A stretch of 64,000 nucleotides of DNA, from contig CAMBIX010000010.1 of assembly GCA_945867815.1 (NCBI GenBank), positions 1 to 64,000 on the forward strand, written 5' to 3'. A program made the position numbers and the translations under genes. Shown here piece by piece: positions 1 through 64,000 of the stretch. Under the pieces are notes generated by a model, which saw nothing but the letters and a program-made list of their open reading frames with translations, was not told the DNA's origin and ran no database searches. Source of the DNA: an uncultured Veillonellaceae bacterium. Its GTDB lineage: Bacteria; Bacillota; Negativicutes; Veillonellales; Veillonellaceae. Every line of letters begins with the position of its first letter. Position 1 is the stretch's first letter.

Positions 1-56
1 AAACGCCGAAAGTACTTGGCTGGTGACGGCCTGGGAGGATAGGAAGCCGCTGATTG
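1..56 (+). rRNA. rrf: 5S ribosomal RNA, 3' end (partial)
   Basis: The window opens inside a 5S rRNA. The visible stretch has the typical end of bacterial 5S: AGTACTTGGCTGGTGACGGC (positions 11-30), then GGGAGGATAGGAAGCCGC, then the last strand of helix I. A rho-independent terminator follows at once. The rest of the rRNA operon lies upstream of the window. The exact 3' end is uncertain by a few bases. Confidence 0.85.
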
Positions 57-60
57 AAGT

Positions 61-92
61 AAAACGACTAGTGTAATGCTAGTCGTTTTTTT
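61..92 (+). terminator. rRNA operon terminator
   Basis: An 11-bp perfect stem, AAAACGACTAG (61-71) with CTAGTCGTTTT (79-89), closes a 7-nt loop and runs into a T tract. It directly follows the 5S gene. The ACGACTAG/CTAGTCGT arms recur in the terminator at 632-659. Confidence 0.93.
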
Positions 93-126
93 GTAGTGTG
101 CTTTTTTATCCTCTCCTTTATATAAA

Positions 127-154
127 TTACATAATTAATAACCTATGATATACT
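127..154 (+). promoter_or_regulatory. putative sigma-70 promoter of the rubrerythrin-like gene
   Basis: TTACAT (127-132) and TATACT (149-154) are separated by 16 bp. The -10 box lies at the upstream ATG at 145, so the gene most likely starts at the later ATG at 199, which has its own ribosome-binding site. Confidence 0.5.
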
Positions 155-198
155 CTGATTACAGAATATTACTTACTATTTTTCAAAGGAAAAATTAT

Positions 199-618
199 AT
201 GAGCTTATTAAATCTAGCGAAAGGCACAGCAGTAGAAGAAATTGTATCTATGCTTAATAAGGCGGAAAAGAATGGAGCTAATATGTATTATGTGTTAGTA
301 CAATTGGCTAAAGAGAAAGGTTATGATGACTTAGCAGAAGCCATGCTTTTAAATGCACAAGAAGATGCTTTGCATGGTGGTCGGTATGGAGCTATGTTAG
401 GTGAAAGTAAGGCTGATAGTGAAGACGCTTTTTGGCAGATGGTTATTAGTTTTTATAAGGCAGAAGCAGGCGCTAAGCAACAATTAGAACCTTTGGCTGA
501 GAAAGCTAAGGCAGCAGGTCAGATGGAAATAGCTGACTTAATAGCGGAAAGTATTCCTGAAGAAGAATTGCATGCAGAGCGTTTAGAAGCTATATTAAAG
601 AAGTATAATAAGATATAA
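199..618 (+). CDS. rubrerythrin-like (ferritin-like diiron) protein
   Basis: A 139-residue helical protein resembling the diiron four-helix domain of rubrerythrins, without the C-terminal rubredoxin domain. Visible pieces are an EKNGANMYYVLVQLAKEKGY helix, an E-x-x-x-x-H pair in NAQEDALHGG (about residues 55-64) and a last-helix E-x-x-H in EEELHAERL (about residues 122-130). Such proteins commonly act in peroxide defence in anaerobes, but activity here is inferred. The ATG at 199 is chosen because AAAGGA (185-190) precedes it and a likely promoter overlaps the earlier ATG at 145. The gene is monocistronic between two terminators. The helix-one Glu is not in the standard rubrerythrin context, so the metal site may be atypical. 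Confidence 0.7.
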   Translation: MSLLNLAKGTAVEEIVSMLNKAEKNGANMYYVLVQLAKEKGYDDLAEAMLLNAQEDALHGGRYGAMLGESKADSEDAFWQMVISFYKAEAGAKQQLEPLAEKAKAAGQMEIADLIAESIPEEELHAERLEAILKKYNKI

Positions 619-631
619 GAAGATAATAGAG

Positions 632-659
632 ACGACTAGCTTAGGGCTAGTCGTTTTTT
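632..659 (+). terminator. terminator after the rubrerythrin-like gene
   Basis: ACGACTAGC (632-640) pairs with GCTAGTCGT (646-654) and is followed by six T. The stem core matches that of the terminator at 61-92, so the gene is bracketed by two near-identical terminators. Confidence 0.9.
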
Positions 660-715
660 AGTGTAGAAAGATCTTTCTCTTTTGAAGATTATTAGAAGAG
701 AAAGACAAAGCAGTA

Positions 716-1303
716 ATGAGCTGATTTTGTATAAAATGTGGTACGGGTTTAAAACAAAATTTCAATAAGTTTAATAATATTGGGCAAAGTAGTGGTCAAG
801 ATTTACAAATGAGTGGGCAGATACAATTTCAGTCAAATAAAAAATGGAGTATAGGTAAGAAAATTGGTGTTATTGGAGGAATAGTTGTTGCTGTATTAGT
901 TATTATATTTCTTATTATAGCAGCGATTGGCAGTAATAGCTCGAGTAGTAGTTCTACAGCCACATCGGAACCAATAAAAGTAGCGACGATTATGGATGAT
1001 TATATTTATGATATAAATACTGCAAATAGTAAATATAAGGATAAAACATTAACAGTTACGGGACAGGTTGTGCATAAAAATCAGTTTAATAATAGTAGTG
1101 ATTATTCGATTTACGTTTATAATAAAGAGGCTAAGGGTCAAGATTTTACTTTCGTGATAGATATTCCTGCAGATAAAGTAAGTGAAGTAAATAAAGTAAA
1201 AATAGGTGATTTTGTAACTGTTACAGGAAAATGCGTAGGACCGGTTAAACAAAATGATCCATCGGATGTATCAGTACAATTACAGGCGGAAAAAATTAAT
1301 TAA
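716..1303 (+). pseudogene. zinc-ribbon/TM/OB-fold (tRNA_anti-like) protein, nonsense codon after the start
   Basis: The ATG at 716 is followed by AGC and then TGA (722-724). The same frame then reads on openly from 725 to 1303, beginning FCIKCGTGLKQ, a half zinc-ribbon (one CxxC pair). A transmembrane helix (GVIGGIVVAVLVIIFLII) follows, then a serine-rich linker, then a domain with the look of tRNA_anti-like OB folds (KDKTLTVTGQVV, KIGDFVTVTGKCVG). Read from the ATG, only two codons are translated. The ATG at 809 could start a ribbon-less 164-residue protein, but I see no good ribosome-binding site there. The closely similar zinc-ribbon gene at 2573 is intact. I treat this as a decayed or conditionally read gene. 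Confidence 0.6.
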
Positions 1304-1479
1304 GGTAATTTAGTAGGAAGTTTCACTGACTTTTTCAGGTAGAGCAGAACTAATCGCTTCCCTATCTGAAAATTTATAATATGGAGATATTTAGATTCGA
1401 TAGTATGGTATTGATTGTTAGAGATTAATTAAATTTAATTTTGAGATGATGTATTTAATAGGTACTTGAAGGAGCAGTA
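1304..1479 (+). other. AT-rich intergenic spacer within the zinc-ribbon cluster
   Basis: I see no gene. The spacer holds the ribosome-binding site AAGGAG just before the ATG at 1480. No clear terminator or strong promoter is visible. Confidence 0.4.
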
Positions 1480-2290
1480 ATGTCTAGAATTTTGCCCTAA
1501 TTGCGGGAATAAATTAACAGATACCGAAGTGTTTTGTTCAGAATGTGGTACTAAAGTTTCACTAGCAGAAGATAATAGTTCTCAAGTTCAAAAAAGAAAT
1601 AGAGTGAATAAAAAGAAGTGCTATTGGGTCATTGGTGGTGTTGTTATTATTTTGATTGTTATTGCAGGTGGTGTTTTCTTTTATTGGCATCATAAGCAAG
1701 TTGTGGAGGAGACAGTACAGCCAACTAAGCCGGCTGTAACAGCTACAAATACTACTTCTGATAAAACACAAAAAGTTAAACAGTTAGATCCAGTGGAAGA
1801 AGCACAGGCTTATATCGCTGAACATGGTATGAAGTTTAAAGTATTAGCAACATCTTATAATAAGAATAATTCAACAAGTCTTTCAATTATAGAATTAAAT
1901 GGTGTTAGAGGACTCTTTATTTTAGATACTAAAAATAATGAAAGTGCAGTTGTAGGTATTAATCAGGATTTAAGAAATTTTTATAATCGAAATACCTCGG
2001 GGGATGGAACAATTCAGTTTACAATGGAAATTTATAATGCGCCTAAGGATAATGACAGTAAAGCTGGTGTTTGGGATGGAGATAATCATATAATTCCAAT
2101 ATTAGCTCGATATAAAATAGATGCTGATGGTAATGTAACACCAGGATTGCTAACGACTGATCAAGGTAGAAATCCTGCCGAATATGAGCAGTATTTATAT
2201 GAAACAAGTAATGTTGATTTGGCTAATACAGTGTTAACACAGATGAAAGCATTGCGTGATAATGCTACTATGCATAATGTTGATTTTTAG
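1480..2290 (+). pseudogene. zinc-ribbon membrane protein, +1 frameshift in the first codons
   Basis: A strong Shine-Dalgarno (GAAGGAG) precedes the ATG at 1480, but that frame stops after six codons at TAA 1498. The long open frame is shifted by one base. From 1490 it reads FCPNCGNKL then VFCSECGTKV, a complete double-CxxC zinc ribbon. A transmembrane helix (CYWVIGGVVIILIVIAGG) and a 190-residue extracytoplasmic domain that I do not recognise follow. Removing one A near 1486 would give Met-Ser-Glu-Phe-Cys-Pro-Asn-Cys, the usual start for such proteins. A shift at CCC-TAA would also restore the frame but would lose the first Cys. An ATG at 1529 allows a 253-residue product with half a ribbon and no good ribosome-binding site. 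Confidence 0.6.
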
Positions 2291-2321
2291 TTAGATTGGC
2301 ATAATGATAGGGGATGTATTA

Positions 2322-2540
2322 ATGAAGCATATAGTAATGACTATACTAGGTCTTATTATCGTAATTTTATTGGGGATTACTGGATATTTGGGATATATTA
2401 GCAATCAGTATGTGGCAATGAATAAACAAATAAATTCTGATTTACAGGTAGCAAATCAGAATTTATTTACATTTTCAAAGGTTACAACTGATAATCAAAA
2501 GGCTTTATATGAAACGCTTAAGGAAAATGCAGATCAATAA
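2322..2540 (+). CDS. small single-pass membrane protein, unknown function
   Basis: A 72-residue protein with an N-terminal transmembrane helix (TILGLIIVILLGITGYLGYI) and a short polar, probably helical tail (about residues 30-72). The ATG at 2322 is preferred over 2304 because AGGGG (2309-2313) sits at a good distance from it. It lies 31 nt after the broken zinc-ribbon gene and 32 nt before the DUF805 gene, so the three probably share a transcript. I recognise no family. Confidence 0.55.
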   Translation: MKHIVMTILGLIIVILLGITGYLGYISNQYVAMNKQINSDLQVANQNLFTFSKVTTDNQKALYETLKENADQ

Positions 2541-2572
2541 TGGAGTAATGCAATAGGATTAGAGGGGAAAAA

Positions 2573-3286
2573 ATGTTTTGTCCAAATTGTGGAAATGAAT
2601 TAAATGATGGAGCTGTGTTTTGTCCTAACTGTGGTGTTAAGATAGGTAGTGCAGGGGAGAGTGAATTTGTAAATCAAAATGGTAATCAGGCAGCATCTCA
2701 AAATAAGAATTATGCATCCAATACAGGGAAGTTTGTACGAATTCCTTTGACTAATACGGTACAAGATGAACGATATACATTAGGCTATATCGATAATTTT
2801 TTAAATTGTATTTGTAACAAGTATGCTAGTTTTAATGGACGAGCTACGCGTGGGGAGTATTGGCGTTTTGCATTAATGGAAAACTTTATATTGTCTATTA
2901 TTACCTTTGTTTTTGCTATATTAGGCTCAGCTGCACAATCTTTGTTAATTGTTGGTGTTGTTGTTTGGGTAATTGCTTATTTGAGTATGATTGTTCCAGC
3001 TGTGGCTGTTTCTGTACGAAGACTGAATGACACTGATAGAAGTGGTTGGTGGACATTACTATTTATATGTACTAGTATTGGACAGCTTATTTATTTGATT
3101 TTTATGTGTTTATCTAGTATGGAAACGATTAATAAATATGGTAATCGAGTGCATTATCAAGATGCTTCAGGGGCTGAAGTCGCCGCATTAAAAGCAAAAA
3201 AAGCACCAGGCGTGATGGCCACTGTGGGAGTTATTTTAGGGAGTATCGTTTTTTATATCTTAGCCTATGCTGTTATATTAGGATAG
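2573..3286 (+). CDS. zinc-ribbon DUF805 membrane protein
   Basis: A 237-residue protein. It starts with an intact double-CxxC zinc ribbon (MFCPNCGNEL, VFCPNCGVKI, residues 1-24). A linker of about 55 residues follows, then a DUF805 domain with its signature KYASFNGRATRGEYWRF (about residues 83-99), several transmembrane helices and the VRRLNDTDRSGWW motif (about residues 147-159). The function of DUF805 proteins is unknown. RBS GAGGGG precedes the ATG by about 7 nt. It is the intact relative of the broken zinc-ribbon genes upstream, which suggests a paralogous cluster built from zinc-ribbon heads on different membrane bodies. Confidence 0.8.
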   Translation: MFCPNCGNELNDGAVFCPNCGVKIGSAGESEFVNQNGNQAASQNKNYASNTGKFVRIPLTNTVQDERYTLGYIDNFLNCICNKYASFNGRATRGEYWRFALMENFILSIITFVFAILGSAAQSLLIVGVVVWVIAYLSMIVPAVAVSVRRLNDTDRSGWWTLLFICTSIGQLIYLIFMCLSSMETINKYGNRVHYQDASGAEVAALKAKKAPGVMATVGVILGSIVFYILAYAVILG

Positions 3287-3316
3287 AGGTTTTATACAGA
3301 AGGGAGTTATATAAAG

Positions 3317-3804
3317 ATGGTTAAGAGAGTAGTAAAGAGCTTTAGTTTGTTATTGGCATTTTGTTTATTGCTCATAGGTTCGGTGTCAGCAGCTACTATG
3401 GGAGAATTGCCAGAATCAGAAGCGAGTCTAGGGGGATTGGGCTTAATAGTACAATGGGATATGTAGAAAGTGTATATGGTGAGCCATCCGATTCATATTG
3501 GACAACAGATTATTTTAATCAAGATAGTTATTGTTATCGATATGGTAAAGGTTTTTATATCTATACAGATAATGGAAAGGTTGAAGAGCTATTTACTAAT
3601 AAAAGTAATGGTATTGCTACGCCTATGGGAATTACAGTAGGGATACCAATGCAAAGTGTATTTAATTTATGGGGGTATAAGGAACCTTATGATGGTATAT
3701 ATCGGTATTCTGCGGGGCTGGGTCCAAAAGAAGTAGAAATTACGACAAAAAAGGTAAAGGGGCAATTATTAGTTAAGAGTATTCTTGTTCGATTTGGATG
3801 TTAA
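3317..3804 (+). pseudogene. secreted protein with signal peptide, frameshift in a G tract
   Basis: The ATG at 3317 follows AGGGAG and encodes a clear signal peptide (SLLLAFCLLLIGSVSAATMG). This frame stops at 3463-3465. A second frame, open to 3804, carries the rest of the protein (MGYVESVYGEPSDSYW...). The two join at the five-G run at 3431-3435: one more G would give ...SEASLGGIGLNSTMGYV... as one continuous reading. The mature domain of about 125 residues is unknown; the TPMGITVGIPMQSVFNLWG segment suggests repeated strand-turn units. This is either a pseudogene or a gene switched by G-tract slippage. Confidence 0.65.
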
Positions 3805-3827
3805 TGCTAGATTCATTAAATTTTTAG

Positions 3828-3862
3828 AACGGTTGGTAATTTATTTTATCAACCGTTTTTTT
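3828..3862 (+). terminator. terminator after the zinc-ribbon cluster
   Basis: AACGGTTGGTAA (3828-3839) pairs with TTATCAACCGTT (3846-3857), with one G-T pair, and seven T follow. It closes the accessory transcript. Confidence 0.9.
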
Positions 3863-4056
3863 GGAATTGTTTACTGAGAATTTACTGAGAGTGTGGGAAA
3901 AAATCTATTTTCTTCCTATTAGGAGGTGAAAGAAGGATTTTTAAATTATTTGTAGAGAATACATGTGTTATGAAAGAAGGTAGCCATGAAGGAATATAGT
4001 GAAAAAATTCCTAATATCTGGAAAGTGGTATATGTGAAGAGAAAAAGGAGACATGT

Positions 4057-4470
4057 GTGAAAAGAAATATAGATATTGTAGATGAGAACTTATATAATTC
4101 AAAGGATGCGCAATATGATGCAGCGGCAAAGAGATTGTTATCTCAAAATCAGATTTTAGCTTATATATAAAAACGGGTCGTTAAAGAATTGTTACTATGG
4201 TTACTTTTCAAGGAAAATATATCAGTGGCAGAAAAGAAAAATAAGCTGAAACAGGATTATCAAATTACGTTAGCAGATGATATGGAAGGAGAGTTGGATA
4301 CCGTGTGTAATTTAGGTTTAGGCATACGAGAAGAGGGCCGAAAAGAAGGAAAGTTAGAGGCCATTATAGGGTTGCTTAAAAATGGTGTAACGATTGATGT
4401 TATTGCTAAATCTTTGCAGGTGACTGTTGATTATGTAAAAGAAGTGGCAAAACAAAATAAGTTAATTTAA
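4057..4470 (+). pseudogene. remnant of an Rpn-type PD-(D/E)XK nuclease/transposase
   Basis: From the GTG at 4057 (RBS AAGGAG at 4045-4050) the frame reads KRNIDIVDENLYNSKDAQYD then AAAKRLLSQNQILAYI. This is the usual beginning of Rpn (recombination-promoting nuclease, YhgA-like) proteins of Clostridia and Negativicutes. It meets TAA at 4168 and continues in the same frame into LLWLLFKENISVAEKKNKL and a tail with EEGRKEGKLEAIIGLLKNG, which is the usual C-terminus of that family. The roughly 200-residue nuclease core is missing. It therefore looks like an internal deletion that kept the frame, plus one stop codon. The C-terminal 93 residues can still be read from the TTG at 4189. Confidence 0.72.
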
Positions 4471-4490
4471 TTACAAAATAGGATTTAAAT

Positions 4491-4553
4491 AAAAAAAGTC
4501 AGTAAGTAGGCAATGGATTTTCTTTTTCCATTATCTACTTACTGGCTCTTTTG
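4491..4553. terminator. bidirectional terminator between converging genes
   Basis: A run of seven A, then an arm GTCAGTAAGTAGG (4498-4510), a loop, and CTACTTACTGGC (4535-4546) with following T-rich bases. It can end transcripts from both the left (+) and the right (-). Confidence 0.85.
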
Positions 4554-4580
4554 CTTAGAAGAAAGAAATTATGTATTGGC

Positions 4581-5201
4581 CTATAATCCTAATAAAATAC
4601 TCGCATCCGTAAATAACTCCCACACCGCTTGACTACAAGCTCCTAATACTTGATCGGAGGCAGGAGAGACGATAAAGATAAGAAGAATAATAAAGCTAAA
4701 ACGTTCAAAGTGATAGTAGGCTTCTTCTAGACTCCTAGGTAAGAAAGCTGAAATAACGTGAGAACCATCAAGCGGGGGAATGGGGATTAGGTTAAAGATA
4801 CCGAAGTTAATATTAAGTACAATCATAAGACGTAGGATAAGTAAAAGACCATAAGAGGCACTATCATACACTATTGTAAGTACCAAGAAGGCAATAAAGG
4901 CGATAATAAAATTCATAAGAGGCCCTGCTAGGGCAATACAAGCTTCGCCTAAGCGCCGGTGCTTTAATTGATAAGGGTTAAACATAACGGGTTTCGCCCA
5001 GCCAAAATGGAAGAAGAATAACATAATTAGTCCTAGCCAGTCAATGTGCGCAAGGGGATTGATGGTTAATCGCCCCATATCACCTGGCGTAGAATCGCCA
5101 AACCAAGTAGCCACTAGGGCGTGGGCGAATTCGTGAAAGACCATGGCTACAATAACGGCCGGTAAGGTAGCTAGTAAAATAGTGGGATCTAAGTTAAACA
5201 T
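4581..5201 (-). CDS. site-2 protease family (M50) membrane metalloprotease
   Basis: A 206-residue multi-spanning membrane protein of the short S2P/YwhC-like branch. It has the zinc motif HEFAH at residues 23-27 and the second-half motif NLIPIPPLDG at residues 137-146, whose Asp145 would be the third ligand. The conserved GPLMNF (about residues 93-98) lies between them. There is no PDZ domain, unlike RseP. RBS AGGAG sits 6 nt before the ATG on the minus strand. The substrate is unknown. It is the only minus-strand gene I accept in the window and it ends at a shared bidirectional terminator. Confidence 0.88.
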   Translation of the reverse strand: MFNLDPTILLATLPAVIVAMVFHEFAHALVATWFGDSTPGDMGRLTINPLAHIDWLGLIMLFFFHFGWAKPVMFNPYQLKHRRLGEACIALAGPLMNFIIAFIAFLVLTIVYDSASYGLLLILRLMIVLNINFGIFNLIPIPPLDGSHVISAFLPRSLEEAYYHFERFSFIILLIFIVSPASDQVLGACSQAVWELFTDASILLGL

Positions 5202-5569
5202 GAGTTACTCCTAGTAGTTAGTACTTATAAATAAGGTCAAAATAGAATATATTATGAGGCGACTTCTTCCTGACAAGAAGAAAATATAGGCCTATAAAGC
5301 TTATGAAAAGGCTTATAACGACAATAAATTTTATACAAAACGTGTATATTTAGTAGGAAAATAGCTTATTGTTTGCGATTTTACATGAAGGACAATTCAT
5401 GTAAAACAAGTCTGTATTTACTAAATCGATTTAAGTCAGATATAAAATCCTTTATAGTATAGCGGATTTTAGGCGTTAGGGAAAGAGTTGGGGGAAAAAC
5501 CAATAAAGAAATCTTTCCCTTAGTAAGGTTAAGCAAGAAGAATTTTCCATAAGGAAAAAGAATTAGGAT
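5202..5569. other. AT-rich intergenic region with an 11-bp inverted repeat
   Basis: This divergent spacer lies between the protease (-) and the five-HTH gene (+). It contains an exact inverted repeat, TTTTACATGAA (5379-5389) and TTCATGTAAAA (5396-5406), around the 6-nt spacer GGACAA. Its place between two divergent genes fits an operator, though an RNA hairpin is also possible. I see no convincing gene; an antisense reading across 5381-5710 overlaps the promoter and start of the next gene. Confidence 0.45.
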
Positions 5570-5598
5570 TTGCAAAAGTCTGTCTGATTGGCTATACT
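5570..5598 (+). promoter_or_regulatory. sigma-70 promoter of the five-HTH gene
   Basis: TTGCAA (5570-5575) and TATACT (5593-5598) are exactly 17 bp apart. The expected start point is about 5605, inside the palindrome at 5603-5619. Confidence 0.75.
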
Positions 5599-5602
5599 GG
5601 CA

Positions 5603-5619
5603 CCAATTTAAGAAATTGG
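5603..5619. promoter_or_regulatory. palindrome over the transcription start (putative operator)
   Basis: CCAATTT-AAG-AAATTGG is a perfect inverted repeat with 7-bp arms. It sits just after the -10 box and runs into the ribosome-binding site GGAGGAG. It is placed to block transcription start when bound; autoregulation by the adjacent HTH protein is an inference. Confidence 0.5.
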
Positions 5620-5630
5620 AGGAGAGATAG

Positions 5631-6410
5631 ATGAAGAAGAAAAGACAGACGGGGATTACTAAAAGACGTGCTATATATATTCCTCGGCCTTTATTGGATG
5701 ATTTATACACAAAGCAAGGTAAGACGACGTGGGAGATTGCTAAGCTTTTACATTGTAGTCAGGATACGATTTGGCGGCGCTTAAAAGAATATTACATTCC
5801 TACCAGATCGCTACGGCTTGATTTACCTTTAGAGGAAATACGACGGTTGTATATACAAGAAGGTTGGGGCTGTAAATTAATTGGGAAGTATTTGGGGTGC
5901 TCACATACGACGGTTGCGGCTCGCTTGCGAGATATGGGGATTTTACGACCAGGCATACCGCGTAAGCCTAAACAGGATGTACAAACCAGCCAAATTGTGA
6001 AGGCTTATCGAGCTGGCCATAGTAGTGGTGCTATTGCTCATCAGTTTAAGTTATCCCAATGGGATGTGCTGCACCGCCTCCATAAGGCTAGAGAACCGCT
6101 CCGAGGTGGCCATAAACGGTATCATTTAGATAAACAGGCCATTCGCCATCTGTATGAGGAAAAGAAATTATCGACTACGCAAATTGCTCGCTTGTATAAT
6201 ATTAAGTCTTGTACAGTGGCAGCTAGACTTCGTGAAATGGGAGTCGTCTTACGAGGTAATCGTTTAAAATTAGATACAGTAGAGGTAAGGAGGCAGTATC
6301 AAGCAGGAACATCGGTTATGAAAATTGCGGAACGTATGGGCTGTTCATATACGGCGATTAGGAAACGAGTTTATGATTTACGCTTAGAAAAAGGGTCGGT
6401 CAATGCTTAA
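5631..6410 (+). CDS. protein made of five tandem helix-turn-helix units
   Basis: A 259-residue basic protein that appears to be nothing but DNA-binding repeats. Five units of about 40 residues recur with a period near 50, at residues 21-60, 68-108, 120-160, 170-210 and 217-256. Each shows a helix, then I-A-x-x-(L/F)-x-(C/I)-S as the turn, then a recognition helix. Examples are TTWEIAKLLHCSQDTIWRRL, LIGKYLGCSHTTVAARLRDM, TTQIARLYNIKSCTVAARL and VMKIAERMGCSYTAIRKRV. Units 2 and 4 share TVAARLR-(D/E)-MG. No catalytic or ligand domain is visible. RBS GGAGGAG is ideal. Similar single units occur in resolvase and homing-endonuclease tails, but I know no named family for this five-unit form. Confidence 0.75.
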   Translation: MKKKRQTGITKRRAIYIPRPLLDDLYTKQGKTTWEIAKLLHCSQDTIWRRLKEYYIPTRSLRLDLPLEEIRRLYIQEGWGCKLIGKYLGCSHTTVAARLRDMGILRPGIPRKPKQDVQTSQIVKAYRAGHSSGAIAHQFKLSQWDVLHRLHKAREPLRGGHKRYHLDKQAIRHLYEEKKLSTTQIARLYNIKSCTVAARLREMGVVLRGNRLKLDTVEVRRQYQAGTSVMKIAERMGCSYTAIRKRVYDLRLEKGSVNA

Positions 6411-6417
6411 CTTCCTC

Positions 6418-6447
6418 TTGCCCATTAAAAAGCCTATCGAGTATACT
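6418..6447 (+). promoter_or_regulatory. putative promoter of the TauE-like permease gene
   Basis: TTGCCC (6418-6423) and TATACT (6442-6447) are separated by 18 bp, within the short gap after the five-HTH gene. Confidence 0.5.
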
Positions 6448-6485
6448 TATAAAGATAGAAAGATACATTGATAGGAGGAAGACCG

Positions 6486-7415
6486 ATGGAAGTGTTGAGT
6501 GTATTAGTGCCATTTTTCTTATTGGGTGTAGTGGCCACGATATTATCTAAATTTACAGGCATTACCTTGTCTATGTTTTTAGCACCAGCCATATTATATT
6601 TCGGAGCGACGCCAGAAGAAACAGTTATTTTTATGTTAACATTTACTTTATATACAGCCTTCACCATGCAGACGCAGGATGTGCGCTTAGATGTAAAGCA
6701 TTTCACCTTTTTTAAAGGTTGGTGGGCTATTTTACCTGTTGTAGTTACTTTGGGTATCGCTTTTTGGTTACCTATTTTGGGTATTGGTCTTTTTATATTC
6801 TATTTTGTTATGGAATTGTTGGCGGCTATGTATCAGCGTATTGATAAGGCGCATCGCCCAAGTCCTAAGGCCGTAGGTTGGACATCCTTTTTGGCTAGCG
6901 TTACTTGTCTAGTGGGTTTAAGTCTTGTGCGGTTTATACCAGCTCATTTTTATTTTTTAGGTGTAGGCCTTGCTATTTTAATTTTGACGGCTTTTGCTTA
7001 TTATGCAGGTAAACATCGGTCAGCCTTTCGTGCTAGCTGGGGATACCTTTGGGGGCTAACTGGATTTTTACTTGGCCTGTTTGGCATTGAAGGTAGTGAT
7101 TGGGTTCGGGGATTAATCAGGTCTTATCGGAGCCCTATTGATGCGATGATTCCAGTAGCTGTGATTATGGCTTCTTTCTTAGGGACTATGTATTCTTTTG
7201 CCTTATACGGTAATTTTTCAGTACCTGCTTTTGCGGCAGCTATTGGGGCGGCCATAGGGATTCGTTTTGTTGGATTACCATCGTATGATAAGTCGGGTCC
7301 TTTCTCTATTCTTACCATTGGGTTTGCCATATTAGCTGTCTTCCTTTTGTATCTAGTGTCGCCAGTACCAACAGGATTTGAACATATTAATCAGCTTTTC
7401 AACCAGCAAATTTAG
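6486..7415 (+). CDS. multi-spanning membrane protein, TSUP (TauE/SafE)-like permease
   Basis: A 309-residue protein with about eight to nine hydrophobic helices and small polar loops. The N-terminal half (FLLGVVATILSKFTGITLSM) and the Gly/Pro-rich second half resemble anion exporters of the TauE/SafE group, but I see no decisive motif. The ATG at 6486 is chosen over 6468 because GATAGGAGGAAG lies directly before it. A terminator follows. The substrate is unknown; family assignment is moderate. Confidence 0.55.
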   Translation: MEVLSVLVPFFLLGVVATILSKFTGITLSMFLAPAILYFGATPEETVIFMLTFTLYTAFTMQTQDVRLDVKHFTFFKGWWAILPVVVTLGIAFWLPILGIGLFIFYFVMELLAAMYQRIDKAHRPSPKAVGWTSFLASVTCLVGLSLVRFIPAHFYFLGVGLAILILTAFAYYAGKHRSAFRASWGYLWGLTGFLLGLFGIEGSDWVRGLIRSYRSPIDAMIPVAVIMASFLGTMYSFALYGNFSVPAFAAAIGAAIGIRFVGLPSYDKSGPFSILTIGFAILAVFLLYLVSPVPTGFEHINQLFNQQI

Positions 7416-7472
7416 CTTGTTAATTATTTTGATGAAGGAAATAAGATTTTAAGGACAATTTAAATAAAAAAG

Positions 7473-7517
7473 AAAAAACGTGCTTTGTAAGATACTGTCT
7501 TATGAGGCACGTTTTTT
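7473..7517 (+). terminator. terminator after the permease gene
   Basis: AAAAAACGTGC (7473-7483) pairs with GCACGTTTTTT (7507-7517). An inner helix (TGTAAGA with TCTTATG) extends the stem. The A and T tracts make it potentially bidirectional. Confidence 0.88.
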
Positions 7518-7532
7518 CGTATGAGAAAAGTG

Positions 7533-7573
7533 TGTGATTTATCACATTTATAGATTAGTAGGATTGCTATAAT
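7533..7573 (+). promoter_or_regulatory. pyruvate oxidase promoter region with palindromic operator
   Basis: TGTGAT-TT-ATCACA (7533-7546) is an inverted repeat with 6-bp arms. The -10 box TATAAT lies at 7568-7573. With 17-bp spacing the -35 position would be 7545-7550 (CACATT), which is poor and overlaps the palindrome, so a regulator probably decides expression. The half-site TGTGA resembles Crp/Fnr or Rex sites, but the spacing matches neither consensus exactly. Confidence 0.55.
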
Positions 7574-7650
7574 GAAAGTGTTAGCTTTTGCAAAAGTTTA
7601 CATAGGGGGTACTAGTAGCTAAGAAACTTGATTATATAGGAGTTGATACT

Positions 7651-9387
7651 ATGGCAAAGATTAAAGCGTCCCATGCAATGATGGATGTATTTATTAAATG
7701 GGGTATACAGCATGTATATGGCTTGCCAGGCGATTCGGTAGATACAACCATTGATGCATTGAATGTATATAAGAAGAAGATTAAATTCATTCAGGTTCGC
7801 CATGAAGAAGTGGCTAGTTTAGCGGCGGCAGCAGAAGCGAAGCTGACTGGCAAAATTGGTGTATGTGCGACCATTGGTGGCCCTGGCGCCATTCATTTAT
7901 TAAATGGTCTCTATGATGCTAAGATGGACCATGTGCCTGTATTAGCTATTTTAGGTCAAGTAAATTCTAAGTTATTAAATACAGGGTATTTTCAGGAAGT
8001 GAATACACCAGCTCTTTGTGAAGATGTAGCTGTGTATAATCGCTTGGTTGAATCGCCAGAATCCTTGCCGTTACTTGTGGATGAAGCCATTCGGGCAGCC
8101 TATCGCTATCGTGGAGTAGCTGTATTGACCATTCCGGATGATATGGCGGAAAAAGAAATAACTGATACCTATCATAATATTACGGGGATAGATAATATTG
8201 TATCTAAACCAGCCATTGATGAACAGAAAATGCAAGATGCTATTCAATTGTTGAAAAATAGCCAACGCCCTATTGTCTTATCTGGTATGGGCTGCAAAGG
8301 TTTAACAAGTGAATTGACGCAGTTTATTGAAGCCAATCATTTGCCTATAGTACAAACAATGCCAAGTAAAGGCGTTGTGGCGGATTTACATGCGAATAGC
8401 CTAGGTAATGTTGGTAAACTAGGAACAAAGCCAGCTTACGAAGCTATGAAGGCAGCGGATTTATTAATTATGATTGGAACGGATTATCCGTATCGTCCGT
8501 ATTTGCCAGATGAAAGCAAGGCTAAGTGCATTCAAGTAGATATAGATCCGGTTAACTTTGGCAAGCGCTTCCCTGTAACGGTTGGTATTCATGCTGATGC
8601 AGCTGATTTTCTTACTTATATGAATGCAAAGGGTACGATTTATGAAGATGACCGTTTCTTAAAATCCTGTCAAGAAGCTATGACTAGTTGGCGGAACTGG
8701 ATGAATGATATGAAGGAAGAACGAGGCAGCGTTATTCATCCGCCATTCTTGATGAAACAAATTGAAAGTATTGCTAATGACGATGCTATTTATTCTATTG
8801 ATGTAGGAACGGCTACGTCTTGGGGTGCCCGTTATATTGATGTAAAATCGACCCAGTCTTATATTATTTCTGCTTGGTTGGGGACTATGGGTTGCGCCTT
8901 GCCAGGGGCTATTGGGGGTAAGCTTGCTTATCCGGACCGGCAATTGTTCTCTATTGCTGGTGATGGTGCCTTTGCCATGGTCATGCAGGATTTTGTAACC
9001 GCTGTAAAATATAAATTGCCATTTGTTCAATTCGTTTTGAATAATCAGAAACTGGCTTTTATTCAATATGAACAGCAGTCAGCTGGACAGCGCAATTATG
9101 AAATTGATTTACATGATATTGACTATGCGAAGTTCGCTGATGCTTGTGGTGGTAAGGGCTATACGGTATGTACACCAGAAGCTTTAGAAGCCTTAATGCC
9201 ACAGCTAAGACATGTAACAGGGCCTGTACTTGTTAATGTATATGTAGAAGATGATGCTCCATTGCCAGGCAAGATTGTATGGAGTGAAGCCGAAGGGTAT
9301 GCTAAATTTATTTGGGAAACGGTTAAGGAAGATCATAAGATTCCTAAGTTACCACCAATTAAAGAAACTATGAAGCATTTCTTCTAA
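7651..9387 (+). CDS. pyruvate oxidase (TPP- and FAD-dependent)
   Basis: A 578-residue member of the acetolactate synthase/pyruvate oxidase family. The N-terminal domain has GLPGDSVDTTIDAL and the TPP-activating Glu in RHEEVA (about residue 53). A central nucleotide-binding domain follows. The C-terminal TPP-Mg motif starts at GDGAF (residues 437-441) and ends about 28 residues later in VLNNQ. It most resembles SpxB/PoxB-type enzymes: pyruvate, phosphate and oxygen to acetyl phosphate, CO2 and H2O2, or electrons passed to quinone. Sequence alone does not settle which acceptor is used. It is monocistronic, with its own promoter and terminator. In a lactate-fermenting anaerobe it would draw on abundant pyruvate. 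Confidence 0.85.
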   Translation: MAKIKASHAMMDVFIKWGIQHVYGLPGDSVDTTIDALNVYKKKIKFIQVRHEEVASLAAAAEAKLTGKIGVCATIGGPGAIHLLNGLYDAKMDHVPVLAILGQVNSKLLNTGYFQEVNTPALCEDVAVYNRLVESPESLPLLVDEAIRAAYRYRGVAVLTIPDDMAEKEITDTYHNITGIDNIVSKPAIDEQKMQDAIQLLKNSQRPIVLSGMGCKGLTSELTQFIEANHLPIVQTMPSKGVVADLHANSLGNVGKLGTKPAYEAMKAADLLIMIGTDYPYRPYLPDESKAKCIQVDIDPVNFGKRFPVTVGIHADAADFLTYMNAKGTIYEDDRFLKSCQEAMTSWRNWMNDMKEERGSVIHPPFLMKQIESIANDDAIYSIDVGTATSWGARYIDVKSTQSYIISAWLGTMGCALPGAIGGKLAYPDRQLFSIAGDGAFAMVMQDFVTAVKYKLPFVQFVLNNQKLAFIQYEQQSAGQRNYEIDLHDIDYAKFADACGGKGYTVCTPEALEALMPQLRHVTGPVLVNVYVEDDAPLPGKIVWSEAEGYAKFIWETVKEDHKIPKLPPIKETMKHFF

Positions 9388-9438
9388 TTTGTTAGCATAG
9401 GTTTGGTTGACAATATAATAGAGAGAATTACGACTAGA

Positions 9439-9480
9439 AGATAGGGCTTATAAGTGCTTGCTTAGCCCTATCTTTTTTTT
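9439..9480 (+). terminator. terminator after pyruvate oxidase gene
   Basis: AGATAGGGCT (9439-9448) pairs perfectly with AGCCCTATCT (9464-9473), followed by a run of T ending at 9480. The final two T also form the start of the next promoter's -35 box. Confidence 0.93.
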
Positions 9481-9507
9481 GACAGCGCTAGGTCGACCAT
9501 GTACAAT
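9479..9507 (+). promoter_or_regulatory. strong promoter of the folate operon
   Basis: Consensus TTGACA (9479-9484) and TACAAT (9502-9507) are separated by 17 bp. The -35 box begins inside the terminator T tract of the preceding gene. Confidence 0.85.
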
Positions 9508-9525
9508 AAAAGTAACGTATACATG

Positions 9526-9546
9526 GCCGTCTATACGACGGCTTTT
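9526..9546 (+). promoter_or_regulatory. leader hairpin upstream of folE
   Basis: GCCGTC (9526-9531) and GACGGC (9537-9542) form a 6-bp stem with loop TATAC, followed by TTTT. It lies in the roughly 50-nt leader between promoter and folE. It looks like a weak terminator or transcript-stabilising hairpin. The alternative pairing GTATA (9517-9521) with TATAC (9532-9536) is possible. Confidence 0.4.
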
Positions 9547-9565
9547 ATTATAGCCAGGAGGAATT

Positions 9566-10144
9566 ATGAGTCATAAACAAGCGGTAGTCGCTATGAAACA
9601 ATTCCTAGAGGCATTAGGAATTGATTTGCAGGCACAGAATATGGAGAAAACGCCGGAACGAGTGACTAGCTTGTTTGAAGATTTGTTTAGCGGACAAGGT
9701 GTCAAGGCGTCTCAATTAGTTAGACATGCTTTTTCTTCTGGTTATGAAGGCTTGGTGGCTGTTAAAGATATTCCTTTTTATTCGATTTGTGAACACCATT
9801 TAATGCCCTTCTTTGGTACCGTGGATATTGTTTACTGTCCTAGAAAAGGACAGGTAACAGGATTGAGTCGATTACGGGATTTAGTTATGACTTTATCTAA
9901 ACGGCCTCAGTTGCAGGAGCGAATGACCCAGCAAATTGCAGAGGCTCTTATGGAAGGGACACAGGCGGAAGGCGTTATTGTGCGTGTACAGAGTTACCAA
10001 TTATGCATGATGATGCGGGGCGAAGTAACGCCTACGACGCAGACGGTGACCATTGAAAGTAAGGGATGCCTTAAAAAGACTGGTAGTTTACGGCAAGAGG
10101 CTTTATTAGCGATAGAGAAAGGGGAGGCACGTTCGAATGGATAA
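9566..10144 (+). CDS. folE: GTP cyclohydrolase I (diverged)
   Basis: 192 residues; converts GTP to dihydroneopterin triphosphate, the first step of folate synthesis. The zinc and active-site motif ICEHHLMPFFG is present (Cys75, His77, His78), as is the second zinc Cys147 in QLCMMMRG. The residue two before that Cys is Gln146, where canonical enzymes have the catalytic His (A-x-H-x-C-M). The region after the RG is also unusual. RBS AGGAGGAA is strong. It is first in a folE-folP-folB-folK operon and overlaps folP by 8 nt. The gene order makes the assignment safe, while the missing His leaves catalytic competence open. Confidence 0.88.
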   Translation: MSHKQAVVAMKQFLEALGIDLQAQNMEKTPERVTSLFEDLFSGQGVKASQLVRHAFSSGYEGLVAVKDIPFYSICEHHLMPFFGTVDIVYCPRKGQVTGLSRLRDLVMTLSKRPQLQERMTQQIAEALMEGTQAEGVIVRVQSYQLCMMMRGEVTPTTQTVTIESKGCLKKTGSLRQEALLAIEKGEARSNG

Positions 10145-10970
10145 GCATAGGGAGTATAGATGGGCTGATAATAAGACCTTGGCCTTACAAGATCATACAT
10201 TAATTATGGGCATTCTGAACGGGACACCGGATTCTTTTTCGGATGGTGGCTTATATAATAAGCCAGAAGCGGCGGCAGCACAGACCAAGCAGCTTATTGC
10301 CGATGGGGCTGATGTGATTGATTTTGGTGTAGAATCAACTAGACCGGGGCATACACAGCTATCTGAAGATGAAGAAATTAGCCGTATGAGAGATTTATTG
10401 CCAGCTGTGCTAGAAAACAGTAGGGTACCTGTTTCGATTGATTCTTATCGGGCTCGGCCTATGGAATACGCTTTGAGTCAAGGCGCACATATGGTGAATG
10501 ATATTTGGGGCCTTCGTTATGATCCAGATATGGCAGCAGTAGCAGCTCAATATAATGTGCCTGTCATTATTATGCATAATCAGGAAGATACTAATTATAG
10601 TGATATTATTGAAGATATAAAGGCTTTTTTCTTTTATTCTACAGATTTAGCTTTGAAGGCAGGGATTCCACCACAAAATATTTGGTTAGATCCAGGTATT
10701 GGGTTTGGTAAGACGGGAGAACAGAATATTGAGGTTTTGCAACGCTTAGGAGAGCTAACTGTTTATGAATTTCCTGTTTTATTAGCACCCAGTCGTAAAC
10801 GCTTTATTGGTGAGTTATTAGGTGGTTTGCCACCGCAAGAACGAGACGAAGGTACAGTAGCTACTTGCATTACTGGCATTATTCAAGGCGTGGATATGGT
10901 ACGCGTGCATAATGTTAAAATGCATAAACGGGCTATAACTGTAGCGGATGCCTTGCTTAGAGGACAGTAG
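10137..10970 (+). CDS. folP: dihydropteroate synthase
   Basis: 277 residues; joins 6-hydroxymethyl-dihydropterin pyrophosphate and p-aminobenzoate. The TIM-barrel motifs are in order: LIMGILNGTPDSFSDGG (about residues 22-38), DFGVESTRPG (about 61-70), SIDSYR, ND-I-W-G, a DPGIGFGKT loop (about 183-191), SRKRFIG and RVHNVK. Several positions differ from the usual consensus (GILNG for GILNV, FGVEST for IGGEST, RVHN for RVHD). It starts inside the end of folE (8-nt overlap), which indicates translational coupling. Sulfonamides act on this enzyme family. Confidence 0.93.
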   Translation: MDKHREYRWADNKTLALQDHTLIMGILNGTPDSFSDGGLYNKPEAAAAQTKQLIADGADVIDFGVESTRPGHTQLSEDEEISRMRDLLPAVLENSRVPVSIDSYRARPMEYALSQGAHMVNDIWGLRYDPDMAAVAAQYNVPVIIMHNQEDTNYSDIIEDIKAFFFYSTDLALKAGIPPQNIWLDPGIGFGKTGEQNIEVLQRLGELTVYEFPVLLAPSRKRFIGELLGGLPPQERDEGTVATCITGIIQGVDMVRVHNVKMHKRAITVADALLRGQ

Positions 10971-10973
10971 AAT

Positions 10974-11339
10974 ATGGATTATATTGTATTAAAAAACATG
11001 GCTTTTTATGCCAATCATGGTCATCTACCAGCGGAAACAGCACTAGGGCAACGTTTTTTCTTGGATGTGAAAGTAGCAGCTGATTTGTCTAAAGCAGGAC
11101 AAAGCGATGCCTTGGAAGATTCTATTAACTATGTGGCTATTTATGAGGTAGTGAGTCAGATAGTGCAAGAAGTGCCTTGTCATTTGTTAGAACGGGTGAC
11201 GTCTAAGATTGCTGATGTTTTATGGTTAGATTTGTCTAATCGAGTAGAAGGCGTACAGGTAACTATGCGTAAACCATCTGTTCCTATTGCGGGTATCTTA
11301 GATTATGCAGAAGTAACCATAGGGCGAGGCTGTTTTTAA
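10974..11339 (+). CDS. folB: dihydroneopterin aldolase
   Basis: 121 residues, normal for the family; splits dihydroneopterin into 6-hydroxymethyl-dihydropterin and glycolaldehyde. The N-terminal FYANHGHLPAETALGQRFFL matches the family's FYGYHGV-x-PEE-x-x-LGQ-x-F signature. The C-terminal TMRKPSVPI carries the catalytic Lys. It begins 3 nt after folP and its last base is the first base of folK, so it is tightly coupled in the operon. Confidence 0.93.
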   Translation: MDYIVLKNMAFYANHGHLPAETALGQRFFLDVKVAADLSKAGQSDALEDSINYVAIYEVVSQIVQEVPCHLLERVTSKIADVLWLDLSNRVEGVQVTMRKPSVPIAGILDYAEVTIGRGCF

Positions 11340-11845
11340 TGTATAACTATTATATTTCAGCTGGTTCTAATCAAGGCGACAGTAGGGCCTATATAGAAGA
11401 AGCATTAGCGAGTCTACAAAAAGACCTAGCGATAGAGGTGAAATCTATAGCCTCTATGATAGAGACTAGGCCTTGGGGTTATACTAAACAGGCTAACTTT
11501 TTAAATACCTTATGGATTATTCAATCCAAGCTAGGACCTGAGCTTATGTTAGCTAAATTGCAGGCCTTAGAAAATGAGGCGGGGCGGGCAAGGAATATTC
11601 ATTGGGGACCACGGACCTTAGACTTAGATATTGTTTATGCTTTGAAAGAAGGAAAAGAATTAGTCTATGGTAGTGACGATTTAATAGTACCGCATCCTTA
11701 TTTTTGGGACCGTTTATTTGTATTGGAGCCTTTAGCGGAGTTAGTCCCTTATTTTACCTATAAAGGGCAATTAATTAGTGAACGAATAGAAGCATTACAA
11801 AAGGAGTTAGGCCATGGCAACACCGACGAAAAAGAGAATACCTAA
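11339..11845 (+). CDS. folK: HPPK, 6-hydroxymethyl-dihydropterin pyrophosphokinase
   Basis: 168 residues; transfers pyrophosphate from ATP to 6-hydroxymethyl-dihydropterin, making the substrate of FolP. Motifs: SAGSNQGD at the N-terminus, ETRPWGYTKQANFLN (about residues 41-55), WGPRTLDLDI (about 94-103) with the two metal-binding Asp residues, and VPHPYFWDRLFVLEPL. The start codon overlaps the folB stop. Its 3' end overlaps the next gene by 32 nt, tying folate synthesis to a divisome gene. Confidence 0.93.
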   Translation: MYNYYISAGSNQGDSRAYIEEALASLQKDLAIEVKSIASMIETRPWGYTKQANFLNTLWIIQSKLGPELMLAKLQALENEAGRARNIHWGPRTLDLDIVYALKEGKELVYGSDDLIVPHPYFWDRLFVLEPLAELVPYFTYKGQLISERIEALQKELGHGNTDEKENT

Positions 11846-12119
11846 GTCAAATAAGCCGGCGGCTAAGCGTACACACTTTTGGTATATTAAGTGGATTATT
11901 ATTGTCATTGGGCTTATAGGTGTTTGCTGGCAGGCTTACTCTATACTGGAACTTCATGAAGAGCAGGTACAATTAGAAGAGCAGCTACAAGATTTGCAAC
12001 AAAAGAATCAGGCCTTAGAAGAACAAAAAAATAAATTGCAAAATCCGCAGGAAATCGAAAAGGTGGCTAGAGACGAATTAGGGCTAGTGAAACCGGGAGA
12101 AGTCCCTTATGTAAAATAG
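11814..12119 (+). CDS. septum formation initiator, DivIC/FtsB family
   Basis: 101 residues with one transmembrane helix (WYIKWIIIVIGLIGVCWQAY, about residues 23-42), then a leucine-zipper coiled coil rich in E and Q (about 48-80) and a short C-terminal IEKVARDELGLVKPGE motif typical of DivIC/FtsB. The basic, Pro/Lys-rich N-terminal tail is cytoplasmic. These proteins form a trimeric complex with FtsL and FtsQ/DivIB at the septum. The start lies 32 nt inside folK. The next gene is an S1 protein, the same pairing as divIC-yabR in Bacillus. Confidence 0.85.
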   Translation: MATPTKKRIPKSNKPAAKRTHFWYIKWIIIVIGLIGVCWQAYSILELHEEQVQLEEQLQDLQQKNQALEEQKNKLQNPQEIEKVARDELGLVKPGEVPYVK

Positions 12120-12148
12120 CTAATGTTAGTGCAGGCCTCTCTATTTGC

Positions 12149-12178
12149 TTGACGGTTAGGCCCTTAGCCACGTATAAT
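12149..12178 (+). promoter_or_regulatory. promoter of the S1-domain gene
   Basis: TTGACG (12149-12154) and TATAAT (12173-12178) with an 18-bp spacer. It sits just upstream of a TTG at 12193, so the true start of the next gene is likely the later ATG at 12235. Confidence 0.75.
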
Positions 12179-12234
12179 AATATCTATCTATATTGGCGAC
12201 AACAGTCGATTATTTGGGGAGGATATCAGAATAC

Positions 12235-12693
12235 ATGGCCATTGAAATTGGTAGCATTATTGAAGGTACAGTGACAGGTGTAAAGCCATTTGGTGCTTTT
12301 GTTGATTTAGGTGAAGGAAAGACCGGATTGGTTCATGTGTCTGAAGTAGCCAATGAATATGTAGAAGACATTCATGCCTTTGTAAAAGAGCAAGATAGCG
12401 TAAAGGTTAAGGTTCTTAGCATTGATGGTAATAAGATAGCTTTATCGATAAAGCAGACATTACCAAAGCCACAGGCACCTCGGCATAGAGAGGCGTCAGC
12501 TTCTGGATTTCATCGAGATGATCGGCGATCAGAAAAGGCAGCACCTTATCACAGTACAATCAATCGCCGTTCTAGTGATAAGTCTTTTGAAGATAAGATG
12601 AAAAGCTTCTTGCGGGATAGTGAACAGCGTTTAGCTGATTATCGTCGTAATACGGAAGGTAAACGAGGCGGTAGAGGCGGCCGTCGCGGATAA
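12235..12693 (+). CDS. S1 RNA-binding domain protein (YabR-like)
   Basis: 152 residues. Residues 1-72 are an S1 (OB-fold) domain: GSIIEGTVTGVKPFGAFVDL, KTGLVHVSEVA, VKVKVLSIDGNKIALSIKQ. The rest is a basic, probably disordered tail ending in KRGGRGGRRG, a likely RNA-binding RGG-like segment. The ATG at 12235 follows GGGGAGGA (12217-12224). B. subtilis carries a similar gene after divIC. The role, probably ribosome- or mRNA-associated, is inferred from the domain only. Confidence 0.85.
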   Translation: MAIEIGSIIEGTVTGVKPFGAFVDLGEGKTGLVHVSEVANEYVEDIHAFVKEQDSVKVKVLSIDGNKIALSIKQTLPKPQAPRHREASASGFHRDDRRSEKAAPYHSTINRRSSDKSFEDKMKSFLRDSEQRLADYRRNTEGKRGGRGGRRG

Positions 12694-12749
12694 ATAGAGA
12701 AAGAAATCATATATACGTTCCATACAGATGTATGAATTTGTATATAGTT

Positions 12750-12778
12750 AGGGATGATGTAGGTACATCATCCCTTTT
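12750..12778 (+). terminator. terminator after the S1-domain gene
   Basis: AGGGATGATGT (12750-12760) pairs with ACATCATCCCT (12765-12775) around a 4-nt loop, followed by T. The short U tract ends just before the ppx ribosome-binding site, so some read-through is likely. Confidence 0.75.
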
Positions 12779-12797
12779 ACTATAAGGAGCAAGATAA

Positions 12798-13688
12798 ATG
12801 AGAATTGCCATTGTTGATTTAGGATCAAATTCATTTCGTTTATTGTGCGCTGATTATAGAGAAGGGCAGTGGCACTATCAGACGAAACGTTTATGGACTA
12901 CGCGCTTAGGAGCTCGTGATGCTAACGGCTTATTAACGGCGGATAGTAAGGCTAGAAGTTTAGTTGCTTTAGAAGAAATTAAAAGTTATATAGACGCCTG
13001 GCAGCCTGATGTAGTTAAGACTATTGCTACAAGCGCCATGCGGGAAGCACCTAATGGGGCAGCTTTTGCCAAAGAGATTGAAGCCACGTATCAACTACCA
13101 GTAGCTATTATTTCTGGTGAGGAAGAAGCGAAGTTAGGTTTTTTAGGTGCTATTTCGATTGTGCCTAAGGACCAGCAAGTTGGCAAGCAATTTATTACCT
13201 TAGATGTAGGTGGCGGCAGTAGTGAAGTGGCTGTAGGAAGTAGCCAAGGCAGCCAGTGGATACGCTCATATCCGATAGGGGCTGTTCGTTTGCAGGCGCG
13301 CTCAAAAGAAGGTCCCCAGCGTGTATGGGAAGAAAGTAAGCCTTTTTGGGATCCTATGCCTTTAGATGAAAAGGGAGCTGTTTGTATTGGTATAGGAGGA
13401 ACAATTACGTCATTAGCGGCTATAGCTTTAGCTATGAAAATTTATGATCCAAAGAAAATAAATGGCTATGCTTTAACTAGAGAAAAGGTGGAAACCATTA
13501 TTTTTTCTTTGCGCTATATGGATGAAAAAGAGCGTCAGCAGGTGCCAGGACTTCAACCAGGGCGAAGTGATATTATTGTGCCTGGCGCTGAAATTGTAGC
13601 TTCTTTTATGGATGCCTATGATTTAGGCACCATCTATGTAAGTGATTGCGATACGATGGAAGGGTTGGCGTCAACGTTATGTCCTTAA
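12798..13688 (+). CDS. ppx: Ppx/GppA family phosphatase
   Basis: 296 residues, the short single-module form of the exopolyphosphatase/pppGpp phosphatase family (ASKHA fold). Phosphate 1 motif IVDLGSNSFRLL (about residues 4-15), the SGEEEAKLGFLGA motif (about 108-120), the DVGGGSSEVAVG phosphate 2 loop (about 136-147), and GIGGTITSLAA (about 200-210). It lacks the C-terminal HD-like extension of E. coli Ppx. Whether it acts on polyphosphate or pppGpp is not decidable here. RBS AAGGAG. The end overlaps the start of tilS. Confidence 0.85.
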   Translation: MRIAIVDLGSNSFRLLCADYREGQWHYQTKRLWTTRLGARDANGLLTADSKARSLVALEEIKSYIDAWQPDVVKTIATSAMREAPNGAAFAKEIEATYQLPVAIISGEEEAKLGFLGAISIVPKDQQVGKQFITLDVGGGSSEVAVGSSQGSQWIRSYPIGAVRLQARSKEGPQRVWEESKPFWDPMPLDEKGAVCIGIGGTITSLAAIALAMKIYDPKKINGYALTREKVETIIFSLRYMDEKERQQVPGLQPGRSDIIVPGAEIVASFMDAYDLGTIYVSDCDTMEGLASTLCP

Positions 13689-14677
13689 GTCGTAAATTTA
13701 CAAGAAAGGTACGTCAGTTTTGTAAAGAAGAGGGACTGTCCTTACAGAATAAGCGTATTCTGCTTGCCTGCTCTGGGGGCCCCGATTCAGTTGTTTTATT
13801 ATATTGGCTCTTGGATTATTATGGAGAGAAGGCGCCTTGGCAGCTAGGTCTAGCGATTCTTAATCATACACTGCGTCCAGAAAGTGGAGCTGAGGTTGAT
13901 TTGGTACGTAAATTGGCGGCTAGTCATGGCTTGCCTTTTTATATGCAGGCGGCTGATATAGGACAGGTGAGTAAGGAGACTCGGCAATCACTAGAGACGG
14001 CTGGTCGGCAGATACGGTATGCCTTTCTTGAAAGAATAAAAGAAGGTTTTGCTTATGATTATATAGCAACCGCTCATCATATGGATGATCAAGCAGAAAC
14101 AATTTTAGCACATATGGTGCGGGGGACAGGCCTAAGTGGGCTAGCGGGGATTCGTCCTCTTTATAAAGATCGTATTCGGCCTCTATTGGGCGTACGTAAG
14201 AAGGAAATACTTGAGGAAGCGCAAAGAGCTGGTTTTACGTATGCTATCGATAAGACCAATTATAGTCGAGCCTATGAGCGGAATCGCTATCGCTTGGATG
14301 TAGTGCCCTTGTTAGAGTCTTTTAATGAACAGGCTGTTGGGCATATAGCGCAGCTAGCTTCTAGGGCACAGCGTTTGGAAGCCTATTTGGCCAAAGATGT
14401 AGAGAAAGCCTATCAAGAGGTGACTAAAGGCCAAGACGCTGATACCTATAATCGTAAGCAATGGCGCCAGTTGCCTTTGTTCTTACAGGAGGAATTATGG
14501 CGACATGTTTGGCAAATGCTTGATAAGACCCTGCCACAACTAACGGCATCTCATCAAAAACAGTTATTTCACCTTGTGGCGTCATCAGAACCTAAGCAGA
14601 TTTTATGGGGAAGAGTAGCAATTACGGCAAAATATGATAAAATAAAGATTAGTCGTTTATCATCTAGAGAGAGATAA
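13679..14677 (+). CDS. tilS: tRNA(Ile)-lysidine synthase
   Basis: 332 residues; attaches lysine to C34 of the AUA-reading tRNA-Ile, an essential step. The N-type ATP pyrophosphatase P-loop is SGGPDS at residues 32-37, followed by TAHHMDDQAETILAHMVRGT (about 120-139), the substrate-tRNA segment. The C-terminal TilS substrate-binding domain looks short compared with E. coli. The ATG at 13679 gives a 10-nt overlap with ppx. An upstream reading frame reaches 13646 without a better start. The order tilS-hpt-ftsH is conserved in Firmicutes. Confidence 0.9.
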   Translation: MSLSRKFTRKVRQFCKEEGLSLQNKRILLACSGGPDSVVLLYWLLDYYGEKAPWQLGLAILNHTLRPESGAEVDLVRKLAASHGLPFYMQAADIGQVSKETRQSLETAGRQIRYAFLERIKEGFAYDYIATAHHMDDQAETILAHMVRGTGLSGLAGIRPLYKDRIRPLLGVRKKEILEEAQRAGFTYAIDKTNYSRAYERNRYRLDVVPLLESFNEQAVGHIAQLASRAQRLEAYLAKDVEKAYQEVTKGQDADTYNRKQWRQLPLFLQEELWRHVWQMLDKTLPQLTASHQKQLFHLVASSEPKQILWGRVAITAKYDKIKISRLSSRER

Positions 14678-14694
14678 CATGGTTAGGAGGCATC

Positions 14695-15231
14695 ATGCAT
14701 TCAGATATAAAAGAAATTTTATTTACAGAAGCACAGTTAAAAGAACGAATTAGTGAGTTAGGTAAAGAAATCAGCACAACCTATCAGGGTGAAGATGTAA
14801 CGATGGTCTGCGTCCTAAAAGGGGCAGTTATGTTCTTTGCTGACCTTGTTCGTTCCGTTGAAGGCAATGTATCTTTAGATTTTATCTCTTGTTCTAGTTA
14901 TGGAGATTCAACAATTAGTACAGGTGAAGTTAAGATACGTAAAGATTTGGATCATGATGTGAAAGGAAAACATGTATTGGTAGTCGAAGATATTATCGAT
15001 ACGGGCGTTACTTTGTCAGCCTTATTGCCATTATTGCGTAAACGTGGGGCTAAAAGTGTACGTTTAGCTGCATTATTAAGTAAACCAGATCGCCGAAAGG
15101 TAGAAGTACCTATTGATTTTGAAGGGTTTACGATACCAGATGCTTTTGTTGTTGGTTATGGTCTTGATTATGCAGAAAAGTATCGTAATTTACCATACAT
15201 AGGTATTTTAAAAGAAGAAGTATATCAATAA
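14695..15231 (+). CDS. hpt: hypoxanthine phosphoribosyltransferase
   Basis: 178 residues, standard size. Purine salvage: hypoxanthine or guanine with PRPP gives IMP or GMP. The PRPP-binding loop is VLVVEDIIDTGVTLS (residues 94-108), and the hood and base-binding regions (LDFISCSSYG, DAFVVGYGLDYAEKYRNLP) are complete. RBS AGGAGG. It lies 17 nt after tilS and before ftsH, the conserved Firmicutes order. Confidence 0.95.
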   Translation: MHSDIKEILFTEAQLKERISELGKEISTTYQGEDVTMVCVLKGAVMFFADLVRSVEGNVSLDFISCSSYGDSTISTGEVKIRKDLDHDVKGKHVLVVEDIIDTGVTLSALLPLLRKRGAKSVRLAALLSKPDRRKVEVPIDFEGFTIPDAFVVGYGLDYAEKYRNLPYIGILKEEVYQ

Positions 15232-15247
15232 TGGATGCCTAGTAGCC

Positions 15248-15297
15248 TAGCATAGACTGAAAGGTCTTAGATGATAGGAAAGACGATGCTATTTTTT
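15248..15297 (+). terminator. possible terminator between hpt and ftsH
   Basis: TAGCAT (15248-15253) can pair with ATGCTA (15286-15291), followed by six T. An inner AGAC/GTCT helix adds some stability. The stem is short and the loop long, so this is weaker than others in the window. Confidence 0.4.
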
Positions 15298-15334
15298 ATC
15301 GTATATATGGGATGGAGAAGAAAGGAGTTTTAGA

Positions 15335-17380
15335 TTGGGCCGAATTATAAAGCAAGGCGTTTTATATTTGCTCGTTATAGCAGCACTTATGGTATTGATT
15401 AATTCCATAGCTGGTACGTCGTCTACTAAGACGGAAGATATTACCTTTACTGAGTTCATGCAGCAGGTAGACCAGCATAAGGTAGCTAGCGTAACGATTA
15501 CGGATAATCATGCAATAGTAGGTAAGTTAAAGTCAGGTATGGATTTTTCTACCTATGCGCCAACAGATGCCACACTCGTAGGCAAGTTGTTGTCCAGTGG
15601 AGTTGATATTACAGCGAAACCACCGCAAGGATCACCTTGGTGGATGACCATTCTTAGTTCTATTTTGCCAATTATTTTATTGGTGGGCATTTGGTTTTTT
15701 ATCATGCAGCAAGCACAAGGTGGTGGCGGTCGCGGCATGATGAGCTTTGGTAAAAGTAAGGCTAAAATGCAAAGCGAAGGTAAGGTTAAGGTCAGCTTTA
15801 AAGACGTAGCTGGTGCGGATGAAGCCAAACAAGAACTAGAAGAAATTGTAGAATTTTTAAGAAATCCATCAAAATATAATGCCATAGGGGCTAAGATTCC
15901 TAAAGGGGTTTTATTATCAGGACCTCCAGGAACAGGTAAAACCTTACTTGCTAAGGCGGTAGCCGGCGAAGCAAAGGTGCCATTCTTTAGCATTAGTGGA
16001 TCTGACTTCGTGGAAATGTTTGTCGGTGTCGGTGCGTCTCGTGTACGTGATTTATTTGCTCAGGCTAAGAAGAATGCACCATGTATTATCTTCATTGATG
16101 AAATTGATGCGGTTGGTCGTCAACGTGGGGCCGGTCTTGGCGGTGGTCATGATGAACGTGAACAGACTTTGAATCAGCTCTTGGTTGAAATGGATGGTTT
16201 TGGTGCCAATGAAGGTATTATTACCATTGCTGCAACAAACCGACCTGATATTTTGGATCCGGCCTTATTGCGCCCAGGTCGTTTTGACCGACAGGTCATT
16301 GTGGGCAAACCAGACTTAAGAGGCCGTATTGCTATCTTAAAGGTACATGCACGGAATAAACCGTTAACAGATGATGTGGATTTGTCAGTTATTGCTAAGA
16401 AGACGCCAGGCTTTACAGGGGCTGATTTAAGTAACCTCTTAAATGAAGGGGCCTTGTTAGCGGCTCGACAGAACCGTAAGCAAATCACTATGGCTGATTT
16501 GGAAGAAGCCAGTGAAAAGGTTAGTATGGGGCCAGAACGTAAGAGTCATATTGTAAGTGATAAGGAACGTCGTTTGACGGCTTATCATGAATCAGGTCAT
16601 GCTATTGTAGCTCATTTGTTGCCGGATGCAGACCCTGTTCATAAGGTTACTATTATTCCGCGTGGACAGGCTGGTGGCTATACTTTGATGTTGCCTACAG
16701 ATGAACAAAATTATATGACCAAGTCGCAGCTATTGGCGCAGATTCGTGTAGCTTTAGGTGGTCGTTGTGCGGAACAGTTAATTTTGAAAGAAATTAGTAG
16801 TGGCGCGTCAGGTGATTTACAACAGGTAACGAATATTGCTCGTCATATGATTATGCAGTTAGGTATGAGTGATGAGTTAGGGCCTATGGTCTTTGGCGAA
16901 CATCAGGAACAGGTCTTCTTAGGTCGCAGCCTTGGTCATGAACGTAACTATGGGGAAGCCGTAGCTGAAAAAATTGACCAGGAAATGCATCGGATTGTAG
17001 CTGAAGCTTACACTGATGTTATGAAACTTTTATCTGATAATATTGATTTCTTACACAATATGGCTAAGGCCTTATTGGAAGTAGAGACGATTGATGAAAA
17101 AGAAATTAATAATTTGCAGAAATATGGCACATTGACTAATCCTAATGAGCCGGATACAAGTGATCCTAAGTCAGCCTTAAAGGCAGCCGGTATTATCGTT
17201 CCTGATTCTTTGGAAGAGGATACGAAAGAAAGCAAAGTAGAAGATACGACTAAGACTGATGCAAAGGCAGAAACGTCTGAAAAAATGGTATTACCAACTT
17301 TTGAAGATGTAGAAGCTTTACTTCATAAAGAAGAGCCTAAGACGTCATCTGATGAAGCGGAAAAAAAAGATAATAAATAG
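15335..17380 (+). CDS. ftsH: ATP-dependent zinc metalloprotease FtsH
   Basis: 681 residues; membrane-anchored AAA+ protease that degrades misfolded membrane and regulatory proteins. Two N-terminal transmembrane helices (about residues 8-25 and 105-124) bracket a periplasmic domain. Walker A is GPPGTGKT at 196-203, Walker [12 protein letters not shown] and the SRH follow, and the zinc motif is HESGH at 418-422. The tail beyond residue 600 is acidic, Lys/Glu/Thr-rich and probably disordered. The TTG at 15335 is taken as start because AAAGGAG lies 7 nt before it. Confidence 0.96.
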
Positions 17381-17414
17381 CTCTCTTATTTTGAGGTAAG
17401 AGAAAACATAGGAG

Positions 17415-17476
17415 AACATCTATAATTTGTAAAAGCGATGATTAGTTAAATCGCTTACAAGTTATAGGTGTTTTTT
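17415..17476 (+). terminator. terminator after ftsH
   Basis: A long imperfect stem pairs AACATCTATAATTTGT and AAAGCGAT with ATCGCTT and ACAAGTTATAGGTGTT around a short loop, ending in eight T. Confidence 0.88.
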
Positions 17477-17546
17477 TTGTTGCTTTTTAGGTGAGGAATC
17501 TGTAAAATCGTATTGTAAACCGTAAAGGAAAGGAAGGACTTCTAAT

Positions 17547-18527
17547 ATGAGAGATGAAGTGCTAGCTTTTTTGCGACAGAATGCTGGTAAATTTGTGTCC
17601 GGACAGCATATGTCAGAAGCATGTAAGGTGACGCGGACGGCGATATGGAAGCATATACAGAACTTACGCAAGCAAGGGTATAAGATAGAGTCTTTTACTA
17701 AAAAAGGCTACCGTCTATTAGAGGAACCGGATTTGCTTTTGCCGGCCGCTATAAATAAACGGTTAGAAACGAAGACCTTTGGTCGGGAATATCATTATTT
17801 TGATCAATTACCATCGTCTAATAAAGAGTTACGTAAATTGGCTGATGCAGGGGCTGCTGAAGGTGCGGTTGTGGTAACAGAGAGCCAAGTGAGTGGACAT
17901 GGCCGATTAAATCGAGGCTGGTATTCACCTCATGCTAAAGGACTGTGGTTTAGTCTTTTGTTGCGGCCTAGTTTTGTGCCACAAGAAGCGCCTAAGTGTA
18001 CCTTGATGGCTGCTGTAGCTTTGACAAAAGCTTTTCATGAATTGGGCTTATCTGAAGCAGGCATTAAATGGCCTAATGATATTTTAGTACATGGCCGTAA
18101 ACTAGTAGGTATACTTACAGAAATGAATGGCTCCATGGAACAGATTGATTATATTATTATGGGTATTGGTATTAATACGGGCAGTACTAAAGATGAATTT
18201 CCTGAAGATATCCGTGAGATAGCTACGTCCTTTGCCATGGAAGGGGTAGATGTTGACCGGTGTCAGGCCTTGGCACTTATATTGAAGCATTTAGAGGATC
18301 AGTACCAAAAGGTATTAAAGGAAGGTTTTGCTAGTACCTTAGAGGAATGGAAGAAGCTAAGCGTTACTATTAATCAAGACGTTGAGGTGCGGGCACCTGG
18401 TAATACTTATGAAGGCTTGGCACTTGATCTTGATCAAGACGGTAATTTACTAGTAAAAACGAAAACAGGTCAAATAGAACGTATTGTAGCTGGTGATGTA
18501 TCGATACGACCAGCGAAAAAGAAATGA
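17547..18527 (+). CDS. birA: bifunctional biotin protein ligase / biotin operon repressor
   Basis: 326 residues. An N-terminal winged HTH (about 1-60, SEACKVTRTAIWKHIQNLRK) is joined to a class II biotin ligase core. The ligase loop is GHGRLNRGW at 117-125 (usual GRGR-x-x-R-x-W). KWPNDI and KLVGILTEM follow, then the C-terminal SH3-like domain. It activates biotin as biotinyl-AMP and loads carrier Lys residues, and probably represses biotin genes. In Veillonella the sodium-pumping methylmalonyl-CoA decarboxylase is a main biotin user. RBS AAGGAAGGA. Confidence 0.93.
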   Translation: MRDEVLAFLRQNAGKFVSGQHMSEACKVTRTAIWKHIQNLRKQGYKIESFTKKGYRLLEEPDLLLPAAINKRLETKTFGREYHYFDQLPSSNKELRKLADAGAAEGAVVVTESQVSGHGRLNRGWYSPHAKGLWFSLLLRPSFVPQEAPKCTLMAAVALTKAFHELGLSEAGIKWPNDILVHGRKLVGILTEMNGSMEQIDYIIMGIGINTGSTKDEFPEDIREIATSFAMEGVDVDRCQALALILKHLEDQYQKVLKEGFASTLEEWKKLSVTINQDVEVRAPGNTYEGLALDLDQDGNLLVKTKTGQIERIVAGDVSIRPAKKK

Positions 18528-18536
18528 TGAGGATAT

Positions 18537-19313
18537 ATGTTATTAGTAATTGATGTAGGCAACACAAATATTGTATTAGGTGTATACGATGAGGAACAGT
18601 TGGTGGGCCATTGGCGGATATCTACGAATCGTGTACGAACAACGGATGAATATGGCGTGCTTATGATGAATTTATTCTTTCATGATAGGAAGGTAAGCAG
18701 TGATGATATAACAGATATTATTATTTCATCTGTTGTACCGCCGTTAATGCCTACGTTGGAACGTGTGTGCTTACGCTATTTTAATGTGTGCCCAATCATT
18801 GTAGGGCCTGGTACTAAGACAGGTATGGCTATTAAATATGATAATCCAAAAGAAGTGGGTGCTGACCGTATTGTTAATGCTGTGGCTGCCTATGAAAAAT
18901 ATAAGGGAAAATCGCCAATTATAGTCATTGATTTCGGGACGGCTACAACCTATTGTGCCATTTCTACGAGTGGGGACTATTTAGGCGGGGCTATTGCACC
19001 CGGTGTTATGGTGTCTGCAGAAGCCCTCTTTCAACGGGCGGCCAAATTGCCTCGTATTGAATTAAAAAATCCAGGGCGAATTATTTGTAAAAACACAGTG
19101 ACGTCCATGCAGTCGGGTATCTTGTTTGGTTATGTCGGGCAGGTTGAAGGTATTGTTGCACGTATGAAACGGGAACTACAAGATGAGAATGCCCTAGTTG
19201 TTGCAACAGGAGGATTAGCTACTTTGATTAGTGGCGAAACGAATGTGATTAATCATGTAGAACCTATGTTAACCTTGCAAGGACTACGAATTTTACACCA
19301 ACGCAATAAGTAA
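18537..19313 (+). CDS. coaX: type III pantothenate kinase
   Basis: 258 residues; first step of CoA synthesis, of the ASKHA type that is not feedback-inhibited by CoA. Motifs: [13 protein letters not shown] (phosphate 1), [20 protein letters not shown] (pantothenate site, about residues 97-116), [13 protein letters not shown] (phosphate 2) and GGAIAPGV. The start lies 9 nt after birA with GAGGAT before it, so the two are cotranscribed. Confidence 0.95.
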
Positions 19314-19330
19314 GCGTGCTTAGGAAGATA

Positions 19331-20332
19331 ATGAAAGAGAAAAAGAATGATTTAACCTGGCATATTGGCTCCGTTGCAATAAAGGGGAAGGCCTGCTTAG
19401 CCCCTATGGCTGGTGTAAGCGATATTGCTTATCGTCTTTTAGCTAAAGAACAAGGTGCCGCCTTAGTTTGTACGGAAATGGTGAGTGCTATGGGCATTCA
19501 TTATACTAACCAGCGGACGGAAGAGATGCTCTACTTAGAGGATAGAGAGCGACCTGTATCGATGCAGCTCTTTGGCTCGAATCCGGAAGTTATGGCGGAA
19601 GGTGCTAAAAAGGTAGAAGCGGCTGGCGCAGATATAGTCGATGTCAATATGGGCTGTCCAGTTAAGAAAATTGTGTCTTCTGGAGATGGGTCTGCTTTGA
19701 TGCAGACGCCAGAGCTAGCAGAGAAGATTATAGAAGCTATGGTTAAGGCTGTGTCGATTCCCGTAACCGTAAAATTGCGATTAGGCTGGGATGAAACAAC
19801 AAAAAATATTGTGGCTATGGCTAAAGGCCTTGAAAAGGCTGGGGCGGCAGCTATTGCTGTCCATGGACGGACTAAGATGCAGATGTACAGTGGTCAAGCT
19901 GATTGGACGTATATAAAAGAAGTCAAAGAGGCGGTATCGATTCCTGTTTTAGGGAATGGTGACATTTTTACGCCGGAAGTAGCGAAACAGCGTTTGGAAG
20001 AATCTGGTGTAGATGGTCTTTTAATTGGCCGTGGAGCCCAGGGTAATCCTTGGATTTTTAAGCGCATTAATCAATACTTAGGAACAGGTGAGCTTTTACC
20101 AGAACCTAGTTTTGAAGAACGATTAGCTATGTTGCGCAAGCATTACTTACTTTTAGTAGAGTATAAGAATGAAGTCCTAGCTAATCGTGAGATACGTACG
20201 CATGCGGGTTGGTATATTAAGGGCTTGCCACAGGCATCAAAGTGGAGAAATTTAATTAATACAACGCGGACAACAAAGGAATTTTTACAGATCTTAGACG
20301 CGTATGAAACCGCACTAGCAAAGGCTTTGTAG
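19331..20332 (+). CDS. dus: tRNA-dihydrouridine synthase (DusB-type)
   Basis: 333 residues. An FMN-dependent TIM barrel that reduces uridine in the tRNA D-loop. It has the catalytic Cys motif DVNMGCPVKKI (about residues 96-106), VKLRLGWD, AVHGRTKMQMYSGQADW and the FMN-binding VLGNGDIF and LIGRGAQGNPW. The ATG at 19331 follows TTAGGAAG; a GTG at 19316 is possible but poorly placed. It follows coaX by 17 nt. No clear terminator is seen before the greA promoter. Confidence 0.93.
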   Translation: MKEKKNDLTWHIGSVAIKGKACLAPMAGVSDIAYRLLAKEQGAALVCTEMVSAMGIHYTNQRTEEMLYLEDRERPVSMQLFGSNPEVMAEGAKKVEAAGADIVDVNMGCPVKKIVSSGDGSALMQTPELAEKIIEAMVKAVSIPVTVKLRLGWDETTKNIVAMAKGLEKAGAAAIAVHGRTKMQMYSGQADWTYIKEVKEAVSIPVLGNGDIFTPEVAKQRLEESGVDGLLIGRGAQGNPWIFKRINQYLGTGELLPEPSFEERLAMLRKHYLLLVEYKNEVLANREIRTHAGWYIKGLPQASKWRNLINTTRTTKEFLQILDAYETALAKAL

Positions 20333-20345
20333 CCTATCCTCTTGG

Positions 20346-20374
20346 TTGACAATAAAAACGAGGGTCGGTATAAT
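20346..20374 (+). promoter_or_regulatory. strong promoter upstream of greA
   Basis: Perfect consensus boxes TTGACA (20346-20351) and TATAAT (20369-20374) with a 17-bp spacer. It should drive greA and probably lysS-serS. Confidence 0.9.
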
Positions 20375-20449
20375 GAAAGTTGCTTATTATGGATGACTAT
20401 ATAATTGTCACTGACTCGATAGGAATAGATACGTTTAGGAGAGAATATT

Positions 20450-20926
20450 ATGGCAGAAGCAGTAAAAGAAACGCTATTAACCGCAGAAGGGTTAAAAAAG
20501 TTAGAAGATGAGCTTAATTATTTTAAATCAGTTCGTCGTATTGAAGTAGCTAAACGTATAAAAGTAGCTATTGAATACGGTGATATTAGTGAAAACTCTG
20601 AATATGATGATGCAAAGAATGAACAGGCATTTATTGAAGGGCATATTCTTGAATTAGAAAATAAAATCAATACAGCTAAGATTATTGATGAAAAGACACG
20701 TAAAAATGTTGTCTCTGTAGGTAGTACAGTCAAATTACATGATGAAACTTATGGTGACGATTTAGAATATACTATCGTTGGGTCTTCTGAAGCCGATCCG
20801 TTTAATAATCGTATCTCTAATGAATCTCCAGTTGGTGGTGCGATTATTGGTAAGAAAAAAGGCGATAAAGTAGAAGTAAATACGCCTGATGGAACGGTTG
20901 TATTTACTGTATTAGATATCAAATAG
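20450..20926 (+). CDS. greA: transcription elongation factor GreA
   Basis: 158 residues, exactly the family size. An N-terminal coiled coil carries the acidic tip ([19 protein letters not shown], about residues 41-59) that enters the RNA polymerase secondary channel and stimulates cleavage of backtracked RNA. The C-terminal FKBP-like domain ends in [14 protein letters not shown] and the VNTPDG strand. RBS TAGGAGAG. It precedes lysS by 13 nt; greA-lysS linkage is common in Firmicutes. Confidence 0.96.
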
Positions 20927-20939
20927 GATGGAGAAAAGA

Positions 20940-22445
20940 ATGAGTGAAACAAATAAACAGCAGGTAGAGTTAAACGATCAAATGGTCGTTCGCCGTGATA
21001 AATTAGCTCAGTATGAAGCTGACGGTATTTATCCATTTGGTCAACGCTTTGTTGCTCAGTATCATACACAGGAAATTAAGGATAACTTCCGTGATTTTGA
21101 TGGACAACCAGTCACTATTGCTGGTCGTCTTATGGCTATGCGCCGCCATGGTAAGACAGCCTTCGCTAATATTCGTGATTTGAAGGGGGATATTCAGGTC
21201 TATTTCCGTAAGGATGTACTTGGTGAAGACGAATATGAACATGTAAAAATGTTGGATATTGGCGATATTTTAGGATTAGAAGGCCATGTTTTCCGTACGC
21301 ATATGGGTGAAGTGACTATTAAGGTAACAAAGATTACCTTACTGTCTAAGTCATTGCGTCCTTTGCCAGAAAAATGGCATGGCTTAAAGGATACAGAACT
21401 TCGCTACCGTCAGCGTTATGTGGATTTAATTGTTAATCCGGATGTACGGGAAACGTTTATTAAACGGACAAAGATTGTAAAATCCATTCGCCAATACTTG
21501 GATGCTCAGAATTTTATGGAAGTAGAAACACCTATGCTTCATGCTATTCCTGGCGGGGCAGCGGCGCGTCCATTTATTACCCATCATAACGCCTTAGATA
21601 TTGATATTTATATGCGTATTTCTCCCGAATTACATTTGAAACGCCTCATTGTTGGCGGATTAGAACGCGTATATGAAATTAATCGGTCCTTCCGTAATGA
21701 AGGTATCGATAACCGCCACAATCCAGAATTTACCATGATGGAATCTTATCAGGCTTATGGTAATTATGAAGATGCGATTCGTTTGACGGAAAATATCGTA
21801 GCTCATTGTGCAAAGAAGGTATTAGGTACAACAACGATTACTTATCAAGGGACGGAAATTGACTTAACCCCACCTTGGAACCGTATTACTATGCCAGAAG
21901 GCATTAAGAAGTATACGGGTGAAGATTTTGATGCGGTAGAAACAGTTGAAGAAGCACGGGCTATTGCAGACAAATTAAAAGTTGAATATACAGAACATGA
22001 TGGTATTGGTAAAATTATGAATCTTTGCTTCGAAGAATATGTAGAAGAAAACTTGATTCAGCCAACCATCGTATATGGACACCCAATGGAAATTTCACCA
22101 TTAGCTAAACAAAATCGTGAAAAACCGTTAACAACGGAACGTTTTGAAGCTTATATTTATGGACGGGAATTAGCCAATGGGTATTCGGAATTAAATGATC
22201 CGATTGATCAGAAACAGCGTTTTGAAAAACAATTGGAAGAACGAGCTGCTGGTGATGATGAAGCCCATCGTATGGATGCGGATTTTGTAACGGCCTTGGA
22301 ATATGGGCTGCCACCAACAGCAGGTCTAGGTATTGGTGTTGACCGTTTGGTTATGCTCTTAACGGATTCTGCGTCAATTCGTGATGTATTGTTGTTCCCA
22401 TTGATGAAACCAGAACCACAAGCTACTGAAGAGGCAGATAAATAG
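20940..22445 (+). CDS. lysS: lysyl-tRNA synthetase, class II
   Basis: 501 residues. An N-terminal OB-fold anticodon domain ([19 protein letters not shown]) is followed by class II motifs: motif 1 near [17 protein letters not shown], motif 2 with [18 protein letters not shown], and motif 3 with [13 protein letters not shown]. The ATG at 20940 is favoured by GGATGGAG 5 nt before it; a start at 20928 is possible. It lies between greA and serS. I see no T-box leader. Confidence 0.96.
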
Positions 22446-22490
22446 TTTTAGCCATAACGAGAGAAGCGTATTGGTAAAAGAGGTAATAGT

Positions 22491-23774
22491 ATGTTGGACA
22501 TGAAGTTTGTACGAGACAATATAGAGCTGGTACAAAAGAACTTAGACACACGTCATACAAAAGGGGACTTGGATGCGTTCGTACGTTTGTATGATGAACG
22601 TAAGGCAATTATCCAAGAGGTAGAACAATTAAAGGCTAAACGGAATGCTGTAACGGCAGAGATTAGCCAGTTAAAACGAAATAAAGAAAATGCAGATAGC
22701 AAAATTGCTGAAATGAAAGAAGTGGGCGCCCATATTGATAAGATGGATGCTCATTTAAAAGAAGTAGAAGAAGACTTAAAACAAGTGGCTCTTATGCTTC
22801 CTAATATGTGCGATGCTAGCGTACCTGTTGGTAATGATGAATCTGATAATCCAGAAAAACGTAAATGGGGACAGCCTCGAAAATTTGATTTTCCGATTCA
22901 AGCCCATTGGGACATTGGTGAAAATCTAGATATTTTAGATTTTGGCCGGGCTGTTAAGGAAAGTGGTGCTCGTTTCACTATCTATAAGGGCTTAGGAGCT
23001 CGCTTAGAACGGGCTTTGATTAACTTTATGCTTGATTTGCATATTGAGAAACAAGGCTATACAGAAATGATGACGCCTTATATGGTTACAAAACAGACCT
23101 TAACAAATACGGGGCAATTACCAAAGTTTGCGGAAGATATGTATAAATTGCAGGATTTAGATTATTATTTAATTCCGACTGCAGAAGTAACCTTGACGAA
23201 TTATTACGCTGGTGAAATCTTATCTATTGATGATTTGCCTAAGTATTTCACGGCGCATACAGCTTGCTTCCGTGCTGAAGCTGGTTCTGCTGGTCGCGAT
23301 ACGCGTGGCTTAATTCGTCAGCATCAGTTCAATAAGGTGGAAATGGTCAAATATGTAGCACCAGAAACATCCTGGGATGAATTGGAAAAGTTGACAGATA
23401 ACGCAGAAGAAGTGCTTCGGCTCTTGGGTTTGCCTCATCATGTGATTACCTTGTGCACAGGGGATATTGGTTTTGGGTCGGCTAAGACTTATGATGTTGA
23501 AGTTTGGATGCCAGCACAGAATTGTTATCGTGAAATTTCTTCTTGCTCCAATATGACGGACTTCCAAGCACGGCGTGCTAATATTAAGTTCCGTCGAGAA
23601 CAAAAGGGGAAACCGGAATTTGTACATACCTTAAATGGGTCTGGCTTAGCTGTAGGTCGTACGGTAGCTGCTATTTTAGAAAACTATCAGCAGGCAGATG
23701 GTTCAGTTGTTATTCCAGAAGCTTTGCGTCCATACATGGGTGGAGTTGATGTGATTCGTCCACCTAAGAAGTAG
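22491..23774 (+). CDS. serS: seryl-tRNA synthetase
   Basis: 427 residues. The N-terminal long antiparallel coiled coil (about residues 30-105) contacts the tRNA-Ser variable arm. Then come the class II core with the [10 protein letters not shown] serine-site region, motif 2 in [21 protein letters not shown] (about residues 258-278), and motif 3 in [29 protein letters not shown]. Follows lysS after 45 nt, so probably one transcript. Confidence 0.96.
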
Positions 23775-23786
23775 AGAGATAAGCCT

Positions 23787-24434
23787 ATGAAGTTATTTAT
23801 TGATACCGCTGAATTTTCAGAGATTCAAGCAGCTTATGAAATGGGTTTTGTAGCGGGTGTTACGACCAACCCATCTTTAATTGTAAAGGCTCATCGAGAT
23901 TTAAAAGAAGTTATTAAACAGATTGCAGATCTCGTTGATGGTCCCGTTAGTGCTGAAGTAATTGCGGATAAGGCAGAAGCTATGGTGAAAGAGGCTCATG
24001 ACTTACGCAGACTAGGCCAAAATGTAGTTATAAAGATTCCTATGACGCCGGAAGGAATGAAGGCGACAGCCATTTTGTCAAAAGAAGATATTCCTGTGAA
24101 TGTAACATTGATTTTTTCAGCTAATCAGGCATTATTAGCAGCACGAGCTGGTGCTACGTATGTAAGCCCTTTTGTTGGTCGAATTGATGATATGAGCATG
24201 GAAGGCATGACATTAATTCAAGATATTGCTGAGATTTTTACTAAACACCAGATTGACACACAGATTATTGCTGCTAGTATCCGTACGCCTATGCATATGC
24301 TTCAGGCAGCAAAAGCTGGTGCGCACATCGCAACAGTACCTTATAACGTACTCCTTGCATCAATGAAACATCCGTTGACAGATGCTGGGTTAGCACGGTT
24401 TATGGCTGATTGGCAGGCGGCTAATCAGAAATAG
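23787..24434 (+). CDS. small transaldolase / fructose-6-phosphate aldolase
   Basis: 215 residues, the short single-domain transaldolase (TalC/Fsa) type. Motifs: [26 protein letters not shown] (about residues 20-32), the Schiff-base Lys in [12 protein letters not shown] (about 83-94) and [12 protein letters not shown]. It moves dihydroxyacetone units in the non-oxidative pentose phosphate pathway, or cleaves fructose 6-phosphate; the sequence does not separate these cleanly. It sits with glpX, forming a sugar-phosphate pair suited to gluconeogenic growth on lactate. Confidence 0.9.
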
Positions 24435-24471
24435 TTCGTATGCCCGAAAGGACAGTAGAGGAGGAACGATA

Positions 24472-25437
24472 ATGGATCGAACATTAGCATTAGAATTTGT
24501 ACGCGTAACAGAAGCAGCAGCCCTTAAGAGTGGACGTTTATTAGGCCGTGGCTTAAAAGATGAAGCCGATGGCTTAGCTGTAGATGGTATGCGGTCTACC
24601 TTTGATACAGTGCCTATTTCTGGTACTGTTGTTATTGGCGAAGGGGAAATTGATGAAGCCCCTATGTTGTATATTGGTGAAGAAGTTGGTGCTGGTGGGG
24701 AACCAGTTGATATTGCTGTTGACCCTATTGAAGGTACAAATTTGATTGCTAAAGGTCAGAATGGTGCTATTGCCGTATTAGCAATTGCTCCTAGAGGGGG
24801 CTTGTTACATGCACCAGATATGTATATGCAGAAGATCTGTGTCGGTCCTCGTGCAAAAGGTGTTATCGATATTAATGCGAGTGTAACAGAAAACTTACGC
24901 CGTGTAGCTGAAAAGATGGAACGTGGTATTTCTGATTTGACAGTTGTTATGTTAGATCGTCCTCGTCATAAGGATATTATGAAAGAATGCCGTGACGCAG
25001 GTGCTCGTATTCGTTTGATTACTGATGGCGACGTTAATCCAGCAATGGAATGTGGCCTAGAAGGTTCTGGGGTACATATGGTTATTGGTACAGGTGGAGC
25101 TCCAGAAGGTGTTTTGGCAGCAGCTGCTTTAAAATGTACTGGCGGGGATATGCAAGCTCGTTTGATTCCACATACTGATGAAGAAGTTCGTCGTTGTCAT
25201 GAAATGGGTATTCGTGATTTAAATCATGTCTTGACGATTGACGATTTAGTTCATGGGGATGATACGATTTTTGCGGCTACGGCCATTACGCAAGGGAATA
25301 TTCTTCGTGAAATGAAGTTCTTCCCCGGTGGGGCGCGTACCCATTCTGTTGTTATGCGTTATAAGACAGGAACGGTACGTTTCGTAGATACGATTCATAA
25401 ATTGGATCGGAAGTTGAAATCCATGAAAGTAAAATAA
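24472..25437 (+). CDS. glpX: class II fructose-1,6-bisphosphatase
   Basis: 321 residues; dephosphorylates fructose 1,6-bisphosphate in gluconeogenesis. Li/Mn-type phosphatase motifs are GEGEIDEAPM (about residues 59-68), DPIEGTN (about 84-90) and VMLDRPRH, with GTGGAPEGVLAAAALKCTGG near 200. RBS GAGGAACG is good. An organism living on lactate needs this enzyme to make hexoses, including LPS sugars and Kdo precursors made further along the window. A long hairpin follows. Confidence 0.94.
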   Translation: MDRTLALEFVRVTEAAALKSGRLLGRGLKDEADGLAVDGMRSTFDTVPISGTVVIGEGEIDEAPMLYIGEEVGAGGEPVDIAVDPIEGTNLIAKGQNGAIAVLAIAPRGGLLHAPDMYMQKICVGPRAKGVIDINASVTENLRRVAEKMERGISDLTVVMLDRPRHKDIMKECRDAGARIRLITDGDVNPAMECGLEGSGVHMVIGTGGAPEGVLAAAALKCTGGDMQARLIPHTDEEVRRCHEMGIRDLNHVLTIDDLVHGDDTIFAATAITQGNILREMKFFPGGARTHSVVMRYKTGTVRFVDTIHKLDRKLKSMKVK

Positions 25438-25464
25438 GAGGCATTTTACCTTGTAACCTACAGT

Positions 25465-25536
25465 AAGGTGTGTCTATATAACCCTCATGAGCTGGTACGA
25501 CCTGAGGCTCTTTAACGGGTTATATAGACACACCTT
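25465..25536. repeat. 20-bp perfect-stem hairpin with conserved apical loop
   Basis: AAGGTGTGTCTATATAACCC (25465-25484) is exactly complementary to 25517-25536. The 32-nt loop contains GAGCTGGTAC (25489-25498) and GAGGCTCTTTAACG (25504-25517), whose GAGC/GCTC ends can form an inner stem. The same loop recurs at 25553-25585, in reverse orientation at 30605-30918 and, diverged, at 39990-40022. It follows glpX and may act as its terminator or as a transcript 3'-end stabiliser. Confidence 0.8.
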
Positions 25537-25552
25537 TTCTTATTATATTTTC

Positions 25553-25585
25553 ACGAGCGAGTACAATCTGAGGCTCTTTAACGGG
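25553..25585. repeat. second copy of the GAGC...AGGCTC loop element
   Basis: GAGCGAGTACAATCTGAGGC then TCTTTAACGGGT. The 19 bases CTGAGGCTCTTTAACGGGT are identical to those in the hairpin just upstream, but no long outer stem is present here. It looks like a decayed or partial copy. Confidence 0.6.
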
Positions 25586-25621
25586 TAGGGTGGTATATGG
25601 TCTCCTTTTGTCAATAGAAAT

Positions 25622-25660
25622 AAAAAAGCGGACCTAAGTCTCTTCTTATTCTGCTTTTTT
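25622..25660 (+). terminator. terminator before murA
   Basis: AAAAAAGCGGA (25622-25632) pairs with TCTGCTTTTTT (25650-25660), allowing one G-T pair. The A and T tracts make it usable in both directions. Confidence 0.75.
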
Positions 25661-25682
25661 AATATTTTGTTTGAAGTGGATA

Positions 25683-25711
25683 TTGAAGAAAGCATAAAAA
25701 AACGGTATACT
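25683..25711 (+). promoter_or_regulatory. promoter of murA-mreB
   Basis: TTGAAG (25683-25688) and TATACT (25706-25711) are spaced by 17 bp. This is the only clear promoter seen before murA. Confidence 0.7.
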
Positions 25712-25796
25712 AATAAAAGTATTTTAGAATAGCGTTACGTGGCTTTACTTGTAGGAAGAGGAGTAGAGCCTTATCATAATGTGGGAGGAAAAGTCT

Positions 25797-27059
25797 TTGG
25801 AAAAGCTCATTATTAATGGAGGAAAGCCGCTGGAAGGGCGTATACGAGTAAGCAGTGCTAAAAATGCCGTATTGCCGATTATTGCTGCTACGATGTTAGC
25901 TTCGACTCCCAGCCGTTTATTAGAGCTTCCGCAATTAGAAGACGTACATACTATATGCAATGTAATTGCCTCGCTAGGTGTAAAGGTAACGGCCGATGAG
26001 ACAAATGATGAGATACAATTCGATGCTTCCCACTTAACATCCATTGAAGCACCGTATGATTTAGTACGTCGTATGAGGGCTTCTTTTTTAGTTATGGGTC
26101 CTTTATTGGCTCGTCTAGGAGAAGCTCGTATTTCTTTGCCTGGTGGTTGTGCTATTGGTAGTCGCCCTATTGATCTCCATTTAAAAGCTTTTGAAGCTTT
26201 AGGGGCAACAATTGAAATGGGCGATGGCTATGTATACGCTAAGGCACCTAATGGCTTAATTGGTAACCAGATTTATTTGGATTTTCCAAGTGTAGGGGCT
26301 ACTGAAAATGTAGTTATGGCTGCATCTATGGCTAAGGGAAAGACGGTTATCGAAAATGCAGCGGAAGAGCCAGAAATTGTTGATTTAGTTACCTATTTGA
26401 ATAGTATGGGCGCCAATATTCGTGGGGCTGGTACAAATATTATTCGTATTGAAGGGGTTGACCACTTAGAAGGGGCTACCCATACGGTTATTCCTGATCG
26501 TATTGAAGCTGGGACGTATTTAATCGCAGCGGCCATGACTGGTGGCGATGTGTACGTAGAAAATGCTTTATCTGAACACTTGAAACCTGTAGTAGCTAAA
26601 TTAAAAGAAACTGGTGTTAAGGTAGAAGAAGATGTTGATGGTATTCGTGTTATTAGCGATGGTCACTTAAAGGCTGCTGATATTAAGACTTTACCTTATC
26701 CAGGATTTCCAACAGATATGCAGGCGCAATTTATGGCCTTAACAACAATCGCAGAAGGTACAAGTACAATTATGGAAACGGTATTTGAGAACCGTTTTAT
26801 GCATGTGGATGAACTTCGCAAAATGGGAGCTTCTATTCGTATTGAAGAGCGCCGAGCTATTGTGGAAGGTGTTAAGAAGTTACATGGTGCAGAAGTGCGG
26901 GCTACGGATTTACGAGCTGGCGCGGCTCTTGTTTGCGCAGGACTAGCGGCAGAAGGTATTACAAAGGTAACACAGTTATCTCATATCGATAGAGGGTATG
27001 ATAATTTAGTAGGTAAGCTGAAAGGATTGGGTGCGGATATTGTTCGGGTGGACGAATAA
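25797..27059 (+). CDS. murA: UDP-N-acetylglucosamine 1-carboxyvinyltransferase
   Basis: 420 residues; transfers enolpyruvate to UDP-GlcNAc, the first committed step of peptidoglycan synthesis, and is the fosfomycin target. The fosfomycin-reactive Cys is Cys118 in [16 protein letters not shown]. The N-terminal [18 protein letters not shown] matches the family only from the TTG at 25797, which also has GGGAGG 8 nt upstream. An ATG at 25779 would add six residues and place the ribosome-binding site inside the gene. Overlaps the mreB-like start by 29 nt. Confidence 0.94.
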
Positions 27060-28227
27060 AAAGAAGCAGCCAGCGGCTACAAAAGAGGAACGCCGGGCGG
27101 CACGGCAAAAATTAAATAGCCAACCGATTGCGCAAGTTACCCCGACGCCTTCGGCTAGGAAAGGAAAGACGGCACGTAAGCCGTCTTTCCTTGAAAAAAT
27201 AGGTCTTTTATGGGCTTATGATATTGGCATTGATTTGGGTACGGCCAATGTACTTGTCTATATCAAGGGCAAGGGCATTGTATTGGATGAACCTGGCTAT
27301 GTAGCCCGTGATACGAAGACAAAAGAAGTTTTAGCAGTTGGCGAAGAAGCTAAAAATATGAATGGCCGCACACCGGAAGGCATTGAAGTTATACGGCCTT
27401 TGCAGGAAGGCGTCATTGCTGACTATGATATGACGCAGTTTATGCTTCATTATTTTATCTCATCTGTGCTTCCCGCATCTACATTTATCAAGCCACGTGT
27501 TATCATTTGTGTACCATCAGCGATTACACCAGTGGAACGGCGGGCTGTATTAGAAGCTTCCTTACAGGCGGGGGCGCGTAAGACCGTTTTAATAGAAGAA
27601 TCTTTAGCTGCTGCGCTAGGTGTTGGCTTAGATAAGGCGGGCGCTAATGCAGGGGCTATGATTGTAGATGTTGGTGGCGGTACGACAGATATTGCTGTCT
27701 TGTCGCAGACGGGTATTGTTGTAAGTGAGTCTTTGCATGTAGGTAGTGATGATTTTGATGCGGCGCTAGCCTATTACATTCGGCGTAAACGTAAGGTTTT
27801 ATTAGGCCGTAATAGTGCGGAAGAACTTAAAATTGCGGTAGGTACGGTTGACCGTAAGAGCTCTGTTCGGGAAGGTACCGTTCGCGGTCGTGATTTACAC
27901 ACAGGTTTGCCTAAAGAGTTAATTGTCACATCTACAGAAGTACAACGAGCTTTGGAAGCACCTGTGCAGGAAATTATTGAAGGCATAAAGGGGATTTTAG
28001 AAAAAACATCGCCAGAGTTGTTGGCACAGATTGCAGATAATGGCATTATCTTAACAGGTGGTGGTGCCTTAATTGACGGCTTAGACCGATTAATTACAAG
28101 AATGACGGGAATTGTATCTTATTTAGCCGAAAATCCTCGGTATTCCGTTGTGCTAGGTACCGGCAAAGCCTTAAAAGAAATGAATGCATTACAGGATACA
28201 CTAGAAGAGTTGTATTCTGTTAGATAA
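27031..28227 (+). CDS. mreB: MreB/Mbl-type actin homolog with N-terminal extension
   Basis: 398 residues. The actin-fold core starts near residue 63 ([20 protein letters not shown]), with phosphate loops and [13 protein letters not shown] (about residues 213-225) and [17 protein letters not shown] (about 338-354). About 55 basic, Pro/Ala-rich residues precede the core, whereas MreB usually begins within about 10 residues of it. The first residues (ILFGW) are hydrophobic and could touch the membrane. GTG 27031 lies 7 nt after AAAGGA; TTG 27040 is an alternative. MreB guides cell-wall synthesis, so such a gene in a coccoid genus is of interest. Confidence 0.85.
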
Positions 28228-28248
28228 TACAGTGAAGGGGTTGTTAGT

Positions 28249-28551
28249 ATGTTATGGAAAAAAAGATTATGTACGATGGCTATGGCTGCTATGCTAGTTG
28301 GTGCTGTTGGAGCATCTCAGGCAGCCGATGTACAGCATCAATCGGTTTTAAATGGTAAAGTAGTCACCGTTATTGCTGTTGGTACACCGGTTCAAGAAGG
28401 AGCGTCTTTAATGACGGTTGAAACCTTGGCAGGTCCTATGACGGCATCGCGGGCAACGGTGGCTGGTGTAGTAACAGCTGTAGAAGTACAGCCAGGTCAG
28501 ACGGTACAACGTGGCCAGGATGTAGCTATTGTTGATACAGATAAAAAATAA
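28249..28551 (+). CDS. exported biotinyl/lipoyl-like domain protein
   Basis: 100 residues: a signal peptide (MLWKKRLCTMAMAAMLVGAV... cut after SQA, about residue 25), then one beta-sandwich hairpin unit of the biotinyl/lipoyl type (GKVVTVIAVGTPVQEGASLM, TVAGVVTAVEVQPGQTVQRG, QDVAIVD). The tip where carrier proteins have the modified Lys (E-A-M-K-M) reads LAGPMTAS, with no Lys. It is therefore unlikely to be biotinylated, and resembles instead the lipoyl-like hairpins of periplasmic adaptor proteins. It is directly upstream of an S55 protease-like gene. Function unknown. Confidence 0.65.
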   Translation: MLWKKRLCTMAMAAMLVGAVGASQAADVQHQSVLNGKVVTVIAVGTPVQEGASLMTVETLAGPMTASRATVAGVVTAVEVQPGQTVQRGQDVAIVDTDKK

Positions 28552-28586
28552 GATGTCAAAAGGCATGTAAGGGTAGAGAGGCGATT

Positions 28587-30566
28587 ATGAAGATTACCAA
28601 ATTGGCTTGTCGTAGATTGCTTGTAACGATTAGCGCTTGTCTGGTTATGACAGGTGTAGTTCAAGCTATGGAGTTTATGCCTGTATCACAAGTACGTACA
28701 GGTATGACAGGTCATGCAGATACTGTAATAGAAGGTAATACTATTAGCCAGTTTAATGTAAAAGTCTTGGGCGTTATGAAGGATAGAGGTCCATCAGGCG
28801 ATTTGATTTTGGCTCAAGTGTCGGGACCTGTGATTGATCAAACAGGTGGTATTGTACATGGCATGAGCGGTAGCCCTGTTTATATTGATGGTAAATTAGT
28901 TGGCGCTATTGCTTATGGTTGGGGCTTTGCCGATGCTCGTATAGGGATGATTACTCCTATTGAGCAGATGGTAAAATTATGGAACATTCCTTATCAAAAG
29001 GAAGTGACTAATCCATGGAAGGATCAGCAGCTTATTCCTTTAGGTACACCACTTATGGCGTATGGCTTTGATAAGGCTTCTCTTGATTATATGAAGTCTA
29101 AGATGACAGAATATAATTATGTGCCTTATGAGACAGCAGCTGCTAGCGGGGATGATGTGAAGCAACCTTTAAAAGCTGGTGGTTCAGTAGCTGCTTTGCT
29201 TGTAGATGGTGATTTAAAACTTGGTGCCATTGGTACCGTTACCTATGTAGATAAGGATAAAATGGTCGCTTTTGGACATCCTTTCTTAAAACGTGGTAGT
29301 GTCGGTTATTTTATGCATAATGCCTATATTTTTACTGTTGTAAAAAGCGTTGACTCTGGCTTTAAGGTCGGCTCTATGGGTGCCGAAGTAGGAACTGTTA
29401 CTGAAGACCGCGGTGCCGGTATTGCCGGTATTGAAGGGCAGTATAATGCAGGGATTCCTGTAAAATTCATCATTCGTGATGAAGATACTGGCAAAATCCG
29501 TAATTCTTACGTTAAGGTGATTGATGCGAATGAAATGACACCAACCTTGGTAGCAACGTCTTTTTATAGTTTCTTAAATAAGACCTTGGATCGAACGGGG
29601 GAAGGCACATCGACGGTGGATTTGACGATTACGCCGCGGAATCAGGATATTCCGGTATTTAAGCGGATTAATATGTTCCATTCTAATGAAGATATTGCCC
29701 AAGATAGTGTAGATGAAACCTATAAAATTTTGGATTCCTTAATGAATAACCGTTTTAGACCTTATGATATTTCAAGCATGCAAATAGAAGCCAATGTGAT
29801 GAAACAATCTAAGGTAGCCATGATTGCTGATGCGCAGGCTGGTCCCTTAGTAGTGGCACCAGGTGATACCATTTATGTGGATGTTGTTTTGGAACCGTAT
29901 CGGGATAAGCCTGTAACGAAAGAGATTTTTTACACGGTACCGAAGGATCAACCGTTAGGTAAGGCTACCTTGGAAGTTAGAGGGGGCGGTGTTATTCCGT
30001 TACCTTATTTATTTGCTAAGCAAAAGTATCATTTGACGGATGAAATTATACATCGGTTGCAAGTATACAAAGATTTTAATGATTATTATAAGTACTTGCG
30101 TGATGATGATACAAATAATGAAATTGTTGTTCAAATTTTAGATCCACAGCTAGTTGTAGGTATTGAAGATATGGATTCGTCGGCAAAACCGAAGATTGAT
30201 GGTGTCGAATCGAATCCAATACCAGGTCAGGTTAAACCAGAAAAAACAGCTGGTGCTTTAAATGCGATTAATCTGGATGAAACGAAGGATATTCCAGAAG
30301 CTAAGGTAGCAACGAATTATGTAGTTAAGGGGGATGGACAATTTGAAATCCTCGTTACAACGCCGGAAAAGCGTGATAAAGCCTTAGCTAAACAAAAACG
30401 TGAACAGGCTAAACTTTTAGCAGAAAAAGCAAGTAAAGATACTGGTGCAGATACGACTACGGCAAGTAGTGATACTGATACAACAGATACTGATGGCAGC
30501 GCTTTAACATCAAATGGACTAACGCCAACTGGTTACGTTATGACGCATGCAACCATTCATCAGTAA
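28587..30566 (+). CDS. SpoIVB (peptidase S55) domain protein, exported
   Basis: 659 residues with a signal peptide (about 1-28). The S55 SpoIVB domain has FMPVSQVRTGMTGHADTVIE and the serine motif GGIVHGMSGSPVYIDGKLVG (Ser94 is the likely nucleophile, Ser96 next to it), then VDKDKMVAFGHPFLKRG (about 222-238). A long C-terminal part without the PDZ arrangement of SpoIVB follows, ending in a Lys/Ala/Thr/Asp-rich tail. SpoIVB cuts SpoIVFA during sporulation in Bacillus; here no sporulation genes are nearby, so another envelope role is likely. Confidence 0.8.
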   Translation: MKITKLACRRLLVTISACLVMTGVVQAMEFMPVSQVRTGMTGHADTVIEGNTISQFNVKVLGVMKDRGPSGDLILAQVSGPVIDQTGGIVHGMSGSPVYIDGKLVGAIAYGWGFADARIGMITPIEQMVKLWNIPYQKEVTNPWKDQQLIPLGTPLMAYGFDKASLDYMKSKMTEYNYVPYETAAASGDDVKQPLKAGGSVAALLVDGDLKLGAIGTVTYVDKDKMVAFGHPFLKRGSVGYFMHNAYIFTVVKSVDSGFKVGSMGAEVGTVTEDRGAGIAGIEGQYNAGIPVKFIIRDEDTGKIRNSYVKVIDANEMTPTLVATSFYSFLNKTLDRTGEGTSTVDLTITPRNQDIPVFKRINMFHSNEDIAQDSVDETYKILDSLMNNRFRPYDISSMQIEANVMKQSKVAMIADAQAGPLVVAPGDTIYVDVVLEPYRDKPVTKEIFYTVPKDQPLGKATLEVRGGGVIPLPYLFAKQKYHLTDEIIHRLQVYKDFNDYYKYLRDDDTNNEIVVQILDPQLVVGIEDMDSSAKPKIDGVESNPIPGQVKPEKTAGALNAINLDETKDIPEAKVATNYVVKGDGQFEILVTTPEKRDKALAKQKREQAKLLAEKASKDTGADTTTASSDTDTTDTDGSALTSNGLTPTGYVMTHATIHQ

Positions 30567-30604
30567 GGAAAAAATAATTAAGGTTCACGTTTTGTTTAAG
30601 AAAA

Positions 30605-30918
30605 GGGCTATCTCACAAGGAGCCTTACGGTAGTATTAGTTCCGAGAGGTAGCGTTTTTCTTTTAAAGTGTCAGGTAACTTTTGGTTTAAGCAGTTAAAA
30701 CAGATATTTATTTGAGAAAAGTCCTCTCTCCCGCAAAAAGCCTTACGGTAGTACTAGTTCCGAGAGGTAGCGTTTTTCTTTTAAAGTGTCAGGAAACTGT
30801 TTTTGTTTAAGCAGTTAAAATAGATATTTATTTGAGAAAAGTCCTCTCTCCCGCAAGGAGCCTTACGATAGTACCAGCTCCGAGGGAGAGAGGACTTTTG
30901 GTTCTGAGGGAGAGAGGA
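30605..30918. repeat. tandem array of terminator-like hairpins, unit about 119 bp
   Basis: A unit beginning GCCTTACGGTAGTA recurs at 30622, 30740 and 30860, with spacings of 118 and 120 bp. The connecting segments (TTTAAAGTGTCAGG..., GCAGTTAAAA, AGATATTTATTTGAGAAAAG) are nearly identical between units. The third copy forms a perfect hairpin: AAAAGTCCTCTCTCCC with GGGAGAGAGGACTTTT around a loop containing GGAGCC...GCTCC. The first copy pairs GCTATCTC with GAGGTAGC and ends in TTTTT. The loop is the reverse complement of the one at 25489-25510. Confidence 0.8.
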
Positions 30919-31030
30919 TTTTTAGTTTCATATAGTTTTCATGCGCTCCCCCTATACTACCAAGCGTTCTCATTCTTGATAGGCATCTTATTTATAAAGG
31001 CTTTTTAACAAATCCTTTGCGATTCTATTA
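30919..31030 (+). other. intergenic spacer before the mla operon
   Basis: Non-coding as far as I can see. AT-rich, without further copies of the tandem unit. Confidence 0.4.
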
Positions 31031-31059
31031 ATGACAAAGTGTTATATTTTTGCTAAAAT
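31031..31059 (+). promoter_or_regulatory. putative promoter of the mla operon
   Basis: ATGACA (31031-31036) and TAAAAT (31054-31059) with a 17-bp spacer. The boxes overlap the farthest upstream ATG of mlaE, which supports the later GTG start at 31091. Confidence 0.55.
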
Positions 31060-31090
31060 TTATAATAGTATTGGCAGAGGAGGGAAGACT

Positions 31091-31852
31091 GTGAATGTAT
31101 TTGAAGCGGTAGGGCATTTTGTTATACTTTGCCTGCAAGCAGTAGGAACAGCGGTCTTACTCATCTGGGGGACAATATGCCAATTAAAGCATTTGAATTG
31201 GCGGCATGTAATTTTTCAAATGGCTCATTTGGGTGTCGATTCTCTGCCGATTGTCAGCTTAACACTTTTCTTTGCTGGTGCGGTTATGACCTTGCAGATA
31301 GCTAATATTTTAGTTAGCTACGGGGCGCAGAGTACGGTAGGTGGCATCATTGCTATTTCTATGGGGCGAGAACTAGGTCCAGTTTTGGTCGGTGTTGTTT
31401 TATCTGGTCGCGTGGGCGCCGCTATTACAGCGGAGCTTGGCACGATGAAGGTAACCGAACAGATTGATGCCTTGCGTGTTATGGCGGTCAATCCTGTAGG
31501 GTATTTGGTGGTACCGCGTGTAGTAGCTTGTATGATTATGGTGCCGATTTTAGCCTTTTATGGCGTTATGCTTGGCATTTTAGGTGGTTACATTGTGGCT
31601 GTTTTTGTGCAGGGTCTATTAGGAGCGGCTTTTTTGGATTCTATCCAAATGCTGGCTGTCACTACTGATTTAACTTATGGTTTACTTAAGGCCTGCATTT
31701 TTGGCGGTGTTATTGCTTTAGTAGGTGCCTATAAGGGTATGACGACAGGTGAAGGTGCGGCAGCGGTTGGTAACTCCACGACTAGTTCTGTAGTGACAAG
31801 TATCATATTGGTCTTTGTCTTAAATTATTTCTTATCATCGATATTATTCTGA
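31091..31852 (+). CDS. mlaE: MlaE-type ABC transporter permease
   Basis: 253 residues; inner-membrane permease of the MCE phospholipid transporter. The family signature runs from LPIVSLTLFFAGAVMTLQ through GRELGPVLVGVVLSGRVGAA, ITAELGTMKVTEQIDALRVM (about residues 95-140) to four or five further helices. The GTG at 31091 follows GGAGGG (31078-31083). It leads an mlaE-mlaF-mlaD operon; no mlaA, mlaB or mlaC is nearby, as reported for Veillonella. Confidence 0.93.
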   Translation: MNVFEAVGHFVILCLQAVGTAVLLIWGTICQLKHLNWRHVIFQMAHLGVDSLPIVSLTLFFAGAVMTLQIANILVSYGAQSTVGGIIAISMGRELGPVLVGVVLSGRVGAAITAELGTMKVTEQIDALRVMAVNPVGYLVVPRVVACMIMVPILAFYGVMLGILGGYIVAVFVQGLLGAAFLDSIQMLAVTTDLTYGLLKACIFGGVIALVGAYKGMTTGEGAAAVGNSTTSSVVTSIILVFVLNYFLSSILF

Positions 31853-31859
31853 GGTAGCT

Positions 31860-32624
31860 ATGATTGAGTTAAAAGATATAGTTGTCGCCTATGGTGAAAG
31901 AAAAGTATATGACCATTTGAATTTAACTGTTAAGGATGGCGAGACACTAGCTATTTTAGGTGGCTCTGGAGCCGGTAAAAGTACTCTTCTTCGCTTGCTG
32001 ATTGGTTTGCAGCGGGCTAATAGTGGTCAAATTATTATTGACGGCACAGATATTATGAAGCTGACAGAAGATGAATTTGATAAAATGCGTGTTCATATGG
32101 GCATGGTTTTTCAGTACTCAGCCCTTTTTGACTCTATGAACGTCTTTGAAAATGTAGCCTTTGCCTTACGTATGCATACGAAGATGAAGGAAGACGAGAT
32201 TAAGGCGGTTGTAGCAGATAAACTACGCCTAGTTGGTTTGCCTGGTATTGAAGAGTATATGCCAAGCGAATTGTCCGGTGGTATGAAGAAGCGGGTAGGG
32301 CTCGCTAGAGCCATTGCTTTTAATCCGTCTATTGTGCTTTATGATGAACCAACATCAGGTTTAGACCCTGTTACGTCAGGGACAATTGGTCGTTTGATTA
32401 AGAGTATGCAACGTCATTTAGGCTGTACCTCCTTAGTAGTTACTCATGATATGAATTTAGCCTTTGATGTGGCTGACCGTATAGGGCTTGTAGGCGATAA
32501 GCATTTTATAGCACTAGCACCAACAGATGAATTTAAAAATTCTACCAATCCAGTGGTGCAGAATTTTATCCATGGCATTGATCCAGATGCCTTAATTGAT
32601 GATGGGAAAGGAATGAGGGCATGA
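31860..32624 (+). CDS. mlaF: MlaF-type ABC transporter ATPase
   Basis: 254 residues; powers lipid transport with MlaE. Walker A GGSGAGKST at residues 34-42, Q-loop MVFQYSALFDS, signature LSGGMKKR (about 138-145), Walker B IVLYDEPTSGLDP and the switch His in VVTHDMN. The C-terminal segment (NPVVQNFIHGIDPDALIDDG) matches MlaF proteins. It starts 7 nt after mlaE, and its stop overlaps the mlaD ATG by 4 nt. Confidence 0.95.
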   Translation: MIELKDIVVAYGERKVYDHLNLTVKDGETLAILGGSGAGKSTLLRLLIGLQRANSGQIIIDGTDIMKLTEDEFDKMRVHMGMVFQYSALFDSMNVFENVAFALRMHTKMKEDEIKAVVADKLRLVGLPGIEEYMPSELSGGMKKRVGLARAIAFNPSIVLYDEPTSGLDPVTSGTIGRLIKSMQRHLGCTSLVVTHDMNLAFDVADRIGLVGDKHFIALAPTDEFKNSTNPVVQNFIHGIDPDALIDDGKGMRA

Positions 32625-33913
32625 ATTGGACAACAGAAGCAAAGGTTGGCTTCTTTACCGTAATTGGCCTCATTTGTTTAGTCGTTTCTCTGTTATTTTT
32701 AGGGCATGCCCAGTTGTTTGGGCCTCCACAGATTCATTTTACAGGCCAGTTTACGACAGCTAATGGATTACAGGCAGGTAATGCTGTGCAGTTTTCTGGC
32801 GTACCTGTTGGTAAGGTTACTAAGGTTAAAGTTAGCGGTCAAGGCGTTGATGTTGAAATGGAAGTTAATAAGGATGTGGAGATTCCTATCGATTCGACCC
32901 TAACCATTACAACGAATGGCTTTATAGGAGATAAATTGGTAGCAATCACACCAGGTAAATCTAAGACCTATATTACTAGTGGTGATGTAATTAAGGGATC
33001 TGGTACAGGTAGTATGGATAAGGTCTTAGACCAAGCCGATAAGATGATGCAGGCGGCAACTAAGACTATGAATTCTATTAATGCCGTTATTGGTGATAAA
33101 AAGACGCAAGATGCCTTAAAGAATACCCTACAGATGACGCAAGTTATTGCGCAAAATACAGCTGATTTAACAGGGCAGTTAAATAGTATGGCTGGTGAAA
33201 ATCGTGGTAATATTCATGCTATAACGAGTAATATGGTAGGCTTGACAGAAAATATGGAAGGCATTACCAATCAGCTAGATACAACGCTTAAAAATATAGA
33301 TGGCGATGGACAGACCAGTACAGAGATTCGTCAGATTGTAGGTAATCTGCAGCAGACGACAAATAGTATTAACAAAATGGCTTCTTCCATGGAAGGTGTG
33401 GTTACCAGTCCAGAAAACAAGCAAGATATAGAGACGGTACTTCATAATACAGCACAGCTTACAACAAAATTAAATCGTCTGACCGGTGGAGACGTAAAAG
33501 GTGGTCAAAGCCCTTTTAAGGTCGAAACGGGAGTAGAAATGTTGTATAATAATCAGACGGACAAATATAGTCCAAATGCTAACTTCCGTTTATTTGCAGG
33601 CAAAAATGCCATAGAGTTAGGGGCTACCCATATAGGAGATGGTAGCCATTTAGAACTAACCTATGGTAAAGAAGTAGCTAATAAGTTTTTCTTACAAGGT
33701 GGGTTATATGAAGGACAGGTTGGTGTCGGTATGGCTTATGGCTTAGGAACACCGTTTTCCTTGTCATTAGCGGCCTATGATCCTAATGATTTAACTTACC
33801 GTTTACGTAGTGAATTTAGATTATATAATGATACCTATGCAGTTGCTCAGTTTGTTCGACCTTATAGTGCCGAATATGGAGGAAACTACTTTGGGATTAG
33901 ACAAGCATTTTAG
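32621..33913 (+). CDS. mlaD: MlaD-type MCE protein with C-terminal beta-barrel-like domain
   Basis: 430 residues, more than twice E. coli MlaD (183). An N-terminal transmembrane anchor (about residues 9-28) is followed by one MCE domain (FTTANGLQAGNAVQFSGVPVGK...TTNGFIGDKLVAI, about 39-120). A long Gln/Asn/Thr-rich helical stretch (about 128-292) could span the periplasm. The C-terminal 130 residues alternate like amphipathic strands (VETGVEMLYNN, NAIELGATHIG, SHLELTYGKEV, FFLQGGLYEGQVGVGMAYG) and end in RQAF with a terminal Phe, as in outer-membrane barrels. This matches the trans-envelope MlaD described in V. parvula. Confidence 0.92.
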   Translation: MNWTTEAKVGFFTVIGLICLVVSLLFLGHAQLFGPPQIHFTGQFTTANGLQAGNAVQFSGVPVGKVTKVKVSGQGVDVEMEVNKDVEIPIDSTLTITTNGFIGDKLVAITPGKSKTYITSGDVIKGSGTGSMDKVLDQADKMMQAATKTMNSINAVIGDKKTQDALKNTLQMTQVIAQNTADLTGQLNSMAGENRGNIHAITSNMVGLTENMEGITNQLDTTLKNIDGDGQTSTEIRQIVGNLQQTTNSINKMASSMEGVVTSPENKQDIETVLHNTAQLTTKLNRLTGGDVKGGQSPFKVETGVEMLYNNQTDKYSPNANFRLFAGKNAIELGATHIGDGSHLELTYGKEVANKFFLQGGLYEGQVGVGMAYGLGTPFSLSLAAYDPNDLTYRLRSEFRLYNDTYAVAQFVRPYSAEYGGNYFGIRQAF

Positions 33914-33932
33914 TGTGGAGGTCGAATAGAGT

Positions 33933-35456
33933 ATGTTGATGAGTAAGAAAGCACTTTCCCTTTTTGTGTTGTTGTCTTTGGCAACGACTGGCGTATGGGC
34001 CGCCGATACAGCAGCTGACCATGGGGATTCCAAATTAGTTAAATTTCAGCAGGCCGCTATTGTGTCTACCAATGAAGCGGTGGCTAATAAATTGGCAACG
34101 GATACGAATGTACCGTCTACGGTTGTATTGAGCCTGCCTCGGACGGTTGAACTTGCTTATGATAATAACCATGCTGTAAAAGAAGCTAAATGGGCTTATC
34201 AGAAGGCCATTCATAATGTAAGTGCTGTAGCAGCGGCTAAGAATCCAACAATAGGCTATAGTTATGATATGAGCCGCGGCTCTAGCAGTGGCGGTGGAGA
34301 CTTTGGCGGCTCCAGCAGTATGAACTCGTTTAAAAATGGGCTACAGCTAAAGGTACCTATTTATTCGGGTGGGTCCTTGGAAGCTAATATTGAATCGGCT
34401 CGTTATGACCGCGAGTCTGCCAATGCAGCCGTAACACAGGCTTTACAAGAAGCTAAATTACAGGCAGCGCAAGATTATTATACCTTGATTATGGATCGTA
34501 ATAAGATAGATATTAATAAGCAGTCGGTAACCGACTATGAAGGACATTTGACCAATGTTAACCAGCAGTATGCCGTTGGCATTGTAGCTAAGTCCGATGT
34601 TTTATCAACACAGACGAATTTAGCTAATGCACAGACGACCTTAGTGGATTCACAAAATACGGCTAATTTGGCAGAAGCAACTTTAAATAATATCATTGGG
34701 ATTCCTGTAAATACGACGGTAGAAACAGAAGATAAGGAATTAAAATATGAAGCTTATCCAGTGACATTGGAAGAAGCTAAGGCCTATGCGCTCCTACATC
34801 GGGCGGAATTAATTGAATCGACTATGGCCGTAAAATCAGCAGAGCAAGAGGTAGAAGCGGCTAAAGCTGGTAAATTACCAAGTATTAGTGCAACAGCTGG
34901 TAAAAATTGGTCGGGCACTAAAATGACAGGAACAGAAAATAATAATTGGTCAGTTGGCGCGGGTCTTACTTGGAGTTTATGGGATGGCGGCCAATCTAAT
35001 GAAAAGGTAAAAATGGCCAAAGATGCTCTAGAAATCGCTAAGGAAAAGAATAGCGCGCAAATTGATTCAGTTATGCTAGATGTTCGTCAGGCTTATTTAA
35101 AGATGAAGTCGGCGGAACAAACGATTAATAGTACGAAGACAGCGGTAGCTTCAGGTATGGAAAACTATCGGATTGCTTCTTTGCGTTATCGGGCTGGCGT
35201 CGGTACTAACTTGGATGTTATTGATGCGGAAACAGCCTTAGTAACCGCTCGTAATAATTATGTAGATGCTTTATATAATTACAATATGGCAGTAGCTCAG
35301 TTAGAACAGGCTATGGGTATTCCATTAGATATTCCAGTAGGCAAAGGAGCCTCTGTTGTTAATTCATCTAATTCGATTAGCACTTTAGACAATTTAGTAG
35401 CTGCATCAACGCAGACAGCTAAGTCAGCGGATACGGCTAGTGCGAAGACAGAATAA
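33933..35456 (+). CDS. tolC: TolC-family outer-membrane channel protein
   Basis: 507 residues. A signal peptide (about 1-25, ending VWA) is followed by about 30 linker residues and two homologous outer-membrane efflux (OEP) halves with long helices. The repeated motif at about 232-260 and 440-465 (VLSTQTNLANAQTTLVDSQN; NLDVIDAETALVTARNNYVD) is typical. A Gly/Ser-rich strand region sits at about residue 110. It forms the outer-membrane duct for efflux or type I secretion. No adaptor or RND pump is adjacent; it lies between mlaD and tamB in the envelope block. Confidence 0.92.
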   Translation: MLMSKKALSLFVLLSLATTGVWAADTAADHGDSKLVKFQQAAIVSTNEAVANKLATDTNVPSTVVLSLPRTVELAYDNNHAVKEAKWAYQKAIHNVSAVAAAKNPTIGYSYDMSRGSSSGGGDFGGSSSMNSFKNGLQLKVPIYSGGSLEANIESARYDRESANAAVTQALQEAKLQAAQDYYTLIMDRNKIDINKQSVTDYEGHLTNVNQQYAVGIVAKSDVLSTQTNLANAQTTLVDSQNTANLAEATLNNIIGIPVNTTVETEDKELKYEAYPVTLEEAKAYALLHRAELIESTMAVKSAEQEVEAAKAGKLPSISATAGKNWSGTKMTGTENNNWSVGAGLTWSLWDGGQSNEKVKMAKDALEIAKEKNSAQIDSVMLDVRQAYLKMKSAEQTINSTKTAVASGMENYRIASLRYRAGVGTNLDVIDAETALVTARNNYVDALYNYNMAVAQLEQAMGIPLDIPVGKGASVVNSSNSISTLDNLVAASTQTAKSADTASAKTE

Positions 35457-35530
35457 AATAAGTACATGAGACTAGGTATGTTACTTTATTAGCTAATAGA
35501 GTAAGTGGGGCATACCTCTCATAATGAGGA

Positions 35531-35573
35531 GACGATTGTCCCCTTCCCAAAGGGGAGGAGGCAATCGTTTTTA
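35531..35573 (+). terminator. terminator after tolC
   Basis: ACGATTG (35532-35538) pairs with CAATCGT (35562-35568), then TTTTT. An inner CCCCTT/AAGGGG hairpin closes the structure. It ends about 15 nt before tamB, so tamB may depend on read-through. Confidence 0.82.
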
Positions 35574-35587
35574 GGTGGTGTGGTCAT

Positions 35588-38500
35588 ATGCGAAAGAAAA
35601 AACGGTGGGTACGGCGTTTAGTGATTGTAGGCGTCGTATTAGGCATTGGTGTCGGTTCTGGGCTTTATGCAGTAAAGCCAGTGGCTGAAACTTATGTAAA
35701 GCCTTTAGTGCAAGATAAATTAAATACAATGATTAATGGCACAATTACCTATGACAGCTTGTCGATTGATTGGGATGGACAAGTGCATATGACAGGGGTA
35801 ACTGTGCGTGATACTCATAAGGCGGTCATTGCAACAGCACCAGAGATTAGCGTGGCCATTAATTATGGTAAGGCTTTACTTCTACCCGTATCAAAAGAGA
35901 CGCCAGTTGCTTTAATTGGGACAATTCGCTTAGACCAGCCATCGGTGCATTTAGAAGAAGAAGCGAATGGAACTTGGAATATTGCTAATCTGATTAAGAA
36001 GACAAATTCGTCAGATTCTAAAGATTTTACTAGTGATATTCAGATTGCGGACGGGACGGTTCGCTTACGGACAGCTAAAGGGCAGCTTTTTACGGTTAAA
36101 GCTATTAATGGGTATGCTAGCTTTGCTAATAATCCACAGTTGCAGGTGGGAGCAACAGCTCAATTTAATGGGCAGCAGCTCAGTCTATCTGGCTCTTATG
36201 ATATGACGGAAACAGCGGATTTTTCTTTACATGTGATTACGCCTAAATTAGATGCAAATTATGTAAATACTTTTATGCCTGCTAAGCTAGGTGTTAAGGT
36301 GCAAGGGGGCGCCTTCACCAATATAGCGATAACGATTAATAGGCAGCAGGGAAACTACCACTTGAGTGGTCATTTGTCAGCTAAAGACATAGGCTTTGCC
36401 TATAAGGGCTATCAAGTGTCTCATATAGGAGGGACACTTTTGTTTAATAATCAAGAAGCTCGTTTGGTTGGCGGTCAGGCAGTAGCTTTTGATGCACCGA
36501 TTTTTCTTAATGGCACGGTGGGCCTAGGGAATCTTAAGAATCCGACAGTTAACTTGTATGCGAATGTGAAAGGTTTATCCCTAGGCAAGTTGCAGTCTCT
36601 GACACAGCTGCCTTTGACAGGGACCTTGGGGGCGTCACTTCACGTAAGTGGCAGCTTGGATAATTTGCAGGCCATGGGGCAGGTAACAGGACGTCAGCTT
36701 ACTTATGATAAGACGACAATTGATTATATGCAGGCTGATATAGCCTACAAAGATAAAAAGGTAAGCATTGACAATGTAAATGCTCGGTTAGGGCAGGGTT
36801 GGATGAATGGGTCTGGTTACTATTCCTTAGGAGATAAGACCTTTGGAGCTACGCTTTATTTAGATGCATTGCCTATGAATTTGCTTTCACCTTATATAGG
36901 TAGTGCCTTAGAAGGTTCTCTAAGTGGACTCGCTAGGATAAAAGGACAGGGAACGACAATACAGTCTTTAGCAGCCGATGTGGCAGGTCAACACGTATCC
37001 TATAAGGGAATCCAAGTGCCAAGTCTTGCGATTCAGGTACGAAGTGATGGACAGATTTATCATATTCCTTATGTTAATTTGGAAGTGGATAAAGGCCGTT
37101 TGACCGCTTATGGGCAAGTGAATGCTCGTACGAAAGCTCTTCAATTGGAAGTGGATGGTCATGATATAGGACTAGGACTTATTAATCAAATTTATCCATT
37201 GCCAGAGACAGTAGAAGGAAGTGCTTATCTAAATGCGTCTATTAGTGGCACTTTGGATAATCCGACCCTTGAAGGTCAGCTAACAGCTAATGATATTTCT
37301 TATGGAACTATGCACTTTACGTCTGCTTATGGACAAGTTGGATTAAAAAACCAATTAGCTACGATTAAGCGATTTATCTTGCAGGATAAAGCTGGCGCTT
37401 ATCAGTTAGCAGGGACAATTCAGCTAGATGGACAACAGGCGCTAAATTTAAGAGCGTCTGTAGGTCAGGCACGGATTGAAAATTTAATAAAACCTTTTAC
37501 GGATTTACCGATTACGGGTTGGATGACATCAACCAATCAGATTAGAGGTACGCTAAGTAATCCCATGGTACGGGGGCAGTTTCATGCCTGGGATGGGTCT
37601 ATTTATGGTAAGCTCTATTCCGATATAAAGGCTGATTATACCTATGTTAACCATAATTTGTATGTACCTATTTTCTCTGGTACTTCCTATGGGGCAACGA
37701 TTATGGGGGCTGGCAATATACAAAATGGACAATTAAACTTTAATTTCTTAGGTAATGATATTGACTTAGGCCCTATTTTGTCGAATGTACCTGGTCATAT
37801 ACAAGGCTATGCGTCTGTGCAGGGCCAGTTAAGGGGCAGCTTAGCTAATCCTAAATTTTCAGGTCAAATGGCGTCGCAGTCTATTATTATGAATGGCAGT
37901 CAGCTAACAAATTTACAAGGGTCCGTATCAGCTGACAAGCATAATTTAGAGCTGGGGAATTTTTCTTTTGATCAAGGTAAGGACGGTCACTATGTTGTAA
38001 AGGGGGCTATGGGTCTTGATAATCCAAAGCGTATTAGTGGGCAGGCCCAAGTAACAAATGGTGATGTAGGTGATTTATTAAAATTAGTCAATGCACCGAT
38101 TAAGAATACTACAGGCAAGCTCAATGGTACCATTCTCATTGACGGTCAAGTAAGCAAGCCGACAACGACTATTAAAGGATCTATTGTTGATTTGACGGTT
38201 GGTAAAAATGTCTTAGGTACCGCTCGTGTCGATGCTGTTATAGATAATCATACGGCTCATATTTACAAATTTGATGTGCCTGTTGGCACAGGCCTTTTAG
38301 CTGCTGGTGGCACCATGGACTTTGATGGCACATCGAATATACAGATTGCTGGCCGAGATGTACCCGTGCAATTGCTAATGCCTGCTTTTACAGATAATCC
38401 AGTGCCGCTGACGGGGAATTTAAACTTTGTTACCAATATAAGTGGGCAGACGCGTAATCCAAAGGTGGAAATGTCTGTTGATATGCAGCAAATGGCTTAT

Positions 38501-39922
38501 AATGGGGTGACTATAGACCATGCGTATGCTTTGATGGATATGTCGAATAAGGTTATTCATATTACACAGATTATGGCGCAAAAGGGGCCTTATAAGTTAA
38601 CAGTCTATGGTAAAGTACCGCTGGCCGCCTTTTATACATCTGGTTATTTGCCGCCAGGGAATGATAAGGGTATGGATTTGACTCTTGATTTTAACCAAGC
38701 TAATTTGGGTATATTGCCTATGCTGACCTCTATGGTAACAGTGGCTGATGGCCCTATGTCAGGTAAAATCCAAGTTACAGGCACCTATGACCAGCCACAA
38801 GCAAATGGAGCCGTTACGATATCTAATGGATCGATTTCCATTAAGTCTGTAAAAGATCCCTTGTTATTGAACGGTCAATTAGTGGCTAAGGGACAACAGG
38901 CTGAGTTTACTGCTTCAGGAACGATGGGTAAAAATAAAAAAGGCAGCCTAGGTATTTCGGCGGTAGCTTCTTGGTCAGGTAAGAGTTTGTCTACCTATCG
39001 GGCGGCCTTGCAGATGGATCAGTTAAACATACGTAGTGATTACTTTATCGGTCCATTGAATGCGAACCTTTATGTAGCGCCTATGAATGGGCTTATGACT
39101 TTGGCAGGGAATGTAGACCTTGCCAATGATACGATGAGCATTCCTATGTCCTTTAGCAGTTCGGATAGTACTATGAATTTAGGTATGGATCTGACTGTTA
39201 GTGCAGGGAACCGCGTACGCATGTACAGTAATAATCTTTACAATGTAGGCTTTACTGGATCGGCTCATTTTGGTGGTACTATGGCACATCCTTATATTAC
39301 AGGGGGCTTTAGTGTGCCGAGGGGTAGCATTCAGTATTTGGATACAAACTTTGCTATCTCAGAAGGTAAGGCTAACTTTACACCAGGCACCTTCTTACCG
39401 TATATTGTGGTAAAAGCCAATGGTCGTGCCCAGCAGTATCGCGTTTTCTTGAACGTTACAGGCCCTGTGGACCAAATGAATTTGAAGTTGACGTCGGATC
39501 CACCATTAACAGAGGAACAAATTATCTCTTTGTTGACCTTTGGGCGGACAGGCGTCTTTAGTACTGGTTTACAGACAGGGGATGCGAATTCTTTATTGGT
39601 AGCTGGTTTGCAGTCTTTAGCTTTAGGTTCAGTAGAAGAAATGGTAAAGAATACCTTGGGCCTTGATGTATTGAATATTACGACAGGTGATCTAAATGCC
39701 TTAGCCGATAGAGGCAATAATGTAGATAGGAATGAATATTATAATATTGAAATAGCTAAATATTTACTGCCTAATTTAATGGTATCTTATAGCCAGGGAC
39801 TGAATAATAATAATGCCCAGTATGGTGTGCAGTACGATTTGGGTCAGCATTTTAGTTTGAATGCGTGGAAGAATTGGGATAGAGGCGCCTTTGCGGGGGC
39901 TCAATGGAATTATCAGTTTTAA
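35588..39922 (+). CDS. tamB: TamB-like translocation and assembly module protein (AsmA-like)
   Basis: 1444 residues, near the length of E. coli TamB. An N-terminal transmembrane anchor (about residues 10-29) is followed by a very long beta-rich region with repeated short strands, and a C-terminal DUF490/TamB domain (from about 1100) ending in aromatic WNYQF. TamB-type proteins bridge inner and outer membrane as a hydrophobic groove. They are linked to anterograde phospholipid transport and, with TamA, to barrel insertion. The neighbouring bamA may be the partner, since no tamA is seen. RBS AGGTGG. Confidence 0.92.
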   Translation: MRKKKRWVRRLVIVGVVLGIGVGSGLYAVKPVAETYVKPLVQDKLNTMINGTITYDSLSIDWDGQVHMTGVTVRDTHKAVIATAPEISVAINYGKALLLPVSKETPVALIGTIRLDQPSVHLEEEANGTWNIANLIKKTNSSDSKDFTSDIQIADGTVRLRTAKGQLFTVKAINGYASFANNPQLQVGATAQFNGQQLSLSGSYDMTETADFSLHVITPKLDANYVNTFMPAKLGVKVQGGAFTNIAITINRQQGNYHLSGHLSAKDIGFAYKGYQVSHIGGTLLFNNQEARLVGGQAVAFDAPIFLNGTVGLGNLKNPTVNLYANVKGLSLGKLQSLTQLPLTGTLGASLHVSGSLDNLQAMGQVTGRQLTYDKTTIDYMQADIAYKDKKVSIDNVNARLGQGWMNGSGYYSLGDKTFGATLYLDALPMNLLSPYIGSALEGSLSGLARIKGQGTTIQSLAADVAGQHVSYKGIQVPSLAIQVRSDGQIYHIPYVNLEVDKGRLTAYGQVNARTKALQLEVDGHDIGLGLINQIYPLPETVEGSAYLNASISGTLDNPTLEGQLTANDISYGTMHFTSAYGQVGLKNQLATIKRFILQDKAGAYQLAGTIQLDGQQALNLRASVGQARIENLIKPFTDLPITGWMTSTNQIRGTLSNPMVRGQFHAWDGSIYGKLYSDIKADYTYVNHNLYVPIFSGTSYGATIMGAGNIQNGQLNFNFLGNDIDLGPILSNVPGHIQGYASVQGQLRGSLANPKFSGQMASQSIIMNGSQLTNLQGSVSADKHNLELGNFSFDQGKDGHYVVKGAMGLDNPKRISGQAQVTNGDVGDLLKLVNAPIKNTTGKLNGTILIDGQVSKPTTTIKGSIVDLTVGKNVLGTARVDAVIDNHTAHIYKFDVPVGTGLLAAGGTMDFDGTSNIQIAGRDVPVQLLMPAFTDNPVPLTGNLNFVTNISGQTRNPKVEMSVDMQQMAYNGVTIDHAYALMDMSNKVIHITQIMAQKGPYKLTVYGKVPLAAFYTSGYLPPGNDKGMDLTLDFNQANLGILPMLTSMVTVADGPMSGKIQVTGTYDQPQANGAVTISNGSISIKSVKDPLLLNGQLVAKGQQAEFTASGTMGKNKKGSLGISAVASWSGKSLSTYRAALQMDQLNIRSDYFIGPLNANLYVAPMNGLMTLAGNVDLANDTMSIPMSFSSSDSTMNLGMDLTVSAGNRVRMYSNNLYNVGFTGSAHFGGTMAHPYITGGFSVPRGSIQYLDTNFAISEGKANFTPGTFLPYIVVKANGRAQQYRVFLNVTGPVDQMNLKLTSDPPLTEEQIISLLTFGRTGVFSTGLQTGDANSLLVAGLQSLALGSVEEMVKNTLGLDVLNITTGDLNALADRGNNVDRNEYYNIEIAKYLLPNLMVSYSQGLNNNNAQYGVQYDLGQHFSLNAWKNWDRGAFAGAQWNYQF

Positions 39923-40343
39923 GGTTATCTAGTATGTGAAAAAAGGCATAGGAAAGTACTTGGTGGGATATGACACTGTTCTTCCCTCGCGAGCGACACT
40001 GTCGTGAAGGCTCTTTGACGAGAAGAGTAGGGTCGTTTGTCATTGAGGATATAAGATAGATGAGCCTTTTGCACATACGGTGATAAAAGATTTCATAGAT
40101 TGTTCATGTGTAGCTCTTAGAATGCAGAAATCGAATGTGTCTGCTTTAATGGGCTTTGCCTTTTGCAGCAGAAGTGCTTGGATGACAGGACTAAGGCTTG
40201 GACATAGGTATGAAAAATATAAAAAAGTTTATTTTTTACTTTTATTGTATGGTATAATAAAAAAGATTTAGTAGAATTTGTTTATAATCGTAAGTAGTTG
40301 AGCGGTTGCAATATAACATAACACGTTAGTAGGAGGATACGTA
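39923..40343. other. intergenic region with loop-type repeat and bamA promoter
   Basis: A 420-nt gap. At 39971-40042 a folded element has outer TGACA/TGTCA arms and an inner GAGCGACACTGTCGTGAAGG then CTCTTTGACGAG, a diverged copy of the GAGC...AGGCTCTTTAACG loop found after glpX. Closer to bamA, TATAAT at 40253-40258 is a good -10 box, though its -35 (TATTTT) is weak. A possible 63-codon reading at 40080-40271 overlaps this promoter and I do not accept it as a gene. Confidence 0.55.
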
Positions 40344-42539
40344 ATGAGTAGAGGCAGGGCCTATAAGAATTTGTTGGCAGCTACGGTAATAGCCGCATTA
40401 GGGACGACGGGGGCATGGGCAGCTGATGTAAACACAGGGTATACGCCACAGACGACGAAGTCGGCTACGACGACAGCCGCTTATGCTGCTGATGAAAGTG
40501 CAATGGCTGCGATTTCGCAGGCACGTAGTGGGATTGCAGTAGCACAGCAGAGTGATGAAACGGCAGCTCGGAATGCCCGCATTGACGATCCCAATTTACG
40601 TACATCGGATAAGGATGTACAGATGATTACCCGTGTACAGGGTACAGCAACCACTGGTAAGGAAGGGGTTAATGATGTTGTACCTAAGGATACTAACGCG
40701 GTGCAAGCTCAGTACTATACATCGGTAACGGATGAACAATTAAAGCCATATATAGGTAAGACTATTACCAAGATTACTGTTAATGGCGTCGATATGAAAG
40801 ACAATGCCGCTTTGCTTGCCTTGCTGAATGACCCAGCTAATACTAAAATGACGGATGCAGCTGCTAATACGGCTGTAGAAGCTAAATTTTTAGGCCTTGT
40901 TAAGGAAAAAGTTGGTGACAAATTATCGATTGCCGGCGTTGATTCGGATATTGCGGCCCTTGGCAGCTCGGGTGTTATTTCGGAAATTAATCCTGTGATT
41001 ACACAGGTGCCAGAAGGTATTATTTTGAACTATAATATCACTTTAAATCCAGTCGTTAATGGCGTTAATTTTGTAGGTAATACGATTTACCCAACAGCTG
41101 AATTAGTTAAGTATATGGACATTAAGCATGGGACTGTATTAAATACCATTTCTGTTGGTGAAAAGGTACAAGGGATTAATCGTGCCTATGCTCGTGATGG
41201 TTATATGCTGGCTCATGTAGAAAACATTAGCGTATCTGACAAGGGTATTTTAAATATTTATATTGTTGAAGGCATTGTTGAAAAAATCGTTGTTGCTGGT
41301 AATAAGAAGACGAAGTCTTATGTTATTACCCGTGAAATGAACCAGAAAGTTGGTCAGCCATTTAACCAGTTCTTAATGCGCCGGTCGGTGGAAAAAATTT
41401 ACAACTTGGGTTTCTTTGATGATGTTAATGTGCGCTTGTTGCCAGGTTCTAACCAGAAGGATGTTATTGCCGAAGTCGATGTGCTCGAACACAAGACAGG
41501 GACTATTACCTTAGGGGCTGGTTATTCCCATGATGATGGCTTAGTTGGTATCGTTGAACTTGGTGAAGATAACTTGCGTGGTACTGGCGATAAGGTTAAG
41601 ATTCACTGGGAATTCGGCGGCAAGGGTGGATATAAGAACTTTGCTGTGTCTTACTTGCGTCCATGGATTGACAGCAAGGGTACATCTCTTGGGGTGACTA
41701 TCTTTAACCGTCAGGATGCTTATACAGATTATGATGCCAATGGTAGTGAAGTGTCTGAATATGATAAGAAGTCAAAAGGTTTTAATGTGTCTTTAGGTCG
41801 TCAGACTGGCGAATTTACTCGTGACTACTTAACAGCTGAAGTTCGTGATGATAAGTGGGCCTTTGACTCTGACGATATGAGCGGTTTTATGTATAACCGT
41901 AATAAAGGAACTGGTACTGAAGGTGGCGTAAATTATAATAACCAAGGTTATGATTTCTTAGACAGAGGTTATATTAAGAAAAACTTTGGTCGCACCCATA
42001 GTTTAACTTGGCAGAAGGTTTATGACTCTCGTGATAATGTGTATGATCCAACACGTGGTCGTCGTATTTCCAGTACCTTCCAGTGGGCAGGTCATGGTCT
42101 AGGCGGTGACTTTAACTTCTATAAATTCACTGGTGAATATCGGGCTTATAAACCAATCGGACATAGCCAGGTCTTGGCTTTCCGTGGCTTGATTGGTTGG
42201 GCAACGGGACATGTACCATATAGTATGTTGTATACCTTAGGCGGTGGCGACAACTTACGTGGCTATGAAGATGACCAGTTCCGCGGTAAGAAGATGTACA
42301 ATGCGTCGGTAGAATACCGCTTCCCAATTTGGAAGAAGATTAGTGGTGTACTCTTTGCTGACTTAGGGGATGCTTGGGATGCACCAGATGTTATTTGGTA
42401 TCAAAGTACCAAGCAGTTTAATGCTTCGGTCGGTCCTGGCTTGCGGGTAACAACACCAATTGGACCAATTCGTCTGGACTATGGTTTTGGCTTGCACAAT
42501 GCGCGTAAGTTCCAGTTCAGCTTTGGTGGTCAGTTCTAG
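40344..42539 (+). CDS. bamA: outer-membrane protein assembly factor BamA (Omp85)
   Basis: 731 residues. A signal peptide ends AWA-A (about residue 26). A low-complexity Ala/Thr region (27-110) leads into POTRA-like domains: one irregular (about 128-235), then two clear ones (VVNGVNFVGNTIYPTAELVK, about 235-310; VEKIVVAGNKKTKSYVITRE, about 312-388). The Omp85 barrel fills the rest, with GGGDNLRGYEDDQFRGKKMY (about 631-650) and the family (V/I)RG(Y/F)-type loop, ending FSFGGQF with terminal Phe. It has about three POTRA domains where E. coli has five. RBS AGGAGG. It inserts beta-barrel proteins into the outer membrane. Confidence 0.94.
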   Translation: MSRGRAYKNLLAATVIAALGTTGAWAADVNTGYTPQTTKSATTTAAYAADESAMAAISQARSGIAVAQQSDETAARNARIDDPNLRTSDKDVQMITRVQGTATTGKEGVNDVVPKDTNAVQAQYYTSVTDEQLKPYIGKTITKITVNGVDMKDNAALLALLNDPANTKMTDAAANTAVEAKFLGLVKEKVGDKLSIAGVDSDIAALGSSGVISEINPVITQVPEGIILNYNITLNPVVNGVNFVGNTIYPTAELVKYMDIKHGTVLNTISVGEKVQGINRAYARDGYMLAHVENISVSDKGILNIYIVEGIVEKIVVAGNKKTKSYVITREMNQKVGQPFNQFLMRRSVEKIYNLGFFDDVNVRLLPGSNQKDVIAEVDVLEHKTGTITLGAGYSHDDGLVGIVELGEDNLRGTGDKVKIHWEFGGKGGYKNFAVSYLRPWIDSKGTSLGVTIFNRQDAYTDYDANGSEVSEYDKKSKGFNVSLGRQTGEFTRDYLTAEVRDDKWAFDSDDMSGFMYNRNKGTGTEGGVNYNNQGYDFLDRGYIKKNFGRTHSLTWQKVYDSRDNVYDPTRGRRISSTFQWAGHGLGGDFNFYKFTGEYRAYKPIGHSQVLAFRGLIGWATGHVPYSMLYTLGGGDNLRGYEDDQFRGKKMYNASVEYRFPIWKKISGVLFADLGDAWDAPDVIWYQSTKQFNASVGPGLRVTTPIGPIRLDYGFGLHNARKFQFSFGGQF

Positions 42540-42613
42540 AGATAATAGGTCAAAACGAAATGAGAGCTTAGTATGTGCGTCGTGTACGTAGAAAATAATT
42601 AGATAGTAGTTAG

Positions 42614-42648
42614 GTAATAGGTATGGTAGTTTTTGCCATACCTATTAC
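42614..42648. terminator. 13-bp perfect hairpin after bamA
   Basis: GTAATAGGTATGG (42614-42626) pairs exactly with CCATACCTATTAC (42636-42648) around a T-rich loop. No T tract follows, so it may stabilise or process the transcript rather than terminate it. Confidence 0.55.
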
Positions 42649-42740
42649 GACTATAGAACGGTTCTTATGAGATAGATAATAGATAATCTTTTATAGAATA
42701 AGAGGCTTTGTGATTTTAATAGTAGGGAAAGGCACAGATA

Positions 42741-43274
42741 ATGTTAGGATTAATGAATAATCGAAAGTTAGTCAAGTTTTTGTCAGTCGCAGTATCACTT
42801 ATCTTTATCGCAGGGGTAGCAGCCTTAGCTTATACACAGATGAGCAGCACTATGCCTGATGGCAGTGGTAGTGATAGCAATGTGGCTTATGTTAATTACA
42901 ATGAAGTATTAACGCAAAATAATCCGTTAATGAAAAATGCAGAGCAGCAGTTTAATGAGTATCAAGCACAGCTTAAGAAGGAATATGAACCGAAGTTAGC
43001 AAATGCAGATGACCAGACGAAGGCTCAATTGCAGCATGAAATGGCAGCTAAGTTGCAGCAGAAGCAGGTACAGTTGATGAGTGCCGTACAGAAGCAGGTA
43101 GCTGATGCGGCTAAGTCGGTAGCTAATCTTAAGGGTATTGATATAGTTGTTAGCCAGGATGCAGTGTTGTATGGCGGACAGGACATTACTAAGCAGGTTA
43201 TAACGAAAATGGATAAGGAAGCTGGCAAATCAGCACAGGCTTCGCAGAATAGCGGTAGTGCTTCTGGTAATTAG
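42741..43274 (+). CDS. OmpH/Skp-like periplasmic chaperone, membrane-anchored
   Basis: 177 residues. The N-terminal hydrophobic helix (LVKFLSVAVSLIFIAGVAAL) lacks a clear signal peptidase site and probably anchors the protein. The rest is the Skp pattern: a first strand VAYVNYNEVL, a long Gln/Lys/Ala coiled-coil hairpin (about 60-125), and a C-terminal strand IDIVVSQDAVLYGGQDIT-K (about 133-152). Skp binds unfolded barrel proteins on their way to BamA. It is the first of three Skp-like genes after bamA and ends in a Ser/Gly-rich tail. Confidence 0.82.
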   Translation: MLGLMNNRKLVKFLSVAVSLIFIAGVAALAYTQMSSTMPDGSGSDSNVAYVNYNEVLTQNNPLMKNAEQQFNEYQAQLKKEYEPKLANADDQTKAQLQHEMAAKLQQKQVQLMSAVQKQVADAAKSVANLKGIDIVVSQDAVLYGGQDITKQVITKMDKEAGKSAQASQNSGSASGN

Positions 43275-43284
43275 AACTGGGTAT

Positions 43285-43380
43285 GGAAGCGCCTAATGGC
43301 CTTCAAAGACTCCGTTCTCCGCACTGTGTGCTTCGCAAGCCGCTTTGAAGGGACATTAGGCGCTTCATGGCTCAGGGGCA
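43285..43380 (+). repeat. palindromic intergenic repeat, copy A
   Basis: GAAGCGCCTAATGGCCTTCA (from 43287) pairs almost perfectly with the arm CTTTGAAGGGACATTAGGCG (43343 on) and the CTTC after it. The inner part carries CTCCG...TTCGCAAGCCG. The flank reads CTTCATGGCTCAGG. It shares this layout with copies at 56415, 56625, 57600 and 63497. The rest of the 266-nt gap shows no gene. Confidence 0.85.
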
Positions 43381-43540
43381 AGGAGTTGGTCGCCTGTAAG
43401 AATCGTTGATGTTTCATGACTTAGAGATAATGTGTAGGATATAGAGGCAGAAATACTTGGTTAGTCTATTGAGGCGTGGTTGTAGTTAGGTGCCGATTTG
43501 CGTATGATATGTAGAAAGTACTTGATATGGAGAGATGGCG

Positions 43541-44539
43541 ATGGATGATAGTTGGAGGGACGACAAAAGAATAGCGCGGCTGTTAGCTTGTTTGATGGTG
43601 GTTCTTTTGTTTTTCTTTGTGTCCGCGGTGTATGCCTTGCATCATCATCGATTGCAGGTACAGGCAGAGAATCGAGCGCCTAGGTATGGGGTGGTTCAAT
43701 TAGATAAGGTGGTTCCCAAGAATCCATCGTATGCGGCTTATGAAAAGGCCAAGAAGGAATATGAAGCGATGCAGACGTCTTACATGGTGGAAAGTCAAGA
43801 CTTAAATCGACGCTCGTTAATACAATCTAAGGCCTTGGCTTCGATTGGGGATGCTCAAGGGATTACCAACTCCTTAAATACGGAAATTGCCGCTAAGATG
43901 GATACAAAAAGAGCGGAGCTATTGGTGCCTATTCATGCCAAGCGAGATGAGTTATATAAAAAGTACGAAAATGAGATGATGATTAAACCATCTGCCTTAG
44001 ACTTGCAAATTGTTAATTTACAGTTAGAGATTAACGCGGATGTGCATATGATTCCTCTCAATAAGGAGCAGGTAGCTCAAGTAAAGGCGGATAAGGCGGC
44101 TAAGGAGAAGAAGCTTGAGGAGTTATTGGCCCAACGGAAGCAACCTATTAGTGGCAACGTAAAAGCAATTGAAAAAAAGGTAGCACAGGACTTAGCACCT
44201 ATGTACCAGCAAATGGATAAGGAATGGGCTGCCTATGGTCAGCAACTACGGGAGGAAATGGCTCAGCGGCGGCAAAGTCTTGTGTCAAATCAGATGAAGA
44301 CACAGATTCAAAAGGATGCTTTGCCTAATCCTATGAAGTGGAATTTAGCTTGGTCGAAAAAGTTGTGGGCTAAAAAGGCGGAAGTGGATGCCATGCATGA
44401 ATCGATTTTAGAAGACATTCGTATGCGTGTGGCCGTTATTGCTAAGGAAAAAGGCTTGACTATGGTATGGACTAATACAATGGGGACGGATAAGGACGTT
44501 GTTGATATAACGAATGATGTGTTAGCTACGTATCAGTAA
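43541..44539 (+). CDS. large OmpH/Skp-like protein with N-terminal membrane anchor
   Basis: 332 residues, about twice the Skp length. A charged cytoplasmic start is followed by a transmembrane helix (LLACLMVVLLFFFVSAVYAL, about residues 12-31). Then come the Skp-like first strand YGVVQLDKVV (about 48-57), a long charged coiled coil (about 62-260) and a C-terminal strand region (GLTMVWTNTMGTDKDVVDIT) like that of Skp. The ATG at 43541 has GGAG at a better distance than the one at 43535. Assignment to the OmpH group rests on the ends and context; the middle is only coiled coil. Confidence 0.7.
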   Translation: MDDSWRDDKRIARLLACLMVVLLFFFVSAVYALHHHRLQVQAENRAPRYGVVQLDKVVPKNPSYAAYEKAKKEYEAMQTSYMVESQDLNRRSLIQSKALASIGDAQGITNSLNTEIAAKMDTKRAELLVPIHAKRDELYKKYENEMMIKPSALDLQIVNLQLEINADVHMIPLNKEQVAQVKADKAAKEKKLEELLAQRKQPISGNVKAIEKKVAQDLAPMYQQMDKEWAAYGQQLREEMAQRRQSLVSNQMKTQIQKDALPNPMKWNLAWSKKLWAKKAEVDAMHESILEDIRMRVAVIAKEKGLTMVWTNTMGTDKDVVDITNDVLATYQ

Positions 44540-44664
44540 GGTATATAGAACTTCATTTCCTCTTAATAGAAGGTTTGTAAACTTAGCAATTATAAACTAG
44601 GTATATAAAAATAGTAAGAATAAGTATATAATAGTAAGCGAATTTTTTGTAAGGAGACAGAATA

Positions 44665-45153
44665 ATGACAAAAACAATAAAACGGGTCGTATTAGGCGCA
44701 TTAATGGTATCTTCTCTTGGTTTATTAGCTGGCTGTGGATCACAGAATAATGTAGGGGTTGTTGATTATGCAACGATTGCCCAGCAAAGTCAGAAGGGCC
44801 AAGACTTAAATAAGCAGATTGCAGCAGAACAGCAGAAGATTGAACAGCAAGTTAATGAACAGATGGTTAATGCGGATGAACAGCAGCAACAGCAAATTCA
44901 GGCTAAGGCTCAGCAGGAATTTACAACTTATGCTTCTTCCGTAAATAAACAATTCCAGCAGGACGTGGAAAAGACAGTTAAGGAAATTGCTGCCGAAAAG
45001 AAATTAAATGTCGTTCTTGTTAAGGGCGCTGTTGTTGAAGGTGGTACGGATATTACAGAAGATGTGTTAGATAAGATGGGTAAGGCTAAGACAGCTACAC
45101 CGGCACAGGGGCAAGGACAGAACCAAGGTCAAGAACAACAGGCTAGTAATTAA
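44665..45153 (+). CDS. OmpH/Skp-like lipoprotein
   Basis: 162 residues with a lipobox LLAGC (acylated Cys24), so it is anchored to a membrane by lipid. The mature part is Skp-like: NVGVVDYATIAQQSQKGQDL, a Gln-rich coiled-coil hairpin (about 45-95), and a final strand LNVVLVKGAVVEGGTDITED (about 112-131). The tail is Gly/Gln-rich. A -10-like TATAAT at 44627-44632 suggests its own promoter. RBS AAGGAGA. Third Skp-like gene in a row, followed by lpxD, the same skp-lpxD order seen in Proteobacteria. Confidence 0.82.
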   Translation: MTKTIKRVVLGALMVSSLGLLAGCGSQNNVGVVDYATIAQQSQKGQDLNKQIAAEQQKIEQQVNEQMVNADEQQQQQIQAKAQQEFTTYASSVNKQFQQDVEKTVKEIAAEKKLNVVLVKGAVVEGGTDITEDVLDKMGKAKTATPAQGQGQNQGQEQQASN

Positions 45154-45188
45154 TAAGTGAAACCGAGAAATAGGAAGGGGCGTTTCTT

Positions 45189-46232
45189 TTGAAGTATACA
45201 GTAAAAGAATTAGCAGCTAAGATAGACGGTCAAGTTATCGGTGATGATAAGGCCGTTATTGAAGAGACTAGAGGGTTGACGCAGGCTACAGCTCATTCTA
45301 TTTCCTTTGCTGTAGGAGAGTTCTTAGATCATTTGGCAGAAGTAAAAACAGCCGGTGCCGTTGTCGTAGAAAAAGCGGTACCAGAAGCGGCGGTAACGCA
45401 GATTGTAGTTGAAAATGCTAAGGCTGCTTTTGCTCAAATCTTAGAATTATTCCATCCACCAGTGGCCTTTCCTAAGGGAATTCATGAAACAGCGATTATT
45501 GGTAAAAATGTAACCATGGGTAAGAATGTAACCGTTGGTCCTTACTGTGTTATTTATGATAATGCGGTTATCGGAGATAATGTTACTTTACATGCTTATG
45601 TCTATGTTGGCCATAATGTACAGATAGGTGACGATTCTACCTTGTATGCGGGAGCTATTGTTCATCAAAATTGCCGTCTTGGTAAACGCGTAGTCCTTCG
45701 TGCCAAAGCGGTTATTGGCGGAGAAGGTTTTGGCTTTGCTACAGAACATGGAGAACATACCCATATTCCTCAAGTCGGTAATGTTGTTTTGGAAGATGAT
45801 GTTGAAGTAGGTTCCTGCTCTTGTATTGATAGTGCTATGATGGGATCTACCTTGGTACGGCGTGGTACTAAAATAGATAATTTAGTACAGTTAGGCCATA
45901 ATGTAGAAATCGGAGAAGATTGTTTCTTAATCTCTCAGGTAGGTATTGCTGGCAGTACTAAATGTGGTAACCACGTTATTTTTGCAGGGCAGACGGGTTG
46001 CGCTGGGCATGTAGAAATTGGAGATAATGTTACCTTTGCTGGTAAGACAGGGATTACTGGTAATGTGCCATCCAATACGGTCTATGCTGGTTATCCAATG
46101 CGCCCTCATAAGGAATGGTTGAAGTTGTCTGCTTATGAAACTCGTTTGCCAGATATGGCTAAGACCATTCGCCGTTTAGAAAAACAAGTAGCGGCTCTAC
46201 AGGCTCAATTAGATAAAATGGCTGATAAATAG
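45189..46232 (+). CDS. lpxD: UDP-3-O-acylglucosamine N-acyltransferase
   Basis: 347 residues; adds the second hydroxyacyl chain in lipid A synthesis. The N-terminal uridine-binding domain (YTVKELAAKIDGQVIGDD, about 3-20, through about 100) is followed by left-handed beta-helix hexapeptide repeats (IIGKNVTMGKNVTVGPYCVI and on). The catalytic His lies in NLVQLGHNVEIGEDC (about residue 237). A C-terminal helix ends RRLEKQVAALQAQLDKM. The start is TTG, with GGAAGGGG before it. It opens the lipid A part of the block. Confidence 0.95.
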   Translation: MKYTVKELAAKIDGQVIGDDKAVIEETRGLTQATAHSISFAVGEFLDHLAEVKTAGAVVVEKAVPEAAVTQIVVENAKAAFAQILELFHPPVAFPKGIHETAIIGKNVTMGKNVTVGPYCVIYDNAVIGDNVTLHAYVYVGHNVQIGDDSTLYAGAIVHQNCRLGKRVVLRAKAVIGGEGFGFATEHGEHTHIPQVGNVVLEDDVEVGSCSCIDSAMMGSTLVRRGTKIDNLVQLGHNVEIGEDCFLISQVGIAGSTKCGNHVIFAGQTGCAGHVEIGDNVTFAGKTGITGNVPSNTVYAGYPMRPHKEWLKLSAYETRLPDMAKTIRRLEKQVAALQAQLDKMADK

Positions 46233-46252
46233 GTAGAGGAGTTAGTACTTGT

Positions 46253-47173
46253 ATGGGATATACGTTCTTACGGTGTTTTAGTAAATTTATTTGTTGCCTG
46301 CCTCATGGTTTGCAATATGCAATAGGTGGCTTTTTAGGACGGCTTATGTGGTGTATATTGCCGCCCAAACGTAAACGCTTAGCAATCGGACAGATTTTAT
46401 TTTGTAAAATTACAGATGATAAAAAGGAAGCTCACCGTATAGCTAGGGCTAGTGTCGTGCGCTTAGGCTATATGCTTATTGATGTGCTTCGCTATCCACA
46501 AATACGTAATGGGGCCTACAAAGATATGGTTGAGTGGCATGGCCGGCACTATTTGGATGAAGCTAAGGCGGCTGGCAAAGGGGCTGTTCTTACGGCCTTA
46601 CATAGCGGTAACTGGGAGCTCTTAGGTGGAGTCTTAGCCTCAGAAGGGTATCCACTTATCTCTGTAGCCATGCAGCAAAATGGTGGAGCCGACCGCTTTA
46701 TTAATGACTATCGAGAACTCATGCATCAGCATGTGACTTATAAGTTTAGTACGAGAGAATTAATCAAAGAATTAAATGCAGGATCCTTTATGGGGCTTAT
46801 TATGGATCAGGATCCAGGTGATAAAGGCATGTTAGTCCCTTTCTTCGGTTATGAAACCTTAACACCGGTAGGACCGGCAGCTATGAGCCGCATGAAAGGG
46901 ATTCCCATAATGAATGTGACCATTCATTATGATCCAGCCAAAAAGAAACATGTTATTATTGTTAATCCACCTTTTTATGCAGAAAAGACAAAGGATAAGA
47001 AACGGGATTTATTGGTAACCTTAACGGCTCTTAATGAGTGGTTAGAAGATCATATTCGTCGCTATCCGGAAGATTGGTTTTGGATGCATAACCGTTGGAA
47101 ATGGACTCGTCGTTACTATCAAGGCAAGATAGAAATACCGCCAGATATGATGGATGACCCACGTTTAAAATAG
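46253..47173 (+). CDS. LpxL/HtrB-family lipid A acyltransferase (first copy)
   Basis: 306 residues of the LABLAT acyltransferase family. One N-terminal membrane helix; catalytic H-x4-E in ALHSGNWELLGG (about residues 118-129); then MDQDPGDKGMLVPFFG (about 181-196) and the C-terminal EDWFWMHNRWKW. It adds a secondary acyl chain to Kdo-lipid A in E. coli; which chain here is unknown. It lies between lpxD and lpxC, and a second copy sits at 59404. RBS AGAGGAG is upstream at moderate distance. Confidence 0.88.
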   Translation: MGYTFLRCFSKFICCLPHGLQYAIGGFLGRLMWCILPPKRKRLAIGQILFCKITDDKKEAHRIARASVVRLGYMLIDVLRYPQIRNGAYKDMVEWHGRHYLDEAKAAGKGAVLTALHSGNWELLGGVLASEGYPLISVAMQQNGGADRFINDYRELMHQHVTYKFSTRELIKELNAGSFMGLIMDQDPGDKGMLVPFFGYETLTPVGPAAMSRMKGIPIMNVTIHYDPAKKKHVIIVNPPFYAEKTKDKKRDLLVTLTALNEWLEDHIRRYPEDWFWMHNRWKWTRRYYQGKIEIPPDMMDDPRLK

Positions 47174-47179
47174 GCAAGG

Positions 47180-47209
47180 TTGTCTAATGAGGCTTATTTA
47201 CGGTATAAT
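47180..47209 (+). promoter_or_regulatory. promoter of the lpxC-fabZ-lpxA transcript
   Basis: TTGTCT (47180-47185) and TATAAT (47204-47209), spacer 18 bp, within the 91-nt gap before lpxC. Confidence 0.65.
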
Positions 47210-47264
47210 AGATGATAAGTGATAAATAATCCTTAGTAATAGAGCAAGAGAAAGGAGGCCCTTC

Positions 47265-48104
47265 GTGAGCGAGAAACAACGGAGTATTAAAGAATCCGTT
47301 CAATACGAAGGTATAGGACTCCATAGTGGACGACCGGTTAGGATGATATTAAAACCGGCGCCAGCTAATACAGGTATTGTCTTTGTTAGAACTGATTTAT
47401 CGGGCAGACCATCGGTAAAGGCAGCTATAGAAAATGTAACAAGTACTATGCGGGCGACAACTTTAGAAAAAGGGGCGGCCAAGGTATCTACCGTAGAGCA
47501 TTTATTGGCTGCTTTTTATGGCATGCGCATAGATAATTGTATTGTTGAGTTAAATTTTCAGGAGCCCCCTGTTGGTGATGGTAGTGCAGCTGTTTTTGTT
47601 GATTTAATGAAACAGGCTGGTATCGTTGAGTTAGAGGCTGAACGCACAATTTGTTATATTAAGCAAAGTCATGCTATTTACGATAATGAAGGACAGCGTT
47701 TTATTTTGATACTACCTTATGATGGTTTGCGCTTGACGTATACATCCATTAATAGCCATCCCATGCTAGGTAAACAATTTGAAGATTTTATTGTTACAGA
47801 TAAGGTCTTTGAAGAAGATATTAGCAGGGCTCGTACCATTGGCTTTATGAAGGAAATTGAACAATTACAGGCTATGGGACTTGCTAAGGGCGGTAATTTA
47901 GAGAATTGCATTGTTTATGATGATACTACTTGTTTATCTAAGCTGCGGTTTGATGATGAGTTAGTTCGTCATAAAATGTTAGATATATTAGGTGATTTAT
48001 TTTTATTAGGACCAATTCGAGGGCATATTATTGCTTTGAATTCCAGTCATGAGTTAAATTCTCGCTTGTCATGGGATATACGTAAAGAACTAGGGGAGAT
48101 ATAA
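47265..48104 (+). CDS. lpxC: UDP-3-O-acyl-N-acetylglucosamine deacetylase
   Basis: 279 residues; zinc deacetylase, the committed step of lipid A synthesis. The first motif is [18 protein letters not shown] (the His is a zinc ligand), then PVGDGSA, with second-domain ligands in [16 protein letters not shown] and the catalytic [13 protein letters not shown]. The length is short compared with E. coli (305) but complete. The start is GTG with AAAGGAGG upstream. It is followed after one base by fabZ. Confidence 0.95.
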
Positions 48105-48105
48105 A

Positions 48106-48543
48106 ATGATCGTAACAATTGAAGAGATTATGGAAATTTTGCCACATCGTTACCCGATGTTGTTGGTTGATAAAATCATTGACATTGATCCAATGAAGTC
48201 GGCGGTAGGTATTAAAAATGTTACTTTTAATGAACCCTTCTTTCAAGGCCATTTCCCAGGCAAGCCAGTTATGCCAGGTGTTTTAATTACGGAAGCTATT
48301 GCTCAAGTGGGGGGCATTTGCTTGCTATATCCAGAAGAAAACCGTGGCTTGATTCCATTGTTTACAGGTATTGATAAAGTACGTTTTCGTCGTCCTGTAA
48401 CACCAGGCGATACTATGCGTATGGAAGCTAATATTGTTAAGATTAAAGGCAAAATGGGTAAGGTTGAAGGTCGTGCCTTTGTTAATGACCAGTTAGCTGC
48501 CAGTGGTGAATACATGTTTGCCTTGATGGAGGCTAAAAAATAA
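48106..48543 (+). CDS. fabZ: 3-hydroxyacyl-ACP dehydratase
   Basis: 145 residues; hot-dog fold enzyme of fatty acid elongation. [13 protein letters not shown] at the N-terminus, catalytic His in [16 protein letters not shown] and Glu in TEAIAQVGG. It competes with LpxA for hydroxyacyl-ACP, so its place between lpxC and lpxA balances phospholipid against lipid A. It is one base after lpxC. Confidence 0.96.
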
Positions 48544-48583
48544 GAGTACATTGATTCACCTAAATGAGTAAGGAGTGACCGTA

Positions 48584-49402
48584 ATGATAGTGGTTGGTAT
48601 GGAGAACGCGACATCCAATATACATAGTTCGGCCGTCATCCATCCGGACGCACAGTTAGGCAAAGATGTCATCGTAGGCCCAGGAGCGGTAATCGGTGAA
48701 CATGTTGTTATTGGTGACGGCACTAAAATTGGGGCTAATGTAGTTGTAGGTGGTTGGACAACAATTGGTAAACGATGCGAATTGTATCCAGGCGCTTCTG
48801 TTGGACTTGAACCGCAGGATTTGAAGTTTAAAGGCGAAAAGAGCTTTTGTTATATTGGTGATGAGACTGTACTACGTGAATATGTTACTGTTAGTCGGGC
48901 TACCGGCGAAGGGGAAGAAACGCGTATTGGTAATAATTGTCTATTCCAAGCTTGTACTCATGTAGCTCATAACTGCCAGGTCGGTAATAATGTTATTATG
49001 AGTAATTGTGCTGGACTAGCAGGACATGTGGTTGTAGAAGACCGCGTAGTTATTGGCGGTATTGCAGGGGTTCATCAATTTGTAAAAATTGGACGTAATG
49101 CTATGGTTGGTGGTATGTCCAAGGTCGTACAGGATATTCCCCCTTATGTAATTGCTGATGGACAGCCAGCACGAGTTATTGGACTAAATTCGGTTGGTCT
49201 ATCTCGGGCTGGTATATCAGAAAATGTACGACATGATTTAAAAACAGCCTTTCGCATTATTTATCGGTCTGGGTTTAGTTTATCACGGGCTATTGAAGAA
49301 ATGGAAATGCAATTGGACGCATCACCGGAAATTGACAATCTCTTGCGCTTCCTGCGTAATGCGGATCGTGGTATTATGCGTACACGCGTACGGAGAGATT
49401 AA
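48584..49402 (+). CDS. lpxA: UDP-N-acetylglucosamine acyltransferase
   Basis: 272 residues; first acylation of UDP-GlcNAc in lipid A synthesis. Hexapeptide beta-helix repeats run from [20 protein letters not shown] to about residue 190, with the catalytic His in [12 protein letters not shown] (about 125-136). The helical C-terminal domain starts at VGLSRAGIS. The ATG at 48584 has AAGGAG 9 nt before it, so the earlier reading from 48575 is not needed. Confidence 0.95.
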
Positions 49403-49409
49403 TACGAGG

Positions 49410-49453
49410 AGCCTTGCCTTGTCATTCTCAGGATGATGAGGAAGGCTTTTTTT
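49410..49453 (+). terminator. terminator or attenuator between lpxA and lpxI
   Basis: AGCCTTGCCTTGTCAT (49410-49425) pairs, with one bulge, with ATGATGAGGAAGGCT (49433-49447), followed by a seven-T run (49447-49453). It stands inside what would otherwise be one lpx operon and covers the upstream ATG at 49433, supporting the lpxI start at 49475. Confidence 0.8.
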
Positions 49454-49474
49454 ATAGGTATGGGAAAGGATTTA

Positions 49475-50290
49475 ATGAGTATGGCAAAAGTAGGACTGAT
49501 TGCTGGTGTAGGTAATTTACCAGTAGAATTTATGCGAGCTGCCCAGCATGAAGGCTATGAAGTCGTGGTTATTGCCGTATTGCCAACTGTGGCGCCAGAA
49601 CTTAAGGCAGAAGCTGATGCCTATTATGAAATTCATGTAGCTAAGCTAAATAAAATATTAAAGACTCTTCATAAGGAAGGTATTACGGAAGTGACCTTTC
49701 TGGGGAAAGTAACAAAAGAGCTGCTCTTTAAGGGTTTAGTCATGCCAGACCTGCGAGCTTTGAAGGTCTTAAATCGTTTGCGGAATCGTAAGGATGATAC
49801 GATTATGTTGGCTATTGTAGAAGAACTTCATAAGGAAGGCATTCAAGTAGCTGACCAGACTATTTATATGAAGTCACTTATGCCTAAGGCCGGTGTACTG
49901 ACTAAGAAGGCACCTAATCAAGAAGAACTTGATGACATTCAATTCGGTTTCGCTGTGGCCAAGCAGATGGGCGCTTTAGATATAGGACAAACAGTGGTTG
50001 TCAAACATAAGGCGGTTATGGCTATTGAAGCTATCGAAGGAACAGATGCCTGTATTCGTCGAGGGGGGCAATTAGGCCGGGGACAAGCCGTTGTCGTTAA
50101 GACAGCGAAGCCAGAACAAGATGTACGGTTTGATGTGCCCGCTGTAGGTTTGACTACCTTGCAGTCTATGATTGATGGTGGTTGCAGTGTGCTAGCTATG
50201 GAAGCGGAACGGACGATTTTTGTAGAGCAGGACGCTGTATTAGAGCTGGCTAATAAGAAGGGCATCGTTATTTGTGCCGTGAATGAATAA
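49475..50290 (+). CDS. lpxI: UDP-2,3-diacylglucosamine diphosphatase LpxI
   Basis: 271 residues of the DUF1009/LpxI family; hydrolyses UDP-2,3-diacylglucosamine to lipid X. It replaces the unrelated LpxH of E. coli, of which there is no sign here. N-terminal VGLIAGVGNLPVEFMRAAQ, middle TEVTFLGKVTKELLFKG, and C-terminal IEGTDACIRRGGQLG plus FDVPAVGLTTLQSMIDGGCS are typical. The ATG at 49475 follows AAAGGA; 49433 would overlap a terminator. Confidence 0.93.
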   Translation: MSMAKVGLIAGVGNLPVEFMRAAQHEGYEVVVIAVLPTVAPELKAEADAYYEIHVAKLNKILKTLHKEGITEVTFLGKVTKELLFKGLVMPDLRALKVLNRLRNRKDDTIMLAIVEELHKEGIQVADQTIYMKSLMPKAGVLTKKAPNQEELDDIQFGFAVAKQMGALDIGQTVVVKHKAVMAIEAIEGTDACIRRGGQLGRGQAVVVKTAKPEQDVRFDVPAVGLTTLQSMIDGGCSVLAMEAERTIFVEQDAVLELANKKGIVICAVNE

Positions 50291-50310
50291 GAATTAGAGA
50301 AAGGATTATC

Positions 50311-51465
50311 ATGAAGATTATGTTTTCAGCTGGGGAAGCGTCAGGTGATATTCATGCATCTCGTGTGGCTCGTGAATTAAAAGCGCTCTATCCAGATGTG
50401 TCTATGTTTGGCATGGGCGGCGATTTGATGGCAGACGCTGGCGTTGACATTATTTATGATATTAAAAATCTAGGCTATATTGGATTTGTAGAGATTCTTA
50501 AGGCTCTGCCTTTTTTCTTTAAGCTTCGGTCTATGTTAAAAGAGGCCATGATTAAGGAAAAACCAGACGTGCTTGTTTGTGTGGATTATCCTGGTTTTAA
50601 TATGAAGCTGGCTAAGGTAGCTTACGAATTAGGCATTCCGGTTGTTTATTATATTGCTCCTAGCATTTGGGTATGGCACAAGAGCCGCGGTAAGGATATT
50701 GCTAAGTATGTAAAACGGGTTATTTCTATTTTTCCCTTTGAAGCTAAGGCGTATAGAGAATTTAATGTTGATGTAGATTTTGTGGGGCATCCCCTCTTAG
50801 ATATTGTTAAGCCGGAATTAACAAAAGAAGAGACCTATGAATATTTTCACATGGACCAAGAGGCTTGTAACATCCTTCTTATGCCAGGTAGCCGCAAGCA
50901 GGAGATTAGCTCTCTTTTAGATACGATGCTCAGTGCAGCAAAGCATTTTCTTCAGACGCATCCGTCAGCTCATTTCTATCTGCCAAGAGCTCATACTATT
51001 AGTCGAGAGGAATTGCAGGCTATTCTTGCTAAGCATCCAGAGGTAGGGGTGACGATTACGGAAGATCATACCTATGATTTAATGCAGGTCTGTAAAGCGT
51101 GCTTGGCGGCTTCTGGAACCGCGACCTTGGAGACGGCACTTATGGATTTGCCGACGGTACTCTTGTATCGGGTGGCATCGCTCACTTATTGGATAGCCCG
51201 TTTAATTGTCCATGTAAAGTGGGTTGGCTTGCCCAATATTGTAGCAGGGCGGGAAGTGATTCCGGAATTAATCCAAGATGCTGTCAGTCCAGACAACGTA
51301 TATAAGCATTTGACCGCGATTATTGATGATACAGATAGATATAAACAAATGAAAGATGATTTACTCGAAGTGCGTAAGGCGCTAGGCCAATCTGGTGCAG
51401 TACGGCGGGTAGCTCAAAGTATTGCCGAGATTGCCCGTAGGGAGGATACGCATGGGAAGTTATAA
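50311..51465 (+). CDS. lpxB: lipid A disaccharide synthase
   Basis: 384 residues; joins UDP-diacylglucosamine and lipid X. A GT-B fold glycosyltransferase with AGEASGDIHASRVARELK (about residues 7-24), YYIAPSIWVWHKSRGKDI (about 112-129), LLMPGSRKQEI (about 191-201) and ASGTATLETALM (about 268-279). RBS AAAGGA. Its end overlaps the msbA start by 14 nt, coupling synthesis and flipping of lipid A. Confidence 0.95.
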   Translation: MKIMFSAGEASGDIHASRVARELKALYPDVSMFGMGGDLMADAGVDIIYDIKNLGYIGFVEILKALPFFFKLRSMLKEAMIKEKPDVLVCVDYPGFNMKLAKVAYELGIPVVYYIAPSIWVWHKSRGKDIAKYVKRVISIFPFEAKAYREFNVDVDFVGHPLLDIVKPELTKEETYEYFHMDQEACNILLMPGSRKQEISSLLDTMLSAAKHFLQTHPSAHFYLPRAHTISREELQAILAKHPEVGVTITEDHTYDLMQVCKACLAASGTATLETALMDLPTVLLYRVASLTYWIARLIVHVKWVGLPNIVAGREVIPELIQDAVSPDNVYKHLTAIIDDTDRYKQMKDDLLEVRKALGQSGAVRRVAQSIAEIARREDTHGKL

Positions 51466-53179
51466 ACGTTTATTGTTATTTGTAAAACCCTATGGTTTTA
51501 CTTTAGCTTTTGGCTTAATTTGTATGATTGTAGCGGCGGCAGCCTATTTGATTGTCCCTTGGCTTATTAAAGACGTTGTTAACAAGGTGTTACAGGCAAA
51601 AGATTTAGCTACTCTAAATTTAATCGTCATTGCTATTTTGGCGGTTTTCTTAGTGCGTGGCTTTGCGACCTATGGACAGACCTATACAATGCAATATGTA
51701 GGCCAACGGGTCATTATTGATTTGCGGGAGACCTTGTTTAAACACCTACAAAAGTTAGATCAAGCCTATTTTGACCGTCGGCAGACGGGGGTTATTATGA
51801 GTAATCTAACTAATGACGTAGGTGCTCTGCAGTCAGCCATTGTAGATAACTTGATTGCCATGATTACCGAAGGAGTTACTCTGATTGGATCCTTGGTATC
51901 TATGATTGTTTTAGATTGGCGGTTGACGTTAGTCACCTTAATTATTGTACCTGTTGTATTAGGTATTATTAATATCTTTGGTAAACGCCTTCGTTTAGCT
52001 GGTCATGATGTGCAAGGACGTATTGCTGATATTACGGCTCTCTTGCAGGAAACGGTGTCCGGCATGCGCATTGTTCGCTCCTTTGCTCGCGAAAATTATG
52101 AAGTAAAGCGTTTTGAAAATGTTAATCAGGAGAACTTCCAAGCTGTTATGAAGGCTACGCGGTTGACCAGTTTATTGAGTCCAATGGTTGAATTCTCAGC
52201 CGCTATCGCTGTAGCGGTTATCTTATGGTATGGTGGATATTCGGTTGTAAAAGGCATGATTAGTGCCGGTGCTTTAATTGCTTTTTTAATTTATGCGATT
52301 AACTTGTCTAATCCAGTTAAGCGCTTAAGTCAGGTATATGGGAATATTCAAAAGGCTATGGCAGCTGGTGATCGTGTTTTTGCTATTTTAGATACGCAGC
52401 CAACCGTAAAAGAAAAAGCAGATGCCATTACTTTACCAGAAGTTAAGGGACGCGTTAAATTTGATCATGTTAGTTTCTCTTATGACGGAGAAAAGAATGC
52501 CCTACATGAAATGGATTTAGATATACCAGCTGGTTCTATGACGGCGATTGTGGGGCCGTCGGGAGCTGGTAAAACGACAATTGCTAATCTAATCCCTCGC
52601 TTTTATGATGTAACTGGTGGTACACTGTATGTAGACGATTACGATGTACGGGATGTTACCTTTGCATCTTTGCGTGGACAAATTGGGGTTGTGCCGCAGG
52701 AAACCGTTCTTTTCAATGCGTCTGTTAAGCAGAATATTTTGTATGGGCGCTTAGATGCCAGTGACGAAGAAGTTTATGCAGCAGCTAAGGCGGCCAATGC
52801 CTTAGAATTTATTGAACGCATGCCTCTAGGTATGGAGACCATTATTGGGGAACGAGGCAATGCTTTATCTGGGGGGCAACGTCAGCGTATTTCTATTGCG
52901 CGGGCTATTTTGAAAGATCCTAAGATTTTGATTTTAGATGAAGCGACTTCCGCACTGGATACAGAAAGTGAAAAACTAGTACAAGAAGCATTGGACAGAC
53001 TTTTGAAAAATCGGACGGCTATTGTTATTGCCCATCGTTTGAGTACGATTAAGGATGCCGATCGTATTGTCGTTTTACAGCAAGGGCGTATTGAAGAAAT
53101 CGGTACGCATGAAGAATTAATGCAGCATGGTGGTACCTATAAGCATTTGTATTCCATTCAATTTGCAAGTAAAGGGTAA
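51452..53179 (+). CDS. msbA: MsbA-type lipid A flippase (ABC exporter)
   Basis: 575 residues, a half-transporter: six transmembrane helices (about 1-310), then a nucleotide-binding domain with Walker A VGPSGAGKTTIANL, signature LSGGQRQRISIARAI, Walker B ILILDEATSALD and the switch AHRLSTI. Homodimers flip lipid A-core across the inner membrane. The ATG at 51452 follows AGGGAGGAT. The position after lpxB and before waaA strongly favours MsbA over a generic drug exporter. Confidence 0.92.
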   Translation: MGSYKRLLLFVKPYGFTLAFGLICMIVAAAAYLIVPWLIKDVVNKVLQAKDLATLNLIVIAILAVFLVRGFATYGQTYTMQYVGQRVIIDLRETLFKHLQKLDQAYFDRRQTGVIMSNLTNDVGALQSAIVDNLIAMITEGVTLIGSLVSMIVLDWRLTLVTLIIVPVVLGIINIFGKRLRLAGHDVQGRIADITALLQETVSGMRIVRSFARENYEVKRFENVNQENFQAVMKATRLTSLLSPMVEFSAAIAVAVILWYGGYSVVKGMISAGALIAFLIYAINLSNPVKRLSQVYGNIQKAMAAGDRVFAILDTQPTVKEKADAITLPEVKGRVKFDHVSFSYDGEKNALHEMDLDIPAGSMTAIVGPSGAGKTTIANLIPRFYDVTGGTLYVDDYDVRDVTFASLRGQIGVVPQETVLFNASVKQNILYGRLDASDEEVYAAAKAANALEFIERMPLGMETIIGERGNALSGGQRQRISIARAILKDPKILILDEATSALDTESEKLVQEALDRLLKNRTAIVIAHRLSTIKDADRIVVLQQGRIEEIGTHEELMQHGGTYKHLYSIQFASKG

Positions 53180-53182
53180 TTT

Positions 53183-54487
53183 ATGTATTTGGTATATAAT
53201 ATTCTTCTCATTATTTACTGGATTGGATTGATACCGGTCATTATTTACCGATTGACATTTGAAAAAGGCTTTTATGAGAGGACCAAGCAAAGTGCTGGCT
53301 TTATGCCAGAAGCCTTAATGAAGAAAATAGAAGGACGACGGGCTATTTGGCTGCATGCGGCCTCTGTCGGTGAAATTGTAGCTACGAGCCCTATTGCTAA
53401 GGAAATTAAGCGAGAATTTCCAGAAGCCGTGGTTATCGTATCCGTTGTTACAGCAACAGGTCATGATATGGCGGAACGAATCATTCCAGAAGCTGATGGT
53501 ATTATCTATTTTCCTTTAGACTTGACTTTTTTGACACGGCGTATTCTTCGAATCGTTAAACCTATAACGATTTTAATTGTAGAAACAGAGATTTGGCCGA
53601 ATTTCCTTCATATTGCTCAGGAAGAAAAGATACCAGTTATGATGGTAAATGGTCGTATTAGTGACCGCAGTATGCGGCGTTACCTCTTTGTTAAGGGGTT
53701 TATGAAAGACATGCTGCAGTCTATACAGATATTCTGTATGCAATCGGCTGGTGATGCTAAGTATATCAAGTTATTAGGTGCACCAGAAGATAGAATTAGA
53801 GTTACAGGGAATACCAAGTATGACCAGACCTATGCGACGGTAACGCCAACAGAGCGGCAGGAACTCTTGAATGAGTTTGGTTTTGGTCATAATCATCCTA
53901 TTATTGTAGCGGGCAGTACCCATAGAGGGGAAGAAGATGCTATTTTTACAGCTTTTAAAGAAGTCTTAAAAGAAGCGCCTGGGGCCCGCTTACTAATTGC
54001 ACCACGAGAAATTATGCGTGGCGGTGAAGTGAAGAATCTGTCGGAAGGGTATGGCTTACGGGCTATTTGCCGTAGTGTTATGAAAGAACCAGTGCATGAA
54101 GAGATTCCTGTGGTTGTTTTAGATACCATTGGTGAATTGGGCCGTTTGTATAGCTTAGGTGATATTATCTTTGTTGGTGGGTCCTTAGTGCGCACGGGAG
54201 GCCATAATATATTGGAACCAGCCGCTCATGGTAAGCCTATTATTGTGGGACCTAATATGTTTAATTTCAAGGAAATTTACGCCTTGTTAAGTTCTCGTCA
54301 TGCTTGCCTTATGGTGCAGGATACGAAGGACTTAACGCGGACTATTTTGAAATTGTGTCATGATAAGGCCTTGCGTCAGGAAATGAGTGATAATTGCCTG
54401 CGCTTAATGGCTGAGAATAAAGGGGCAACGAAACGCAACTTAGTGGAAGTACGTAAGTTGTTTAAAGCAAATCATATTATTCCTTAA
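53183..54487 (+). CDS. waaA: Kdo transferase (3-deoxy-D-manno-octulosonic acid transferase)
   Basis: 434 residues; adds Kdo to lipid IVA. N-terminal membrane anchor, then the GT-B fold: WLHAASVGEIVATSPI (about residues 56-71), the ETEIWPN motif (about 136-142), NGRISDRSMRRY, AGSTHRGEEDAI and GGSLVRTGGHNILEPAAHGK (about 333-352). It starts 3 nt after msbA and its last base is shared with the ATG of the lpxK frame. Whether one or two Kdo are added cannot be told. Confidence 0.94.
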   Translation: MYLVYNILLIIYWIGLIPVIIYRLTFEKGFYERTKQSAGFMPEALMKKIEGRRAIWLHAASVGEIVATSPIAKEIKREFPEAVVIVSVVTATGHDMAERIIPEADGIIYFPLDLTFLTRRILRIVKPITILIVETEIWPNFLHIAQEEKIPVMMVNGRISDRSMRRYLFVKGFMKDMLQSIQIFCMQSAGDAKYIKLLGAPEDRIRVTGNTKYDQTYATVTPTERQELLNEFGFGHNHPIIVAGSTHRGEEDAIFTAFKEVLKEAPGARLLIAPREIMRGGEVKNLSEGYGLRAICRSVMKEPVHEEIPVVVLDTIGELGRLYSLGDIIFVGGSLVRTGGHNILEPAAHGKPIIVGPNMFNFKEIYALLSSRHACLMVQDTKDLTRTILKLCHDKALRQEMSDNCLRLMAENKGATKRNLVEVRKLFKANHIIP

Positions 54488-54507
54488 TGATGGAGGAGGA
54501 CTGCATC

Positions 54508-55629
54508 GTGAAAGGTGAACAAGCGTTTAAGCGGTTAATTAGCGGACAGATTAAGGGACCTTTAGCTGCGGTTGGCCGTAGTGGTTTAGCCTTGCTTAGT
54601 AAAGGCTATGAAAAAGCGGTGGCTATACGTAATGATAAGTATGACCGCCAAGGGGGCGTACAGGCATCGGTGCCGGTTATTTCCGTAGGAAATATTACAG
54701 CTGGTGGCACAGGTAAGACACCTATGGTGCAGTATATAGGTAGTCATTTGTTAAGCCAAGGCCATAAGCCGGCTGTCTTAAGTCGTGGCTATGGTGCTAA
54801 GGATACCAAGACTAATCGAATTATTTCAGATGGACAAGAGTTATTTGTTACCCCACAGGAGAGTGGGGATGAACCGTGGTTGCTTGCGTCGTCTCTGCCA
54901 GGTATGGGTGTGGTCATTGGTCGTGAACGGGCAGTGTCTGCTAAGATAGCTGTTGAGCAGTTGGGGGCGGATGTTTTAATCTTAGATGATGGTTTCCAAC
55001 ATCGAGCCTTAGCTCGTGATCTGGATATTGTTCTCGTTGATGCGGTTACTCCCTTTGGTTATGGGCATGTTTTACCCAGAGGACTTTTACGGGAACCAAT
55101 GACGTCTTTAAAACGGGCGGATATCGTTGTGTTGACAAAGACGAGTCTAGCCAGCCCTAAGGCGGTAGAAGCGGTAAAAGAACAGGTTCGTGCGATTGTT
55201 CCAGATATGCCAATTGCTTGTACTAATCATGTGCCTAAAGGTGTACAGCGATTAGATGATTGGATTAATGGGTGTAAGCGACAGCCTGTTGGTACAGATA
55301 AGAATTATAAATACTTAGTAGCTACAGGTATTGGTCAGCCACAATCTTTTGTAGAGACCTTAGAAAGGCAAGGGTATACGGTAGTTGGCACCTTAGCCTT
55401 TGGTGATCACCATGCGTATACAGATGAAGATGTTGTTCGTATGTGGACGGATGCCTTTGCTAGTGGTGCCGATGCTATCTTTTTAACGGAGAAAGATGCC
55501 GTTAAACTAGCTACGGTAGAGGCTATGAAGGATTTGAAACTGCCAGTAAATGTACTTAGTATTGGTATTGAATTTGCTGAAGGGGAAGTTGAGTTTATAC
55601 AGCTTTTACAGAGAGTCATGTCTCGTTAG
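54508..55629 (+). CDS. lpxK: tetraacyldisaccharide 4'-kinase
   Basis: 373 residues; phosphorylates the lipid A disaccharide at the 4' position to lipid IVA. P-loop in SVGNITAGGTGKTPMVQYIG (about residues 54-73), then SRGYGAKD, LILDDGFQHRALARDLDIVL and the C-terminal FGDHHAYTDEDV. The GTG at 54508 lies 8-9 nt after GGAGGAGG. An ATG at 54487 is possible but would place that ribosome-binding site inside the gene. LpxK follows waaA although the enzyme acts before it. Confidence 0.93.
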   Translation: MKGEQAFKRLISGQIKGPLAAVGRSGLALLSKGYEKAVAIRNDKYDRQGGVQASVPVISVGNITAGGTGKTPMVQYIGSHLLSQGHKPAVLSRGYGAKDTKTNRIISDGQELFVTPQESGDEPWLLASSLPGMGVVIGRERAVSAKIAVEQLGADVLILDDGFQHRALARDLDIVLVDAVTPFGYGHVLPRGLLREPMTSLKRADIVVLTKTSLASPKAVEAVKEQVRAIVPDMPIACTNHVPKGVQRLDDWINGCKRQPVGTDKNYKYLVATGIGQPQSFVETLERQGYTVVGTLAFGDHHAYTDEDVVRMWTDAFASGADAIFLTEKDAVKLATVEAMKDLKLPVNVLSIGIEFAEGEVEFIQLLQRVMSR

Positions 55630-55638
55630 GAGGATATT

Positions 55639-56367
55639 GTGAAAATTGCATGCATTATACCATCAAGATATGGGTCTACCCGTCTGCCAGGTAAACCACT
55701 AGCCGATATTGTAGGCCAGCCTATGATTCAGCGTGTATATAGTCAGGTGAAAAAAGCGTCTCTACCTGCTGAAGTCATTGTAGCAACGGATGATGAACGG
55801 GTAGCAGCAGCGGTTAAAAGCTTTGGTGGACAGGTAGTTATGACGGATGCCAATCATGCAACAGGAACTGACCGGCTGGCTGAAGTGGCTCGCAAGCATC
55901 CAGATATTGATGTGATTATCAATGTACAAGGAGATGAGCCTCTAATCGAACCGAGTCTGATTGATGCGTTAGGACAGCTTTTTATTGATGATTCTACAAT
56001 GACTATGGCAACGGTGGCGTCTCCTTTGTTAGAAGAGGAATATAATGAACCGTCTACTGTAAAAGTGGTATGCAATAAAAAGGGCGATGCTATGTATTTC
56101 TCACGGTCTTTATTGCCCTATCCACGACATGCTTTTGTAAATCCGCCGTTAAAGCATATTGGAATTTATGCTTATACGAGAGACTTTTTACTAAAGTATG
56201 CACAGATGGAGGCTACACCGGCTGAGGAAACAGAGTCACTAGAGCAGCTTAGGGCCTTAGAAAATGGATATAGTATTCGCGTTATTGTAACGGATAAGCG
56301 CTTTGTTGGGGTAGATACGCCGGAAGACTTAAAACGTGTGAATGAAATTTTTAATAAGCGCAAATAA
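55639..56367 (+). CDS. kdsB: CMP-Kdo synthetase
   Basis: 242 residues; couples Kdo to CMP for WaaA. N-terminal IIPSRYGSTRLPGKPLADI with the nucleotide-binding Arg and Lys, VIVATDDERV, NVQGDEPLIEPSLID (metal-binding Asp), YFSRSLLPYPR and ESLEQLRALENGY are all present. GTG start with AGGAGG. It ends before a 395-nt gap holding two palindromic repeats. Confidence 0.95.
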   Translation: MKIACIIPSRYGSTRLPGKPLADIVGQPMIQRVYSQVKKASLPAEVIVATDDERVAAAVKSFGGQVVMTDANHATGTDRLAEVARKHPDIDVIINVQGDEPLIEPSLIDALGQLFIDDSTMTMATVASPLLEEEYNEPSTVKVVCNKKGDAMYFSRSLLPYPRHAFVNPPLKHIGIYAYTRDFLLKYAQMEATPAEETESLEQLRALENGYSIRVIVTDKRFVGVDTPEDLKRVNEIFNKRK

Positions 56368-56414
56368 CTATAGTTCTTGTGAACTGTGTTTATATTTATT
56401 TTGCGAGCTGGGTA

Positions 56415-56500
56415 CGGAAGCACCTGACGGTCTTCAAAAATTCCGTCCTTCGCTTCGCAAGTCGTTTTGAAGAGACGTCAGGCGCTTCGTGACATAGAGG
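56415..56500 (+). repeat. palindromic intergenic repeat, copy B
   Basis: GAAGCACCTGACGGTCTTCA (from 56417) pairs with the arm TTTTGAAGAGACGTCAGGCG (56465 on) and the CTTC after it. The inner part is CCGTCCTTCG...GCAAGTCG. The tail CTTCGTGACATAGAGG is identical to copy E at 63497. It lies 47 nt after kdsB. Confidence 0.88.
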
Positions 56501-56762
56501 CAGATAGGTTGTTAGATAGACCAATATATTGATATATTGATAGACTGATAGTTATAAGCAAGGCTCGTTAAGGGGCTATAGTTATTTGCTCAAATAAAAA
56601 GAGGGACGAAAAGTGGGGTGGTTACGGAAGTTTCTACTGGCTTTTGAAAGTTCCGCTCTTTGCATGTTGTTTTGAAAATAGGTTAGTTACTTTGTGATAT
56701 AGTGATTAGTAAGTTGATACATTATAATATAGAGATGAATAGATAATATAAGAAGGTGTAAC
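56501..56762. repeat. gap before kdsA with degenerate palindromic repeat C (56625-56702)
   Basis: 56501-56624 is AT-rich and holds short direct repeats of the type ATATTGATAT; I see no gene. At 56625-56702 a decayed copy of the palindromic repeat keeps GGAAG...TTCCGCTCTTTGCA, TTGTTTTGAA and CTTTGTGATATAG, but its outer arms no longer pair well. TATAAT at 56723-56728 could be the -10 box for kdsA; no good -35 is seen. Confidence 0.6.
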
Positions 56763-57584
56763 ATGAAACAGATACAAATAGGGGATTTTACAGTTGGTAA
56801 TGGTGAGTTGTTTTTGATAGCAGGTCCTTGCGTGATTGAAGATCCAGACCGTACTTTGGCCATTGGAAAACGGGCTAAAGAGATTTGTCAAAAGATAGGT
56901 ATTCCTTATATTTTTAAGGCTTCTTTTGATAAGGCGAATCGATCCAGTATTTCTTCTTATCGGGGGCCAGGCTTAAAAGAAGGTCTTCGCATTTTAGCGG
57001 ATATAAAGAAAGAGCTGCAGGTACCTGTCGTTAGCGATATTCATTCCATAGAACAGGTGGAACCAGCAGCAGAGGTACTAGATGTATTGCAGATTCCTGC
57101 CTTTTTATGCCGGCAGACAGATTTAGTTGTGGGGGCTGCTAAAACAGGTAAATGTATTAATATTAAAAAGGGGCAGTTCTTGGCACCAAAGGATATGGCT
57201 AATGTAGTAGGCAAGGTGGAAGAGGTAGGCAATCCCAATTTAATGCTTACGGAACGGGGAGCTAGCTTTGGCTATAATAACTTAGTCGTAGATATGCGGT
57301 CCTTTCCAATTATGCGTAGTTTTGGTTATCCTGTTGTATTTGATGCCACTCATAGTGTGCAGTTACCAGGTGGTGCTGGTACGACGTCTGGCGGACAGCG
57401 TGAGTTTGTGCCGTATTTGGCACGGGCAGCGGCGGCAGATGGCGTAGATGGCTTCTTTATGGAAGTCCATGACAATCCAGCGGAAGCCTTATCGGATGGG
57501 CCAAATATGGTGCGCTTAGATGAATTGGAAGCGCTTTTAAGAGACCTTGTCGCTATTAATAATTTAGTGAAGAAACATAAATAG
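56763..57584 (+). CDS. kdsA: Kdo-8-phosphate synthase
   Basis: 273 residues; condenses phosphoenolpyruvate and arabinose 5-phosphate. TIM-barrel motifs are AGPCVIEDP (about residues 20-28), [12 protein letters not shown] (about 53-64), [32 protein letters not shown] and [13 protein letters not shown] (about 198-210). The Cys in AGPC and the Asn or Cys pattern decide metal dependence; I do not assign the class. It is flanked on both sides by copies of the palindromic repeat, unlike the tight spacing elsewhere in the block. Confidence 0.95.
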
Positions 57585-57599
57585 TTTGGTAGGTATAAG

Positions 57600-57693
57600 G
57601 GAAGTGCCTGATTATCTTCAAAAGTTTCGTCCTTCGCACGTTGGACTTGAAAGTTGTTTTGAAGAAGCGTTAAGTACTTCGTAATATATAGGC
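57600..57693 (+). repeat. palindromic intergenic repeat, copy D (diverged)
   Basis: GAAGTGCCTGATTATCTTCA (from 57601) faces TTTTGAAGAAGCGTTAAGTA (57657 on) and the CTTC after it, with several mismatches. The inner TTTCGTCCTTCGCA and the tail CTTCGTAATATATAGGC match the family layout. It fills most of the gap between kdsA and kdsD. Confidence 0.75.
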
Positions 57694-57774
57694 AAGACCT
57701 ATGTTTAGGTATATAAATAGAAGGGCAACAAGGGCACTTATATAGCGGGTAGTTATAAGGCAAGGAGTTGTATG

Positions 57775-58749
57775 ATGAGCCACATATTGGAAGAGGCAGC
57801 CAAGGTGCTGCATGAGGAAGCAAAAGGAATTGAACAGTTGGTAGATACCTTGGATCAACGGTTTGTTGATGCGGTGAACATGATTTTGCAGTCTAAGGGT
57901 CGTGTCGTCTGCACAGGTATGGGCAAGTCGGGGCATATAGCCCGTAAGGTATCGGCTACTTTAGCTAGTACAGGAACGCCTTCCTTGTTTTTACATCCAG
58001 CGGAAGGTGTTCATGGTGACTTAGGTATGGTTACGGCTGATGATATTGTGCTTGCTTTTTCTAATAGTGGTGAAACAGGGGAAGTCATTAACTTATTGCC
58101 TTCTTTGCGCCGCATAGGGGCTCAGATTATTAGCGTTGTTGGCAAGCATGAATCAACCTTAGCTAAAAATTCTGATATTGTTTTGTTAGTGGAAGTTGAA
58201 AAGGAAGCTTGTCCTTTAGGATTGGCACCAACAACGAGTACAACCGTAGCTTTAGCCTTGGGTGATGCCTTAGCCGTTTGCTTATTAGAAGAACGCCATT
58301 TTACGCCGGAAAATTTTGCTATTTTCCATCCAGGTGGGTCTTTGGGGCGTAAGTTATTGCTTACTGTTGAAAATATCATGCATACGGGTCAAGATAATCC
58401 GGTTGTTTATAGTGGTTCAACGGTGCAAGATGCCTTATTTGTGATGACAGATAAGGGCTTAGGGGCTGCTAATGTAATTGATGAAGAGGGACAGTTATTA
58501 GGTCTTGTTACGGATGGAGATATTCGTCGAGGTTTAGACTCTGGTAGCGAATTTTTAGAATGGCCCGTAGAGGATATGATGACCAAATATCCACGAACCA
58601 TTACTAAGGATAAACTAGCGGCAGAAGCACTTCATCTAATGGAAAAGAATCAGCCTCGACCAATTACGGTCTTACCAGTTGTGGATAAAAAGGGGAAGTG
58701 CTTAGGTATTGTTCATATTACAGATTTATTGCGGCGAGGCATTGTCTAA
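57775..58749 (+). CDS. kdsD: arabinose-5-phosphate isomerase (SIS + two CBS domains)
   Basis: 324 residues; makes arabinose 5-phosphate from ribulose 5-phosphate for KdsA. An N-terminal SIS domain (VCTGMGKSGHIARKVSATLA, HPAEGVHGDLGM, LAFSNSGETGEVINLLPSLR, PLGLAPTTSTTVALALGDAL; about 40-200) is followed by two CBS domains (about 205-324). The ATG at 57775 has AAGGAG at 7 nt; an ATG one codon earlier (57772) is equally readable. It lies directly before kdsC. Confidence 0.94.
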   Translation: MSHILEEAAKVLHEEAKGIEQLVDTLDQRFVDAVNMILQSKGRVVCTGMGKSGHIARKVSATLASTGTPSLFLHPAEGVHGDLGMVTADDIVLAFSNSGETGEVINLLPSLRRIGAQIISVVGKHESTLAKNSDIVLLVEVEKEACPLGLAPTTSTTVALALGDALAVCLLEERHFTPENFAIFHPGGSLGRKLLLTVENIMHTGQDNPVVYSGSTVQDALFVMTDKGLGAANVIDEEGQLLGLVTDGDIRRGLDSGSEFLEWPVEDMMTKYPRTITKDKLAAEALHLMEKNQPRPITVLPVVDKKGKCLGIVHITDLLRRGIV

Positions 58750-59390
58750 TGAGTGAGTTAGTAAAGACATCGAATGGGCAAGAGGATGTAGGCCTTAAGG
58801 GCGGTGATTTATTATCTATGGTCTTAGAGACGAAACCTTTGGCTTTGGCAGATAATGATGATCGCGTTAAGCCTATAAAATTACTCATTCTTGATGTGGA
58901 TGGTGTTTTAACCGATGGTGCTATTACCTATACAAATACAGGTGATGAAAGTAAGACCTTCTCTGCTAAAGATGGACTAGGCATTGTAGCGGCTCAAAAG
59001 GCAGGGTTAACCGTGGCTGTGATTACTGGTCGTAAGTCGGATATTGTTAGGCGGCGTATGACAGAATTAGGTGTTAGTCACCTATATATGGGTGTCGGAG
59101 CTAAAGCCGAGGTGCTAAAGAAGCTTTTACAAAAATTAGGTTTACAATATAAAGAAATAGCTTATATTGGTGATGATTTAAATGACCTGGCTATTATGCA
59201 GGTAGTAGGCTTAGCTATGGCGCCAGCTGATGCGGTACTTGAAGTGCAGGAATGTGCCCATAAGATGTTAACGCATGCCGGTGGACATGGAGCTGTGCGA
59301 GAAGGAATTGAATATATCTTAAAAAAGCAGGGACGTTGGGCTCAGGTTTTGTTACAATATAAGAGAGAGAGACAGACAAAAGGACAATGA
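58749..59390 (+). CDS. kdsC: Kdo-8-phosphate phosphatase (HAD family)
   Basis: 213 residues; removes phosphate from Kdo 8-phosphate. A C0-type HAD with the nucleophile motif LLILDVDGVLTDGAIT (about residues 43-58), VITGRKSDIVRRRMTELGV (motif II/III region) and YIGDDLNDLAIMQ. About 40 residues precede the HAD core, more than the few seen in E. coli KdsC. The ATG shares a base with the kdsD stop (TAATG). A longer frame from 58698 would lie inside kdsD and is not needed. Confidence 0.92.
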   Translation: MSELVKTSNGQEDVGLKGGDLLSMVLETKPLALADNDDRVKPIKLLILDVDGVLTDGAITYTNTGDESKTFSAKDGLGIVAAQKAGLTVAVITGRKSDIVRRRMTELGVSHLYMGVGAKAEVLKKLLQKLGLQYKEIAYIGDDLNDLAIMQVVGLAMAPADAVLEVQECAHKMLTHAGGHGAVREGIEYILKKQGRWAQVLLQYKRERQTKGQ

Positions 59391-59403
59391 GGAGGTGTAG
59401 TGT

Positions 59404-60342
59404 ATGAGTAATGAATGGCAATATAAGGCGTTACGTGGGTTAAGTAAGACTATCTGCCATTTACCATATTCAGCCGTGGTTAAATTAGGCGCCTCGTTGG
59501 GTCCTGTGTATGCAAAAGCGGCTAGCAAGCAAAAAATGCGAGCTATACAAAATATTAAAATAGGTATGAACATGAATGATCAAGAAGCTGAGGCTCTTGC
59601 AGATAAGCTGTTTCGCAATGTTGGCCGGTCAGCTCTTGAAATTTTATATATGCCTAAATTGACACCAGAATTTATACACAAGCACATCGAAGTGCGAGGA
59701 AAAGAATATATTGAAGCTGCCTTAGCTGAGCAGCATGGGGTTGTTATTTTAACGGCTCATGTAGGTAACTGGGAATGGATGGGTGCCACCTTGGCGGCCT
59801 TAGGGTATCCATCAACAACTTTGGTTAAGAAGCAGCCTAATGCCCAGTTTACGCGCCTTATGAATGAATACCGTGAACATGCAGGCTTAGAAGTTTTTGC
59901 TCGCGGTGGGAGTGAAATTCTTAGGGCTATGAAGGCGATGAAGCAGAAAAAATTATTAGGTTTTTTAGCTGACCAAGATGGCGGTTTTCACGGGTTGCCT
60001 GTAACTTTTTTAGGACAGGAATCATCAGCTGTATTGGGGCCAGCTACTTTTGCACAGAAGTTTAAGGCTCCAGTTGTTCCTGTTTTTGCGTCAAGAAAAC
60101 CCAATGGGCATATTGTGCATATATTGCCACCGTTGTATTATAAAGATACAGGAAATGAAGAGGAAGATTTATATCGCTTAACGGAAGCTACGGTACGTAT
60201 TACTGAGTCCTTTATCAGGGAACACCCTGATGAATGGTTATGGTTCCAACATCGGTGGAATACGCGCCTAGCTGAGATTATTGATATTGACCATAAATTG
60301 GCTGTAAGGGAGGCCGTTCATGCCGCAGATAATAAGAGATAG
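59404..60342 (+). CDS. LpxL/HtrB-family lipid A acyltransferase (second copy)
   Basis: 312 residues, same family as the gene at 46253 but clearly diverged. Catalytic H-x4-E in LTAHVGNWEWMGATL (about residues 118-132), FLADQDGGFHGLPVTFLG (about 186-203) and C-terminal EWLWFQHRWNTR. It probably adds the other secondary acyl chain, after Kdo transfer. RBS GGAGGTG. Its end overlaps lptC by 23 nt. Confidence 0.88.
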   Translation: MSNEWQYKALRGLSKTICHLPYSAVVKLGASLGPVYAKAASKQKMRAIQNIKIGMNMNDQEAEALADKLFRNVGRSALEILYMPKLTPEFIHKHIEVRGKEYIEAALAEQHGVVILTAHVGNWEWMGATLAALGYPSTTLVKKQPNAQFTRLMNEYREHAGLEVFARGGSEILRAMKAMKQKKLLGFLADQDGGFHGLPVTFLGQESSAVLGPATFAQKFKAPVVPVFASRKPNGHIVHILPPLYYKDTGNEEEDLYRLTEATVRITESFIREHPDEWLWFQHRWNTRLAEIIDIDHKLAVREAVHAADNKR

Positions 60343-60868
60343 GCTTAAGCTCATTATAAGTGTTATTGTTGTTATTATTTTTTGCGGCTTAGGCTATTAT
60401 TTTTATGAGTCATCTATTAATGCGTCAGATGACCCAACCAAGCCTCATGGTAATTTAGTTACCTTTGATGGGTCGACAATAAAAGAAGAAGAAAATGGCA
60501 AGCTTGTATGGGAACTGACGGCTAAGAAGATTGAATTAAATCCAAAGACGCGCGAAGTATACTTGACGGATTTAACGGGTAAATTCTTTAAAGATGGTGT
60601 GGTTACCACGGTAACAGCGCCACGTGGACATGTGTCTGGTGATAAGTCAACCATACAGATTTCTGGTGGGGTAAAGGCAGAGAATAATAAGGGCGCATCA
60701 GCCAGCACAAATGGTTTAGATTATAATGGCAAGATCAAACAGATTACATCTACGTCGCCATTTACTTATACAGATAATGGTACAACAATTAGTGGCGATA
60801 AATTAGAAGGGGATATGGCTTTACAGATTATAAAAGCGGTAGGCCATGCTAAGCTGAGTAAGAAATAG
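60320..60868 (+). CDS. lptC: LPS export protein LptC
   Basis: 182 residues: one N-terminal transmembrane helix (LIISVIVVIIFCGLGYYFY, about residues 11-29), then a beta-jellyroll of the LptC/OstA type (LVWELTAKKIELNPKTREVY and on). It links the LptBFG pump to the LptA bridge. The start is inside the upstream acyltransferase, so translation is coupled. Confidence 0.9.
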   Translation: MPQIIRDRLKLIISVIVVIIFCGLGYYFYESSINASDDPTKPHGNLVTFDGSTIKEEENGKLVWELTAKKIELNPKTREVYLTDLTGKFFKDGVVTTVTAPRGHVSGDKSTIQISGGVKAENNKGASASTNGLDYNGKIKQITSTSPFTYTDNGTTISGDKLEGDMALQIIKAVGHAKLSKK

Positions 60869-60882
60869 GAGCGAATGCAACA

Positions 60883-61599
60883 ATGAAGATAAAAACAATG
60901 TTAGCTGTAGTGGGACTTATCTCAGCTATGGCTATTCCTGTATGGGCTGAACAGTCACCTAATTTAGCAATTACAGCCGATACTTTGTCCTATGATGGAA
61001 CAACAGGCAAGGCGTCAGCTACTGGCAATATCGTTATTACTAAGGATGACAAGGTTATGACAGGGGCGACTGGCTGGTATAATACAAAGACAGAAGAAGC
61101 CTATTTAGGTGGTGGCGTTAGTATGATGGGGACGAATATGTCTTTGTCGGCTAGTACCTTGCACAGTTATAATAATAGTGAAATCGAAGCTGATGGGTCG
61201 GTTCATTTAACAAAAGACAATAAGCAAGTCTTTGGTAATAAGGTTACGTATAATACGAAGACAGAATATGCAACTGTCGTTGGTGATGCTAAGCTTGTTA
61301 TGGATGACGATGTGTTAACGGCTAATGAAATTCAAGGGAATATAGGCGGCATTGATGTCACGGCTACAGGTAATGTCACGTTAAATAGTGCCAAACGTAA
61401 TTTGTCAGCAACAGCAGATAGTGCCCAATATACACAGACGCCAGGACAGAATAATGGCGTTGCTTATTTACGTGGTAATGCGCATGCCGTGCAGAATGGT
61501 AATGTATTAAATGCACCAGAGTTACGTATTAATTTAGCAGATAATTCGGCACAGACCGAAGGCGGACGAAGCACGTTGATTATTACGCCTCAACAGTAA
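60883..61599 (+). CDS. lptA: LPS transport periplasmic protein LptA (OstA-like)
   Basis: 238 residues with a signal peptide ending PVWA (about residue 22). OstA-type jellyroll repeats follow (ITADTLSYDGTTGKASATGN, EEAYLGGGVSMMG, TEYATVVGDAKLV, GIDVTATGNVTLNS). It is longer than E. coli LptA (185), perhaps with extra strands for the bridge. It lies 14 nt after lptC. Conserves lptC-lptA-lptB order. Confidence 0.92.
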   Translation: MKIKTMLAVVGLISAMAIPVWAEQSPNLAITADTLSYDGTTGKASATGNIVITKDDKVMTGATGWYNTKTEEAYLGGGVSMMGTNMSLSASTLHSYNNSEIEADGSVHLTKDNKQVFGNKVTYNTKTEYATVVGDAKLVMDDDVLTANEIQGNIGGIDVTATGNVTLNSAKRNLSATADSAQYTQTPGQNNGVAYLRGNAHAVQNGNVLNAPELRINLADNSAQTEGGRSTLIITPQQ

Positions 61600-61614
61600 T
61601 GAAGAAAGGCATAT

Positions 61615-62334
61615 ATGTATATAGAAACAGTCAATTTAGTAAAAACATTTAAAAAACGTAACGTAGTTGACGGCGTCTCTATCCGAGTGGATGAAGGTGA
61701 AGTCGTTGGTTTATTAGGTCCTAATGGGGCCGGTAAAACCACTACATTCTATATGATTGTGGGAATTGAACAGCCAAATGCTGGCAATATTTTTGTTGGT
61801 GGCAAGGAAATTACACATATGCCTATGTACAAACGGGCGTCGCAGGGGATTGGTTATCTACCACAGGAAGCGTCTATTTTTCGGTCTTTAACCGTGAGGG
61901 AAAATCTTATGGCTATGTTGGAGACAACAGAGCTTAGTAAGTCGGATAGGCAGGCTAAGGTGGAATCCTTATTGGATGAATTCCATATTCGCCATGTGGC
62001 TGATCGAGAAGGGCAGCAGTTATCTGGCGGGGAACGACGCCGGGTGGAAATTGCTCGTTGTATTTGTATGGAACCGCAGTTTATTTTGTTAGATGAACCC
62101 TTTGCTGGGGTTGACCCGATTGCGGTAGCCGATATTCAGTCTATTATTCGTCATTTAAAAGAACGAGGTATAGGGGTCTTGATTACAGACCATAATGTAC
62201 GTGAAACCTTAGGCATTGTTGATAAGGCTTATATTTTAAATGATGGTAAAATTTTACTCGAAGGTTCGTCAGAAGAAATTGCCAATAGTCCAGTAGCACG
62301 TGAGTTCTACTTGGGAGAAGATTTTAGAATGTAA
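61615..62334 (+). CDS. lptB: LPS export ATPase LptB
   Basis: 239 residues. Walker [10 protein letters not shown] at 35-43, Q-loop YLPQEASIF, signature [15 protein letters not shown], Walker [17 protein letters not shown] and switch [10 protein letters not shown], all matching LptB. Drives extraction of LPS from the inner membrane with LptF/G. Confidence 0.96.
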
Positions 62335-62348
62335 AGGGAGACAAACGG

Positions 62349-63443
62349 ATGCGCATATTAGATCGATATATATTGAAAGCCTTTGTCGGCCCTTTCTTAT
62401 TTGGTATTTTTGCTTTTACGAGTATTTTTATAGGTACAGGTACCCTTTTTAAAATTGCCCAGTATATAACCCAGTATGGAGCCTCTATATGGGCGGTTAC
62501 GAGAGCCTTTTTCTTGGCTATGCCGAGTATTGTTGTCTTAACTTTCCCTATGGCCGTTTTATTAGCCTCTTTGATGGCCTTTAGTAAGTTAAGTGCTACT
62601 AGTGAAATTACAGTTATGAGGGCTGGCGGGCAAAGTTTCTTGCGGTTGGCTACGCCTGTATATGTATTGGCTTTGGTTATTTCCTTGTGTACCGTAGCTT
62701 TTAATGAATATGTAGTGCCAGCAACAAATCATGCTTACCAGTCTATTATTCGTAATGAAATTATGAAGGAAGCCACTCCGCGGACCCAGAATCATATTGT
62801 CTTAAAGACGATGGATGGGGATAACATTAGTACCCTTATGTATGCGCGGGAATACAATGCGGATACTAAGCAGCTAAAAGGGATTACGGTACAGCAATTC
62901 TCTAATGGCAATGTATCCCAAATGGAAAACGCTCAGACCGCTAAGTGGACGGGCCAGTACTGGATTATGTATAATGGGACTATTTATGACTTATCGACTA
63001 AAGGAGCTGGTATTGAACGAACCATGACCTTTACGGAACAGGTTTTGCCAATTAAACGAAATCCAGACCAGTTGTCTCGTGACCAAATGAAACCAGAAGA
63101 AATGACTATTAAACAGTTGCGGGAACAGATTAAGGCGTATAAGTCTAGTTATGTGGATACGTCAGAACTAGAAATGGAATTGTATCAACGCTTTTCTATT
63201 CCATTGGCTAGTTTTGTCTTTGCCTTAATTGGGGCGCCATTAGGTTTACAGAAGACGCGGTCGAGTTCATCATCAGTTGGTTTTGGTGTGAGTGTTCTGA
63301 TTATCTTTATTTACTATGGGATTATGACCTTTACGGCGGCTCTTGGTAAAGGGGATGTATTACCGCCAGTGGTGGCCGCCTTTATTCCTGATGGAATTGG
63401 GGTCTTAGCAGGGCTCTTCTTGAATTGGAGGGCGTCTAAGTAA
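62349..63443 (+). CDS. LptF/LptG family LPS export permease
   Basis: 364 residues of the YjgP/YjgQ family: three transmembrane helices at each end (about 12-110 and 278-360) around a periplasmic jellyroll. N-terminal LDRYILKAFVGPFLFGIFAF and the coupling region MAFSKLSATSEITVMRAGG are typical. Only one such gene is in this block, whereas E. coli needs both LptF and LptG. Either it forms a homodimer or a second copy is elsewhere. RBS GGGAG. Confidence 0.92.
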   Translation: MRILDRYILKAFVGPFLFGIFAFTSIFIGTGTLFKIAQYITQYGASIWAVTRAFFLAMPSIVVLTFPMAVLLASLMAFSKLSATSEITVMRAGGQSFLRLATPVYVLALVISLCTVAFNEYVVPATNHAYQSIIRNEIMKEATPRTQNHIVLKTMDGDNISTLMYAREYNADTKQLKGITVQQFSNGNVSQMENAQTAKWTGQYWIMYNGTIYDLSTKGAGIERTMTFTEQVLPIKRNPDQLSRDQMKPEEMTIKQLREQIKAYKSSYVDTSELEMELYQRFSIPLASFVFALIGAPLGLQKTRSSSSSVGFGVSVLIIFIYYGIMTFTAALGKGDVLPPVVAAFIPDGIGVLAGLFLNWRASK

Positions 63444-63496
63444 GGCGCAAACACTTATGTCCCTCGCGAGCTTATATGTATTTTGTTGCCGGAGAA

Positions 63497-63590
63497 CGGA
63501 AGCACCTGACGGTCTTCAAAAGCTCCGTCCTCCGCTACGTTCCGCAAGTCGTTTTGAAGAGACGTCAGGCGCTTCGTGACATAGAGGTGT
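63497..63590 (+). repeat. palindromic intergenic repeat, copy E
   Basis: GGAAGCACCTGACGGTCTTC (from 63498) pairs with the arm TTTTGAAGAGACGTCAGGCG (63552 on) and the CTTC after it. Its arms and its tail CTTCGTGACATAGAGG are identical to copy B, more than 7 kb away; only the loop differs (CTACGTTCC inserted). Confidence 0.88.
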
Positions 63591-63632
63591 AGAGGTAGTT
63601 TAATACATTTGATTTTGGAAAGGAGAGGTACG

Positions 63633-64000
63633 ATGTTAGCCGGTTTAGGTATTATAGTTATTATGGCTATTGTTGGCGGTATTGTGGCTTATATTGGCGA
63701 TAAGTTAGGTACTAAGGTTGGCAAGCGTCGTATGTCTTTGTTTGGGTTGCGTCCTAAGTATACGTCGATTATTGTAACGATTATTACAGGGGTGTGTATT
63801 TCGGGAATTACTATGGGTGTATTAGCTTTAGCTTCTAAAAATGTACGGACAGCTTTATTTGGTATGGATCAATTGCGGGCACAGATGAGTGAATTAAATT
63901 CGCAGATTGCGGATAAGAATAAGCTTTTACTTCAAGGTAAAAGTAATTTGGATGCGAAGGTAAAAGAGTTAAATACCGTATCTAATGAAGTTAAGGCTAC
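63633..64000 (+). CDS. DUF3084 domain membrane protein (partial, cut by window end)
   Basis: The first 122 residues are visible. Two hydrophobic helices (GLGIIVIMAIVGGIVAYIGD and IIVTIITGVCISGITMGVLA) bracket the conserved LGTKVGKRRMSLFGLRPKYT, the DUF3084 signature. A coiled coil begins at about residue 85. The function is unknown. RBS AAAGGAGAGG is ideal. The gene runs past the window. Confidence 0.85.
   Translation, partial: MLAGLGIIVIMAIVGGIVAYIGDKLGTKVGKRRMSLFGLRPKYTSIIVTIITGVCISGITMGVLALASKNVRTALFGMDQLRAQMSELNSQIADKNKLLLQGKSNLDAKVKELNTVSNEVKA

Follow-up and report, generated by a model that had tools for sequence, protein, structure and literature searches.

The 64,000-nucleotide stretch analysed here, hereafter the window, carries at positions 5631–6410 of its plus strand a gene for a protein of 259 amino acids, its ATG preceded by GGAGGAG. 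In an AlphaFold model built with 28 orthologs as input, the protein consists of 15 helices that form five three-helix helix-turn-helix (HTH) units, whose limits follow the predicted helices and a unit HMM made from the HTH units of the orthologs. Unit 1 (residues 19–53, positions 5685–5789, plus strand as for all five) has helices at residues 19–28, 33–40 and 44–53 and the recognition helix CSQDTIWRRL. It is followed by unit 2 (residues 67–101, positions 5829–5933; helices 67–76, 81–88 and 92–101; CSHTTVAARL), unit 3 (residues 119–152, positions 5985–6086; helices 119–127, 132–138 and 143–152; LSQWDVLHRL), unit 4 (residues 168–202, positions 6132–6236; helices 168–177, 182–189 and 193–202; IKSCTVAARL) and unit 5 (residues 216–249, positions 6276–6377; helices 216–224, 229–236 and 240–249; CSYTAIRKRV). 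The mean pLDDT of the model is 80.6, mostly 75–94 inside the units, and the linkers of 13–17 residues are predicted to be flexible; because the pTM is 0.30, the model does not determine the mutual arrangement of the five units.

Unit starts at residues 19, 67, 119, 168 and 216 give a period of 48–52 residues. The pairwise similarity summed over the five units is 362, as compared with 182 ± 12 (maximum 225) for shuffles, and by this comparison the units are judged to be related repeats. The unit HMM finds exactly five of them in the protein, each with E ≤ 2e-11. In family-model searches, generic HTH models cover four to five stretches of the protein, and three Pfam models exceed their cut-offs (PF13384, 58.8 bits vs 24.6; PF02796, 48.4 vs 23.8; PF13936, 45.9 vs 27), while no enzymatic or other additional domain is detected. 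Membership in HTH_7, HTH_23 or HTH_38, which are resolvase and homeodomain-like HTH families, is a fold-level assignment only; an identity as resolvase or transposase was rejected, as neither this protein nor the aligned orthologs carry a catalytic domain. The sequence-only reading, which had placed five tandem HTH units with a period near 50 residues and no other domain at these positions and had called for no fewer than four predicted HTH folds, agrees with these results, all five units being predicted to fold as HTHs.

A putative sigma-70-like promoter, recognised by consensus match only, precedes the gene (TTGCAA-17-TATACT, positions 5570–5598, plus strand). Upstream lies a divergent gene for an M50-type membrane metalloprotease (positions 4581–5201, minus strand), which is linked to the HTH gene in its own genus and in genera g2 and g4 and is not linked to it in Veillonella. 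Downstream, a gene for a TauE/SafE-like membrane protein of 309 residues (positions 6486–7415, plus strand) follows a second promoter predicted by consensus match only (TTGCCC-18-TATACT, positions 6418–6447, plus strand), and a TATACT-type -10 element is found at the same place in most orthologous intergenic regions. Against the Pfam TauE model the membrane protein scores 17.8 bits, below the cut-off of 32.6. Gene neighbours had been said to give no hint; this does not hold, since the membrane-protein gene is adjacent to and codirectional with the HTH gene in 23 of 23 loci, with the other neighbours varying. Of the 61 genomes of the order, 60 have this membrane-protein gene, including genomes without the HTH gene, in which its surroundings differ. 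It is thus older than the HTH gene, and it is a constant neighbour that need not be the target of the HTH protein. Upstream of it, no diverged multi-HTH gene was found in other families. In family f3 (loci L222–L232), it comes straight after pyrF and pyrE, which hints at a pyrimidine-related substrate for the membrane protein.

Distribution and related architectures

The HTH-array gene is present as a single copy in all 28 genomes of its own family, across four genera, and is absent from all 33 other genomes of the same order; in genome G001, one extra weak and partial HTH match accompanies the ortholog. Genus g3 is Veillonella, and its orthologs include that of V. parvula SKV38 (NZ_LR778174.1), which was reached with a Veillonella-only alignment as search profile. 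A pattern and profile scan of genome contigs with the window protein as query gave no match. The orthologs retain the bare array layout, and none of those aligned has an enzymatic domain that could be missing here. Most have five units, whereas the unit HMM counts six in genus g2 and in G013, and the ortholog of G007 (L028) has only four, with no fifth unit readable in any frame just downstream. The recognition helices are near-constant inside a genus and different between genera. No phage match to the five-HTH protein was found. Because it is single copy in the 28 family genomes and lacks phage matches, the gene is regarded as a family-specific core gene and not as a mobile element, which the sequence-only reading had considered. 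Seven records of large Streptomyces plasmids (including L242) match the window protein with about 30% identity over 80% of its length; the matching genes are HTH-array-like and mostly annotated as hypothetical proteins. They were not accepted as orthologs and were judged to have a similar HTH composition instead.

The closest known layout is that of Cbp1 (NF040595; NMR structure 2lvs), the CRISPR DNA repeat-binding protein of the Sulfolobales, which likewise consists solely of HTHs joined by short linkers and reads a single long site. Its three HTH domains are likely products of duplication (PMC10883916). Unlike this archaeal protein of three units that binds CRISPR repeats, the window protein has five, and its orthologs have four to six. 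It is not filed as Cbp1 because it falls below the cut-off of NF040595 (54.2 vs 140 bits) and differs from the three-unit count. The view that no named family has such a layout is upheld. In a PDB fold search with Foldseek, no match had E < 0.001; 8vd6, which ranked first, stems from a paper on protein design and is not informative. The weak matches (E > 0.1) include Pax5/Pax6, Mos1 and SETMAR, whose paired-domain or mariner-type double HTHs place two serial HTHs on a composite site; they differ in having two units within larger proteins. The five-HTH protein is a multi-HTH regulator layout in a new form, for which a new role is proposed below.

Promoter elements shared with competence genes

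Upstream regions were compared over 220 bp, with 150 null upstream regions from the same family as control. In genus g4, those of the HTH gene, of comEA (comEA-comEC) and of comGA (comGA/pilT) share elements of 27–48 bp. The HTH gene has a long, partly palindromic element directly in front of its -35 region. Scanning genome-wide for the core of this element retrieved the same long element between comEA and a divergent M29 peptidase gene, and a second search found it at the comGA/pilT-type operon as well. In genome G024, the elements read CTCATACTGACAGTGCGGATGCGCACCAATGGT at the HTH gene, CTCATACTGTCAGTGCCAATGCGCACCATTGGT at comGA and ACTCATACCATTAGTGCGTATGCGCACCAGTGGTGGAATTAAGTAGGA at comEA, the match spanning 48 bp between comEA and comGA and 33 bp between the HTH gene and comGA. 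The palindromic halves are TCAYACCAWTGGTRTGA and CTCAYACTGWCAGTRYGAG. None of the 150 null regions reaches the scores of the shared elements in G024 and G026, nor those of the HTH-comEA and HTH-comGA pairs in G025. The pairings of the HTH gene are weaker in G021 and G022 (3–4/150), and not all three pairings reach significance in G021. In G023, comEA and comGA have the element in common (0/150). No significant pairing of the HTH gene was obtained within 220 bp in G023 and G027, the element of the latter being located beyond this distance.

The conserved, promoter-proximal half-element of g4, written as TGGTRN{2,4}WTTN{0,1}AGYAGGA, has 15 matches in seven g4 genomes vs two for the reversed control. 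Ten of them are at comEA or comGA, four lie inside unrelated coding genes and one is at a toxin-antitoxin-like pair, so that comEA and comGA account for 10 of the 11 non-coding matches. This last match is a competence-type element of g4 that precedes a RelE-like/XRE-like toxin-antitoxin gene pair in G026 (L211, G026:C5:107187).

The element common to the HTH gene and comGA in genus g2 is ACACTCCTACCAGT, with a score reached by no null region in G002 and G005 and by 18/150 in G001. In G003, a diverged species of this genus, both have changed to ACMCTCTTAACAGTCA (0/150), and this joint change is read as co-variation of the two elements. The best HTH-comEA match in g2, TCTTTCATAATATCTCC, was dropped because it consists of nothing but the ribosome-binding site and the start of the divergent genes. 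These promoters carry shared long elements in at least two of the genera, and the elements are restricted to few places.

In the genome from which the window comes, comEA and comGA share 20 exact bases, CTTTTCCTTATTAGGAAGAT, a match attained by none of 178 null regions. A putative regulatory element, TTTTCCATAAGGAAAAAGAATTAGGAT (TTTTCCATAAGGAAAAAGAATTAGGATT; positions 5543–5569, plus strand), abuts the -35 hexamer of the HTH gene and is related to TTTTCCTTATTAGGAAGATGACTAGGAT upstream of comEA. As ungapped local matching missed the element of the HTH gene, gapped alignment was used for this genome; the HTH-comEA alignment, which 18/178 null regions equal in score, is weak when taken alone. A possible second, adjoining half-element, TCTTTCCCTTAGTAAGGTTAAGCAAGAAGA (positions 5512–5541, plus strand), resembles the element upstream of comGA in gapped alignment, with 3/178 (HTH-comGA) and 1/178 null regions scoring as high. 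Gapped alignment lends the element of the HTH gene only modest support. The pattern TTTTCCN{3,5}AGGAARA has three matches in the 1.97 Mb of this genome, one each at comEA, comGA and the HTH gene and each oriented towards the gene, and it is supportive only because it was written after the sites had been seen and its reversed control also gives three matches.

Hairpins of the GTGACYAWTAG type are common to the HTH gene and comEA in Veillonella, with 6–7/150 null regions scoring as high at best, and the region upstream of comGA is without this element. Many matches to the hairpin element were set aside as ordinary terminators between convergent genes, and the ambiguous site before rnhB/yraN-comM was left out of the count. 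A recurrent hairpin, GGTTCCTATTGGTCACCTAGGTGACTATTAGGAACC, occurs up to eight times per Veillonella genome (L113, L116, L129, L131, L133 and similar loci). It is found at convergent-gene terminators, in front of the HTH gene, between rnhB and yraN-comM, and also in front of the genes of a small family of secreted proteins (MKRCITLLSLGLCLA...).

The competence genes were identified by family models. ComEA and ComEC score above the cut-offs of TIGR00426 and TIGR00360, respectively, with ComEC also matching Pfam Competence, and the GspE/ComGA-like and PilT-like ATPases were likewise confirmed. Veillonella, an oral bacterium, is naturally competent; the literature searched yielded no regulator for this competence. 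The V. parvula locus VPAR_RS05490-5435, which is of the comGA-pilT type, is needed for transformation, its deletion leaving no transformants (PMC5397411). This locus begins with the GspE/ComGA-like and PilT-like ATPases.

A proposed regulator of natural transformation

Because its promoter shares long signatures with competence genes in the best-supported relatives, the five-HTH protein probably regulates natural transformation and would be a regulator not described before. The reading that we somewhat favour is that of an autoregulated competence regulator recognising a long composite site at its own promoter and at those of comEA-comEC and comGA-pilT. The protein would regulate transcription by binding specific sequences; it has five HTH units in series and no other part, and the units would read successive segments of a single long site of about 30–50 bp. 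We infer that it binds the shared elements, both in its own promoter, which would make it autoregulated, and in the promoters of the two com operons, where it would sit at the -35 region or beside it. Binding would set the competence state, most likely by activation of the com operons; the position beside the -35 region would suit an activator, but the protein may also act as a repressor. The recognition helices vary by genus in parallel with the elements. Among the roles left open by the sequence-only reading, which had suggested a long composite DNA site as target, regulation, specifically of competence genes, is the best supported; such a site is likewise upheld as a plausible target.

Known master regulators of competence are ComK, which is autoregulated, ComX/SigX, and Sxy/TfoX with CRP. 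The proposed control of comEA-comEC and comG-type operons resembles theirs; to our knowledge, their folds are different and none is a chain of HTHs.

Alternatively, the binder of the element might be a different protein, with the HTH gene among its targets. The HTH gene would then belong to the competence regulon without being its regulator, another, dimeric factor would bind, and the protein would be a regulated DNA-binding effector, coating or handling incoming DNA for example. The palindromic halves speak for this explanation, as partly palindromic elements suit a dimeric regulator no less than a serial array. We nevertheless consider it unlikely, since recognition helices and elements change together from genus to genus, the element of up to 48 bp is longer than a single dimer needs, and a regulator gene that carries the site of the regulon is usually autoregulated.

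We think it rather improbable that the protein acts locally, regulating the neighbouring TauE/SafE-like membrane protein, and that the similarity to the com promoters is incidental or secondary. The unbroken codirectional adjacency amid changing neighbours would fit such a role, as would the TATACT-type promoter element in most intergenic regions. However, the membrane protein also occurs in families without the HTH gene, for example beside pyrF-pyrE, and no long shared element was found in front of its gene. By our estimate, the least probable roles are those in nucleoid organisation, in a mobile element or, as for Cbp1, in the binding of CRISPR repeats: Cbp1 is the top NCBIfam model and the CRISPR repeat-binding protein the second Foldseek match, but the score stays far under the cut-off and the match has E 0.18, phage matches are missing, and the candidate sites, confined to a handful of promoters, are too few for the genome-wide nucleoid role once envisaged.

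A bolder form of the autoregulated-regulator reading is put forward tentatively, as one that we would not yet back. The master regulator of transformation in the Veillonellaceae would be a transcription factor of a new kind, in which four to six arrayed HTHs read a composite operator of about 50 bp unit by unit, the operator drifting between genera together with the recognition helices. If this were true, the arrays and their drifting operators could be used to learn the code by which such units read DNA. HTH chains of varying unit number (four to six) and varying recognition helix, for which several genera supply matching long sites, would form a data set on the serial reading of composite DNA. 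If the proposal of a competence regulator is right, competence in Veillonella could be studied by deleting a single gene and following three promoters.
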